DNA from: Actinocrinis puniceicyclus
Lineage (GTDB): Bacteria > Actinomycetota > Actinomycetes > Streptomycetales > Catenulisporaceae
Assembly (NCBI RefSeq): GCF_018283645.1
Contig: NZ_JAGSXH010000036.1
Span: forward strand, 1-51,822
Direction: 5' to 3'
DNA length: 51,822 bases
How positions within the stretch are numbered: position 1 is the first letter of the stretch; each line of letters starts with the position of its first letter. The notes below the pieces were generated by a model that saw only the letters and a list, made by a program, of their open reading frames with translations, ran no database searches and was not told the origin of the DNA. The translations under genes and the position numbers were made by a program. Positions 1 through 51,822 of this stretch are shown here, one piece after another.

Positions 1-1
1 G

Positions 2-256
2 CGGCTCCTGATCGCCCACACGCTCGGGAGGCTGACCCGCAAGCGGTCGCTGAACCCCAAGCGCAGGCACCGCAGCTTCCCGCGCGTGGTGAAACGCGCC
101 AGGCGCAACTCCTGGCGGGTCAAACGCGCCACCGATACCGGCGTGAGGCACCAGGGCCCCCCGACCCTCGACATCCAGAATCTTAAAGTTCTGACACAAG
201 AGCCCTGTCCGGTGCGAAGACACTCACCAGCGGAAACCCACGGCCTCGCAGCGTGA
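2..256 (+). CDS. C-terminal fragment of a transposase (IS4-like), cut by the contig edge
   Basis: The frame is open from the first bases and stops with TGA at 254-256, giving 84 residues of a protein whose start lies off the contig. The fragment is very basic. The run RSFPRVVKRARRNSWRVKR followed by TRH-like and GPPT motifs resembles the tail of actinobacterial IS4-family DDE transposases as I remember them. No catalytic residue is visible because the DDE core would lie upstream. Draft contigs often break inside multicopy insertion sequences, which fits this position. I could not identify the terminal inverted repeat in the bases after the stop. The family call is moderate and the fragment status is certain. 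Confidence 0.6.
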   Translation, partial: RLLIAHTLGRLTRKRSLNPKRRHRSFPRVVKRARRNSWRVKRATDTGVRHQGPPTLDIQNLKVLTQEPCPVRRHSPAETHGLAA

Positions 257-352
257 TCACACATCATTCAGTGGCATTGGGGCCGAGATCTGGCGCATGA
301 GATCAGACGGTACGGAAGAATTGGCCGGCATATTCGACCATGCGAGCCAGAG

Positions 353-817
353 GTGGACACGGCTGTGAATGCGTCCGAGCGCGACGAGTGGCGGGTGCAC
401 CGACTCGCGGTGTACCAGGGCCGGAAGTACCGCTTCTGGAAGGACCCGGCGGACGCGTCGCTCGTCGGCCTCTATCCGGAACCGGGCTGCCCCGCTCCGG
501 ACGACTTGCCGCGAGGATCCAACCCGGCGGGTGCACCCATGTATCTCGTGGGCTCAGATCGGTTAGACGCCGCATACGAGTCGCGCTGGTTCTTCGAATG
601 GCACGGCGGCCGGTTCGAGGCGACCGGCGGGCAGGGTACCGGTTTCGTCAGCGGGAACCTGGTCAGCCCACTCTCGATGGATTTCATCCGGAAGAACGGA
701 CTGACCGTCTATGAACAGTACGTCGCAGGAGGCCGGTTCGCATTGGACGAGGTGACCGATCTGCACGAGGAGCGCACGGACCTGCTCGCGCAGTGGAAGG
801 AGAGGCACGGTGAGTGA
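353..817 (+). CDS. Protein of unknown function, paralogous to the C-terminal part of the next gene
   Basis: This is a 154-residue protein of no family I recognise. It has an AVYQG motif near residues 19-23 and a WHGGRFEA motif near 83-90. Both recur in the same order and at similar spacing in the C-terminal third of the downstream gene, which indicates a shared domain. There is no signal peptide or membrane segment. The GTG at 353 overlaps its purine-rich stretch (AGAGG at 349-353), so the in-frame GTG at 365 may be the true start. The stop overlaps the next start by eight bases, so the two genes are almost certainly co-transcribed and probably work together. It lies about 100 bp from the transposase remnant, so it may belong to an accessory island. 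Confidence 0.6.
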   Translation: MDTAVNASERDEWRVHRLAVYQGRKYRFWKDPADASLVGLYPEPGCPAPDDLPRGSNPAGAPMYLVGSDRLDAAYESRWFFEWHGGRFEATGGQGTGFVSGNLVSPLSMDFIRKNGLTVYEQYVAGGRFALDEVTDLHEERTDLLAQWKERHGE

Positions 818-1811
818 GGTTCCAGCGGCGGGCGCATCGGGAACGCGCGCGCCAGGCACCGGCGCGGCCGGCCTGGCTCCGACAACCGTCATGGAACTGC
901 CCGTCCCGCCACCACTCGTGTCCGCCTATGCGGGCAACCTCTCGGTGCCACGCATATTCGAGGCGCATCGCGCCGCAGGGTTCTGCGTCCGGGCGGGAGA
1001 CATCGCCTCAGGCGACGCGGCGGCGGTCCGCGCGCAGCACGGCCTGACGGGCGATCCCGCCTGGACGCCACAACACAACAGCGCGGACGCATTCCATGTG
1101 CTGCGGTTCTACGCATCGTGGCCCGGCGCGTTCGTCGTGCCGTTCGGCGGCTCCACACCCGAAGGCGCCGAGCGGATGGGAACCAGCCGCGTGTATCCGG
1201 AGCCGTTCCTCGGAACCGGCTACACGGCGTTCGCACCCCGGGCCGTGCCGCAATACTGGCTGCCCCTGACCGAACTACCGCTCGGCACCGAACTGTGGCG
1301 GATCGGCGCGGACGGATCGCAGCAACCGGTGGCGGCATACCTGGGCCGGTACACGGGATGGCAGCCGCAACCAGGCGTCGAACCGTTCGGGCCGCAGCCC
1401 TGGCAAAGCACACCCCAAGCGTTGCGCACCGCCGTACGACGCGGGTTGCGCGCCGTCTACCAAGGCGGCGACTTCGACGCGGACTTCGGGCCCGAGCCCG
1501 GCCGGATCACGCTGTACCGCAGCGGCACAGCGGGCGAAGCCGTGCAGTCCCGTGCAGTGTTGGACGCGCATTGCGACGCTGTCAGGTATGTGCGGTTACT
1601 CTGCACATGGCACGGGGCGCGCTTCGAGGCGATCGACGCGGCTCCGGACTCGGTCACGCTGAACTATCTCGGCGAGAACCATCTGGAAGCCGGGTCGCTC
1701 GGCTTGACGGAAGTCGGCTATCGGGTATGGCGAACCACCGTCCCGCGCGCAGAGGTTTCCGAGTACGCCGAGGAGACGCTCGAAGTGGGCGTGCAGGCGC
1801 ACTTCGGCTGA
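810..1811 (+). CDS. Two-part protein of unknown function carrying the WHG domain
   Basis: This is a 333-residue protein. After a low-complexity Ala/Gly-rich stretch (about 1-28) comes a domain of roughly 30-195 containing TPQHNSADAFHVLRF and PQYWLPLTELPLGTELWRI. Then follows a domain of about 210-325 with AVYQG (215-219) and WHGARFEA (267-274), clearly homologous to most of the upstream 154-residue protein. The GTG start has a good ribosome site (GGAGAGG, 799-805) and overlaps the upstream stop. No signal peptide, transmembrane segment or catalytic motif is evident, so both partners look cytosolic. A toxin/immunity or effector/regulator pair is possible but unproven. Confidence 0.65.
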   Translation: MSEVPAAGASGTRAPGTGAAGLAPTTVMELPVPPPLVSAYAGNLSVPRIFEAHRAAGFCVRAGDIASGDAAAVRAQHGLTGDPAWTPQHNSADAFHVLRFYASWPGAFVVPFGGSTPEGAERMGTSRVYPEPFLGTGYTAFAPRAVPQYWLPLTELPLGTELWRIGADGSQQPVAAYLGRYTGWQPQPGVEPFGPQPWQSTPQALRTAVRRGLRAVYQGGDFDADFGPEPGRITLYRSGTAGEAVQSRAVLDAHCDAVRYVRLLCTWHGARFEAIDAAPDSVTLNYLGENHLEAGSLGLTEVGYRVWRTTVPRAEVSEYAEETLEVGVQAHFG

Positions 1812-1851
1812 AGACACCCGCCCGGCCGGACTCGGACCCGCGCACGGTGCC

Positions 1852-2382
1852 TCAGAGTACGTTCAAGGCGGCCGGGACGCCGGCACCGGCGCCGACCGGA
1901 TCAGCACCGAGCCGTGCGCTGCCGGAGACGTTGATGTTGCCCCACACGGCCCGCGCGCCCGAGTCGCCGACACGGATGCACTGGACGACACAGATCGCGC
2001 TGGCGGCGATCGCGAGCGCCGCCACAGTCACCGTCGCCGCATGGTGCTCGGCGTAACCGGCGCGGCTGACCACGACCAGCGCGATGGCGAATACCGCGAC
2101 CGCGGCGACGAACCACACCAGCGTCAGGCCCAGGCCGCGGTGCTGCGCCGCCAACTTCTGCAGGTAAGGCGCGTGGTTGTACAACTGCTGACCCGCCACC
2201 TGCGTCGCGTACGTCACGCCGACCATGACCATCGCGAAAACCGCGTTGGCGATGCCGAACCGGGCACGCCACTTCGGCCGCGCCGCCACGGCGATGGTGG
2301 TGAGGCACACCAGTGGAACGCCGGCCACAGCCACGTGCAGCAGCAGAATGTGGGTCGGCAGACCGAAGACCTTGACGGGCAT
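1852..2382 (-). CDS. DUF2231 family four-helix membrane protein
   Basis: This is a 176-residue integral membrane protein. The opening VFGLPTHILLLHVAVAGVPL, followed by three more hydrophobic segments and the conserved GVTYATQVAG loop, matches the DUF2231 family. The family has histidine-bearing helices and no settled function. I place the start at the ATG at 2382 because an AGGAGAG ribosome site sits 6-7 bases upstream. A longer upstream reading (to 2451) adds a Cys-rich stretch that does not look like protein from this family. It converges on the gene to its left with only 40 bases between stops. No operon partner is evident. Confidence 0.8.
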   Translation of the reverse strand: MPVKVFGLPTHILLLHVAVAGVPLVCLTTIAVAARPKWRARFGIANAVFAMVMVGVTYATQVAGQQLYNHAPYLQKLAAQHRGLGLTLVWFVAAVAVFAIALVVVSRAGYAEHHAATVTVAALAIAASAICVVQCIRVGDSGARAVWGNINVSGSARLGADPVGAGAGVPAALNVL

Positions 2383-2473
2383 CGAGTTCTCTCCTGATCG
2401 TCCTGACGGGTTCTGGTCTCCGGCACGCTCACACGGGCAGGCACACGCCAAACGTAAACGTTCATACCGGGGT

Positions 2474-3157
2474 TCAGAGTCCTACGGAACCCCCGGATCG
2501 CCAATACATGTTCTCCGAGCGGCTGAGGAACCCCGCGTCGACCAGGTAGCGGCGCAAGGCGGCGTAGTCGTCGTGGAAATCGCCGAGGATCCGGTTGACC
2601 TTCGCCTCCTCGTAGCGCACCCCCGGCTCGAAGCACTGCGCCAGATAATCGAGCACCACCATGCGCTTGCCGTGCGCCGCGGGCACGTGGGTCAGCCGGC
2701 CCTGAGCGAAGAAACCACGCAACAGCGACGCCGTGCCCGGGTCCTGCACGACGGGCTGCGCCGGCAGCGCGGTGTCGGCCTTGCGGACGTTCGCGTCCGT
2801 GGCGGCGCGCATCGTCTCGGGAACGGCCCGCCACCGGTCGGCGGCCTCGGCCTCGGCCTCGTCCTCGCCCCGCGCCGGCTCGGCGACGCCGCCCGGCTCA
2901 CCGCCGCTCGAGCGCTGCGGGGTGAGCCGGGCGGCGAGCCGGGCCTCGTCCAAACGAATCAGTGCCTTGACGACATCGCGCACCGGCACGCCGCTGGCCC
3001 GCGCCAGCTCCCGCGGCGACGCGCCCCGGTTCGCGGCCAGCACCAGGGCAGCGAAGACCCGCAGGCGAGCCGGATCGGCCAGCAGTGCGACCAGCCTGCG
3101 CGGATCGGGAATCTGCTCTCGGTTATCGCGAGCCGTCATGGCCTCGATGTTAGTCAT
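2474..3157 (-). CDS. Winged-helix regulator with C-terminal DUF2087 domain
   Basis: The protein has about 227 residues from the ATG at 3157. The N-terminal part (PRRLVALLADPARLRVFAAL, then ELARASGVPVRDVVKALIRL) is an ArsR-like winged helix-turn-helix. The C-terminal part (KRMVVLDYLAQCFEPG, KVNRILGDFHDDYAALRRYL, ending near YWRSGG) is the DUF2087 domain, commonly fused to such regulators. It is probably a cytosolic transcription factor with an unknown ligand. No strong ribosome site picks between candidate starts at 3178, 3157 and 3139. The gene follows the GH3 gene on the same strand after a small GC-rich palindrome, so read-through from the sugar operon is possible but its job need not be related. 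Confidence 0.75.
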   Translation of the reverse strand: MTNIEAMTARDNREQIPDPRRLVALLADPARLRVFAALVLAANRGASPRELARASGVPVRDVVKALIRLDEARLAARLTPQRSSGGEPGGVAEPARGEDEAEAEAADRWRAVPETMRAATDANVRKADTALPAQPVVQDPGTASLLRGFFAQGRLTHVPAAHGKRMVVLDYLAQCFEPGVRYEEAKVNRILGDFHDDYAALRRYLVDAGFLSRSENMYWRSGGSVGL

Positions 3158-3192
3158 ATGCGCTGCCGGGGCGCCCACGGGTTTGGCCGCCC

Positions 3193-3208
3193 CGGCCCGC
3201 GCGGGCCG
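3193..3208 (-). terminator. GC-rich perfect palindrome after the GH3 gene
   Basis: Sixteen bases (CGGCCCGCGCGGGCCG) form a perfect inverted repeat two bases past the GH3 stop codon. It could act as a weak transcription terminator or an mRNA 3' end stabiliser. There is no T-tract, so the assignment is tentative. Confidence 0.35.
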
Positions 3209-3209
3209 A

Positions 3210-5801
3210 TCAGCCGATCTGAACCGGCGCGGACAGCCGCAGATCCCGCGAGGAGTGACCCACCTGTAAGAGGTACCGGCCGCGTGGATACACCCAGTCC
3301 TGCTTCTGCGCGTCCCACCGCGCGAACGCGCGGCCCGGTACCCGCAGCCGCACGTGCACCGCCTCGCCCGGCTCGGCCTGTGCGGCCCCGAGCGCGGCGA
3401 GCACGCGCACGGGACGGTGCCGCTCGGGCAGCGCCGCGGTACCGGAGCCGTCCGAGTCCGCGTTGTCCACGGGCTCGGACAGGTACAACTGCACGACCTC
3501 GCGACCCGGCCGCCGGCCGGTGTTGCGCACCGTCACGGTCACCTCGACGTCCGCTCCGGCGCGCACCGGCCCGACCGGGACGTCCAAGCCCTCGAACATC
3601 CAGCTCGTGTAGCCCAGACCGTGACCGAACGGGAACAGCGGCTCCGTTCCCCCCTTGTCATAGGCGCGGTAGCCGACCAGCAGGCCCTCGCTGTATTCGA
3701 GCGCTCCGTCCACCGGCCGGGCCGGGCCGACCGGGCAGCCGGCCTCGCTGCGCGGGATCGTCACCGGCAGCCGGCCACCCGGCTCGAGCTCGCCGAGCAG
3801 CACGTCCGCCAGCGCGTGGCCGAACTCCTGGCCCGGGAACCACACCTGAAGGATCGCGGCGACCTGATCCGCCCACGGCATCAGCACCGGCATTCCGCAG
3901 TTGACCACCACCACCGTGCGCGAGTTGACCGCCGCGACCGCCGCGATCAGCTCGTCCTGGCGGCCGGGCAGCGCCAGCGTCTGCCGGTCGTAGCCCTCGC
4001 TCTCGGTGCCCGCGGCGGCGCCCACCACGACCACGGCCACGTCACTGGACTGCGCCGCGGAGACCGCCTCCTTGAGCAGCGTGTCCTCCTGCGGCAGCGG
4101 CACCACGCCCAGCTGGAAGCGGGTGAACTCCCCGTCGTGCCCGGTCGGGTCGCAGGACGCGAACACCTGTACCGAGTCGCCCTCGTCCAGGTCGAGCACC
4201 GTACCGATCTCGAACGGGCGCGAGAGCGGCTCGACCGGGTCGGCGGCCGGGGGAGCGGTGTCGGCGACCACTATCGGGGACGGATCGTCGAAGGGGCCGG
4301 ACAGCTCCAGCCGCAGCGCGCCGAGCCCCGTCACGGCGAACCGGTGCGGGCCCGCGGCCGCGGCCCGGAAGAGCGTGCGGAACGTCAGTTCGGCGATATC
4401 GGTGCGCACCACCTGCGGCGGCATCGGGTCCCACCAGGTCACCTCGGGTCGCCCGAGCACATCCGTGTGCTGCAGGGCGCCGTCCTTGCCGCGGATCTCC
4501 AGCCGCGCCCCCGGGCCGTTGGTCGCCGGGTCGGTCAGCGTTCCCGGCTCCGGCGTCGGAGTGGTCAGCCAGGTGCGGCAGCCCTGGCGCACCGTCAGCT
4601 GCGCGTCCTGGCCGAGCGCCGCGCGCAGTCCCTCGGCGGGGGAGACTGCGATCGCCGCTCCGACCTGCGCGCTGCCCAGGCCCTGGTACTGCGGGAACAT
4701 CGCGTTCGGCCCCAGCAGCGCGATCGAGTGCGCGTCGCGGCCCAGGGGAAGCGTGCCGGTGCTGTTGCGCAGCAGCGTGAACGAACCGGCCGCGGCCGTG
4801 CGCAGCACCCGTCGGTCGGCGTGCGGGCCCGGCCGCGACGCGCTCGGCTCGCCGCCGAGCGCCCCGACCATCCGGGCCACCCGCAGCAGCCGCAGCACCT
4901 TCTCGTCGATCTCGGCCTCCGAGACCGCGCCGCGCGCCACGGCCTCGGCCAGCTGCTCGCCCCACGGCCCGTCCGGACCCGGCATCACCAGGTCCAGCCC
5001 GGCCAGCGCGGTCGGCTCGGTCGAGCGCGCCGCGAACCAGTCGGAGACCACCGCGCCGCCGAAGCCCCAATCCTGCTTGAGCACTGTGCGCAGCAGGTGT
5101 TCGTGCTCGGTCATGGTCGCGCCGTTGACCTTGTTGTATCCCGCCATCACCAGCGCGCATTCGGCCTCGGTGACGCAGGCTTCGAAGGGAACCAGGTACA
5201 GCTCGCGCAAGGTCGTCTCGTCGATCAGCGAATCGGCCGTCCAGCGCTCGGTCTCGGCGTCGTTGCCCACGAAGTGCTTCGCGGTCGCGGCCACGCCCTC
5301 CGATTGCAGACCCCTGACCCAGGCGGCGGCGGTGCGCGCGGCCAGCACCGGGTCCTCGCCGAAGCACTCGAAGCCCCGGCCGCCGAAAGGCGTGCGCACC
5401 AGGTTCACCGTCGGGCCGAGCACCACGTCGATGCCCTTGGCCCGGGCCTCCCGGCCCAGTTGCGCGGCCACCTGCTCGACCAACTGCGGATCCCAGGACG
5501 CGGCGAGCGCGATCGGGGCCGGCAGGCTGGAGGAGCGGTCCGCCGGGTCCAGGAAGGCCCCGCGCACGCCGGCCGGGCCGTCCGACATCACCAGGCCGCG
5601 CAGGCCGATGCCCGGCTCGCCGGGCAGGGTGAAGTTGTCGGCGCCGGTCAGCATCGCGATCTTCTGCTCCAGAGACAGCGCGGCCAGCAGTTCGCGCCCG
5701 GTCCCCGCCTCCCGTGACGGTCCCGCGTCGCGGGCGGGGAACTGTCCCTGCCCGTCCCGCGCGGCCTGCGGGTTCCTCATGTCGGTGTGCCCCAGGTCCA
5801 C
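3210..5801 (-). CDS. Glycoside hydrolase family 3 beta-glucosidase with PA14 insertion
   Basis: This 863-residue enzyme is predicted to release terminal sugars, most likely glucose, from beta-linked oligosaccharides. The N-terminal GH3 barrel (about 40-320) has KHFVGND (175-181) and the nucleophile Asp254 in VVSDW. A PA14-like domain follows (about 420-570), which in related enzymes shapes the substrate-binding site. The C-terminal GH3 domain carries E-x-E-G-Y-D-R (600-606), expected to hold the acid/base glutamate. A fibronectin-III-like tail ends the protein. There is no signal peptide, so it should be cytosolic and act on imported oligosaccharide. The GTG start at 5801 is supported by TAGGAG five bases upstream. 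It is the last gene of the LacI-regulated uptake operon, behind a terminator that may lower its expression. Confidence 0.93.
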   Translation of the reverse strand: MDLGHTDMRNPQAARDGQGQFPARDAGPSREAGTGRELLAALSLEQKIAMLTGADNFTLPGEPGIGLRGLVMSDGPAGVRGAFLDPADRSSSLPAPIALAASWDPQLVEQVAAQLGREARAKGIDVVLGPTVNLVRTPFGGRGFECFGEDPVLAARTAAAWVRGLQSEGVAATAKHFVGNDAETERWTADSLIDETTLRELYLVPFEACVTEAECALVMAGYNKVNGATMTEHEHLLRTVLKQDWGFGGAVVSDWFAARSTEPTALAGLDLVMPGPDGPWGEQLAEAVARGAVSEAEIDEKVLRLLRVARMVGALGGEPSASRPGPHADRRVLRTAAAGSFTLLRNSTGTLPLGRDAHSIALLGPNAMFPQYQGLGSAQVGAAIAVSPAEGLRAALGQDAQLTVRQGCRTWLTTPTPEPGTLTDPATNGPGARLEIRGKDGALQHTDVLGRPEVTWWDPMPPQVVRTDIAELTFRTLFRAAAAGPHRFAVTGLGALRLELSGPFDDPSPIVVADTAPPAADPVEPLSRPFEIGTVLDLDEGDSVQVFASCDPTGHDGEFTRFQLGVVPLPQEDTLLKEAVSAAQSSDVAVVVVGAAAGTESEGYDRQTLALPGRQDELIAAVAAVNSRTVVVVNCGMPVLMPWADQVAAILQVWFPGQEFGHALADVLLGELEPGGRLPVTIPRSEAGCPVGPARPVDGALEYSEGLLVGYRAYDKGGTEPLFPFGHGLGYTSWMFEGLDVPVGPVRAGADVEVTVTVRNTGRRPGREVVQLYLSEPVDNADSDGSGTAALPERHRPVRVLAALGAAQAEPGEAVHVRLRVPGRAFARWDAQKQDWVYPRGRYLLQVGHSSRDLRLSAPVQIG

Positions 5802-5841
5802 CGAGACTCCTAAAAAATAGTGATAAATCAGCTTGATCAGG

Positions 5842-5892
5842 AAAAAAAGGGCCCCGGATCCGCGCAGAGTGCGGCTGCGCGAATCCGGGGCC
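5842..5892 (-). terminator. Intrinsic terminator between binding-protein gene and GH3 gene
   Basis: Reading leftwards, a long hairpin is followed by seven T residues (A tract 5842-5848 on the + strand). The outer stem of ten pairs is 5850-5859 with 5883-5892. The inner stem of six pairs is GCGCAG at 5862-5867 with CTGCGC at 5875-5880. It lies nine bases past the stop of the solute-binding protein gene. It would end most transcripts there and leave limited read-through into the GH3 gene. Confidence 0.85.
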
Positions 5893-5900
5893 GTCAGTGG

Positions 5901-7589
5901 CTACGAGACAGGCGTCAGGTGCAGGACGGTGTACTCAAGCCACGGGTTGTTGGGCCGCGGGTCGATGTAGGAGTTGTCCTTCGTCGGCCAGCCGGTGAAG
6001 TGCTTGGTGCTGTACTCGTTCCAGCCCGCGCCGTACATCAGGACCACGTCCGGCACATCGGTGGACATGGCGTGCGCCACGATGCCCAGCTGCTTCGTGA
6101 TCTCGTTCGGGTCGTTGGTGCCGGCCCACGCCTTGAGCGCGGACTGCACGGCCGGGTTGTTGTAGCGGCCGTAGTCGCCGTTGGCGGTCTGGCCGATCGC
6201 GGCGCTGGTGCCGTAGTCGAGCCAGTTGTCGTACTGCTGGTACGGGCTCGGGCCGCCGCCGCCCCAGTGGATCGCCGCGTCGAAGGAGCCGGCGTTCAGG
6301 TCCGCGGTCCACTTGTCCGGCGTGACGCCGTTGACGGAGACCTTGAAGCCGAGCGGCTTGAGCTCCTGCGAGATCAGGGTCGCGCAGGTGTAGTAGTCCG
6401 TGTACGAGGACGGGTCCTCGATCGCGAACGAGACTTCCTTGTTGTTCTTGGCCCAGATGCCGCTGCCGTCCTTGGCGTAGCCGGCCGCGGTCATGATCGA
6501 GGTGACCTTGTTCGCGTCCGAGGCGGCCGGCAGGTCGTTGGCCAGGTCGGAGGGGACCTGGTCGGAGAACTCCGGCAGCAGCAGGCCGCTGGAGGAGGTG
6601 GCCGGCGGCTCGTAGTTGGTCTCACCGACCTGGGACAGCTCGGTGCGGTTGACCGCCGCGGAGACCGCCTGGCGCACCTTGACGTCGTTGAACGGCGCCT
6701 TGGTGACGTTCAGGATCAGCACCACGGTGTTGGTGGCGGGGAAGTAGTAGTGGTTGTTCTTCGGGTCCTTCGCCACGTACGTCTGGTCGATGTTCGTGAC
6801 GTAGTTGCCCGCCCAGTCGATCTGGCCGTTGTCCAGCGCCTGGTTGGCGGTGGTGTTCGACACGTACGACGGGAAGCTGATCTCGGAGACCTTGGGAGCG
6901 CCCTGCCAGTAGTTCGCGTTGGCCTTCAGGGTGAAGCCCTGCGCGGAGAACTTGTCCAGGGTGAACGGGCCGGAGCCGACCGGGCTCGGGTCCGTCCAGT
7001 GCGCCGGGTCGGTCTGCGAGGTCCAGATGTGCTCCGGCACGATGAAGGTCTGCCCGGTGATCGCGTACAGGTTCGTGTACTGCGACGAGCTGAAGGTGAT
7101 CGTGGCGGTCGTGTCGTCGGCCGCGGTCGCGCTGACGATCGGCAGGCCGTTGGCGTTGAGCGCGCTGGTGGCCTTCATCAGGTTGAACGTGAAGGCCACG
7201 TCCTTGGCGGTCAGCGGCTGGCCGTCGGACCACTTCACGCCGGCGTGCAGCTTGATGGTGATCGCGGTGCCCGTGCTGTTCCACGTGAAGGAGTCGGCCA
7301 GCCACGGGTAGTACGAGTTCGCCTTGGTGATGTTCCACTGCAGGAGAGGTTCGTACAGCAGCGAGGTCGCGTTCACCTGGTTCGCGATGCTGGTCTGCAC
7401 GAAGGGGTTGAAGTTGTCGGTGAACGGCGAGACCGGCGCCGACTCGATCGTCAGCGTCGAGGACTTCGCGCCACCGGCGTTCGTGCTCGACGGCTTGGGC
7501 GAGCTGCCGCAGGCGCTGGCGGTCAGCGCGAGCGCGGTTATCGCCGCCGCCCCTGCCAGTGCCCGGGGATGTACCGATTTCCGGAACAT
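5901..7589 (-). CDS. Family 5 extracellular solute-binding lipoprotein of an Opp-type ABC importer
   Basis: This 562-residue lipoprotein has a typical signal peptide ending in the lipobox TASAC (Cys27), then a Ser/Thr/Gly linker and the family 5 solute-binding fold. Recognisable family stretches are LLYEPLLQW, VKWSDGQPLTAKDVAFTFNLM, PVGSGPFTL and FNDVKVRQAVSAAVNR. It should be anchored outside the membrane and deliver ligand to the permeases encoded upstream. Family 5 proteins bind peptides, but some bind cello- or other oligosaccharides. The adjacent GH3 enzyme and LacI regulator favour a beta-linked oligosaccharide here, which is inference. A GGAG ribosome site lies about nine bases before the ATG. 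A strong terminator follows it, so it may be the most abundant product of the operon. Confidence 0.92.
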   Translation of the reverse strand: MFRKSVHPRALAGAAAITALALTASACGSSPKPSSTNAGGAKSSTLTIESAPVSPFTDNFNPFVQTSIANQVNATSLLYEPLLQWNITKANSYYPWLADSFTWNSTGTAITIKLHAGVKWSDGQPLTAKDVAFTFNLMKATSALNANGLPIVSATAADDTTATITFSSSQYTNLYAITGQTFIVPEHIWTSQTDPAHWTDPSPVGSGPFTLDKFSAQGFTLKANANYWQGAPKVSEISFPSYVSNTTANQALDNGQIDWAGNYVTNIDQTYVAKDPKNNHYYFPATNTVVLILNVTKAPFNDVKVRQAVSAAVNRTELSQVGETNYEPPATSSSGLLLPEFSDQVPSDLANDLPAASDANKVTSIMTAAGYAKDGSGIWAKNNKEVSFAIEDPSSYTDYYTCATLISQELKPLGFKVSVNGVTPDKWTADLNAGSFDAAIHWGGGGPSPYQQYDNWLDYGTSAAIGQTANGDYGRYNNPAVQSALKAWAGTNDPNEITKQLGIVAHAMSTDVPDVVLMYGAGWNEYSTKHFTGWPTKDNSYIDPRPNNPWLEYTVLHLTPVS

Positions 7590-7611
7590 TGCTTACACTC
7601 CGTTGTGTCCA

Positions 7612-7627
7612 GTCGGCCGTGGCCGAC
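7612..7627. repeat. 16-bp inverted repeat upstream of the binding-protein gene
   Basis: GTCGGCC and GGCCGAC arms separated by two bases lie 23 bases before the binding-protein start, in the 232-bp gap between this gene and the upstream ATPase gene. It could be an mRNA hairpin that sets differential expression within the operon, or an operator. The rest of the gap shows no clear promoter, although an AT-richer patch lies near 7712-7735. Confidence 0.35.
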
Positions 7628-7821
7628 CATCTTGGGGAAGACCGTGGTGGGATCTGTCCGGGGTGCCCGGCGCGGTCGGCTGGGCCTGAGCCCCGCACCG
7701 TCCGTGCCGTGCAGATTTGTATCAGTGTTATGCGTCTGCGCGCTGCTGCGCCGCTCGGCCGGTGCGGCCGGCCGGGCCGGGCGAGGCGCGGGTCGCTCTC
7801 CTTCCTGAGTTCATGCGGAGG

Positions 7822-8909
7822 TCATCCCTCCGAGGTGTCGCGGATTGAGCGGGTGGTGCGTTCCTCCACTGCGGTTGCGGACACTGTGGAAGAGGTCTTT
7901 GGGGTGTGGCCCTCGTGCAGCCAGCAGGCGCTGGTCTGGCCGGGACCGACCTGGAAGGCCGGCGGGTTCTGCTCGGCGCACTTCGGCATGGCGAACGGGC
8001 AACGCGGGTGGAACCGGCAGCCCGAGGGCGGATTGACCAGGCTCGGCGGCGAACCGGCCCCGGCCAGGGACGGCGACTCGGCGCGGTCCGGGTCCGGCGC
8101 GGCGGACAGCAGCAGCTGGGTGTAGGGGTGCTGCGGCCGGTCGGTCAGCTGTACGGCCGGCCCGGCCTCCACGACCCGCCCGGCGTACATGACCGCGATG
8201 GTGTCGGCCAGGTACCGCGCGGAGGCGATGTCGTGGGTGACGTACAGGATCGCCAGCTGCTCGCGGTCACGCAGGTCCGCGAGCAGGTTCAGCACGCCGA
8301 GCCGGATGGACACGTCGAGCATCGAGACCGGCTCGTCCGCGAGCAGCACCTCCGGCTGCACCGCCAGCGCGCGGGCGATCGCCACGCGCTGGCGCTGTCC
8401 GCCGGACAGCTCGTGCGGCATCTTCTCGATAAATTGCTCCGCCGGGGTCAACGCCACCCGGCGGAGCAAGTCCTTGATGGCGTCGTCGGTAGCGACGCCC
8501 TCCGCCATACCGTGGATCTTCAGGGGCCGGCCCAGGATGTAACGCATTCCGTGGACCGGGTTCAGCGAGGCGAACGGGTCCTGCAGGACGAGCTGCACCA
8601 GGCGCGAGTACTCGCGCCCGCCCGCCGGGGCCGGCTTGCCGTCCAGCAGCACCTGCCCGGCGGTCGGCTCGATCAGCCGGGCCAGCATCCGGGCCAGGGT
8701 GGACTTGCCGGAGCCGGACTCGCCGACCACGGAGGTCACCGTGCCGCGGTGCAGCACCAGGTTCACGTCCTCGACCGCGTGCACCACGGCCTTGCGCATG
8801 CCCCAGCCGCCGCGGACCGGGAAGTGCTTGGTCAGCGACCTGGCCTCGAGCGCGGGCACCCGTCCGCCGGGTGCGGCGCCGTGGCGGCGTGCGGAGTTGG
8901 TCGGGTCGG

Positions 8910-8913
<4 letters not shown>
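7822..8913 (-). CDS. Opp/Dpp-type ABC transporter ATPase, OppF-like
   Basis: This 363-residue cytoplasmic ATPase powers the importer. It shows Walker [11 protein letters not shown]-loop [11 protein letters not shown], signature LSGGQRQR, Walker B LLADEP, D-loop SMLD and H-loop THD. The C-terminal oligopeptide/dipeptide extension carries [15 protein letters not shown], a Cys cluster that binds Fe-S in some relatives. The GTG start overlaps the stop of the OppD-like gene (GTGA), so the two ATPases are translationally coupled and should form the heterodimer of the complex. About 40 residues after the Cys cluster are Ser/Thr-rich and probably disordered. Confidence 0.93.
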
Positions 8914-10081
<1,168 letters not shown>

Positions 10082-10085
<4 letters not shown>

Positions 10086-11041
10086 ACCGTCTCCTCGAGG
10101 ATCGTCGCCGCCGGGACCGGGGTCTTTCGCACCACCGGGGTCAGGCCCAGCGTGTTGCTGCTGCGCACTCCGGCGGCCTTCAGGCCCTTGCGGGAGAGGC
10201 CGGCCGCGCGCAGCCGCGGGTTGATGAACTCGTCGATGCCGAAGTTGAGCAGAACCAGCGAGGTGCCCAGCAGCGCCACGCAGATGCCGGGGGCGGCGAA
10301 CCAGTACCAGCCGCCGACCTGCGCCGCGGTGTTGGACTGGGCCCAGAAGAGCATCGAGCCCCAGCTCCACGGCGCGTTCGGGTCGATCGCGCCGATGAAG
10401 GCCAGCGCCACGTAGGTGCCCATCGCGTACAGGACGGTGAACACGAAGGACGAGGCGATCACCGGCACCAGGTTCGGCACGACCTCGAAGATGATGATCC
10501 GCCAGGAGCGCTCGCCGCTGATGCGGGCCGCGTCGACGAAGTCGCGCTTGCGCATCGAGAGCGTCTGCGCCCGCAGCACCCGCGCGCCCCAGGCCCAGCC
10601 GGTCAGGCTGATGATCACGGCCAGCAGCGTCGAGTTCGACTTGCCGCCGGCGGGCAGGTAGCTGTTGATCACGATCAGGAAGGGCAGCGCCGGCAGCACC
10701 AGGAAGACGTTCGCCAGCATCGAGAGCAGGTTGTCGCCGATCCCGCCGAAGAAGCCGGCGGACACTCCGATGACCACCGACAGGACGGTCGCGATCACGC
10801 CGGAGATCAGCGAGATGACCAGGGTGGGCCGGGTGCCGATCAGCAGTTGCGAGTAGACGTCCTGACCCTGCTGCGTGGTGCCGAGCAGGAACTTTCCGCT
10901 CGGGTGCTGCCACGGGGTGCCCACCAGCTTGAGCGGGTCCGAGTAGGGCGCGATGGACGGCCCGATGATCGCGATGAGCGTGAAGAAGAGGAACAGTCCC
11001 AGACCGAGCGCGATCTTGGGCGACTTCAGGACGCGCAGCAT
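10082..11041 (-). CDS. Opp/Dpp-type ABC transporter permease, OppC-like
   Basis: This 319-residue inner-membrane permease has about six transmembrane helices, beginning with KIALGLGLFLFFTLIAIIGP. The EAA-type cytoplasmic loop that docks on the ATPase is near KRDFVDAARISGERSWRI. I prefer the ATG at 11041 over the ATG at 11047. The ribosome site GGAGG lies only one base before 11047 but seven bases before 11041. The gene starts two bases after the OppB-like stop and overlaps the OppD-like start. Its partner is the OppB-like subunit. Confidence 0.92.
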
Positions 11042-11043
11042 GC

Positions 11044-12027
11044 TCATGCCTCCTGCCGGGTGCGCGGGTCGAGCAGCACGTACACGGTGTCGGCCAGGAG
11101 GTTGGCCGCGAGCACGGCGAAGGTGATGATCAGGAAGATGCCCTGGATGAGCGGGTAGTCGACGTTGGTCACCGCGCTCAGCAGCAGGTTGCCGAGGCCG
11201 GGGTAGGAGAACACCAGCTCGGTCAGCAGCGATCCGGCCACCACGAAGCTGAGCGCGTTGGCGAAGCCCGAGATGCTGGGCAGCACCGCGTTGCGCGCCG
11301 CGTAGTAGATCACCCGGCGGTTCGGCAGCCCCTTGGCCTGCGCCACCAGGACGTAGTCCTCGTCCATGGTGGTCACCATCATGTTGCGCATGCCGACGAT
11401 CCAGCCGGCCACCGAGCTGACCACGATGGTCAGCGCCGGCAGGATCGCGTGCTGGACGGCGCTGCCGATGAACCCGGGGTTCCAGCCGATCACGTAGTTG
11501 TTGGTGTCGTAGCCCTTGAAGTCCGCCGGGAACCAGTGCAGCTGCTCGGCGAAGAAGTACAGGAACACCGTGGCCAGGAAGAAGTACGGGATCGCCTGGA
11601 AGAAGGTGGCCGTCGGCAGCACCTGGTCGAGTACCGAGCCGCGCCGCCAGCCGACGATCGTGCCGACCAGGGTGCCGATGATGAAGCTGAGCACCGTGGC
11701 GGTGCCGACCAGGACCACGGTCCACCACAGGCTGGAGCCGATGACCGTGGTCACCGTGTCCGGCGAGTGCGAGATCGAGATGCCCAGGTCTCCGTGCAGC
11801 AGGTTGATCCAGTAACTCCAGTACTGCGACATAAGCGACTGGCCGGTGCCGACGCCGAACTGCGCTTGGAGCGCGGCCACCGCGCGGTGGTCCAGGCTCG
11901 GTCCGGCCGCCGCCAGCATCGCCTGAACCGGGTTGCCCGGCATCATGTGCGGCAGGAAGAAGTTCATGCTGATGGCCACGAATGCGGTCACCGCATAGAA
12001 CATGAGTCTGCGTATCAGGGTAGGCAT
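11044..12027 (-). CDS. Opp/Dpp-type ABC transporter permease, OppB-like
   Basis: This 327-residue membrane protein starts with the family pattern of a short cytoplasmic N-terminus (MPTLIRRLMFY) and a first helix followed by PHMMPGNPVQAML. It has about six transmembrane helices and the EAA loop DEDYVLVAQAKGLPNRRV. It forms the translocation channel with the OppC-like subunit. The ATG at 12027 has AGGAAG four to five bases upstream and lies 19 bases after the LacI gene, so it belongs to the same transcript. Confidence 0.93.
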   Translation of the reverse strand: MPTLIRRLMFYAVTAFVAISMNFFLPHMMPGNPVQAMLAAAGPSLDHRAVAALQAQFGVGTGQSLMSQYWSYWINLLHGDLGISISHSPDTVTTVIGSSLWWTVVLVGTATVLSFIIGTLVGTIVGWRRGSVLDQVLPTATFFQAIPYFFLATVFLYFFAEQLHWFPADFKGYDTNNYVIGWNPGFIGSAVQHAILPALTIVVSSVAGWIVGMRNMMVTTMDEDYVLVAQAKGLPNRRVIYYAARNAVLPSISGFANALSFVVAGSLLTELVFSYPGLGNLLLSAVTNVDYPLIQGIFLIITFAVLAANLLADTVYVLLDPRTRQEA

Positions 12028-12046
12028 TGTCTTCCTACGGCACCCT

Positions 12047-13312
12047 TCAGGCGGTTCTGGTGTAAGAGGGCAGCGGTTCGGTGGGACAGCCGCAGCTGCC
12101 GCGCACCACGACCTGGACCGGCAGGACCAGCTGGCGTTCCGCCGGCCGCTCCCCGCTGATCATCGAGTAGAGCACGTCGAAAGCCATCGCCCCGAGATCC
12201 TGGATCGGCTGGCGCACCGTGGTCAGCGGCGGCATCAGGTGCCGGGCGACCGGGATGTCGTCGAAGCCTGTGATCTTCACGTCGCCGGGCACCTGGTAGC
12301 CGCGCTCGTGCAGTGCGTACAGCACGCCGAGCGCGGTCTGGTCGTTCGCACAGGCGATCGCGTCCGGCAGCGCCGTTCCCGCGTCCAGCAGAGTCCTGAT
12401 GACCCGGGCACCGCCGGCCGCGCTGTACTCGCCGGTCCAGTGCGGGCCGGTGATGACGCGCACACCGTACTCGGCAGCGGTCTCGCGCACCACCCGGGCA
12501 CGCGCGACGCTGTCGGGGCTGTCGATGTGGCCGGACAGGAACGCGATGCTCGCGCAGTCGTGCGCCTCGATCAGGTGCGTGATGAGATCCCGCATGCCGC
12601 GGATGTTGTCGCCGCTGATGTTCACGCTGGCCCGAGTCGGCGTGCCGGCCAGGGTCACCACCGGCACCCGGTCGGCCAGCCGCACGATCCCGGAGGGGGT
12701 GAGCACCCGGTCGTGCAGCAGCATGCCGTCGCTCTTGCCGGCGAGGTTCGCGATGCGCGGGCCCGGCGCGTGGTCGTCCACGTCGACCGAGCTGAGCAGC
12801 AGGTCGAAACCGCGGTGCTGGGCGGTGATCTGCACACCCCGGTTGATCACGTCGACGAAGGCCAGGTTCTCGGATTCGTCCTCGAACACCGGATCGTCCA
12901 CCGGCCCGAGCGGCGCGCGCCGGTAGACCACCGCGATGATCTCCTTGAGCCGGCTGGACAGGGCGCGGGCCGCCCCGTCCGGCACGAAGCCGAGCTCCGC
13001 GACCGCGCGCAGCACCCGGTCGCGGGTCTCCGGGCGCGGGGTGGCATGCCCGTTGAGCACCCGGGAGACCGAGGCGATGGAGACCCCCGCGTGCCGCGCC
13101 ACGTCGTAGATCGTCAGCGGGGCGGCGCCCTTGCGGCCGGCGCCCTGCGAGAGCGGGTCGGCGCCCAGCGGGTCAGCGGGCGCGGCGGACCCGAAGCGAT
13201 CCGCGGTCAGCACGTCGGTGGCGGCCGCGTCCGCGGGCAGGAGGGAAGAATCGAACGTGGTGTCACCGGTTGACAGCACAGTGCGATCGGGTGTCGTGTC
13301 GTCGGGCACCAC
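12047..13312 (-). CDS. LacI family repressor of the sugar operon
   Basis: This 421-residue regulator begins with about 64 residues of low-complexity Ala/Asp/Thr sequence. The LacI helix-turn-helix follows (about 66-90: IYDVARHAGVSIASVSRVLNG) with the usual hinge region. The rest is a periplasmic-binding-like ligand domain ending in RGSCGCP. The long N-terminal extension is unusual for the family, which normally starts almost at the HTH. However, the GTG at 13312 has a strong GGGAGGGG ribosome site five bases upstream. It is the first gene of the leftward operon and palindromes of LacI type lie 150-220 bases upstream, so it probably represses its own operon until an imported sugar is present. 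Confidence 0.92.
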   Translation of the reverse strand: MVPDDTTPDRTVLSTGDTTFDSSLLPADAAATDVLTADRFGSAAPADPLGADPLSQGAGRKGAAPLTIYDVARHAGVSIASVSRVLNGHATPRPETRDRVLRAVAELGFVPDGAARALSSRLKEIIAVVYRRAPLGPVDDPVFEDESENLAFVDVINRGVQITAQHRGFDLLLSSVDVDDHAPGPRIANLAGKSDGMLLHDRVLTPSGIVRLADRVPVVTLAGTPTRASVNISGDNIRGMRDLITHLIEAHDCASIAFLSGHIDSPDSVARARVVRETAAEYGVRVITGPHWTGEYSAAGGARVIRTLLDAGTALPDAIACANDQTALGVLYALHERGYQVPGDVKITGFDDIPVARHLMPPLTTVRQPIQDLGAMAFDVLYSMISGERPAERQLVLPVQVVVRGSCGCPTEPLPSYTRTA

Positions 13313-13466
13313 AGGTCCCCTCCCTTCGGGATGCGGCGTTGCATGCGGGAGCGCCTACGCGTGTTTCAGAAAGTTCGCCGGCCGGGACACAACCGGCAAG
13401 CGGACGGTTCCGCCGTGTTCCCACGGCAGTGGTACAAATCCAGCAAAAGCACGTAAAACCGGCCAG

Positions 13467-13490
13467 GTAAGCGCTTGCGTAAGCGCTTAC
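13467..13490. promoter_or_regulatory. Tandem LacI-type operators (AGCGCT core)
   Basis: Two adjacent 12-bp elements, GTAAGCGCTTGC and GTAAGCGCTTAC, lie 155-178 bases upstream of the LacI gene. The second is a perfect palindrome. The central-CG palindrome is the usual shape of LacI-family operators. Confidence 0.7.
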
Positions 13491-13519
13491 CCCTGCGGGA
13501 TGCCGGAAACGTACATCGT

Positions 13520-13533
13520 TGAGAGCGCTCTCA
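13520..13533. promoter_or_regulatory. CebR-like 14-bp palindromic operator
   Basis: TGAGAGCGCTCTCA is a perfect palindrome. It differs from the Streptomyces CebR (cellobiose repressor) operator TGGGAGCGCTCCCA, as I remember it, by one base per arm. Together with the tandem sites it marks the 5' control region of the sugar operon. The 362-bp gap 13313-13674 holds these sites and the paaN terminator. Confidence 0.72.
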
Positions 13534-13604
13534 CAACCCCCCGGATGACGCAGCCCGGGAACGTTACTGCTCCGTTACCGGACGCGGCTGGAAAGCGAGG
13601 AAAG

Positions 13605-13638
13605 GGCCTGCTGCGGCGGATTCGCCGCGGCAGGCCCG
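13605..13638 (-). terminator. Hairpin after paaN
   Basis: Arms GGGCCTGC and GCAGGCCC (13605-13612 and 13631-13638) enclose a second paired stretch GCGGCG/CGCCGC around a four-base loop. It lies 36 bases past the paaN stop. Only a short T-rich run follows on the minus strand, so it is a strong hairpin but a modest intrinsic terminator. Confidence 0.65.
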
Positions 13639-13674
13639 ATTTCGGCCGGTCGAGACCGGGCCGGCGGGTCAGGA

Positions 13675-15348
13675 CTACGCGGGTCGGCGCGACTGCACGA
13701 AGCGGAAGCGCGAGGCCACGAAGGCGTGGTCGGTGTACGTGGCGTTCGCCGCCGGGTTCAGGCCGGTGCCGTGGTAGTCGGAGAAGCCGGCCGACTGGTT
13801 CATGTACACCGGGCCGGTCAGATTGATCGACAGGTTCGCACCCGCCTGCCAGGTCGCCTCCTCGGCGGCCGCGATGACGGCTTCGTCGGTCGAGTACACC
13901 GCTGAGGTCAGCGCGCCGTGCTGCGAGACCGTGCGCCGGTACAGCTCGATCGAGTGCGCCGTGTCGTCGGTGGCGATCAGGAAGGAGACCGGACCGAACC
14001 ATTCGTGCTCGTATACGGACCCGTCCGCCGCGTCCACGGCCGCGATCAGCGGCGTGCGCACGGTCGCCTCCGGGAACTCGGGATGTCTGACCGGGCGCGA
14101 GGCCAGCACCGTCTTGCCCACGCCCTGCGCCAGGGCCAGCCGCTCGACGATGAACGGATTGACGACCGCGCCGAGCACGGCGGCGGCCCGTGCGTCGTCG
14201 CCCAGCAGCTTTTCCACCGCCGCCGCGAGATCGGCGCCGAACTGCTCGAAGGACTTCAGCTCCCCGCCGACCGGCACGCCCCCGCGCGGCACCAGCAGGT
14301 TCTGCGGCGAGGTGCACATCTGCGCGGTGTACAGCGAGAGGGAGAAGGCCAGATGGTCCAGCGCGGCAGTGTACTGATCCGGCTCGAATGAGTCCACGAC
14401 GATGGTGTTGACCCCGGCCTTCTCCGTGAAGACCTGCGCCTGCACGGCGTTGCGCTCCAGCCAGTCGCCGAACTCGTTGGAACCGGTGAAGTCGATGAGG
14501 CGCACCTCCGGCCGCAGCGCCAGGGTCCTGGCCAGGTGCTCGTGCGGGTCCTCGGCGGCCAGCGCGACCAGGTTCGGGTCGAAGCCGGCCTGCGCGAGCA
14601 CCCGCCGCGCCGCCCGCACGGTCAGCGCCAGCGGCAGGATCGCGCTCGGGTGCGGCTTGACCAGTACCGGATTGCCGGTCACCAGCGAGGCGAACAGGCC
14701 GGGGTAGCCGTTCCAGGTCGGGAACGTGTTGCAGCCGACGACCAGGGCGATGCCGCGCGGGGCCGCGACCCACTTCTTCACCAGCCGCACCGGCGGCCGC
14801 GAGCCCTGCGGCTTCTCCCAGACCGCCTGCGAGACATGGGTGCTCAACGCCGAATACCCATAGGCGACGGCTTCGAGGCCGCGGTCCTGCGCGTGCGGCC
14901 CGGCGGCCTGGAACGCCATCCCGAACGCCTGTCCGGTGGTGTGCATGGCCGCGTATGAAACCTCGAACGACAGCTCATTGAGCTGCGTCAGGATCTCCGT
15001 GCACACGGCGGCTCTGACCTCGGCTCCCGCGTCCTGCCAAGCGGGGATCCCGGCCGCCATCGCCGGAAGCAGTGCATCGATGTCAGCGTGAGGATACGTG
15101 ATCCCGAGTTCGAACCCGTACGGCGAACGCTCACCGCCCACCTCGCCGTCCGTGCCCGGCTGCTCCAACGGGAAACGCCCGCCGAGCGCGGCGTCGAACC
15201 AGGACTTCGCGGCCGCGGAGCGCTCCGGCGGGTACGCCTTGACCTGTTCCGGGAAGTGGCTGAAGAACGTGCGGGTGCGGATCGCGGCCAGCGCGGCGTC
15301 CAGGGTCGGACGATGGCGGGCGACCAGGTCGGCGGCGTTGCCGGTCAT
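13675..15348 (-). CDS. paaN: Phenylacetate degradation aldehyde dehydrogenase PaaN
   Basis: This 557-residue NAD(P)-dependent aldehyde dehydrogenase of the stand-alone PaaN type acts in the phenylacetate pathway, where it oxidises the ring-cleavage semialdehyde. There is no fused hydratase domain. Visible motifs are GCNTFPTWNGYPGLFASLVTG, the Glu309 region TEKAG, and the catalytic Cys345 in TAQMCTSPQN. The enzyme should be cytosolic. It is transcribed away from the TetR gene, and a perfect 14-bp palindrome shared with the paaA upstream region sits between them, so both should answer to that regulator. The paaABCDE genes are 19 kb away; paaG, paaZ, paaJ and paaK are not in the window. Confidence 0.92.
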   Translation of the reverse strand: MTGNAADLVARHRPTLDAALAAIRTRTFFSHFPEQVKAYPPERSAAAKSWFDAALGGRFPLEQPGTDGEVGGERSPYGFELGITYPHADIDALLPAMAAGIPAWQDAGAEVRAAVCTEILTQLNELSFEVSYAAMHTTGQAFGMAFQAAGPHAQDRGLEAVAYGYSALSTHVSQAVWEKPQGSRPPVRLVKKWVAAPRGIALVVGCNTFPTWNGYPGLFASLVTGNPVLVKPHPSAILPLALTVRAARRVLAQAGFDPNLVALAAEDPHEHLARTLALRPEVRLIDFTGSNEFGDWLERNAVQAQVFTEKAGVNTIVVDSFEPDQYTAALDHLAFSLSLYTAQMCTSPQNLLVPRGGVPVGGELKSFEQFGADLAAAVEKLLGDDARAAAVLGAVVNPFIVERLALAQGVGKTVLASRPVRHPEFPEATVRTPLIAAVDAADGSVYEHEWFGPVSFLIATDDTAHSIELYRRTVSQHGALTSAVYSTDEAVIAAAEEATWQAGANLSINLTGPVYMNQSAGFSDYHGTGLNPAANATYTDHAFVASRFRFVQSRRPA

Positions 15349-15448
15349 GGTGGCTCCTTGCGAGGATGCGGGCTTGCGCGGGCACGTGGCGCCGGCCGGA
15401 TCGCGGCTCGTTCGCCGTCAGCGTCCGCGGACGTTCCCGACCAGAGTA

Positions 15449-15462
15449 ACCGAACGTTCGGT
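15449..15462. promoter_or_regulatory. PaaR-type operator between paaN and the TetR gene
   Basis: ACCGAACGTTCGGT is a perfect 14-bp palindrome in the divergent promoter region. It matches the ACCG-NN-CG-NN-CGGT core that I recall for corynebacterial PaaR. The identical sequence occurs at 34432-34445 before paaA. Confidence 0.8.
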
Positions 15463-15532
15463 AGTCTGGCAGGGGCGCGCACTGCGGCGGTGACCGGGCG
15501 CGCCCCGCCCCTTCGAAGGCTGGAGGCCACAC

Positions 15533-16177
15533 GTGGTGAGCGCGTCCCCCCTTCCCGCGGCGGGCCGCCGGGACAGTCACAGCGTCGAGTCGCTGCTGTC
15601 CGTGGCGGTTTCCGTGTTCAACGTGCGCGGATACGACGGCACGTCGATGGAGGATCTGGCCAGGGCCGCCGGGATCACCAAGTCCTCCATCTACCACCAC
15701 GTCTCCGGCAAGGAGGAGTTGCTGCGGCTGTCTGTCACCCGCGCGCTCGACGGGCTGTTCGCGATCCTCGGCGAGAGCGGCGCGCGCCAGGGCAGGGCGG
15801 CCGACCGGCTCGAATACGTCGTGCGGCGCACCTGCCTGGAACTGGTCGAGAAGCTTCCGCACGTCACCCTGCTGCTACGGGTGCGCGGCAACACCGACGC
15901 GGAGCGCGACGCGCTGGAGCGCCGCCGCGAGTTCGACCGCCGGGTCGCCCAGTTGGCCGCCGAGGCGGTCGCGGAGGGCGATCTGCGCGCCGGCCTCGAC
16001 CCGCGGCTGACCGCGCGGCTGGTCTTCGGCATGGTCAACTCGATCTGCGAGTGGTACCGGCCGCACGGCGACGCCGCCGAGTCGAACGGCGCCGCGGCCG
16101 GAGGCGAGGCAGCCGGGCTGGCGGACGCGGTAACCGCCCTGGTCTTCGACGGCCTGCGCGCACGGCCGCGCACCTGA
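15533..16177 (+). CDS. paaR: TetR family regulator, PaaR-like
   Basis: This 214-residue DNA-binding repressor has an N-terminal TetR helix-turn-helix at about 34-60, with TSMEDLARAAGITKSSIYHHV. The C-terminal ligand domain ends with a variable Ala/Gly stretch. The GTG at 15533 has TGGAGG six bases upstream. It sits divergent from paaN around a perfect palindrome and just upstream of the E1 genes, whose leader carries a near copy. By analogy with PaaR, the inducer should be phenylacetyl-CoA. The assignment rests on HTH, position and shared operators rather than on any signature in the ligand domain. Confidence 0.85.
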   Translation: MVSASPLPAAGRRDSHSVESLLSVAVSVFNVRGYDGTSMEDLARAAGITKSSIYHHVSGKEELLRLSVTRALDGLFAILGESGARQGRAADRLEYVVRRTCLELVEKLPHVTLLLRVRGNTDAERDALERRREFDRRVAQLAAEAVAEGDLRAGLDPRLTARLVFGMVNSICEWYRPHGDAAESNGAAAGGEAAGLADAVTALVFDGLRARPRT

Positions 16178-16180
16178 ACG

Positions 16181-16197
16181 CCCCTCTGGAGGGGTTT
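16181..16197 (+). terminator. Short hairpin with T run after the TetR gene
   Basis: CCCCTC and GAGGGG arms with a two-base loop are followed by TTT, four bases past the stop. The very tight loop makes this weak, but the position fits a terminator separating the regulator from the E1 operon. Confidence 0.4.
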
Positions 16198-16253
16198 CAT
16201 CCCACACTGTGGACACGATTGCGCGTGTCGCGCAGACTGGGGCCGTATACCCA

Positions 16254-16267
16254 ACCGAACCTTCGGT
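16254..16267. promoter_or_regulatory. Near-perfect PaaR-type operator before the E1 genes
   Basis: ACCGAACCTTCGGT differs from the two perfect sites by one central base. It lies 33 bases before the E1 alpha start, immediately after a TATAC-like element, where a bound repressor would block transcription. Confidence 0.72.
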
Positions 16268-16299
16268 CGGGAACCGAGTGCCGGCCCCGTGGAGAACCC

Positions 16300-17463
16300 A
16301 TGACGCTGCTCGACCTTCCCCTGGCGGCAACCCGCGGCAACCCCGCGGCCGCCGCCTCGTACTGGGACACCGACCCGCTGCGCTACCTCGACGAGCACGG
16401 CGCGCCGGTCGAGGGGGGACTGCGCCCCGCCCCGGAGATGCTCGCCGCCGATCGTCTGCTCGCCGTCTACCGGTCCTTACGTCTGGCCCGTGCCTTCGAC
16501 ACCGAGGCCACCGCGCTGGTGATGCAGGGCCACCTGGCCGTCTACCCCTCCTCGCGCGGGCAGGAGGCGTGCCAGGCCGCCGCGGCCCTGTGCCTTCAGC
16601 CGCAGGACTGGCTCTTCCCGACCTACCGTGACACCGCCGCGCTCGCGGTGCGCGGGATCGACCCGGTCGAGGCGCTGACGCTGCTGCGCGGCTCCTGGCA
16701 CTGCGGGTACGACCCGAAGCGCTGGCGCACCGCCCCGCAGTGCACCCCGCTGGCGACGCAGGCCCCGCACGCGGTCGGGCTGGCGCTGGCGGCCAAGATG
16801 GCCGGCGACCCTGTCGTCGCGCTGTGCCTGCTCGGCGACGGGGCCACCAGCGAGGGCGACTTCCACGAGGCGTGCAACAGCGCCGGCGTGTATCAGGCCC
16901 CGGTGGTGTTCCTGGTGCAGAACAACCAGTACGCGATCTCGGTTCCGCTGCGCAAGCAGACCCGCGCGCTCTCGCTGGCCGGCAAGGGCGCCGGGTACGG
17001 CATGCCGGGCGTCCGCGTCGACGGCAACGACGTCATAGCCCTGATGCACGTCCTCGACGAGGCGCTGGAGCGCGCCCGTGCCGGCGGCGGACCTACGCTG
17101 ATCGAGGCGGTGACCTACCGGATCCGGCCGCACACCAACGCGGACGACGCGGCGCGCTACCGCGACCAGGGCGAGGTAGAGCTCTGGCTTTCCCGGGACC
17201 CGGTCGACCGGCTCGCCCGGTACCTGACCGCGACCGGCCGCCTCGACGCGGGTCTCGACGCGGCCATCGGCGAGGAGGGCGCGAAATACGCCGCCGCGAT
17301 GCGCGAGCGGCTGGCCGAGGAGCCGCACGTCGATCCGGGCGATATGTTCGAGCACGTATTCGCCGGTCCGACCCCGCAGCTGCGCGCCCAGCGGGCCATG
17401 GTCGAGGCCGAGATCGCCGCGCAGAGCGCTGATTCGTCCGCGCCGACGCACGGGGAGGCGTGA
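16300..17463 (+). CDS. 2-oxoacid dehydrogenase E1 component, alpha subunit
   Basis: This 387-residue thiamine-diphosphate-dependent subunit decarboxylates a 2-oxoacid together with the beta subunit and passes the acyl group to a lipoyl E2. The ThDP motif runs from GDG (179-181) to NN (208-209). SSRGQEACQ and PTYRDTAALAVRG are typical of pyruvate or branched-chain E1 alpha. The ATG at 16300 has GGAGA four to five bases upstream; the open frame further upstream has no support. No E2 or E3 gene follows, so it must share them with another complex. The TetR-type operator in its leader suggests a link with phenylacetate metabolism, for example phenylpyruvate as substrate. That is inference; branched-chain 2-oxoacid is the default reading. 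Confidence 0.88.
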   Translation: MTLLDLPLAATRGNPAAAASYWDTDPLRYLDEHGAPVEGGLRPAPEMLAADRLLAVYRSLRLARAFDTEATALVMQGHLAVYPSSRGQEACQAAAALCLQPQDWLFPTYRDTAALAVRGIDPVEALTLLRGSWHCGYDPKRWRTAPQCTPLATQAPHAVGLALAAKMAGDPVVALCLLGDGATSEGDFHEACNSAGVYQAPVVFLVQNNQYAISVPLRKQTRALSLAGKGAGYGMPGVRVDGNDVIALMHVLDEALERARAGGGPTLIEAVTYRIRPHTNADDAARYRDQGEVELWLSRDPVDRLARYLTATGRLDAGLDAAIGEEGAKYAAAMRERLAEEPHVDPGDMFEHVFAGPTPQLRAQRAMVEAEIAAQSADSSAPTHGEA

Positions 17464-18533
17464 TGTCCGTGGCGACCGCGCACCCCGCCGCCGCGCCGGC
17501 ACGGCCGCCGGCGTCTTCGGCCCGCCGTGACGGCGCCGCGCAGGCCGGGCCCACCCCGCCCGCGGCGGTGACCCTGGCCAAGGCGCTCAACCAGGCGCTG
17601 GCCGATGCGATGGCGGCCGACGAGCGGGTCGTCGTCTTCGGCGAGGACGTCGCGGAACTCGGCGGCGTCTTCCGCGTCACCGACGGCTTGGCGGCGCGCT
17701 TCGGCGAGAGCCGCTGCTTCGACACCCCGCTGGCCGAGGCATCGATCCTGGGTACCGCGATCGGGATGGCCATGTACGGCTATCGGCCGGTGGTCGAGAT
17801 GCAGTTCGACGCCTTCGCCTATCCGGCCTTCGAGCAGCTCGTCAGTCATCTGGCGAAGATGCGCAACCGTACCCGCGGCGCGCTGCCGACGCCCGTGGTG
17901 ATTCGCATCCCTTATGGCGGCGGCATCGGCGGGGTCGAGCACCACAGCGACTCCTCAGAGGGCTACATCGCGCACACCCCGGGCGTCCACGTGCTGACCC
18001 CGGCGAGCGTCGAGGACGCCTACTGGCTGTTGCGCAGCGCGATCGCCTCGCCGGACCCGGTGGTCTTCTTCGAGCCGAAGCGGTTGTACTGGTCCAAGTC
18101 CCGGGTGCGGCTGCCGGTGACCACCGGGCCGATCGGCACCGCCGCGGTCCGCAGGCCCGGCCGGGACCTGACGCTGATCGCTTACGGGCAGAGCGTGCCG
18201 ATCGCGCTGGAGAGCGCCGAGCACGCCCGCGGGTTCGGCTATGACCTCGAGGTGCTCGACCTGCGCAGCCTGGTCCCGTTCGACGACGCGACGGTCATGG
18301 CGAGCGTCGAGCGCACCGGCCGCGCGATCGTGGTGCACGAGGCGGCCGGGTTCGCGGGCTTCGGCGCCGAGATCGCGGCCCGGGTGTCCGAACGCTGCTT
18401 CTACCGGCTGGAGGCGCCGGTTCTGCGCGTCACCGGCCTGGACATCCCCTATCCGCCGCCGAAGCTCGAACACTGGCATCTGCCGAGCGTCGACCGCGTG
18501 CTCGACGCGGTGGAACGCGCCATGGCCGCGTGA
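17463..18533 (+). CDS. 2-oxoacid dehydrogenase E1 component, beta subunit
   Basis: This 356-residue partner of the alpha subunit has the usual transketolase-like pyrimidine domain (VVFGEDVAELGGVFRVTDGL, then DTPLAEASILGTAIGMA). A C-terminal transketolase domain ends in DIPYPPPKLEHWHLPSVDRVL. The ATG overlaps the alpha stop (TGATG) and has GGGGAGG four to five bases upstream, so the two chains are co-translated. About 38 residues of Ala/Pro-rich sequence precede the conserved domain. Substrate class cannot be read with confidence from the sequence. Confidence 0.9.
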   Translation: MSVATAHPAAAPARPPASSARRDGAAQAGPTPPAAVTLAKALNQALADAMAADERVVVFGEDVAELGGVFRVTDGLAARFGESRCFDTPLAEASILGTAIGMAMYGYRPVVEMQFDAFAYPAFEQLVSHLAKMRNRTRGALPTPVVIRIPYGGGIGGVEHHSDSSEGYIAHTPGVHVLTPASVEDAYWLLRSAIASPDPVVFFEPKRLYWSKSRVRLPVTTGPIGTAAVRRPGRDLTLIAYGQSVPIALESAEHARGFGYDLEVLDLRSLVPFDDATVMASVERTGRAIVVHEAAGFAGFGAEIAARVSERCFYRLEAPVLRVTGLDIPYPPPKLEHWHLPSVDRVLDAVERAMAA

Positions 18534-18542
18534 GGTGACCTC

Positions 18543-18570
18543 GCCCGCGCGCCACCGCCGGCGCGCGGGC
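18543..18570. terminator. Bidirectional hairpin between convergent genes
   Basis: Perfect 11-bp arms, GCCCGCGCGCC and GGCGCGCGGGC, enclose a six-base loop in the 65-bp gap between the E1 beta stop and the stop of the large PLD-like gene. There is no T-tract on either side, but the position and strength fit a shared terminator. Confidence 0.6.
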
Positions 18571-18598
18571 GGCAATGCCCTCCGAGGCGATGAGGGGA

Positions 18599-21286
18599 TC
18601 AGTCGATCTCCTGGGTCGACGGCTCGTCCCGCAGCGGGCCGTCGGCCGCCAGCGCCAGCGCCGAGACGATCTCGTGCGGCGAGGTGGCGAGCTGGGGCTT
18701 GTGATCGAGGGCGTACTGCTGCGCCGCGGACAGCTGGTGCACCGCCACGACCCAGTCGATCTTGACGATGAGCACCGCCTGGATCCGGACCACGGCGTCC
18801 TTGTACGGCTGGAGCGAGGCGATCACCGCCGGAAGGCTCTGCAGGAGCAGCGCGGTGATCTGCGCGTCCTGCGCGGTGACGACGCGGTTCTCCAGCGCGT
18901 GGACGGCCGTCTCGGCGGCGCGGCCCGCCGTCATCCGGCGAAACCACGATCCGATGACCGGATCCGAGCGTTCCACGACGTCGAGCCCCGCGTGCTTGAG
19001 AGCCTCGTCGACGGCGCGCTCGACCTGCTCGTGCGCCGCTTCCTCGCACAGATAGATGCTGACCGAGGCGCTCTGCGCGGCCGTCGGTTCGGCGGCGTCG
19101 GAGCGCGGGGAACCCGACGCATCGGCCGGAACCCGGCCTTGCATCCACTGCCGGGGGCTCGGGAGAGGCGCGAAGTACACGGTCGTGGTCGCCTCGTAGC
19201 CGTCGCGTCGCGGGCGTTGCGCGTCCTGCCCGTCCACCGGGTCCAACCGGCGGATCGGCGCGTCGGGAGCGGCGCCGAACACGGCGGCGAACGCCTCGGC
19301 CGCGAGAATGCCTTCGGGCGCGTCCGGGAAGATCGGTTCGGACAGGCAGTACTCCTGCCCCGGCAGGCCCTCCACGATGAGCCGCACCTGAGGCACGTGC
19401 GAGTCCTCGCCCGGCCCCGGGCCGACCCCGGCGGCGGCCAGGATGCCCTCGATCCGGTTGGAGGCCAGGTAGAGCGAGGCGGACCCGCTGCGCTCGCCCC
19501 GCGCGCCGCCGCCGTCCGGCGCGACCACGGGGCCGGCGGCCTCCCATATGCGCAGCAGCAGCCGCTTGACGTCCTGACCGTTGCGCAGGTCCGCGTATTT
19601 CATGCCCTCCAGCGGCCGAGCGGCCGCCCACTTGGACTCGAACTGAAGCTGCGCGAACTGGCCCAGCGAGGCGTCGTGCCCGATCTCCAGGTGTTTCACC
19701 CGCGAGGTGCGCCGCTGGTAGGGCAGGAACGCGACCATGATCCGGTCGTCCACCTGGTGCACGCTGCACTCCGGCAGCCGGTCGTAGAGCCGCACCTCCA
19801 ACCGGTCCGCCGCGACGCCGTCCGCGAGGGCCTTGCGGGCCAGCCGGCGCAGTTGCCTGATGTTCTCCTCGATCCGCGCCTCGAAGGCGGGGTCCTGGAT
19901 CTCCGCGGCCCGGTCCTGCGCCGCCTGGGTGGTCGGGGCCAGTAGCAGCACCTGCACCTTGACCCCGCGTTCCAGCGCCTGCTCCACGGTGCGCACGAAC
20001 GGCGTCCCGCCCTCGGCGATCAGGGTGGAGCTGGTGTCCAGGATGCGGATGACCCGCTCCGCGTCCCCGATCAGGTCCATCAGGGTCCTGACCGGCAGCG
20101 TGTCGTACTCGCGCGGGCGGTCCGTCGGGGCGTTCATGTCCGCTTCGGGCCGCAGCAGGTGGAAGCCGGCGTCGGGCCTGCGGGCGTACTTGGCGTAGAA
20201 CTCGCGGTCGAGCACCCGCGCCACCGGGTCGTCCGCCGAGATCGCCTCCGGCTGGAACGCGGTGCTCTGGTCGCCGAAGCGCACCCGCAGCGCCGGGTTC
20301 GCGTGGATCGCCGCGTCGATGCGCTTGGAGACCAGGTAGGTCGCGTTGTCGATGTGCACGAAGCGCACCAGCAGGTCCCGGGTCGCCTGCTCGTCCACCA
20401 CCCGCACCGGCAGCAGTTGCGGGATCGGCGCGGCGTCCGCCCAGATCGCCTCGAACTGGTCCAGCGCCTCCCGGCCCAGCTGCGACTGGTCGGTGATCTC
20501 CAGCTGGGTGGAGTGGTCCGAATAGGCGTGCGGCGGCAGGAACGCGAACATCGCCCGGTCGTCCCACCCGTAGAGGGCGAAGGGCGCGGCGACCGTGTAG
20601 AGGCGCAGCTCCAGCCGGCCGTGCGGCAGCCCGTTGCCGACCGCGAGGATCGCCGCGTCCAGCAGCCGGAAATCCGAGATGTTCGCCTGGATCAGATCGT
20701 TGATCCACAGCCCCGGTATGGTCTGCCGCAGCTGGAACTCCCGCAGCGCCGAGGCGTCGGTGTTCGGGCTCATCAACAGCACTCTGATGTCCGCGCCCTG
20801 GATCGCCGCGTCGCGCAGCGCTCTGATGGCCGCGTCACGGTCGCCGGAGAAGAGCCCGGAGAAGGTGTCCAGGATCCGGATCTGCTTGCGCGCCTCGCCG
20901 ACCCGGCGCAGGAACCAGGCGTAGTCCAGCCGCGGGTGCTGGCGGATCTGCTGGGCCGCCGCCTGCCGCACGATCGGCTCGATGAGGAAGAGCACGATCA
21001 TGCCGCCGATCAGGTCCCCGGCGGAGTTGAGCAGGAAGTTGGGCCAGAAGCCGCTGTGGAAGCCGGTGCTCCACGAACTGACCGCGAGCCCCAGCACGAG
21101 CGAGCCGAGCAGCAGGAAGGCGAACAGGTTCGGCCGGCGCGTCCACAGCTCCCGCAGCCGCGCTCCCGGACGCCGGCGGCCTCGCGCCGGCAGCCGCGGC
21201 GGCTCGGGCCGCTGTTGCCGCTGTGCCCGGTGCGGCGGCAGTGGCGCCGCTGTACCAGAGTTCTGGGACGCCTCGGACACAGCCAA
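18599..21286 (-). CDS. Large two-TM protein with two degenerate PLD-like modules and a C-terminal helical domain
   Basis: This 895-residue protein of unknown function has a basic, proline-rich N-terminus and two transmembrane helices (about 53-72 and 82-104). Two homologous modules follow (about 130-300 and 420-580). Each opens with IRILDT, has a central VLL(M/L)xP strand and an LE(L/V)RLY strand, and ends with LEI, SLG-like, QFE and W residues. They resemble phospholipase-D-like or DUF5919 folds, but neither has an HxKxxxxD motif, so catalysis of the usual kind is unlikely. The last 130 residues form a separate domain with SIYLCEEAAHEQVERAVDE and PVIASLQPYKDAVVRIQAV. The TTG start has GGGGAGG six bases upstream. 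No neighbour shares its strand and spacing closely. Confidence 0.75.
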   Translation of the reverse strand: MAVSEASQNSGTAAPLPPHRAQRQQRPEPPRLPARGRRRPGARLRELWTRRPNLFAFLLLGSLVLGLAVSSWSTGFHSGFWPNFLLNSAGDLIGGMIVLFLIEPIVRQAAAQQIRQHPRLDYAWFLRRVGEARKQIRILDTFSGLFSGDRDAAIRALRDAAIQGADIRVLLMSPNTDASALREFQLRQTIPGLWINDLIQANISDFRLLDAAILAVGNGLPHGRLELRLYTVAAPFALYGWDDRAMFAFLPPHAYSDHSTQLEITDQSQLGREALDQFEAIWADAAPIPQLLPVRVVDEQATRDLLVRFVHIDNATYLVSKRIDAAIHANPALRVRFGDQSTAFQPEAISADDPVARVLDREFYAKYARRPDAGFHLLRPEADMNAPTDRPREYDTLPVRTLMDLIGDAERVIRILDTSSTLIAEGGTPFVRTVEQALERGVKVQVLLLAPTTQAAQDRAAEIQDPAFEARIEENIRQLRRLARKALADGVAADRLEVRLYDRLPECSVHQVDDRIMVAFLPYQRRTSRVKHLEIGHDASLGQFAQLQFESKWAAARPLEGMKYADLRNGQDVKRLLLRIWEAAGPVVAPDGGGARGERSGSASLYLASNRIEGILAAAGVGPGPGEDSHVPQVRLIVEGLPGQEYCLSEPIFPDAPEGILAAEAFAAVFGAAPDAPIRRLDPVDGQDAQRPRRDGYEATTTVYFAPLPSPRQWMQGRVPADASGSPRSDAAEPTAAQSASVSIYLCEEAAHEQVERAVDEALKHAGLDVVERSDPVIGSWFRRMTAGRAAETAVHALENRVVTAQDAQITALLLQSLPAVIASLQPYKDAVVRIQAVLIVKIDWVVAVHQLSAAQQYALDHKPQLATSPHEIVSALALAADGPLRDEPSTQEID

Positions 21287-21473
21287 CGCGCGCCTCCCCT
21301 TTTTTGACCGCCGCGGTCGAGTTCGTCACCGCCCCCTGATGCACCGCCAGGCCCTTGTGGGGTTTGACGACACCTTGTCAGGATGGCACAGCACCGCAGG
21401 GCTGTGCGACCTGAACCGGGGGATACGCGGAGGGAAGATTCGGGGCGTCGCGGCAGGGGGCCTGCACCCGGCG

Positions 21474-23084
21474 TCAGTCCAGCGTCGGCGCCGTGATCTG
21501 CGGGTATCCGGCGTCCTGGGCGGCGTCGGCGTCCTCGCCCTGACGGCACGGACGACTGAGCAGCTTGCGGTCGTCGCTGTTCAGGCAGCGGCCGGTGGCC
21601 AGATCGAACTCCCAGCCGTGCAGGTGGCAGGTCAGCACGCCGTCTCGCACCGTGCCGAAGCGCACCAGGTCGGCCTTCAGGTGCGGGCAGTGCCGCTGCA
21701 CCACGTATCCGTCCACCCGCGCGTAATCCTCGACCCCGGAGGTCTCGGCGTAGTAGCCCTCGACGTAGGTCATCCGCTCCACGGAAAGGCACTTGAAGAA
21801 GGTGTACACGTACTCGTTGTACGGACCCTTACGCGATGCCTCGAAGCGGCAGGAGAGGAACAGTTCATTGACCCAGTCCTGTTCGCGGCGGCGCACCAGG
21901 TGCTCGATCAGCGGCCGCGCCACCCGGAAGCGGTAGCGGCACTCCTCGCCGGCGTACGGGTCGATCCGCCGGTCCAGGAAGTCGAAGACGATCAGCTCGT
22001 CCGCCGCGCCGTCGACCGCCGCCACCTCCAGCAGGATGCGGCCGTTGAGTCCGGCGCAGGTGTGCTCGGCGGTCTCGATCAGCGGCTGCACCCACGCCTT
22101 GAGCTGCCCGACCAGGTCCGAGCGGTCCGTCGGCAGCGCCGCCTTGATCTCGTCGATCACCGGCTGCACCTCGGCCTTGTAAGAGAGCAGATACGCCTGC
22201 CGGTCGTCGCGGATCCGCGCGATCTCGCTGTCGGGGATCTGCTCCACGGCGCAGCCGCCGTCCTCGGTCAGTTCCACCGTCGTGCCGGTCAGGAACAGGT
22301 GCGCGTTGTCCCGGCCCTGCTCGGCCAGGTACTCCAGGAACACGAACTGGTCCGGGAAGACGTTCGTCTCGTCCCGGTCCAGGTCGTTGAGGTGGAACAG
22401 ATCGTCGTCCAGGAAGCACGGCGGACCCGCGAACGGGAACGCGTGGGCGGCGCGGTACTGCTCCATGTACTTCAGCGCGCGCGCCATCCCGTTGCGCCGC
22501 TTGCGCCTGCCGACCGTCTCCCGCATCCGGTCGGGGAAGTCGTACACCATCGGGTACCAGATCGCGCCGGAGTACTGGAGGAAGTGGCCGTGCAGCGGCC
22601 CGAACTGCTCGATCGGCCCGGCCTCGACGGGGCGCGAGTCGTTCTGGTTGTAGATGCGCACGCTGCCGTCGTCGACGGCGAGGCCGGAGTCCCCGAGCGG
22701 CCCGTCGGTCGGCGAGACCAGCGCGTTGATCAGGATCCGCAGCCCGTCGAGCTCGGTGACCTGGTTGTTGCGGGTCTGCACGAAGTGCTTGAAACCCAGG
22801 TCCTCCAGCGCGTCGCGCAGGTCCGGCACCGGGAAGTCCGGCAGCAGTACGGTGGTGTCCTTCGACATGTGCCGGCGCAGCCAGTCCGGATCGAAGTGGT
22901 CGCGGTGCAGGTGCGAGACGTACAGGTAATCGGCTGAGCCGAGCAGCTGCGGATCGATCCCGGTGTTGTCGGGGAACGGCACCCACGAGCCGAAGTAGGC
23001 CGGGGTGAACCAGGGGTCGCACACGATCCGCCCGGCAGCAGTCTCCAGCAGCAGGCCGGCGTGGCCGATCGAGGTGATACGCAC
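21474..23084 (-). CDS. Metallo-beta-lactamase-fold protein fused to a Rieske [2Fe-2S] domain
   Basis: This protein has 536 residues. The N-terminal MBL domain has the metal motif SHLHRDHFD (about 57-65) after a GHAGLLLET strand, as in UlaG-like hydrolases. A middle region of about 250 residues is not recognisable to me. The C-terminal Rieske domain has the ligands CPH and CHLHGW, spaced as in oxygenase-type clusters. The same two folds occur, in the opposite order, in CMP-sialic acid hydroxylase, which suggests an oxidative role for this architecture. The GTG start has GAGGAG about nine bases upstream. There is no signal peptide, so it is cytosolic. Substrate is unknown. Confidence 0.88.
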   Translation of the reverse strand: MRITSIGHAGLLLETAAGRIVCDPWFTPAYFGSWVPFPDNTGIDPQLLGSADYLYVSHLHRDHFDPDWLRRHMSKDTTVLLPDFPVPDLRDALEDLGFKHFVQTRNNQVTELDGLRILINALVSPTDGPLGDSGLAVDDGSVRIYNQNDSRPVEAGPIEQFGPLHGHFLQYSGAIWYPMVYDFPDRMRETVGRRKRRNGMARALKYMEQYRAAHAFPFAGPPCFLDDDLFHLNDLDRDETNVFPDQFVFLEYLAEQGRDNAHLFLTGTTVELTEDGGCAVEQIPDSEIARIRDDRQAYLLSYKAEVQPVIDEIKAALPTDRSDLVGQLKAWVQPLIETAEHTCAGLNGRILLEVAAVDGAADELIVFDFLDRRIDPYAGEECRYRFRVARPLIEHLVRRREQDWVNELFLSCRFEASRKGPYNEYVYTFFKCLSVERMTYVEGYYAETSGVEDYARVDGYVVQRHCPHLKADLVRFGTVRDGVLTCHLHGWEFDLATGRCLNSDDRKLLSRPCRQGEDADAAQDAGYPQITAPTLD

Positions 23085-23333
23085 GGGCTGGAACTCCTCG
23101 TGTCCGCGTCATGGCTCGTAGTGCGCGAGCGCGGCCCGCGCGACCCGTCTAACCTATCCGACCGGAGGTGAAGCGGCCGACACGGACCCGGCGACCTTCC
23201 GCCATCGGCCGCGGAACCGCTACGGTTTGCGCAGCTGGATCACACGTGGCCGGTCACGAGTACGCGCCGCGATTTTCGGATCTTGAACCTTGGCAGTCGC
23301 AAGTGCTATGTCGCTGGGGAGGACGGCGGATCG

Positions 23334-24425
23334 GTGAGCGGCGCCCCGCAGGAGGCGGCGCGGCGCGGCGCGGCCCCCGGCCCGGCGGTCGTCGCCCCCG
23401 TGCCGCCGCGGCGTGCCCGGCCGGCCCGGGTGGCCGAACGCCCGGCGCCGTCTCCCGCCCCCACTCCCGCGCAGCTCGGCGTCCTGGTCGGGGCCCGCGC
23501 GGACGGCGACCCGGCGCAGGAGTTGCGCATCGCCCGCCTGGCCGACGAACTCGGGTTCGGCGAGGTCATGGTCGGCGAGGCCACGGGCCACGACGCGTTC
23601 GCCCTGGGCGCGGCGCTCGGCAGCGGGCCCGCCGCGCTCTGCCTCGGGCCGCTGCCGGCCGGTGTGCGCGACCCGGTGACCATCGCGCGCGGCGCGGCTT
23701 CGGTCGCGGCGCTCACCGGCCGCTCGGTGGGCGTGGCACTGGCCGCCTCCACCTCCGCGGTGGTGGAGGAGTGGCACGGGCGCGCGCGTGGGGTGCCGGC
23801 GACGGTCGTCGCGGAGTCCGCCTCCGTGCTGCGCGGTCCGCGCCGGGACAGCGGGCTGCTGGCGGGCATGCCGGTGGACTTCACCGGCGCGCTGGTGCGC
23901 ACCCGCGGATTCGTCTGCGCGCTGCCGCCCTCGAACGCGGATCTCAGCGTCCTGGCTTTCGGAGCGGAGCTGACCGAGGTGGCGGTCGCGCGCGCCGATC
24001 GGCTCGTCGTGCCGATAGGGACGGTCGAGCATCTGGCGCGGCTGCGCGGACGCATCCAGCTGGCGGCGGAGCGCGCCGGCCGGCAGGCGCCTCGTCTCGC
24101 CGTGTGGGTGCCCGTCGCGGTCGATCCGGAGGAAGACACACGTCGCGACATGCTGCGCGCCCTGATGCCTTATGTGCGGGCGGCGGGTTTCGCGGGAATG
24201 TTCACCGAGGCCGGCTTCGGCGAGGTGGTCCGTCTCGCCCGCTCCGGAGCGCATGTGCGTTCGGTCGTCGCGGCGGCGCCTCCGGAGATGCTGGACTCGG
24301 TGGCAGCGGTCGGCTCGGTCGCGACGGTACTGGCGGCGTTGGGGGAGTACCGCGCGGTGGGCGTCGACGACGTGCTTCTCATTCCGCACAACGCCGAGGC
24401 ATTGACGGCGCTCGCGGCCGAGTGA
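23334..24425 (+). CDS. LLM class (luciferase-like, F420- or flavin-dependent) oxidoreductase
   Basis: The protein has about 363 residues from the GTG at 23334. A proline/alanine-rich leader of some 50 residues precedes the barrel, which starts at PAQLGVLVGAR and includes IARLADELGFGEVMVGE, an ALCLGPLPAGVRDPVTIARG-like strand and AGMPVDFTG. These are typical of luciferase-like monooxygenases and F420-dependent reductases. A TTG at 23283 would add 17 residues. Cofactor choice cannot be settled by eye. The gene stands alone between divergent and convergent neighbours, so its substrate is not suggested by context. Confidence 0.8.
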   Translation: MSGAPQEAARRGAAPGPAVVAPVPPRRARPARVAERPAPSPAPTPAQLGVLVGARADGDPAQELRIARLADELGFGEVMVGEATGHDAFALGAALGSGPAALCLGPLPAGVRDPVTIARGAASVAALTGRSVGVALAASTSAVVEEWHGRARGVPATVVAESASVLRGPRRDSGLLAGMPVDFTGALVRTRGFVCALPPSNADLSVLAFGAELTEVAVARADRLVVPIGTVEHLARLRGRIQLAAERAGRQAPRLAVWVPVAVDPEEDTRRDMLRALMPYVRAAGFAGMFTEAGFGEVVRLARSGAHVRSVVAAAPPEMLDSVAAVGSVATVLAALGEYRAVGVDDVLLIPHNAEALTALAAE

Positions 24426-24505
24426 CCGCATCGCTCCTTGATCATTGAGTGTTCCTTGGGCGCTCCTTGAGCGGTCACCGGTAGGACGGCTCGGCTCATC
24501 TCGCC

Positions 24506-24871
24506 TCAGTCGTCCTCCTGCGGCGGCCAGGGCGTCGTCGGGATACCGGTGCCCGTCGAGCCGGTCGGCCTCGATCCGTTGGTGGGGGCGTGGCCGGTGT
24601 CCTGACGCGGGATCCGGTACGGCCGCGAGTAAGGACGATGGCTGCGCGGCTCGTTCGGCGAGTAAGGCTGCGGCGGGTAAGCGTCCCGGCCGTTGCCGCC
24701 GCCGACCGTCGCCAGCTCTCGTTCGTGGGCCGCCTTGCGTTCAGACCGGCGGATGGTCAGCAGCGTGAGAGCGAGTACGAGTACGAACGAGCCGCCCGCG
24801 CCGAAGGCGATGATAAGGCTGGTGGCCGCTCCGTCGGACAGGGCCTGAACCTGCGTGCTCAGGTCGCTCAT
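24506..24871 (-). CDS. Small single-pass membrane protein of unknown function
   Basis: This 121-residue protein has one strong transmembrane helix (about 18-41, ATSLIIAFGAGGSFVLVLAL) and then a positively charged stop-transfer segment, RRSERKAAHERE. The tail is rich in Pro, Tyr, Ser and Gly (YPPQPYSPNEP-type) and probably disordered in the cytoplasm. The ATG at 24871 is favoured because AGAGG lies six bases upstream; a longer frame to 24949 has no ribosome site. I recognise no family. It is divergent from the receiver/thioredoxin-reductase fusion across a 207-bp gap in which I see no clear operator. Confidence 0.65.
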   Translation of the reverse strand: MSDLSTQVQALSDGAATSLIIAFGAGGSFVLVLALTLLTIRRSERKAAHERELATVGGGNGRDAYPPQPYSPNEPRSHRPYSRPYRIPRQDTGHAPTNGSRPTGSTGTGIPTTPWPPQEDD

Positions 24872-25078
24872 CGGTGCCCTCTTCTCAGCGTGCGAGTTCC
24901 GCCGGCGCGACCGCCGTACCCGGATGGTGCCCACGCCACCGGGCCGCACACGTGTAGCCCGTTGGCGTCATTCGGAGTGCGCCACGCCACCGTCGGCGTT
25001 AGGTTCGCGGTAGTTCGTCCCACGCACGAGTGTCCCGCGGCGGAAATCCGGCGCGGGAGCCTAGGGAGGCTGGTGACG

Positions 25079-26854
25079 ATGACCGAAACCACGCACGGCT
25101 CCACTGCCCGCACGGCGACGGTGCTGCTGGTGGGTCCGGACCCGGTGCAGCGCGACGAGCTCGTGGAGACGCTGCGTCGGCACCTGGGCGTCAACAGCCG
25201 GGTGATCGGGGCGGGCAGCGTGCGCGAGGCGTCCGACGTGCTGAACTACCTCACCGCGGAGGGCACCGCGATCAGCCTGGTGATCAGCGCGCACCGCCTG
25301 CCGGACGGTTCCGCCACCGAGTTGTTCGGGCATCTCGGGCTGGCCTCCCCGTCGACCCGCCGCGTGCTGTTGACCACGATGGACCAGGCCGACTCTGCGC
25401 TCCAGGCGATCAACCAGTCGCAGCTGGACCGCTACCTGGTGCTGGCCGCCGAGCCGGCGTGGGATCGGCTGCTGCCGATCGTCGACGATCTGCTGACCGA
25501 CTGGTTCGCCCAGCACTGCGCGGCCCAGGTCGGGGTCACCGTGCTCGGGCACCGCTTCGCGCCCAAGTCGCACGTGGTGCGCGACTACCTGGCGCGCAGC
25601 CTGGTGCCGTTCGCCTGGTTCGACCTGTCCGACAACCCCGAGGCGCACGCGCTGGCCCGCGATCTGAATCTGCCGAACCCCGCGCCCACCACAGTGCTCT
25701 TCGACGACGGACGGGCGCTCTACGACCCGACCGTCGCGGAGCTGGCCTCGGCGCTCGGGCTGACCCAGGAGGCCGCCCGGGACCGCTACGACCTGGTGGT
25801 GGTCGGGGGCGGCCCGGCCGGGCTGGCCGCGGCCGTGTACGGGGCCTGCGAAGGCATGTCGGTGGTGGTGGTCGAGGACGACTGCCCGGGCGGCCAGGCC
25901 GGGGTGACCAGCCGGGTGGAGGACTATCTGGGCTTTCCGGCCGGGCTCAGCGGCGCCGACTTCGCGCACCGGGCGCTGGCGCAGGCCAAGCGACTGGGCG
26001 TGGAGTGGTGCAGCGCGAAGGTCGCCACCGGGCTGTTGCCGCTGCGCGGCGCGCACCGGGTCCTGCTGGACGACGGCAAGGCGGTGGTCGGCCGGGCGGT
26101 CCTGATCGCGACCGGCATGTCCTGGAAGCGACTGGAGGTGCCCGGCGCGAAGGAACTGCTTAACGCAGGGGTCTACTACGGAGCTTCGGCGTCGGAGGCC
26201 AGGGCGGCCGCGGACGAGGACGTGATCGTGGTCGGATCCGGGAATTCGGCCGCCGTCGCAGCGCTCAGATTCGCCGAGTGCGCCCGCCGGGTCACCCTCG
26301 TCGTGCGCGAGTCCAGCCTCCGGCAGGCGGCGCTGTCCCGGAAGTACGCGCGCGCGATCGAGGCGCACGAGCGCGTCAGCGTGCGCTGCGGGGCCGAGGT
26401 CGGCGAGCTGCGCGGTTACGGCCGGCTGGAGAAGGTGGTTCTCCTGGACACCCACAGCGGCGCGTCCGAGGTCCGCCCGGCCAGCAGCCTCTACGTCCTG
26501 ATCGGGATGGTGCCGCTCTCGGAGTGGGCGGCGGGCGTGGTCGCCCGCGACGAGTTCGGGTTCGTGCTCACGGACACGGAGGTCACCCTGCGGCCGGAGC
26601 GGCTGCCGATGTCCTGGCCGCTGGAGCGCCTGCCGCTGCTGTCCGAGACCTCGGTCCCGGGGGTCTTCGCGGCGGGCGACGTGCGCGCCGGATCGGTCAA
26701 GCGCATCGCCTCCGCGGTCGGCCAGGGCGCGGTCGCGGTGGCCGCGGTCAACCAGTACCTTGACACGCTCTGGGGTGTGGACGCGGAGGGCGACGGGGAC
26801 ATGGATGAGGACGAGGCGAACGTGGACGTGGATGAGGACGTGGAAGAAGGCTGA
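25079..26854 (+). CDS. Receiver-like / thioredoxin-fold / thioredoxin-reductase-like fusion lacking the CxxC
   Basis: This 591-residue protein has three parts. Residues 10-140 form a receiver-like fold (TVLLVGPDPVQRDEL, then LVISAHRLPDG), in which the phospho-acceptor aspartate position appears replaced. Residues 150-228 resemble a glutaredoxin/thioredoxin fold (VTVLGHRFAPKSHVVRDYL). Residues 237-570 are a flavin disulfide-reductase fold with FAD motif GGGPAG (243-248), NADPH motif GSGNS (386-390) and the late FAD motif VFAAGDVR. Where thioredoxin reductases have CxTC it has YYGASASEA (about 366-374), so ordinary disulfide reduction is excluded. A highly acidic tail ends the protein. The ATG at 25079 has AGGGAGG nine bases upstream. 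Confidence 0.87.
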   Translation: MTETTHGSTARTATVLLVGPDPVQRDELVETLRRHLGVNSRVIGAGSVREASDVLNYLTAEGTAISLVISAHRLPDGSATELFGHLGLASPSTRRVLLTTMDQADSALQAINQSQLDRYLVLAAEPAWDRLLPIVDDLLTDWFAQHCAAQVGVTVLGHRFAPKSHVVRDYLARSLVPFAWFDLSDNPEAHALARDLNLPNPAPTTVLFDDGRALYDPTVAELASALGLTQEAARDRYDLVVVGGGPAGLAAAVYGACEGMSVVVVEDDCPGGQAGVTSRVEDYLGFPAGLSGADFAHRALAQAKRLGVEWCSAKVATGLLPLRGAHRVLLDDGKAVVGRAVLIATGMSWKRLEVPGAKELLNAGVYYGASASEARAAADEDVIVVGSGNSAAVAALRFAECARRVTLVVRESSLRQAALSRKYARAIEAHERVSVRCGAEVGELRGYGRLEKVVLLDTHSGASEVRPASSLYVLIGMVPLSEWAAGVVARDEFGFVLTDTEVTLRPERLPMSWPLERLPLLSETSVPGVFAAGDVRAGSVKRIASAVGQGAVAVAAVNQYLDTLWGVDAEGDGDMDEDEANVDVDEDVEEG

Positions 26855-26936
26855 CAGCCGGCGGAGCGCTGCCTGGATGGTCTTTCCGGCATGACCCTCC
26901 TGGAGCTGGCCGAGGGACGGGTGCTGGACTACCTCG

Positions 26937-27113
26937 TGGCCGGTCGAGCGGACATCCTCTGAGGACCGGATGGCGCCACCCGGCCACGGCGGCTGGCTGG
27001 CGCGCCGCATACCCGGCGCGACCGCCCACCTCGAACCCGGCGAAGGCCACCTGTCACTGATGCTCGGCGCATTCGACGCCATCGTGACCGAGCTGACTGG
27101 GCATCTGACCTGA
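26937..27113 (+). pseudogene. Decayed C-terminal remnant of an alpha/beta hydrolase
   Basis: One frame reads EDRMAPPGHGGWLARRIPGA and then PGEGHLSL before a TGA at 27111-27113. This is the usual end of an alpha/beta hydrolase, with the catalytic His in GEGHLSL. An in-frame stop at 26892-26894 and nonsense sequence upstream leave no room for the catalytic Ser, so this is a remnant. The rest of the 393-bp gap 26855-27247 shows nothing recognisable. Confidence 0.5.
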
Positions 27114-27247
27114 CGCGCGACCCGCCGCAGCGCGCCACGCCACGCCACGGCGATGCGGTCGCCGTCAAAAGGTCCGCTTCGGCCAGGCAGCGCAGGGGCG
27201 CCGGCGGCCGGCAGCCCGGCCGGGCTTCGCCGTCACAACCCGAGCGG

Positions 27248-28621
27248 TTACAACCCGAGCGCCTCCAGGCTCGCGCCGACGACTTCGAAGTCTCCCTCCA
27301 CGGCGACCACGAGGCGATCCGGGTGCAGCGCCGCGCGCACCGCCGCGTTGACCTCGTCCGGCGTGACGTCAAGCAGCCGCGCGTGCTCGGTCGTCACATA
27401 GTCCGCGGGCAGGCCGTGACGCACCATCTCCACCAGTCGCGCGCCGACCGCGCCCACGGTCTGCAGGCCGATCGGGGTCGCGCCCGCGAGGTATGCCCTG
27501 GTCTTCTCAATCTCCTGAGCCGTCGCGCCGCCGTCGACGTACTCGCCGATGACGCGCAGCGTGTCCGCGACCGCGTCGGCGGTCGCGTCCGTGCGCACCT
27601 CGGCGGCGAACGAGAACAGGCCGACCGGCCGCCCGAAGTCGAAGCCCGCGTGCGCGCCGTAGGTATACCCCTTCACCTCGCGCAGTTCGTGGTTGAGCCG
27701 CGAGGTGAACGACCCGCCGAGGATCGTCGACCCGAGTCGCAGCGCCACCACGTCGATGCCGTGCTCCGCCGCCTTCGACCGGGTCACCGTCGGGTGGCCG
27801 ATGCGCAGCGTGGACTGCACCGCGCCGGCCCGGTCCGCGACCGCCAGCCGCCGTGGCGAGGAAAGCGGGACCGGTGCCTCGGGCCGGGCCGCGCCGGAGG
27901 CCGGGAAGTCGCCGAACACCGCGCGCCCCAGCGCCTCCACGTCGAGCCGGTCGAGGTCGCCCGCGATCAGCAGCGTCCCGGCGTGCCGCAACCAGGTCGC
28001 GTGGAACGCGCGCACCGCTTCCGCGTCGAGCGCCGCGACCGACTCCGGGTCGCCTCCGGCCAGCAGGCCGAAGCGGGTCTCGCTGCCGTACAGCGCCGAG
28101 CGCAGCGCCGCCTGGGCGCGCGGACCGGGCCTGGCGAAGGACTCGCGCTTGGACGCCACCAGGTCGGCGAGGTACCGCTCGACGTCCGTGTCGCCGAACG
28201 CGGGCGTGCGCACCGCCTCGGCCAGCAGGTCCGCGCCCGCGGCCGCCTCACGCACCGGCAGGTCGAGCGAGAGCCGCACCGTCTCCCAGCCCGTGTCCAC
28301 CGACCAGTTGCCGCCCAGCGATTCGACAGCCGTGCCGAACTCGTCCGCGCTGCGCTTGAGCGTGCCCTCGTCCAGCAGCCCCGCGGTGGCCCTGGCCAGC
28401 CCTTCCAGCCCGGCGGGCTCCCGCAGCGCGCCGCCGTCGAGCAGCACGGACAGCCAGGCGATCGGCTGGCCGGGCAGATGCGCGGCGAGGATTCGGCCCG
28501 AACCCACGGTGCCGGTACGTACCTCGGGGAAGACATACGGACGCGGGGGCACTATGTCGGGACGCGGCGCGAGCGAGGCAGAGACCGCGTTGCCGGCCGG
28601 CGTCGTCGAGGTCTTCGTCAC
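27248..28621 (-). CDS. M16 family peptidase-like subunit without the zinc motif
   Basis: This 457-residue protein has the M16 fold, but where active members have HxxEH it reads GLEGLARATAGLLDEGT, so zinc is not bound here. The C-terminal half keeps the R...Y substrate-clamp motif in SRLNHELREVKGYTYGAHAGF. It starts with a GTG five bases after the active M16 gene upstream. By analogy with mitochondrial processing peptidase and paired bacterial M16B enzymes, the two chains should form a heterodimer in which this one helps hold the peptide. There is no signal peptide. Substrate is unknown. Confidence 0.9.
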   Translation of the reverse strand: MTKTSTTPAGNAVSASLAPRPDIVPPRPYVFPEVRTGTVGSGRILAAHLPGQPIAWLSVLLDGGALREPAGLEGLARATAGLLDEGTLKRSADEFGTAVESLGGNWSVDTGWETVRLSLDLPVREAAAGADLLAEAVRTPAFGDTDVERYLADLVASKRESFARPGPRAQAALRSALYGSETRFGLLAGGDPESVAALDAEAVRAFHATWLRHAGTLLIAGDLDRLDVEALGRAVFGDFPASGAARPEAPVPLSSPRRLAVADRAGAVQSTLRIGHPTVTRSKAAEHGIDVVALRLGSTILGGSFTSRLNHELREVKGYTYGAHAGFDFGRPVGLFSFAAEVRTDATADAVADTLRVIGEYVDGGATAQEIEKTRAYLAGATPIGLQTVGAVGARLVEMVRHGLPADYVTTEHARLLDVTPDEVNAAVRAALHPDRLVVAVEGDFEVVGASLEALGL

Positions 28622-28626
28622 GGCTC

Positions 28627-30042
28627 TCAGCCCTCCACGTTCGTCGTGCCGGCCACGGCGCCGCCGGCCGCGGCACCGTCCACTCCATCATCGTGCCCTG
28701 AATCAGCGGGCAAGTAGGCCAGCGTGATCCGGTTGTCCGGGGCGAACACCCGCGCCGCGGCCTGCCGCACCTGCGCCGCGTCCACCGCGAGCAGTTCCGG
28801 CAGCCGGTCGGCGATCTTGAGCGCGTCGCCGAAGAGCGTGGCGTGCTTTCCCAACTGGTCGGCCCGCGAACCGACGGTGGCCAGGTCCCGCGACCAGTCC
28901 GCGGTCAGCATCGAGCGGGCGCGGGCGAGTTCGTCCTCGGTGACCCCGTCCTGCGCGACCTGTTCGCAGACCTCGAAGAATGCAGCCTCCAGCCTCGCGA
29001 GCGGCACCCCTTCGCGCGGCGTGGCCATGCCGGTGATCAGCGACGCGTGCCAGGCCCGCTGCCAGCTGCCGAGGTAACCGCCCTCGGCCTGGGCCAGCCG
29101 CCGCTCGGTGACCAGTTCGCGAAACAGCCTGCTGCCGCGGCCCCGGCCGAGCACCACGCTGAGCACGTCCTCGGCCGCCGATCCCGGCTCGGCGAAGCGG
29201 GTCGAGCGGAACGCGAAGAAGACCCGCGGCAGCGGGACCGGCTCGGCGGTCTCGACCCGCTGCGAGACGCCCAGGGCGGCGGGCAGCGGCTCGACCGGCG
29301 GCAGCTGCGGACGCGGCCGGGGCGCCAGCGCGCCGAAGTACCGCTCGGCCAGCTCGCGCACCTCCCGCGCCGAAGTGTCGCCGACGACGGTGAGCACCGC
29401 GTTGTCGGGGGAGTAGTAGGACTCGTAGAAGGCCGTGAAATCGCACAGCTGCGCGCCGTCCAGCTCCGCCATCGAACCGATGGTCGAGTGGTGATACGGG
29501 TGGCCCTGCGGGTATGCCAGCTCGCCCAGCATTTCGTACCAGCGGCCGTAGGGCACGTTGTCGTAACGCTGCCTGCGCTCGTTCTTGACCACCTCGCGCT
29601 GGTTGTCCAGCGTCTCCTGGGTAAGCGCGAGCGCGCCCATCCGGTCCGCCTCCAGCCACAGCGCGGTGGCCAGGGCCACGGACGGCACGGTCTGGAAGTA
29701 GTTGGTGCGGTCGGAGCTGGTCGTCGCATTGATCGCGGAGCCGCCTACCGCCTGCAGCACGCCGAAGTGCTCGCCCTTGCCGACCTGCGCGGAACCCTCG
29801 AACATCAGGTGCTCGAACAAGTGCGCGAAGCCGTGCTTGCCGGGCGGCTCGTGCCGGGATCCCACGTCGTACCAGAGGTTCACCGCGGCGATCGGCGCGG
29901 AACGGTCCGGGCACACGACGACGCGCAGCCCGTTGTCGAGGGAGAACTGCTCTACCGGCCAGCCGAACCCGCCGGCTCTCGCGGCCTGGCCTGTCTCGGT
30001 CGCGGTCGTGCCGGCGGTGGCCGTGTGTGCCGAGTTCGCCAC
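28627..30042 (-). CDS. M16 family zinc metallopeptidase, catalytic subunit
   Basis: This 471-residue peptidase has the inverted zinc motif HLFEH (74-78) and a downstream ligand glutamate, probably Glu155 in KNERR, 77 residues on as the family requires. The surrounding FEHLMFEGS and NATTSSDRTNYFQ stretches are typical of M16B enzymes. It is probably cytosolic and cleaves short or unfolded peptides. The GTG start has AAGGGGG about six bases upstream. The non-catalytic partner follows after five bases, so the pair is co-translated. Confidence 0.92.
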   Translation of the reverse strand: MANSAHTATAGTTATETGQAARAGGFGWPVEQFSLDNGLRVVVCPDRSAPIAAVNLWYDVGSRHEPPGKHGFAHLFEHLMFEGSAQVGKGEHFGVLQAVGGSAINATTSSDRTNYFQTVPSVALATALWLEADRMGALALTQETLDNQREVVKNERRQRYDNVPYGRWYEMLGELAYPQGHPYHHSTIGSMAELDGAQLCDFTAFYESYYSPDNAVLTVVGDTSAREVRELAERYFGALAPRPRPQLPPVEPLPAALGVSQRVETAEPVPLPRVFFAFRSTRFAEPGSAAEDVLSVVLGRGRGSRLFRELVTERRLAQAEGGYLGSWQRAWHASLITGMATPREGVPLARLEAAFFEVCEQVAQDGVTEDELARARSMLTADWSRDLATVGSRADQLGKHATLFGDALKIADRLPELLAVDAAQVRQAAARVFAPDNRITLAYLPADSGHDDGVDGAAAGGAVAGTTNVEG

Positions 30043-30442
30043 CCGGATCCCCCTTCCAAAGGTCGCTGAGGCCCGCCTGCCCGTCGGCCGACCGCGCCGC
30101 GGTGTGCCCGCGGCGGTGTCCGCACGGGTCGCTTGGGCCGTGTCAGCTCAGCATAAGGTCCCGCGGGTCTACCGCGGCGCGAGAGCCGGGGGCGGCCGCT
30201 CGCACCCTTCGCCGGGCCGGCCGGATTCGCCCGCGGGCTGCGCGGTGACCGGCCGCGGTGGCCGGCGGGCGGAAACAGCCGCCCGCCGGAACGCACGTCG
30301 GCGTATACTGTCAGAGGCCTGAGACCAGCTGTGCGCGGTCGCGTGTGGGCCTGGAGCGCCGGAGGGGGTCACTGGAGCGCCAGACGCCGCGGCCCTGTCC
30401 GGCGCTGCTTCTCAAACCGCGCGGGACACCAGAGACCTTCGC
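30043..30442. other. 400-bp intergenic gap with no recognised feature
   Basis: The region lies between two leftward genes, so it should hold the promoter of the M16 pair and the end of no other gene. I see no convincing promoter, hairpin with T run, or small coding frame with codon bias. An AT-richer stretch near 30300-30312 (GCGTATACTGTC) is the only candidate core promoter element. Confidence 0.4.
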
Positions 30443-31243
30443 CTAGATCGCGGACTTGGAGGACCAGTGCGCGAGCAGCGACAGGTCGCCGATCACGTCG
30501 AGTTGCGGATCGCCGACCTTGCGCCGCCCGTAGGCGAACAGGGCCAGGTCCTGCGCCGTGCCGCGTACGGCCGCCGCGCCCTTGACATGCGCGTGCGAGT
30601 AGCGGAAGCCCTCCGGCTCCAGCGTGATCAGCCACTCGCCGCGCAGGTCGGTGCCGTCGAGGTCGGTGGCGTGCAGGTGGATCGTCTCACCGTCGCCGTG
30701 CAGGTCGCGTACGTTGGGGCGGAAGAAATCGGCGAACGGCAGGATGTCGAGCAGTTCGTCGACCGCGTCCACGGCCACCGCGGGTTCGATCCGGCCGGCG
30801 ACACCGGTGCACGCCTCAACGTCCGTGCGGTGGATCGTCGTCTCGTGCAGCATCCGGCGAATCCAGAAGCCCACGTGCTGGTCCGCGCCCCACGAGTACA
30901 CGGGCGCGTCGGGGTCGGCGGCGCGCAGCACGGCGACCAGTTCGGCGCCGTTGCGGGAGAACCACGCCGGCACGGCGGACCAGTCGGCCGGCACTTGGAC
31001 CTCGATGCTGCGCTGTTCGATGCGCCGCGGGGTGAGGCTCTCGACGATCGTGGCCGCCCACTTGTGGACGAGCGCCACGTGCTCGGTGAGGTCGGCCAGG
31101 TCCCGGTCGCAGCCCGGGATGGGGGCGGCGGGTGAGGTGTCGGCGATCAGCTCTGCGATGCGCCGGATCTCGCCGTCCAGCAGTTCGATCGCGGTCTCGT
31201 TGCGGATGGTCCGACGGCGGGGCGACGGGGCGAGGGTGGGCAC
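30443..31243 (-). CDS. Maleylpyruvate isomerase family mycothiol-dependent enzyme
   Basis: This 266-residue DinB-like four-helix protein belongs to the family of mycothiol-dependent maleylpyruvate isomerase. The metal-binding histidines are recognisable in DLTEHVALVHKWA and in the RRMLHETTIHRTDVE helix. A C-terminal alpha/beta domain with HLHATDLDG follows. It should use mycothiol for isomerisation or transfer of electrophiles in the cytosol, with unknown substrate. The GTG at 31243 is preferred because AAGGAG lies about six bases upstream; the longer frame to 31306 has no such site. Mycothiol use fits the SigR/RsrA pair elsewhere in the window. Confidence 0.87.
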   Translation of the reverse strand: MPTLAPSPRRRTIRNETAIELLDGEIRRIAELIADTSPAAPIPGCDRDLADLTEHVALVHKWAATIVESLTPRRIEQRSIEVQVPADWSAVPAWFSRNGAELVAVLRAADPDAPVYSWGADQHVGFWIRRMLHETTIHRTDVEACTGVAGRIEPAVAVDAVDELLDILPFADFFRPNVRDLHGDGETIHLHATDLDGTDLRGEWLITLEPEGFRYSHAHVKGAAAVRGTAQDLALFAYGRRKVGDPQLDVIGDLSLLAHWSSKSAI

Positions 31244-31651
31244 CGGAGGCTCCTTTGGATCATTCGTGCTGGGTGACGCGGGTACGGCGACGCCCTCGCA
31301 CGGCATCGTCGACGGTTCTGCTTACTGTGGCCCCGCACTGGGCCGGGTTTCGGCGCGAAAGGGTGGTAAGGCTGGTTGTCCCCCCGGCGGGCGCCGAGCA
31401 TGCCTTCCAACCGGTATTCCTTAAAGCTTGAGGCCAACAGGCGCTGAACGCCACGTGACTTCCGTCTCGTCGTTCACCGGGGCATCGTGGGGAACGACGT
31501 GGCGGCCCAAGAGGCCCTGCGTGGGCGGTATGTTCGCGGCCCGCTCTCCCCTAGGGTGGATAGACGGTTCAGGTGATCTTCATGTTCGCCGACGCGGCTG
31601 CCCGCCGCGACGGCAAGGCCCGGATACAGGCGTGAGTTAAGGAGGGTTCCG
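31244..31651. other. Divergent intergenic region, 408 bp
   Basis: It should contain promoters for the leftward mycothiol-dependent enzyme and the rightward transporter. I see no clear inverted-repeat operator and no believable gene; open frames here are short and lack ribosome sites. The only firm element is the strong ribosome site AAGGAGGG at 31639-31646 for the transporter gene. Confidence 0.4.
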
Positions 31652-32548
31652 GTGGGGTGGGACCTGGCGGCTGCGCTGGCGGCATCGCTGTGTTACGGCA
31701 TCGCCTCCGTGCTCCAGGCCGTCGGGGCCCGGCGGGTCGAACGCAGCGAGCAGATCGACCCGCGGCTGCTGGTGCGCGTCCTCGGTTCGCTGCCCTTCCT
31801 CGTCGGCACCGGACTGGACGGCATCGGTCTGTGCTTCAACCTGATCGCGCTGCGGAATCTGACCCTGTTCACCGTGCAGGCCCTGGTCAACACGAACCTC
31901 GCGGTGACCGCCGTGGCCGCGGTCCTGCTGTTGCACGCCCGGATGGAGCGCCGGGACAAGCTCGCGGTGACCGCCGTGATCTTCGGGTTGGTGCTGCTGT
32001 GCCTGGCCTCGGGGCCGGAGGGCAGGCGCGGGTTCGACCTCGGCGCGCGCTACGGCCTGCTGATCGCGGCGGCGGCGCTGGCCGCGTCGGCGATCGTGGT
32101 GGCGAACGTGTTCAAGCAGGTGCATCCCGCGGTCCTCGGCGCGCTGGCCGGTTTTCTGTTCGGCTGCTTCGGGATCGCGGTGCGGGTGATTCCGTCGCTC
32201 GCCCTGCACCGGCTGGTGACCGACCCGGCGGCCTACGCGGCCGTGATCGCCTCGGTGACCGGGTTCATGTTCTTCGCCGGGGCGCTGCAACGCGGCTCGG
32301 TGACCGCCACCACCGCGGCGCTGGTGGTCGGCGAGACGACGATTCCCGCGCTGGTGGGCCTGATCGCGCTCGGCGACACCGCCCGCCGCGGCTTCGCGCC
32401 GCTCGGGGTGGCCGGCTTCGTGCTGGCCGTCGGCGGCGCGCTCGCGCTGTCCAAGTACGGCGAACTGGTCGAGGCCAAGTCCGCGGACCACGCGACGCAC
32501 GTGTTCCCGCAGACGTCCAACGAAGCGGCCGAACGTCCCGGGGCGTAG
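31652..32548 (+). CDS. DMT-like integral membrane transporter
   Basis: This 298-residue protein has about nine or ten hydrophobic helices spread over nearly the whole length and a two-fold repeat feel (ALVNTNLAVTAVAAVLLL in the first half, TTAALVVGETTIPALVGLIALGD in the second). That matches drug/metabolite-transporter-superfamily proteins. The opening AASLCYGIASVLQAVGARR is also typical of this actinobacterial group. Substrate is unknown. The GTG start has the near-perfect ribosome site AAGGAGGG about five bases upstream, predicting efficient translation. Confidence 0.8.
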   Translation: MGWDLAAALAASLCYGIASVLQAVGARRVERSEQIDPRLLVRVLGSLPFLVGTGLDGIGLCFNLIALRNLTLFTVQALVNTNLAVTAVAAVLLLHARMERRDKLAVTAVIFGLVLLCLASGPEGRRGFDLGARYGLLIAAAALAASAIVVANVFKQVHPAVLGALAGFLFGCFGIAVRVIPSLALHRLVTDPAAYAAVIASVTGFMFFAGALQRGSVTATTAALVVGETTIPALVGLIALGDTARRGFAPLGVAGFVLAVGGALALSKYGELVEAKSADHATHVFPQTSNEAAERPGA

Positions 32549-32616
32549 CCGGGGGTCAGGCTCCGCGGCCCCGGCGATACATCTCAAACAGGGCCGAACG
32601 CCGGCCGAATGCCGGC

Positions 32617-33423
32617 CTAACGCCGATCGCTCGAACCGGTGACCGAGCGGTCCTGCTGCTGGTCGGCGGTTGATTCGCGGCCTTCGCCGTCCTCGCCCTC
32701 GCGCCGGGCGGCGCCGTTCCCGCCGCGCGTCGAAGGGCCGTCAGGTCCGTTCGTCGCGGCGGACGCGGCGCCGCCGCTCCCGGCAGCGATCTTGGCCTCG
32801 GTCTCGGCGTCCCGCTGCTTCTGCCGGCGCTTGCTCCAGAAGACGAACCCTGCGACTGCGACGATCACCACGCCGAACAACGCGTAGCTGACCACGTTGG
32901 TGTAGTGCTCGATGCGTTGCCAGGCCGTGCCCGCAAGATAGCCGATAAGGATGAACGCGGTTGCCCACGTCATACCGCCGAGCGCGTTCCAGTGCAGGAA
33001 GGTGCGGTAACGCATGCGCGCCGTGCCGCACAGGCTCGGCACCAGCGCGCGCAGCACCGCGGTCCAGCGGCCGGTGAACACGGCGCGTCCGCCGAGCCGG
33101 TTGATCAGGTCTTTGCTCTGCTGGATGTGCGCCGGCTTGACGAAGCGCTTCGGCGCTTTGTTCAGCAGCGCGTCTCCCCACTTCCGGCCGACCTCGTACC
33201 CGACCGAGTCGCCGATGATCGCCCCGGCGATCGCGGCCACGAACACCGCCCACAGCGGGACCTTGCCCTCGTAGGCGAGGAACCCCCCGACGACCACCGC
33301 GGTCTCGCCGGGCAGCACGAAGCCGAGGAAGACCGAAGCCTCCAGCGCCGGCAGCAGGAACACCAGGCTGAGCGCTATCCACGGGTTGAGCTTGAGAAGC
33401 TGATCGACCAGCCAGCTGACCAT
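32617..33423 (-). CDS. DedA family (SNARE-associated / VTT domain) membrane protein
   Basis: This 268-residue protein has a clear DedA/VTT domain in the first 200 residues: a hydrophobic start, then [39 protein letters not shown] and the conserved [20 protein letters not shown]. Members move undecaprenyl phosphate or other lipids across the membrane and affect pH and envelope homeostasis. The last 70 residues are hydrophilic and repetitive in charge (Ser, Gly, Asp, Arg) and probably disordered. The gene starts three bases after the phosphatase gene, so both are on one transcript. Confidence 0.93.
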
Positions 33424-33426
33424 CCG

Positions 33427-34221
33427 TCAGTCCCCCAGGTGCGCCAGCAGCGCGTCGTGCAGCAGGCCGTTGGAGGTGCAGGCGGAGCCGGCGGCGGGCG
33501 AGGGGTCGCCGTCGGTGGAGGTGAAGCGGCCCCCGGCCTCGGTGACGATGATCGCGACGGCCGCCATGTCCCACAGCGAGACCTCGGGTTCGGCGGCCAG
33601 GTCCACGCAGCCCTCGGCGACCATCATGTGCGACCAGAAGTCCCCGTAGGCGCGGGTGCGCCAGCAGGCACGCGACAGCGTCAGGAAGTCGTCGAGCTTG
33701 CCGTCCTCCTCCCACGAGATCACCGAGGAGTAGGCGAACGAGGCGTCCTCAAGGGCCTTGACCTTCGACACGGCCAGGCGTGTGGCCGAGGACAGCGAGC
33801 GGCCGCTGTAGGCGCCCCCGGACTGCGACGCCCACCAGCGCCGGCCCAGCGCGGGCGCGGACACGACGCCGACCACGGGCGCCGGCCCCTCCATGAGCGC
33901 GATCAGGGTGGCCCACACCGGCACGCCGCGCACGTAGTTCTTCGTTCCGTCGATCGGGTCGATCACCCACCGCCGCCGGCTGCTGCCGCTGTTGCCGGGG
34001 GTGTCGCCGTATTCTTCCCCGAGCACCGCGTCGCGCGGGCGAGACCGGCTCAGCGTCGTGCGCAGCAACTCCTCGGTCGCCTTGTCCGCGTCGCTGACCG
34101 GGGTGAGGTCCGGCTTGGTCTCGACCTTGAGGTCCAGCGCCTTGAACCGCTGCATGGTCAGCGAGTCGGCTTGGTCCGCGAGGACGTGCGCCAGCCTCAG
34201 GTCGTCGTCGTAGCCCGTCAC
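33427..34221 (-). CDS. hisN: Inositol-monophosphatase-family phosphatase, probable histidinol-phosphatase
   Basis: This 264-residue Mg-dependent phosphatase has the family motifs in order: LGEEYGD for the first metal ligand, [15 protein letters not shown] for the DPIDGT metal/catalytic loop, and [19 protein letters not shown] for the late WDxAA motif. The stretch [18 protein letters not shown] closely resembles actinobacterial HisN, which dephosphorylates histidinol phosphate in histidine synthesis. A general inositol-phosphate phosphatase is the alternative. No other histidine gene is nearby. The start is a GTG with a weak ribosome site. Confidence 0.85.
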
Positions 34222-34431
34222 GCACCCAACCTACCGGTTCGGTGGCCCGAGCGGCTGTCGCGGGCGCCGGGTCCGCCCCGCGGCGGTTGCCGGACGCGCT
34301 GCCGCCGGGCGGGCCGTGGGTTGTCGCCGGGCGCGCCGTCGATGGACGCGCCGGAGCCGGACGGCCCGCCGGCGCGCGGCTACTCGAACGCGGGCGCTGT
34401 TGACGGGCATGGGCGCAGCGGCAAGACTGAA

Positions 34432-34445
34432 ACCGAACGTTCGGT
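34432..34445. promoter_or_regulatory. PaaR-type operator before paaA
   Basis: ACCGAACGTTCGGT is identical to the site between paaN and the TetR gene. It ends one base before the GGGAGG ribosome site (34447-34452) of paaA, so a bound repressor would sit on the transcript start or block early elongation. The transcript leader must be very short if the promoter lies just upstream. Confidence 0.8.
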
Positions 34446-34461
34446 CGGGAGGTGCGCCATA

Positions 34462-35454
34462 GTGGCCGTGATGCAGGAGCGCGTTGCTCAGGGACGGACG
34501 GACGTCCCGCTCGACCTGGAGGCAGGCTTCGAGGCGCTGCTGGCCGCCGACGAGCGGATCGAGCCGCGCGACTGGATGCCGGAGGCGTACCGCGCGACGC
34601 TGATCCGGCAGATCGCGCAGCACGCGCACTCCGAGATCATCGGCATGCAGCCGGAGGGCAACTGGCTGACGCGCGCGCCCTCGCTGCGGCGCAAGGCGAT
34701 CCTGCTGGCGAAGGTGCAGGACGAGGCCGGCCATGGGCTCTACCTCTACTCCGCTGCCGAGACCCTCGGTGTCACGCGCGAGGAACTGCTCGACGCGCTG
34801 CACAACGGCCGGCAACGGTACTCGTCGATCTTCAACTACCCGACGCTGACCTGGGCCGACGTCGGCGCGATCGGATGGCTCGTGGACGGCGCCGCCATCG
34901 TGAACCAGATCCCGCTGACCCGCTGCTCGTACGGGCCCTACGCCCGCGCCATGGTGCGCATCTGCAAGGAGGAGTCGTTCCACCAGCGTCAGGGCTACGA
35001 GTCGCTGTACACCCTGGCGCACGGCACCCCGGAGCAACACGCGATGGCCCAGGACGCGGTCGACCGCTGGTGGTGGCCCTCGCTGATGATGTTCGGGCCG
35101 CCCGACAGCGCCTCCGCGCACACCGCCCGCTCGACGCACTGGAAGATCAAGCGGCACGGCAACGACGAACTACGCCAGCGTTTCGTGGATCTCACCGTGC
35201 CGCAGGCCGAAGTGCTCGGTCTCACGCTTCCGGACCCGCGGCTGGCGTGGAATGCTGAAACCGGGCATTACGACTGCGGGCCGATCGACTGGTCCGAATT
35301 CGAGGCTGTGCTCGCCGGAAACGGCCCGTGCAACCGGCAGCGCATCGCCCGGCGGGTATCCGCCCACGAGGACGGGGCATGGGTACGCGCCGCGGCCGCC
35401 GCGTACGCGGAAAAGCACGGGCACCGCGGTGAGGACGGCAGGGAGATCGAATGA
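34462..35454 (+). CDS. paaA: 1,2-phenylacetyl-CoA epoxidase catalytic subunit PaaA
   Basis: This 330-residue di-iron oxygenase subunit makes the ring 1,2-epoxide of phenylacetyl-CoA with O2 and electrons from PaaE. Iron-ligand motifs are visible: the helix with [13 protein letters not shown] and the later [12 protein letters not shown], i.e. the ExxH pairs of the ferritin-like fold. The GTG at 34462 lies nine bases after GGGAGG; the ATG at 34471 is too far away. The open frame upstream to 32905 is not real. It is the first gene of a tightly overlapping paaABCDE operon, under the palindrome just before it. Confidence 0.95.
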
Positions 35455-35786
35455 GTGCGGCCGACCCGACTCCGGCGGCGAGCGGCGCCGCGCGGACAAG
35501 CGCTGCGCCGGCCGGCACCGTGTGGGAGGTCTTCGTGCGCCCCCGCCGCGGTCTTTCGCACCAGCACGTCGGCTCGGTGCACGCCGCGGACGCGCAGCTC
35601 GCGCTGCGCCGCGCCCGCGATCTTTACACCCGGCGCGGCGAGGGCGTCTCCATCTGGGTCGTTCCCGGCGGCGCGATCAGCGCCACCAGCCCCGATGAGA
35701 AGGACCCTTACTTCGCCCCGGCCGCGGACAAGACATACCGGCACCCCACCTTCTACCAGCTGCCCGAAGGGGTGAAGAACCTGTGA
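35451..35786 (+). CDS. paaB: Phenylacetyl-CoA epoxidase subunit PaaB
   Basis: This 111-residue protein starts at an ATG overlapping the paaA stop by four bases. About 20 variable Ala-rich residues precede the conserved domain, [21 protein letters not shown] to [23 protein letters not shown] and the C-terminal [14 protein letters not shown]. PaaB is a small non-catalytic bridging subunit of the epoxidase complex. Length and sequence are normal for the family. Confidence 0.94.
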
Positions 35787-36580
35787 ACCGCGGCCTGGCC
35801 CAGGACACGCACACACAGGGTTTCCGCCCGGTGGAGAAACCGGTGGAGGAGTACGCGCTGCGGCTCGGCGACGACGCGCTGGTGCTCTCGCACCGGCTCA
35901 CCGAGTGGCTGACCCGCGCCCCCGACCTGGAGGAGGAGGTCGCGCTCGCCAACATCGCGCTGGACCTGCTGGGCCAGGCGCGCTTCCTGCTCGGCTTCGC
36001 CGGGCAGTCCACCGCGCAGGACGAGAACCTGCTCGCGTTCCGCCGTGGCGAGCGCGACTACCGCAATGCCCTGATCACCGAGCTTCCCAACGGCGATTTC
36101 GGGCACACCGTCATCAGGCTGCTGTTCTTCTCGGTGTACCAGCGGGCGCTCTACCGGGCACTGGCCGGCAGCGCCGACACGGCTCTGGCCGCGTTCGCCG
36201 GCAAGGCGCTGACCGAGGTCGAATACCACGTCGAGTACGCGGCCGGCTGGGCCGTCCGGCTCGGCGACGGCACCGAGGAGAGCCACGACCGCGCCGCGGC
36301 GGCCGTCGCGCAGCTTTGGCCCTACACCGCCGAGCTCTTCTCGTCCGACGAACTGGTCGGTGCTCTGGCGGCGGAAGGCGTGGCAGCCGATCCGGCCGTG
36401 CTGCACGCCGAATGGAGCGAGCAGGTCGAATCGGTCCTGGCCCGCGCGACACTCGGCGTAGCGCCCACGACCACCTGGCGGCCGGGGGGAGGCCGCCGCG
36501 GTCTGCACACCGAGGCTCTCGGCTACCTGCTCGCCGAGATGCAGTCGGTTCACCGCGCGCATCCGGGCGCCGCCTGGTGA
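35783..36580 (+). CDS. paaC: Phenylacetyl-CoA epoxidase structural subunit PaaC
   Basis: This 265-residue ferritin-like protein pairs with PaaA. The family stretches VLSHRLTEWLTRAPDLEEEVALANIALDLLGQAR, FGHTVIRLLFFSVYQ and LTEVEYHVEYAAGWAVRLGDGT are intact. PaaC lost the iron site in evolution and stabilises PaaA. The start overlaps the paaB stop by four bases and its end overlaps the next start. Confidence 0.95.
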   Translation: MNRGLAQDTHTQGFRPVEKPVEEYALRLGDDALVLSHRLTEWLTRAPDLEEEVALANIALDLLGQARFLLGFAGQSTAQDENLLAFRRGERDYRNALITELPNGDFGHTVIRLLFFSVYQRALYRALAGSADTALAAFAGKALTEVEYHVEYAAGWAVRLGDGTEESHDRAAAAVAQLWPYTAELFSSDELVGALAAEGVAADPAVLHAEWSEQVESVLARATLGVAPTTTWRPGGGRRGLHTEALGYLLAEMQSVHRAHPGAAW

Positions 36581-37161
36581 TCGCCATGCACGAAGACGAA
36601 CACGGACTCGAAGGCCGAGGCGGAGACGCGCGCAGCGCGCAACAGCTCGACGCGCGCGCCGTCGTCTGCGCCGTCCCCGATCCCGAGCTGCCGTACGTCA
36701 CGCTCGGCGACCTCGGCGTCGTCGCCGCGGTACACGAGGACGGATACACCCGGTCGGTTCGCGTCGAGCTGACACCGACCTACCTCGGCTGCCCGGCGAC
36801 CGAGGTGATCCAGCGGGACGTCGAGAACGCGCTCCTGGACGCCGGCTGGCGCTCGGTCGCCGTCGTGCTGCGCTTCGACCCGCCGTGGACACCGGAGCGG
36901 ATCTCGGCCACCGGCCGGGCCAAGCTCGCCGCGGAGGGCGTCGCGCCGCCGCCGCGGATGCGACCGGCCGGCCACACGCCGGTTCCGGTCTTCGTCGAGT
37001 TGGGAGGCGTGCGCGCCGAGGTGCCGTGTCCGCGCTGCGGCGCGGCGCAGACCGAACGACTCAGCGCCTTCGGCCCCGCGCCCTGCCAGGAACTGCGCCG
37101 CTGCACCGCGTGCCTGGAGCCGTTCCCCGCGATCAAGTCCTCTCCGGTGAGGCTGCGCTGA
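36577..37161 (+). CDS. paaD: Phenylacetyl-CoA epoxidase maturation protein PaaD
   Basis: This 194-residue protein starts at a GTG overlapping the paaC stop; the ATG at 36586 is an alternative and neither has a strong ribosome site. The first domain (about 28-120: VPDPELPYVTLGDLGVV, then TPTYLGCPATEVIQRDV) is the DUF59/SufT-like Fe-S assembly fold. The tail holds the Zn-type CxxC pairs in CPRCG and CTACLE with a further Cys between. PaaD is needed to assemble the complex, probably its Fe-S or metal centres. Confidence 0.93.
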   Translation: MIAMHEDEHGLEGRGGDARSAQQLDARAVVCAVPDPELPYVTLGDLGVVAAVHEDGYTRSVRVELTPTYLGCPATEVIQRDVENALLDAGWRSVAVVLRFDPPWTPERISATGRAKLAAEGVAPPPRMRPAGHTPVPVFVELGGVRAEVPCPRCGAAQTERLSAFGPAPCQELRRCTACLEPFPAIKSSPVRLR

Positions 37162-37191
37162 TGACGAGAGCAAGCGGATGAGGGCGCGCCG

Positions 37192-38286
37192 ATGACCGTG
37201 CAGTTCCACCGGCTCCCCGTCGAGGCCGTCGAACAGCTGACCGCGGACGCCGTGTGCATCGTGCTCGCGATCCCCGAGCCGTTGCGCGAGGATTACCGGT
37301 ACACCGCGGGCCAGCACCTGACCATCCGCTATCGCACCGACGGCGGCGGCGAACAGCTGCGCCGGTCTTACTCGATCTGCGCGCCTCCGCCGCCGGACGG
37401 ACCGCCCTCCCGGCTCGCCATCGCGGTCAAGCGGCACGGGCCCGGCGGATTCGCCGACTATGCCGTGCGCAAGCTGGGGCCGGGGGAGCAGCTCGACGTG
37501 CTGACGCCGGTCGGCGGTTTCCACGCCCAGCCCGGCGAGTTGCAGTCCGGTCGCGTGCGCGTCATCGCGATCGCCGCCGGCAGCGGAATCACCCCGGTGC
37601 TCGCGATCCTGCAGGAGGCGTTGCGTACGAACCCGGACAGCAGCGCCGCCTTGCTCTACGGCAACCGCACCGGCGCGGACGTGATGTTCCTCGACGAGCT
37701 GGCGGACCTGAAAGACCGTTACGGGCCGCGCTTCGAGGTGCTGCACGTGCTCTCCCGCGAGGACCACGGCTCGCCGCTGCTGACCGGCCGGATAGACCGC
37801 GAGAAGCTGCCGCTGCTGCTCGACGCGATCGACGCCGAGCCCGGGGACGCGTACTACCTGTGCGGGCCGATCGGCATGGTCGACGACTGCCGCGCGGTGT
37901 TGTCCGAACGCGGCGCCGCCCATGTCAGATTCGAGCTTTTCGACAGCGGCACGGCCCACAAACACACGGCGCTGACTGTGGCGGCCGATCGCGGCGAGGG
38001 GCCGGCGGTCACCGGGATCACGGTGACGCTGGGTGGCCGCACGACACGCTGTGAACTGCGCGTCGGCGACGAAAGCCTGCTCGCCGCGATCATGCGCGAG
38101 CGGCCGGACGTGCCGTATGCGTGCACTGACGGCGTGTGCGGGACCTGCCGCGCGAAACTGCGCTCCGGCAGCGTCGAGACGGCCCGCGACTACGCCCTGG
38201 AACCGGAGGAGAAGAGCGGCGGCTTCGTGCTGACCTGCCAGTCGCTGCCCACCTCGGCGCAGGTCGAGCTCGACTTCGACGCCTGA
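37192..38286 (+). CDS. paaE: Phenylacetyl-CoA epoxidase reductase PaaE
   Basis: This 364-residue reductase feeds electrons from NAD(P)H to PaaA. It has an FAD domain (RRSYSICAPP), an NAD-binding domain (AAGSGITPVLAIL, LLYGNRTGADVMF, CGPIGMVDDC), and a C-terminal plant-type ferredoxin with CTDGVCGTC and a last Cys in VLTCQS. The gene is separated from paaD by 30 bases, the only real gap in the operon. Its last 97 bases are overlapped on the opposite strand by the end of the flavohaemoprotein frame. Confidence 0.95.
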   Translation: MTVQFHRLPVEAVEQLTADAVCIVLAIPEPLREDYRYTAGQHLTIRYRTDGGGEQLRRSYSICAPPPPDGPPSRLAIAVKRHGPGGFADYAVRKLGPGEQLDVLTPVGGFHAQPGELQSGRVRVIAIAAGSGITPVLAILQEALRTNPDSSAALLYGNRTGADVMFLDELADLKDRYGPRFEVLHVLSREDHGSPLLTGRIDREKLPLLLDAIDAEPGDAYYLCGPIGMVDDCRAVLSERGAAHVRFELFDSGTAHKHTALTVAADRGEGPAVTGITVTLGGRTTRCELRVGDESLLAAIMRERPDVPYACTDGVCGTCRAKLRSGSVETARDYALEPEEKSGGFVLTCQSLPTSAQVELDFDA

Positions 38287-39743
38287 CGCCGGTTCTGGGC
38301 CGCACGCTGCGGGTTCGGCTGGCGCTGCGGCAGCGGCTGGGGCTGCGGCGGGGGCTCGCCGTCCGGGAGGATGGGAAGCGCGGGGAGTACCGGCGCCTGC
38401 GCGGACGACGGCACCTTGCGGATCTTCGGCCCGGGCCCGAGGCTCCGGGCCGCAGCGCTCTGGGCCGTCGAGCCCTGATCGGCCGTGCTCTGGAGCGTCG
38501 AACCCTGAGCGGCCGTGCTTTGAAGCGTCGAACCCTGAGCGGCCGTGCCTTGAAGCAGTGAACCCTGATTCGTCGTGCGGCGCTGAGTGCGACAGCTCCG
38601 GATCTCCCCGGTCCGGTCGGCGCCATCACAGGCATCGAAGAGGATGCGCTCTTCCGGTACGTTCAGGCAGGCCAGTCGCGCGAGAGTGGCGCGCACCATC
38701 ATCGCCGGGCCCGACACGTAGACATCGTGCTCAGCCCAGTCGAACCGCTGCGTGCCGTGTCTCGCGAGCACGTCCGGCAACAGCCCGTGCTCGCCCGGAA
38801 AACCGGGATCGTGCGAAACGCAGGGCACGATAGTCAACCACGGAGCATTCGATCGCAGCGCCTCCAGCATCTCCAGCGCGTACAGTTCGTCGGCCTTGCG
38901 CACGCCGTAGTAGACGGTGACCCGCCGCTTCGTGTTCCAGCGCGTCAGATCCTCCGCCATAGCCAGGATCGGCGCGATCCCGGTACCGCCGCCGGCCAGC
39001 ACTATGTCCCGATACGAGACCGGGTCGCAGACCATCGCGCCGACCGCTGCGCCCAGCCGCATCGTGTCGCCGACGCGCGTGTGGTTCACCAGCGCGGACG
39101 AGACCCAGCCGCCGTCCACCGCGCGCACGTGAAAAATCAGCCGACCGTCGGGGCGCGGCGCGTTCGCGATCGAATACGGGCGCCACACGCGCGGCCAGCG
39201 CAGCGTCTCGATCGTGGCCGCCTGGCCGGGACGGAACGGATAGGGATGGTCGGTCTCCAGCGTCACCAGCGCCAGCGAGGCGCCGACCCTGCGGTGCGCC
39301 ACCACGCGGCCGGTCCAGAAGGCGGGGGTACTCTTGGCGGCCTCCTGAGCCGCGCCGATCATCGTCCGCACGGCGAACTCGAAGGCGGCCAGCCACGCGG
39401 CATCCATCCGCGGGGTCCAGGCCGGGCCGGCGAAGCGCTTCATCGCGGCCAGCAGGCACCGGGTGAGCAGTTCGTAGTGCTCCGGCCGAACCCCGAACCT
39501 GCGGTGGTCCCGGCCGAGCAGTCGCAGGTGTTCCACGAGTTCCTGCGGCCGGTCGGCCTCGCGCACGGCCTGGGCCAGCGCCGCGAACAACCGGTCGCGA
39601 TGGCCGTCCATCATCGGCGGGAACATGTCCCGCAGCGCCGGGTTCTCCAGGAACAGCAGTGCGTAGAAGTGGCCGGTGACCTCCTGCGCCTGACCGTCGA
39701 CCAGGGCGAAGGACTGCTGGATAAGCCGCGCATCGAGGTTCAT
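38190..39743 (-). CDS. Flavohaemoprotein (globin / ferredoxin-reductase) with repeat-bearing tail
   Basis: The protein has about 517 residues from the ATG at 39743 (GAGGAG nine bases upstream). Residues 1-140 are a globin, with the likely proximal His80 in GRDHRRFGVRPEHY. Residues 150-390 are an FAD/NAD reductase with RPYSIANA, AGGGTGIAPILAM and VYYGVRKADELYALEML. Such proteins act as nitric-oxide dioxygenases or oxygen sensors. The reductase fold ends near DACDGADR. The remaining 130 residues contain four 10-residue repeats and a Pro/Gln-rich stretch. The end overlaps paaE on the opposite strand by 97 bases, so the true C-terminus or a lost stop deserves checking. Confidence 0.87.
   Translation of the reverse strand: MNLDARLIQQSFALVDGQAQEVTGHFYALLFLENPALRDMFPPMMDGHRDRLFAALAQAVREADRPQELVEHLRLLGRDHRRFGVRPEHYELLTRCLLAAMKRFAGPAWTPRMDAAWLAAFEFAVRTMIGAAQEAAKSTPAFWTGRVVAHRRVGASLALVTLETDHPYPFRPGQAATIETLRWPRVWRPYSIANAPRPDGRLIFHVRAVDGGWVSSALVNHTRVGDTMRLGAAVGAMVCDPVSYRDIVLAGGGTGIAPILAMAEDLTRWNTKRRVTVYYGVRKADELYALEMLEALRSNAPWLTIVPCVSHDPGFPGEHGLLPDVLARHGTQRFDWAEHDVYVSGPAMMVRATLARLACLNVPEERILFDACDGADRTGEIRSCRTQRRTTNQGSLLQGTAAQGSTLQSTAAQGSTLQSTADQGSTAQSAAARSLGPGPKIRKVPSSAQAPVLPALPILPDGEPPPQPQPLPQRQPNPQRAAQNRRQASKSSSTCAEVGSDWQVSTKPPLFSSGSRA
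38461..38580. repeat. Four tandem 30-bp repeats inside the flavohaemoprotein gene
   Basis: Units start at 38461, 38491, 38521 and 38551. Copies two and three differ at only two bases, while the outer copies have diverged further. The period is a multiple of three, so each unit encodes ten residues of the form TAAQGSTLQS. No spacers lie between units. Confidence 0.9.
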
Positions 39744-39915
39744 GCCCACTGGCTCCTCGGCTCGCAATCGGGACCGCGGTCGCGATCGACCGGCGGGAAC
39801 CTCACGCTATGCCACGGAAAAGTCACCTAAGGTGGATGTCCGGTGGAAGTCCGTCGCCCGATCGGATGACGTGGCGCCAGGGGGCACGTCCAGCGCCGCG
39901 TGTCGGCGCGGCTGG

Positions 39916-41226
39916 TCAGTAAGCGCCGTCGGAACGGTCGGTCAGCGCGATCAGCAGCCGGCGGACCGAATCCACCCGCGCCGTCGCCCCGGTGTGTTCC
40001 GTCGAGCCCTGCGGCAGCCCGGAAAGCCACTCGTCCAGCGCGCAGTCCGGAGCGTCCGCGGCATGGGTGCAGCCGCGCGGGCACTGCGCGATCACCGCGG
40101 CCAGATCCGGGAAAGCCTGCATGACCCGGTCCGGGCTCACGTGCGCCAGGCCGAACGAGCGCACCCCGGGCGTGTCGACCACCCAGCCGCCGTACGGCGC
40201 GTGCGGCCGGTGTTCGCGAAGCTCTTCCAGCTCCTCGTCGTCGAACAGTATGGGTTGCGTCCACGGTCCGTGCTCGCCCGCTGACGCACTGCGGGCGCGG
40301 CGCGACGGGCCGTCGGACCCGGCGTCGTCCCGCGGCGCCGGCTCGGTTCGCGTCGGCGAGTACTCGGGCAGCCGCAGCGCCACCGCCGAGGTGGAGGTGT
40401 GCCGACCGCGTCCGGTGACGTCGTTGACGTGCCCGATGGCCCGGTCGGCATCCGGCACGAGCGCGTTGACGAGCGTCGATTTGCCGACACCCGAGTGTCC
40501 GACCAGGACACTGACCCGACCCGCCAGCGCCTCGTGCAGCGGCCGCAGGCTCCCGCCGTGCTGGGTCACTATGGCCGGCACGCCGAGCGCCGAATACGCC
40601 GCCAGCAGCGGCGCGGGGTCCGCGAGGTCGGCCTTGGTAAGGCACAGCAGCGGCGACAAGCCGGCGTCGTAGGCCGCGACGAGACAGCGGTCGATCATGC
40701 GCGGCCGCGGTTCGGGATCGGCGAGCGCGGTGACGATGACGAGTTGGTCCGCGTTGGCGACGATGATCCGCTCGACCGGGTCGGTGTCGTCGGCGGTGCG
40801 CCGCAGCACGTGTTCGCGCGGGTGCACTCGGACCACCCGGGCCAGCGCGTCCGGGCCGCCGCGCAGCTCGCCGACGAGCGAGACGCGATCGCCGACCACG
40901 ACGCCCTTGCGGCCCAGCTCCCGGGCTTTCATCGCGACCACTTCGCGCGTTCCCGCCTGCGAAACGCGGCCGGGATCCCGGCGGGACCGGCGCGTCCGCT
41001 CGCGGTGGCCGCGCGGCGAGCCGTCCGGGTTCGCGCCTTCGGAATCGGTTTCGTGCACCGTGTCGAGGTCGATCAGGCAGGTGTAGCGGCCGCGGTCGAC
41101 CGCGAGGACCATGGCCTCCGCGGCGTCCAGGTGGCCGGGCCGCAGCCGGGAGCGAGGACGCGATCCGCGGGGGTTCGCCCGGATCCTGACGTCGTCCTCG
41201 TCGAAGTCGCGCCCTTGCCTCACCAT
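39916..41226 (-). CDS. rsgA: Ribosome biogenesis GTPase RsgA, with unusual insertion
   Basis: This 436-residue circularly permuted GTPase helps the late maturation of the 30S subunit. Motifs occur in the permuted order: G4 TKAD (197-200), G1 GHSGVGKST (243-251), switch I TGRGRHTSTS (271-280) and G3 DTPG (351-354). They are followed by the zinc site with Cys382, Cys386, His388 and Cys395. An insertion of about 58 residues (289-346), acidic and arginine-rich, separates switch I from G3. A basic insertion (about 62-92) interrupts the N-terminal OB fold. The ATG has AAGGTGG six bases upstream. It follows aroA on the same strand, a neighbour pair common in actinobacteria. Confidence 0.93.
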   Translation of the reverse strand: MVRQGRDFDEDDVRIRANPRGSRPRSRLRPGHLDAAEAMVLAVDRGRYTCLIDLDTVHETDSEGANPDGSPRGHRERTRRSRRDPGRVSQAGTREVVAMKARELGRKGVVVGDRVSLVGELRGGPDALARVVRVHPREHVLRRTADDTDPVERIIVANADQLVIVTALADPEPRPRMIDRCLVAAYDAGLSPLLCLTKADLADPAPLLAAYSALGVPAIVTQHGGSLRPLHEALAGRVSVLVGHSGVGKSTLVNALVPDADRAIGHVNDVTGRGRHTSTSAVALRLPEYSPTRTEPAPRDDAGSDGPSRRARSASAGEHGPWTQPILFDDEELEELREHRPHAPYGGWVVDTPGVRSFGLAHVSPDRVMQAFPDLAAVIAQCPRGCTHAADAPDCALDEWLSGLPQGSTEHTGATARVDSVRRLLIALTDRSDGAY

Positions 41227-41350
41227 GCGGCGACCACCTTCAGCGGCCCGCGCCGCACCGGCGCGGGCCGGGGCGTGAAGGCCCGACCGGCTGACGTTTC
41301 AGCACGAGCGGGAACGGCACACACCGCCGACGACCGTTGCGCCGCCGCTG

Positions 41351-42649
41351 TCACCCCTGGTACTCCGTTCCGGCGAGCAGCGCGGTCCAGCGGCCGGTGA
41401 AGTCGGGCAGCGTCTTGCCCGTAGTGCCCACGTTCTCCACGTGGATCCCGGGCACGCGCAGCCCGATCACCGCGGCGGCGGTGGCCAGGCGGTGGTCGTC
41501 GTAGGTGGCGAACTCGCCGCCGTGCAGCGGCCGCGGCTTGATCACCAGCTCGTCCTCGCCCTCGATCACCTCGCCGCCGAGGTTGTTGAGTTCCTTGGCC
41601 AGCGCTGCCACCCGGTCCGTCTCGTGCAGCCGGATGTGGCCGATGCCGTGCAGCCGCGAGGGCTCGTCGGCCAGCGCGGCGACCGCCGCGATCGTCGGAG
41701 TCAGCTCCGACTCTCCGGACAGGTCGAGGTCCACCCCGTGCACCCCGCCGTCCCCGGTCACCGTGAGCCCGTCCGGCCCGAGTTCGCAGCGCGCGCCCAT
41801 CAGCGTGAGGATCTCGCGCAGCCGGTCGCCGGGTTGCGCGGTGTGCTCCGGCCAGTCGGCGACCGTCACCCGCCCGCCGGTGACCAGGGCGGCGGCCAGG
41901 AACGGGGCCGCGTTCGACAGGTCCGGTTCGATCGTCGTCTCCCGGCCCCGGATCCGGCCCGGTGCCACCGCCCAGCGCTCCGGCTCGGTGTCGTCCACCG
42001 CGACCCCGGCCTGACGCAGCATGTCGACCGTCATCCGGATGTGCGGCAGGCTCGGCAGCCGCTCGCCGACGTGCCGCACCTCGACCCCGCGCTCGAACCG
42101 CGCGCCGGCCAGCAGCAGCGCCGAGACGAACTGCGAGGAGGCCGAGGAGTCGATCTCCACCAGGCCGCCGGGCACGGCGCCGGTTCCGCGCACCGTGAGC
42201 GGGAAATGACCGGGGCGCGCCGAGTCGTCGATGTCGGCGCCCAGCGATCGCAGCGCCTCGATCAGCGCGCCGACCGGGCGCTCGTGCGAGCGCGGATCGC
42301 CGTCGAAATGCACGGGGCCGTCGGCGAGCGCCGCGATGGGAAGCGCGAAGCGCATCACGGTGCCCGCGTTGCCGACGTCCACACTCACGTCGCCGCGCAG
42401 CGCCGACGGCGGGTCGACCTGCCACGAACCGTCGGCCAGGTCCCCGATGCCGACTCCGAGCGAGCGCAGCGCCGCGGCCATCAGCAGGCTGTCGCGGCTG
42501 CGCAGCGGGCGGCGCAGCGCGGACGGGCCGTCGGCCAGCGTGGCGAGCAGCAGCGCCCGGTTGGTCGCGGACTTCGAGCCGGGCACCGTGACCCGGGCGG
42601 TGACCGGCCCGGTGCTGGTGGGCGCGGTCCAGAGCTCCGAAGTCGTCAT
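41351..42649 (-). CDS. aroA: 3-phosphoshikimate 1-carboxyvinyltransferase (EPSP synthase)
   Basis: This 432-residue enzyme of the shikimate pathway joins shikimate 3-phosphate and phosphoenolpyruvate. Recognisable parts are PGSKSATNRALLLATLADG near residue 24, NAGTVMRFALP, the DSSASSQFVSALLLAG substrate loop, RMTVDMLRQAGV, the catalytic region DLSGESELTPTIAAVAALAD, and RLHETDRVAALAKEL. Length and motif order are normal. It is divergent from sigR with a 197-bp gap that carries the sigma-R promoter on the other strand. In actinobacteria the aroA-sigR-rsrA-rsgA neighbourhood is conserved. Confidence 0.96.
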   Translation of the reverse strand: MTTSELWTAPTSTGPVTARVTVPGSKSATNRALLLATLADGPSALRRPLRSRDSLLMAAALRSLGVGIGDLADGSWQVDPPSALRGDVSVDVGNAGTVMRFALPIAALADGPVHFDGDPRSHERPVGALIEALRSLGADIDDSARPGHFPLTVRGTGAVPGGLVEIDSSASSQFVSALLLAGARFERGVEVRHVGERLPSLPHIRMTVDMLRQAGVAVDDTEPERWAVAPGRIRGRETTIEPDLSNAAPFLAAALVTGGRVTVADWPEHTAQPGDRLREILTLMGARCELGPDGLTVTGDGGVHGVDLDLSGESELTPTIAAVAALADEPSRLHGIGHIRLHETDRVAALAKELNNLGGEVIEGEDELVIKPRPLHGGEFATYDDHRLATAAAVIGLRVPGIHVENVGTTGKTLPDFTGRWTALLAGTEYQG

Positions 42650-42810
42650 GACTCAAGCGTAGTGCCCCGGCGGCGGGCACCGCCCCGCAAGAGAGTCTGC
42701 GCGGCAGGCCCGGTACCGCAGCGGCCCTCGTGGTTGATCTTGATGGGTGACCTCGTGGTCTCGGCGGTGTCGTGCGTGGATGAGTCGCGGCGGTTGATGC
42801 GCCCAAGCCG

Positions 42811-42836
42811 GGAATGCCGCAGGCGCCGTCGCTGTT
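42811..42836 (+). promoter_or_regulatory. Sigma-R autoregulated promoter (sigRp2-like)
   Basis: GGAAT (42811-42815) and GTT (42834-42836) are separated by exactly 18 bases, the consensus of promoters read by sigma-R in Streptomyces. The expected transcription start falls about 6-8 bases downstream, almost at the GTG/ATG start of the long sigR frame, so this transcript would be nearly leaderless. Confidence 0.85.
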
Positions 42837-42846
42837 CTGACGCATT

Positions 42847-43785
42847 GTGATGGCCACAATCCCTGTAACTTCCGGTCGCGAGTTCGCCGACCTCGGCTTC
42901 ACGCTGCCCGAGACCGCGGCGGACCGCCGCGCATCCCGAATCGTTGATCAGGTCCCCCGGCGGCTATTCTCGGGGGAAGTCCGGTTGGTTCTCGAACCGG
43001 ATCCGATCACGGAGGTGGGTATCACGGTGGGCACTGCCGCCGGAGCGCAGCCCGCGCACGAGGCGGAGACGACCGACTCGGCGGCTGCGCAGGCTGCGCG
43101 ACAACTGGCCGAAGCAGGGGCCGTGGCCGGCCAGGACTCGAGCGCGCAGGAGACGACAGAGCAGCGTGACGCGCGGTTCGAGCGCGACGCCATGCCCTTC
43201 CTGGACGCGCTCTACTCCGCCGCGTTGCGGATGACCCGCAACCCGGCCGACGCGGAGGACCTGGTCCAGGAGACCTACGCCAAGGCGTACGCGTCGTTCC
43301 ACCAGTTCAAGCCGGGGACGAACCTCAAGGCGTGGATGTATCGCATCCTCACCAACACGTTCATCAACGGTTACCGCAAGAAGCAGCGGGAACCTCTCGC
43401 GTCCGGAAGCGACGAGATCGAGGACTGGCAGTTGCACCGGGCCGAGTCGCACAGCTCCACGGGGCTGCGGTCGGCCGAGGTCGAGGCGCTCGACCACCTG
43501 CCGGACTCCGATGTGAAGGCGGCCCTGCAGGCGATCGGCGAGGATTTCCGCATGGCGGTGTACCTCGCGGACGTCGAGGGCTTCCCCTACAAGGAGATCG
43601 CGGACATCATGGGCACGCCCATCGGCACCGTGATGTCCCGATTGCACCGCGGACGCCGGCAGTTGCGGGAACTGCTGGCCGACTACGCCGAGCAGCGCGG
43701 GTTCGCCGGGGCGGCGGCCGGTGCGGACGGCCAGAACGGGACCAACGGTCACCGCGGGGACGCTGGAAAGGCGGCGACGGCATGA
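42847..43785 (+). CDS. sigR: ECF sigma factor SigR (thiol-oxidative stress), with long isoform start
   Basis: The long frame is 312 residues (GTG 42847; ATG 42850 adjacent). Sigma region 2 spans about 115-185 ([47 protein letters not shown]). Region 4 covers about 225-280 ([34 protein letters not shown]). An internal GTG at 43027, preceded by GGAGGTGG, would give a 252-residue form close to the classical sigma-R. The extra 60 residues would be the counterpart of the unstable long isoform in S. coelicolor. Sigma-R directs thioredoxin and mycothiol genes when RsrA is oxidised. The rsrA start overlaps the sigR stop. Confidence 0.94.
42944..42970 (+). promoter_or_regulatory. Possible housekeeping promoter for the short sigR isoform
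   Basis: TTGATC (42944-42949) and TATTCT (42965-42970) resemble -35 and -10 boxes but are spaced only 15 bases apart. If used, transcription would start near 42977, upstream of the internal GTG at 43027 and inside the long reading frame, as at the constitutive promoter of S. coelicolor sigR. The short spacing makes it tentative. Confidence 0.35.
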
Positions 43786-44075
43786 GCTGCGGGCACCCGC
43801 ACGAGATCGACTGCGCGTCCGTGCTCGACCGGGTCTACGAGTACATCGACCAGGAGATGGCCGAGGACGACTGCGCGACGGTCCAGCGGCACCTGGACGA
43901 GTGCGCTCCCTGTCTGGCCGAGTTCGGCCTGGAACAGGCGGTCAAGGCTCTGGTCCACCGCAGTTGCGGCTGCGACACCGCGCCGGAACAACTGCGCGTG
44001 AAGGTACTCTCCAAGATCCGTCAGGTTCAGCAGGGCCTCGCGTCCGACGCCGCCGAGGCGGTCCAGTCGGGCTGA
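43782..44075 (+). CDS. rsrA: Zinc-containing redox anti-sigma factor RsrA
   Basis: This 97-residue protein binds and inhibits sigma-R until oxidised. The zinc ligands fall at the same numbers as in S. coelicolor RsrA: Cys11, His37, Cys41 and Cys44 (HLDECAPC). Extra cysteines are at 3, 31 and near 62-64. The trigger disulfide forms within this set on oxidation, releasing zinc and the sigma factor. The ATG overlaps the sigR stop by four bases, so regulator and target are made together. Confidence 0.96.
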
Positions 44076-44133
44076 CCGGCAGGCGGCCGCGGCCAGCGCG
44101 GAATCGGCCTGAGACAACGGCCTCACAGAACAC

Positions 44134-44149
44134 TGAAACGCGCGTTTCA
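44134..44149. promoter_or_regulatory. 16-bp perfect palindrome after rsrA
   Basis: TGAAACGCGCGTTTCA lies in the 373-bp gap between rsrA and the HD-GYP gene. It may be an operator for the HD-GYP gene or a small terminator hairpin for sigR-rsrA; no T run follows. Elsewhere in the gap a TTGACA box (44295-44300) is present without a good -10 box. Confidence 0.45.
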
Positions 44150-44448
44150 CCGAGCGCATTCGCGCTGTCGCTGCGGGTCGCCGTTTTCCGGTGTGGTCCG
44201 GATGTTCAATGAGGATGTAATGCACCGAAAGCGGATGCATTTCGCTGACTGTCCGTAGTGCGGCCGTCACGGGCTGTCTGAACTGGATCGATACTTGACA
44301 CAATGTGGCCGTGGACTTGCTCTCTCTCGGTGGAATTGTGCCCGGTATGGCGTGACAGGTGGCACCATCGTGTCGTTGGACTAAATCGGGTCGGCAGTGC
44401 GGAGCCGGCTCGGGGTGGCGAGTACCCCGGTGCGGAGGGGTGGCAACG

Positions 44449-46251
44449 ATGACGGTGTTCGAGTTTCAAAAAGCTCACTCAGGGACGGCTGCGCGTTGGG
44501 CGCAGCGACTTCGTGATATGACTCGCGGGCCGCAGTCGGGCGTGGGCGGATCATCCGCCGGCACGGCCGCCGCCCGCGACTCCCGTCCGGTTCAAGCGGA
44601 CGAGCGGGTCGACGACGGGCCGATGCCGAGGACCGCGAGGGTGTACGTCGCGGGCGTGGCGAGCGCCGCCGTGCTGGCCGCGGCCGTCATCCTGCCCGGG
44701 GCCCGCTGGGGCCGGGTCGATCTGGTGCTCTTCTTCGTCCTCGCGGCGCTGCAGGGCGTGATCCTGGTCACCTCCACGTTCCCGAAGTTCGCGGAGAGCC
44801 CGGGCGTGCCCGCCTCGGTCGCGGTACAACTCGCCGCAGTCGTGCTGCTGCCCCAGGGCGTCGCCTCGGCCAGCATGGCCGTCGGCGGACTGTGCATCGC
44901 GCTTCGCCCCGGCACCCCGATCGACCGGATGGTCTTCGTGGTCTCGGGCGTCTTCCTCACGCCCGTCGCCGGCGAGGTCGTCTACGGTGCCCTGCATGGA
45001 TCGCGGACGCTGATGCGGCCCGAGATGCCGGCGGCTCTGATGCCGATGGTGTTCGCCGCACTGGCTCTGACCGCCGTGCCCGCGCTGCTGGTCGGCACGA
45101 TGACCGTGGTCGGCGGCCGGGTCCGGGCGAAGGCCGCGCTGCGCGAGGCGATGCGGCGCATCATGCCGCGCAACGTCGCCTACAGCTTCGCCGGACTGCT
45201 CGCCGCGGTGCTGTGGCGGCACCAGGCGCCCGTCCTGGCGACCCTGGTGATGATCGGTCCGCTGCTGGTGACGCGCTGGGCGTACGAGCAGTACGCCGAA
45301 CAGCGCGCCGCGCACGACGCCACGGTGCGAGCCCTGGTGCAGGCGGTTGAGATCAAGGATCTCTACACGCGGGGGCACAGCGAGCGGGTCGCCAAAGGCA
45401 GCGAGATGATCGCGCGATGGCTCGGCATGGAGGAGGAACGCATCTCCATCCTGCGGTACGCGGCGATCCTGCACGACGTCGGCAAGCTCGGCGTACCGAC
45501 GCGGCTGCTGCAGAAGGACGGAAAGTTCGACGAGGCCGAACTGGAAACCATACGGGTCCACCCCGTCCGCGGGGTCGATGTGGTGCGCGACATCGCTTTC
45601 CTGAACGAGGCGTACACGGCGATCCTGCATCACCACGAGCGGATGGACGGTCGCGGCTACCCCACCGGCCTGGCCGGGGAGCGCATCCCGCGCTTCGCAC
45701 GGATCATCGCGGTCGCCGACGCATTCGACTCGATGACCTCGACCCGCTCCTACCGTCCGGCGCGCTCGGTCCCGGACGCGCTCGCCGAGTTGCGCGGCTG
45801 CGCGGGCAGCCAGTTCGACCCGGTGATAGTGGAGGCGATGCACCAAGCGCTGGCTCACGCCGAACGGGAGGGCAAGCCGTGGCTGGGCGACGGTACGCTG
45901 CCGGTTTTCGCGCGCAGCGCGCCGCGGCGGGCGGCCCTCGCGGACGCCGGGGCCCTCGAAGCCGTGCGGGCGGCCGGTGTCAGTGGTGTCAGCGCCGGCG
46001 GCCCTACGGACGGCGCAGCATCGAGCGGCGCTTGTCCCCTCCGGGTGAGAGCACGATCGGGCGCCGTGTGTGCCGACACGGCCTTGCCGTGCCCTCACGG
46101 CGATAAATGCGCCGCGGACGGCTTCGACCACGACGACCCCGCGTTCATGGTGCCTTCGCCGCTGTCAGAACGGAGCCTGTCAGAACGGAGCCTGTCCGAG
46201 CGCGAGCGGCAGGAACCGCCGCCCCACGCGCCGCTGCGAGGGCGCCGGTGA
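44449..46251 (+). CDS. Multi-pass membrane HD-GYP domain phosphodiesterase-like protein
   Basis: This 600-residue protein has five to seven transmembrane helices (about 63-285). The HD-GYP domain at 290-460 shows LHDVGKLGVP (H342, D343), LHHHERMDGRGYP (394-405) and IIAVADAFDSMTS. These are the metal and signature residues of active c-di-GMP phosphodiesterases; c-di-GMP or another signal is therefore a likely substrate. The last 140 residues are low complexity and include Cys-containing stretches and a SERSL repeat. The ATG at 44449 has GGAGGGG eight bases upstream; an earlier start at 44359 has no such site. A second HD-domain membrane protein follows. Confidence 0.9.
   Translation: MTVFEFQKAHSGTAARWAQRLRDMTRGPQSGVGGSSAGTAAARDSRPVQADERVDDGPMPRTARVYVAGVASAAVLAAAVILPGARWGRVDLVLFFVLAALQGVILVTSTFPKFAESPGVPASVAVQLAAVVLLPQGVASASMAVGGLCIALRPGTPIDRMVFVVSGVFLTPVAGEVVYGALHGSRTLMRPEMPAALMPMVFAALALTAVPALLVGTMTVVGGRVRAKAALREAMRRIMPRNVAYSFAGLLAAVLWRHQAPVLATLVMIGPLLVTRWAYEQYAEQRAAHDATVRALVQAVEIKDLYTRGHSERVAKGSEMIARWLGMEEERISILRYAAILHDVGKLGVPTRLLQKDGKFDEAELETIRVHPVRGVDVVRDIAFLNEAYTAILHHHERMDGRGYPTGLAGERIPRFARIIAVADAFDSMTSTRSYRPARSVPDALAELRGCAGSQFDPVIVEAMHQALAHAEREGKPWLGDGTLPVFARSAPRRAALADAGALEAVRAAGVSGVSAGGPTDGAASSGACPLRVRARSGAVCADTALPCPHGDKCAADGFDHDDPAFMVPSPLSERSLSERSLSERERQEPPPHAPLRGRR
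46163..46192. repeat. Two tandem 15-bp repeats in the HD-GYP gene tail
   Basis: TGTCAGAACGGAGCC occurs twice in direct succession and then degenerates. It encodes two SERSL units in the disordered tail. Confidence 0.85.
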
Positions 46252-46375
46252 CGCCGCTGGGAGGGCTCCAGGACCGCTTCCGGGGCATAACGCGACAGCC
46301 GGCCGGCCGAAGGACGTCACAGCCGCGTTGCGCGCCCGGTGACGCCGCGCGGTGGGCGTTACCGGGGCGGTGAGC

Positions 46376-47743
46376 ATGACTGGTTCGAGCGAGCACGCCC
46401 GGTTGCACCTGCCACTGAGCGCCCCGACGCTGCTGACCTCGATCGCCCTGGTCGTGACCGGCGCGGCACTGCTGGAAACGCTCCTGCGCGGGGTGGCGCA
46501 GCCCGGCGTGGCCGCGGCGTTCGGCGTGACCATCGCGCTCGGTGAGGCGATTCGGATCGCGTTGCCGCTCGGCCGGGACTCCGCGCCGCTGTCGTCGACC
46601 GCCGCGCTCGCGTTCGCGCTGAGTGTCGCCGTGAACGGCCAGCGCACGACCTACGGTGCCGCCGAGGTGATCGCGGTGACCGGGCTGGCCGTCTTGTGCG
46701 GCATGGCCGTCCAGGCGTACGCGGGACGCCACCCGCGGCCCGGATATCTCGCCCGGCGGGTCCTGGCCACCGGATTCGCGGCCGTGGTCTTCCGCGACTG
46801 GATCCTGCCGGGTCCGGCCAGCGGTCTGCTGGACCGCCACACCATGCCCGCGTCCGGCGCGCTGCTCGCCGCGGTGGCGCTCGCGGCGCTGTTCGTCGAC
46901 AACCTGCTGGTCTCGGTGCTGGCGCGGCTTGAGCCCGGGCGCGCGCCGCTGGTCGACACCGGTCCTTCGCGGCGGGATCCGGTCGGCCTGACCGCGCGCC
47001 CGCGCCCCACGGCACGCCGAATGCTGCTCGCGTTCCGGGAAGACTGCATGGCGACCGCATGGGTGTGTCCGACGGTCATCCTGTTCGCCGTGGCCATCGC
47101 GCTGACCGCCCGCTCACTCGGCCTGTGGGTGCTCCCGATCGCCGCCGCGCCGATCCTGGTGGTGCAGCGCTCGTTGCGCCGCTACGCGCAGATCAGCGCC
47201 ACCTACCAGCAGACCATCCGCGCTCTGTCGCGGGTGACCGAACTGGCCGACTACACCGAGCCCGGCCACGCCCGCCGGGTGTGCCATCTGGCGCTGGCGA
47301 TCGGCCGCGACATCTCGCTGCCCGACACGCAGCTGCTGGACCTGGAATACGCGGCCCTGTTGCACGACATCGGCCAGCTCTCGCTGACCGACCCGATCCC
47401 CGGCGGCGCCACGGTCCTGATCGCCCGGGAACGGGCCGCCTCGGTGGCCTCGCTGGGCGCGGACGTGGTGCGCCAGACCGGAGTGCTGGACCGGGTCGCG
47501 GACATCCTGGAGTGCCAGTGGCGGCCCTTCAGCCCGCAGCGCGCCGACGAGCCGGTCCTGCTCGCCGCGGCGATCATCCGGGCCGCGAACGCCTACGACG
47601 ACCTGGTCGGCGGGGCGCTCGACCCCGACCGCAGGCTGGCCGCGCTGCGCCGGATCAGGCTCGGCATGGCCACCGAATACGATCCGCGCGTCGTCGAGTC
47701 ACTCACCCGGATCGTGGAGAGTACGCAGCCGTATCCCGGCTGA
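46376..47743 (+). CDS. Multi-pass membrane HD-domain protein with degenerate GYP motif
   Basis: This 455-residue protein has the same plan as the previous gene: an N-terminal membrane region of several helices (to about 275) and a cytoplasmic HD domain. HARRVCHLALAIG and LLHDIGQLSL (HD kept, the usual lysine replaced) are present. The HHE and GYP stretches are absent, although IIRAANAYDDL corresponds to the later DAFD motif. It is therefore a paralogue that probably lost catalysis and may regulate or pair with its neighbour. The ATG at 46376 is used; the GTG at 46370 is an alternative and neither has a textbook ribosome site. Confidence 0.8.
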   Translation: MTGSSEHARLHLPLSAPTLLTSIALVVTGAALLETLLRGVAQPGVAAAFGVTIALGEAIRIALPLGRDSAPLSSTAALAFALSVAVNGQRTTYGAAEVIAVTGLAVLCGMAVQAYAGRHPRPGYLARRVLATGFAAVVFRDWILPGPASGLLDRHTMPASGALLAAVALAALFVDNLLVSVLARLEPGRAPLVDTGPSRRDPVGLTARPRPTARRMLLAFREDCMATAWVCPTVILFAVAIALTARSLGLWVLPIAAAPILVVQRSLRRYAQISATYQQTIRALSRVTELADYTEPGHARRVCHLALAIGRDISLPDTQLLDLEYAALLHDIGQLSLTDPIPGGATVLIARERAASVASLGADVVRQTGVLDRVADILECQWRPFSPQRADEPVLLAAAIIRAANAYDDLVGGALDPDRRLAALRRIRLGMATEYDPRVVESLTRIVESTQPYPG

Positions 47744-47776
47744 GCGACGGCGCCCGGCGAACCTGCCCGCTACAAA

Positions 47777-47800
47777 GCGCGCCGCGAAAGATTGGCGCGC
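47777..47800 (+). terminator. Hairpin after the second HD gene
   Basis: Arms GCGCGCC and GGCGCGC enclose a ten-base loop 33 bases past the stop. There is no T run, so this is a possible terminator only. Confidence 0.4.
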
Positions 47801-47906
47801 ACGAAGCCGTGCGGCACGCCTCCGCTGTGCGACCATCAGGACAGCCGCGCCGCGAGCCGGACCGTCTTCCGGTGCCCTCGCGCAAGACAGACGGGAAGGG
47901 ACCGGC

Positions 47907-48122
47907 ATGCCAGAGGTGGTCCGCGCCGAGATGGTGGCCAATGTCGCCGAGGTCAACGTCAAGATCGGCGACACGGTCGAGGCCGGCGGAGCGCTGGTGC
48001 TGCTGGAGTCGATGAAGATGGAGATCCCCGTGCTGTGCGAGGTCGGCGGCAGCGTGACGGAGATCCACGTGGCGCCGGGTGACGTCATTCAGGAGGGCGA
48101 CGTCATCGCGGTCCTCCAGTAG
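47907..48122 (+). CDS. Small stand-alone biotin/lipoyl-attachment protein (biotinyl carrier)
   Basis: This 71-residue protein consists only of the attachment domain: two half-barrels around the hairpin ESMKMEIPV, whose lysine (MKM) is the biotin site, and a C-terminal GDVIQEGDVIAVLQ. It should be biotinylated by BirA and serve as carrier for an acyl-CoA carboxylase encoded elsewhere. The size matches other actinobacterial single-domain carriers. The ATG has AAGGGA six bases upstream. The next gene on the other strand is bsaP, also linked to biotin. Confidence 0.88.
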   Translation: MPEVVRAEMVANVAEVNVKIGDTVEAGGALVLLESMKMEIPVLCEVGGSVTEIHVAPGDVIQEGDVIAVLQ

Positions 48123-48183
48123 CGGGGTTTCAGCGCTGCGCGCCGTCGGCGGTTCAGCGCTCTGAGAACCAATCGACGCTGTC

Positions 48184-48402
48184 TCAGCCCGCCCGCGTGC
48201 CGATGCTCCCGTGCACCGAGCATCGGGCGGTCCATCCGGTTGGCAGGACCTGCACGACCATCCGGCGCGCGCATCGGCCGCAGTAACGCGGCGGCTCCAG
48301 TTCCAGCCGCGCCGCGCAGGCGACGTGGTCGGCCTCGACCGCCGGCGTGCCGCACTGACCGCAGTACCCGGCCGCGGTGTCCATCGCGCCCGGCCCGCTC
48401 AT
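48184..48402 (-). CDS. bsaP: Biotin synthase auxiliary protein BsaP-like small zinc/Fe-S-ribbon protein
   Basis: This 72-residue protein has Cys pairs in YCGQCG, a middle [20 protein letters not shown] and a late RCSVHG. The stretch [14 protein letters not shown] is the conserved end I recall for actinobacterial BsaP, the small iron-sulfur protein that supports BioB. The ATG overlaps the stop of the upstream GNAT gene by one base (TGATG), so it is translationally coupled to it. The assignment is from memory of the family; bioB itself is not in the window. Confidence 0.75.
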
Positions 48403-48893
48403 CACCCGAGCTCCAGAGCGTACGTCAGTAGGCTGAGACCCGGCTTGAACGTCCAGTCGCGCTGCGGCGTGCGCGCGAAGCCGAGCCTCGTGTAAAGCCG
48501 CTGCGCCGCCAGCATTTCGGGCTCGGTCGAAAGCACCAGGCGCGGGCAGCCCTGCGCTTTGGCGCGCGCGACACAGGCCTGCACCAGCGCCTCGCCGACG
48601 CCTCGGCCGCGAGCCGCCGCCAGCACACCCAGCATCCGGATCTCGCTTTCCGCGTCGCGGCCGAGATTGCGGTACGGCGAACCGGCGGCCGCGTACACCA
48701 CCGTGCCGAGCAGTCCCTCGGTACCGTCGTCCAACGCCACCAGCAGCGTCGTGTGCGGAGCATCCCGGCGCGGGCGCGCGTCCCGCAGCACCACCAGGTA
48801 CTCGGGGCTGACGATGCCGTCGTAGGCGGCGGCGGTCACCGCGCCCACCTCGCCGAGCTCGTTGTCGCGGGCTTCCCGCACCAAGACGTCCAT
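48402..48893 (-). CDS. GNAT family N-acetyltransferase
   Basis: The protein has 163 residues from the ATG at 48893 (GGGGGG just before); a longer frame to 48932 adds an unlikely basic leader. The acetyl-CoA motif is in the [31 protein letters not shown] stretch (V-x-x-x-x-RGxGxG/A pattern). The C-terminal [15 protein letters not shown] is the usual final motif. Substrate cannot be told. It is coupled to bsaP downstream. Confidence 0.88.
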
Positions 48894-48969
48894 GGCCCCC
48901 CATCTTCGCATCAGCGAAGGACGGGGAGCCATGGAGTCCTCGTACGCGCGGGAGCCGGCCGCCGGCGTG

Positions 48970-50646
48970 CTACAGCACGGCCGAGGCCACCTGCGGGGTG
49001 GTGCCCTCCGCGGCCTCCTCGAACTCGTAGTCCTCGGCGGCCGTCGCGTCGGTTCCGGCCGGCGCCCTGACCGCCTTGAGCACGAAGTTCGCCACGACCA
49101 GCACCACCAGGTTGACCACCAGCGCGGTGACCGCGATGTACGCCTTCTGATGCGTCCACGGGATCGTGGCCACCTGCGAACCGAAGTGCTTCTGGGTCGG
49201 GGAGCTCTGCCACCAGGCCACGAGCGTGCCGTACACGATTCCCGCCGCCCAGCCCAGCAGCAGCGCCCAGCGGTGGAAGTACCGGGTGTACAGCCCGAAC
49301 ACGATCGCCGGGAAGGTCTGCAGGATCAGCACTCCGCCCAGCAGCTGGAAGTTGATCGCGGTGGTCTTGTCCAGGCTCAGCACGAAGATCAGCGCGCCGA
49401 ACTTGACCACCAGCGAGGCCAGCTGCGAGACCTGCGTCTGTTCCTGCGGCGAGGCGCCGGGCCGCACGAAGTCCACCCACACGTTGCGGGTGAACAGGTT
49501 CGCCGCCGCGATCGACATGATCGCCGCCGGGACCAGCGCGCCGATGGCGACCGCGGCGAACGCCACGCCGGCGAACCAGGACGGGAACGCCCAGTCGAAC
49601 AGCGCCGGCACCGCGTGCTGCGCGTTGCCGTTGAGCGAGGCCGCGGTGAAGTGCGCGGCGATCGCCATGTAGCCGAGCAGCGCGATAACGCCCAGCATCA
49701 GCGAGTACGCGGTCAGCGCGGCGAGGTTGCGGCGCACCGTGTTGCGGCTCTTCGTCGCCAGCACGCCGATCTGCGCGTGCGGGTACATGAACAGCGCCAT
49801 CGCCGAGCCGACGGCCAGTGTGGCGTACGGGATCGTGGTGCCCTTCGCCAGCAGGATCGACCCGGCCGGCTTGCCTGTCTTCGGGTTCGGCGTGGTCAAG
49901 TGGCTTTGCGCGGCGTCGAAGATGTGCGACCAGCCGCCGGGAATCCGCGTCGGGATGTAAATGACCGCGACGATCACCGTGAGGTAGATCAGCGTGTCCT
50001 TCACGAACGCGATCAGCGCGGGAGCACGCAGACCAGACGTGTACGTGTACGCCGCGAGCACGGCGAACGCGATGAACAGCGGCAGGTCCTTCTGCCACGT
50101 CGAGCCGTTACCGCCGATGCCGATCACGTCAAGGCATGCCTGGATGCCCACCAGTTGCAAGGCGATGTAGGGCATTGTGGCGACGATGCCGGTCACCGCG
50201 ACCGCCAAGGACAGCGCGCGCGAGTCGTGCCGTCCCTTGACGAAGTCCGCGGGCGTCACGTAGCCGTGCTTGCGCGAAACCGACCAGAGCCGTGGCAGGA
50301 AGATGAACACCATCGGCCAGACCAGGATCGTGTAGGGCACCGCGAAGAAGCCCAGCGCGCCACCGGCGAAGATCGCGGCCGGCACGGCGATGAAGGTGTA
50401 CGCGGTGTACAGGTCACCGCCGAGCAGGAACCAGGTGACCCAGCCGCCGAAGGACCGGCCGCCCAGGCCCCACTCGTGCAGGTGCCGGTGGTCCGCGGCG
50501 CGGCGCCAGCGCGCGGCGAAGAAGCCGAGGGCGGCGACCGCGACGAAGAAGAAGACCAGCACGCCGAGTTCGGTGCCGTTCACGGCTTTTCCGGCGGCGG
50601 CCAACGGCGTCGTGGCCGCGTGTACGAGGGTGGTCGCGTGTGTCAC
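48970..50646 (-). CDS. Sodium:solute symporter (SSS family), monocarboxylate-type
   Basis: This 558-residue membrane protein has about 13 hydrophobic helices. Conserved SSS stretches include LGGRSFGGWVTWFLLGGDLYTAYTF, GYVTPADFVKGRHDSRALSLAVA, and the later FAAVAIGALVPAAIMSIAAANLFTRN. Together with a DUF3311 partner immediately upstream, this resembles the MctC/MctP-like carriers for acetate, pyruvate or propionate. The GTG start overlaps the DUF3311 stop (GTGA). The C-terminus is a short acidic, cytoplasmic tail. Confidence 0.9.
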   Translation of the reverse strand: MTHATTLVHAATTPLAAAGKAVNGTELGVLVFFFVAVAALGFFAARWRRAADHRHLHEWGLGGRSFGGWVTWFLLGGDLYTAYTFIAVPAAIFAGGALGFFAVPYTILVWPMVFIFLPRLWSVSRKHGYVTPADFVKGRHDSRALSLAVAVTGIVATMPYIALQLVGIQACLDVIGIGGNGSTWQKDLPLFIAFAVLAAYTYTSGLRAPALIAFVKDTLIYLTVIVAVIYIPTRIPGGWSHIFDAAQSHLTTPNPKTGKPAGSILLAKGTTIPYATLAVGSAMALFMYPHAQIGVLATKSRNTVRRNLAALTAYSLMLGVIALLGYMAIAAHFTAASLNGNAQHAVPALFDWAFPSWFAGVAFAAVAIGALVPAAIMSIAAANLFTRNVWVDFVRPGASPQEQTQVSQLASLVVKFGALIFVLSLDKTTAINFQLLGGVLILQTFPAIVFGLYTRYFHRWALLLGWAAGIVYGTLVAWWQSSPTQKHFGSQVATIPWTHQKAYIAVTALVVNLVVLVVANFVLKAVRAPAGTDATAAEDYEFEEAAEGTTPQVASAVL

Positions 50647-50951
50647 TGCCCGGCCTCCGGTCCGTCGCTGTCAACCGTTCCGGACGAGGTCTGCGCCCCA
50701 CGCCGCTGCGTCCGGTCGCGGTTCATCGCGACGAACGCGACGATCATCAGCACGGCGGTGATGATCACCCACAGCAGTTGGTACCAGTAGAAGAACGGGA
50801 ACCCGAGGAGCTTCGGATTCGTCTTGTTGAACGAAGGGATCCAGAGCATCGCGACGAACGGCGCGATGAGGCAGACCGCTGCGAGTGCACGCAGCGGGGA
50901 GAGGATCGACCGGCCCCCGGCGGGGGGACTCGGCTGATCTGATGTACTCAT
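50643..50951 (-). CDS. DUF3311 family small membrane partner of the symporter
   Basis: This 102-residue protein has two helices (about 20-41 and 54-76: ALAAVCLIAPFVAMLWIPSFN and FPFFYWYQLLWVIITAVLMIVAFVAM). They match DUF3311 proteins that travel with SSS carriers. The ATG at 50951 has AGGAGG five bases upstream. It overlaps the symporter start by four bases, so both are made together; a role as small stabilising subunit is inferred. Confidence 0.88.
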   Translation of the reverse strand: MSTSDQPSPPAGGRSILSPLRALAAVCLIAPFVAMLWIPSFNKTNPKLLGFPFFYWYQLLWVIITAVLMIVAFVAMNRDRTQRRGAQTSSGTVDSDGPEAGQ

Positions 50952-51126
50952 CTCAACCTCCTGGCGAAGGCGTCGGCATTGACGCCGCAGGGAGGTTATT
51001 GCCATGTCGGGCCGGTCGAACGGTCCCGGCGGTTGCGATTCGGTCAAGGTGTTCCGGGATGCGCCTAATGGCATGGGGCGAACCTATGCAAACCCCGGAA
51101 TTCGCCCGGCGGCGCAGCCGATCCGC

Positions 51127-51393
51127 TCAGCGGGAGCGCTGTGAGTGGCTCGCCTTGAGCGCGCCGAGCGCGACCAGCAGGAGCAGCGTCAGCGCGTTCG
51201 CCGCGATCACCGCGGGAGCCGCGGCCAGGAAGCCGTAGACCAGCCAGGTGCCGACCCCGGTGCCGAACATCGCGAACCACTCCCACGCGAAGTCCTTGGT
51301 CGAGCGGGTGCGGAACGCCTTCACCACCTGCGGCAGCCAGGCCAGCGTGGTCAGCGTCCCGGCGACCAGGCCGATCACCGTCGCGGTGGTCAT
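51127..51393 (-). CDS. SemiSWEET family sugar transporter
   Basis: This 88-residue protein has three transmembrane helices and the PQ-loop motif WLPQVVKAFRTRSTKDF, a typical bacterial SemiSWEET half-transporter that works as a homodimer. The second helix has GTWLVYGF. It moves mono- or disaccharides down their gradient. The ATG at 51393 is preceded by GGGGGAGGGGACTG. It is divergent from the truncated regulator, with an inverted repeat between them. Confidence 0.9.
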   Translation of the reverse strand: MTTATVIGLVAGTLTTLAWLPQVVKAFRTRSTKDFAWEWFAMFGTGVGTWLVYGFLAAAPAVIAANALTLLLLVALGALKASHSQRSR

Positions 51394-51446
51394 CAGTCCC
51401 CTCCCCCTTCCGCGTCCGCCCGGCTCGCCGGCCATCGGGGCCGGAT

Positions 51447-51467
51447 TTTGTGCAGACGCTGTACAAA
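51447..51467. promoter_or_regulatory. 21-bp inverted repeat between SemiSWEET and the regulator
   Basis: Arms TTTGTGCAG and CTGTACAAA surround a three-base centre; all but one position per arm pair. It lies 54 bases before the SemiSWEET start and 15 before the regulator start. The position and AT-rich arms fit an operator for the divergently encoded regulator. Confidence 0.75.
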
Positions 51468-51481
51468 TACATAATCATGGA

Positions 51482-51738
51482 ATGACCCCGGTTCTGTCCA
51501 CCGCGGCGCCTGGTCCGCCGGGCAACGATTCGGCGAACAACGCCACCCGGCTGCTCACCGCGCTGCACCGGCGCGGCGGGGCGGCCACGCGCGCCGAGCT
51601 GACCGCCGACCTCGACTGCGGCCGTTCCGCGGCCGGCTACGCCCTCGCGGACCTTGTCGAGCGCGGCCTGGTCACAGTGGACGAGCATCCGCAGCATCCG
51701 TCGCAGCACCCCGCGAACGCCGCGTCGGCCGCCACCGC
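51482..51738 (+). CDS. N-terminal part of a winged-helix (ROK/MarR-like) regulator, truncated by adapter
   Basis: The 85 readable residues contain a helix-turn-helix: ATRLLTALHRRGGAATRAEL, CGRSAAGYALADLVERGLV. This is the winged-helix N-terminus found in ROK-family sugar regulators and in MarR-like proteins. The genomic sequence ends at 51738 where adapter begins, so the rest of the protein and the family are unknown. The ATG at 51482 is used. An inverted repeat just upstream and the divergent SemiSWEET gene suggest a sugar-responsive regulator. Confidence 0.6.
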
Positions 51739-51822
51739 CTGTCTCTTATACAAATCTGACGCTGCCGCCGACGGAGAGAGTGTAGACCCTGGTGGTGACG
51801 GACAACTTAAAAAAAAAAAAAA
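51739..51822. other. Sequencing adapter (Nextera/Tn5 mosaic end, index, P5, poly-A), not genomic
   Basis: The end reads as the Tn5 mosaic end CTGTCTCTTATACAAATCT (51739-51757, one mismatch). Then come the Nextera read-through linker (51758-51771, one mismatch), an 8-base index CGGAGAGA (51772-51779), the P5-side sequence (51780-51808, with errors) and 14 A residues (51809-51822). The order and lengths match library read-through exactly. It should be trimmed from the contig. Confidence 0.97.

Follow-up and report, generated by a model that had tools for sequence, protein, structure and literature searches.

An untrimmed Nextera i5-side adapter tail at the end of a draft Actinocrinis puniceicyclus contig

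The last 84 bases of the window (the whole stretch of DNA analysed here, 51,822 bases, which is the entire contig C299 of a draft assembly of 6,765,010 bases in 430 contigs) are almost certainly untrimmed Nextera i5-side adapter read-through, that is, an ordinary assembly artefact. We see no biology in these bases, and no biologically new reading of them remains. What was observed directly is the match to the adapter, its position at the end of the contig, the recurrence of the index at a second contig end and, elsewhere in the assembly, a sequence that fits as the continuation of the gene. The original prediction, that the bases are adapter read-through rather than genome and that the contig is a draft with an untrimmed end, holds on the points that the sequence comparisons cover: the tail matches the adapter string carrying the S511 index at 57 of 70 positions without gaps and then runs into 14 A, and the artefact recurs at further contig ends of the 430-contig assembly.

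The reference string was composed of the mosaic end and S5 linker, whose letters are given in PMC6460022, and of P5 and the S511-A index, as printed in PMC7589761. Alignment to this string confirmed the predicted order and lengths of mosaic end, linker, index, P5 and poly-A (Table 1). The 13 mismatches among the 70 letters fall at string positions 15, 30, 49, 51, 52, 59, 60, 62 and 64–68 and are thus crowded towards the end of the tail, with 11 of the last 22 ungapped positions of the P5 part mismatched. By section, the reverse-complement P5 agrees at 13 of its first 16 bases and at 5 of its last 13 (ungapped), and these last 13 bases, taken alone, are not convincing. The expected full-length adapter match was consequently found in order and length, but not in identity. 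The i7-side adapter, considered as the identity of the tail, was rejected for its poorer fit (39/76 letters, against 63/76 for the i5 side, trailing A counted in both).

Table 1. Layout of the terminal adapter tail and of the interrupted gene that precedes it.
Feature	Position in window	Strand	Observation
N-terminal ~85 residues of a ROK-family regulator (winged-helix part), genuine genome	51482..51738	+	Truncated by the contig end
Nextera (Tn5) mosaic end	51739..51757	+	18/19, 1 mismatch
S5-side linker, directly 3' of the mosaic end	51758..51771	+	13/14, 1 mismatch
8-base i5 index CGGAGAGA, reverse complement of TCTCTCCG (S511)	51772..51779	+	8/8
Reverse-complement P5, degraded	51780..51808	+	18/29 ungapped; right length (29)
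Poly-A after the adapter end	51809..51822	+	14/14 A; probably a read that overran the library molecule

The index had been named as the reverse complement of S511, and the S511-A letters printed in PMC7589761 bear this out: S511 agrees at 8/8 letters, and none of the other S5 indices listed there (15 compared) agrees with the index in the tail at more than 4/8. The index primers in PMC7589761 differ at their inner end, and the paper therefore supports the index and P5 letters, not the kit. A text search of the literature found the 33-base mosaic end plus linker in 33 papers; for A-tails after adapter read-through it found no usable description, as judged from the titles listed.

Within the window, the mosaic end (up to 3 mismatches) occurs once, and it occurred in none of 100 dinucleotide shuffles. 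When the 62 fixed adapter letters were scanned ungapped along both strands of the window, 49 matched at the tail versus 32 at the next best place, on a background with a mean of 15.7 and a standard deviation of 3.5. The poly-A is the sole run of at least 9 A or T in the window.

The tail lies at a contig end, and the same artefact recurs at further ends of the assembly. All ten places that resemble the mosaic end (up to 3 mismatches, whole assembly) lie no more than 130 bases from a contig end, and such 130-base zones at all contig ends make up 1.65% of the assembly. Eight of the ten have at most one mismatch; between their outer edge and the contig end lie from 0 to 111 bases, and the bases preceding the mosaic end differ at each of these eight. 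The other two have three mismatches each (C136, 33–51; C8, 36–54). Apart from C299, the mosaic end thus stands near nine contig ends, at seven of them with no more than one mismatch and at the other two with three. Beyond the mosaic end, C422 shows the linker, an index read as CGGATAGA and a degraded P5, the linker and index with errors; this index agrees with S511 at 7/8 letters and with the 15 other S5 indices compared at no more than 4/8. C115 terminates in the linker and CGGA, the first four bases of the S511-derived index, and C388 in GA. C160 has one extra base and C62 none, C8 shows the beginning of the S5 linker in degraded form, C136 has most of the i7-side linker, and C148 continues with CCGC, whose first three bases, CCG, agree with the i7-side linker. 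Strict searches of the whole assembly (3 mismatches) returned no linker-N8-P5 composite and no i7 linker-N8-P7 composite. The absence of the former and the mismatches in the last 22 P5 positions count against the read-through reading; the strict search missed even the window's own copy, because its P5 is too degraded.

At the end of C403 (L007:1–111), the mosaic end is followed outwards by an A-run and then by about 100 foreign-looking bases. Klebsiella phages have an HNH endonuclease gene that this piece resembles (91% identity over 101 bases to phage KpF5), and 12 of 5426 E. coli genomes contain a place that it matches at 80–90% identity. It is probably the end of a foreign or chimeric read rather than a gene that belongs to this GC-rich genome. 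That the assembly also contains cross-sample fragments, as the C403 end suggests, is a tentative proposal that we hold to be somewhat improbable; if it does, short foreign pieces at contig ends could pass for gene transfer.

The tail is best explained by sequencing that crossed the whole insert of a short Nextera fragment, went on into the S5/i5 adapter and P5, and then ran off the end of the molecule, giving A calls. The adapter was left untrimmed, and the assembler retained this end of the read as the final 84 bases of C299. The source was probably one or a few read-2 reads. The mismatches may reflect poor base quality, and the A calls may stem from cycles without signal, both of which draw in part on general sequencing lore.

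Public contigs carry the same artefact. A scan for the first 28 adapter letters gave hits in at least 119 contig stretches (L034–L152) from public draft genomes and metagenome-assembled genomes. Of the 127 matches among the 119 stretches listed, 121 lie no more than 50 bases, and 126 no more than 200 bases, from the end of the stretch, the farthest lying 471 bases from it. Among the matches listed, the 28 that come from stretches of 8000 bases lie without exception on the minus strand, and the 24 stretches that start inside a contig have plus-strand matches only; given this strand pattern and the listed ranges, each stretch stops, on its matched side, where its contig stops. Of the sufficiently long tails among these matches, 58/64 show the linker, eight bases and GTGTAG, and five tails reach the end of P5. 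In L101 and L125, from unrelated genomes, the complete P5 is followed near the contig end mainly by A, with some C interspersed; in L142 it is followed by ATAAAAAA and then other bases, L061 stops after one A past P5, and L133 stops at the P5 end. In L049 and L110, a more garbled adapter tail is followed by G runs instead of A. Such runs after an adapter are expected of two-colour instruments.

Closer to home, the mosaic end (up to 2 mismatches) occurs in 6 of 14 genomes of the family, the Actinocrinis one included, which is the only genome that a search at the genus level covers. In the five relatives concerned (G001, G002, G005, G006 and G007) there are 32 minus-strand and 27 plus-strand matches; on the minus strand, all 32 start no more than 63 bases into a contig and lie in its first 81. 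Untrimmed adapters seem to be common in drafts of this family. Compared with plasmids, the 84 bases gave one partial match (L162:601–648), 48 bases that are 85% identical to the start of the adapter tail. This stretch overlaps the end of a hypothetical protein in a plasmid record that is called complete, and it is possibly an adapter left in a finished record.

The start of the ROK gene that runs into the tail was chosen from the match to the relative G001, whose 414-residue protein matches Pfam ROK with an E value of 8.6e-47; residues 1–70 of the window protein are 76% identical to its start. The window's 85 residues alone match seven Pfam families, mostly helix-turn-helix, all under the curated cut-offs. 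An open reading frame (51248–51820) stays open up to the window end, as it would if the final gene ran on through the tail as genuine coding sequence. However, residues encoded past 51738 do not align with the G001 protein, and a fitting continuation is located on C132, for which reasons we rejected coding past this point and give it scarcely any credence; annotation of the gene beyond 51738 is wrong, as had been predicted. In the search of the assembly, C132:4370–5320 on the minus strand is the best of 11 matches to the G001 protein (residues 91–402, 64% identical), the remaining 10 being C299 itself and weaker ROK relatives. C132 is 5324 bases long, the ROK remainder starts 4 bases from its end and the frame enters from the contig end. 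No exact shared stretch of more than 12 bases was found between window positions 51601–51738 and 2455 bases of C132, and a gap therefore separates the two parts; going by the linker in the relatives, it would span a few tens of bases. From these alignments, one ROK gene is likely split across C299 and C132, although the C132 part may belong to a different ROK gene. The same stretch of C132 (L153) also has a reading frame that we take, from its motif, to be biotin synthase-like.

A natural Tn5/IS50-like transposon end was also weighed, given that the mosaic end is derived from IS50 ends. Against it, what comes after the mosaic end is the S5 linker, an index from the published list and then P5, after which the contig stops; the other nine mosaic-end-like places of the assembly are also near contig ends; and a search of 20,395 E. 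coli records (ecoli_genomes) with the 84 bases gave no hit at E 1e-5. Nor was the mosaic end found (up to 2 mismatches) in the one-contig relatives G003 and G004; six drafts (G008–G013) are equally without it among the 8 of 14 family genomes that lack it, and the absence from G003 and G004 is therefore weak evidence. On the adapter order, the contig-end placing and the missing database match, we rejected a transposon end as wholly implausible. An adapter from another library, arriving by index hopping or cross-contamination, fares a little better and is still quite unlikely: the C403 end, with its prophage-HNH-like enterobacterial bases beside a mosaic end and A-run, means that the assembly holds at least one foreign-looking fragment, but the same index returns on C422 (7/8), and C115 shows the first four bases of it.

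The consequence of adapter read-through is a matter of curation: the tail gives the truncated ROK regulator a false C-terminus and needs to be trimmed. Where such tails stand, annotated gene termini, joins between contigs and seeming transposon ends are untrustworthy, and this concerns the nine other contig ends of the assembly as well as the public contig stretches counted above.

Among known systems, the adapters at public contig ends share with the tail the mosaic end, linker, eight bases and GTGTAG at a contig end, and differ in that CGGAGAGA is absent from the 12 eight-base words among the matches listed. Compared with i5-side read-through of Nextera or Nextera XT libraries, the tail departs at the 13 positions given above, 11 of them in the last 22. 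It agrees in the trailing A and in the way the mosaic end, the linker, the 8-base index and the reverse-complement P5 follow one another, each at its expected length.
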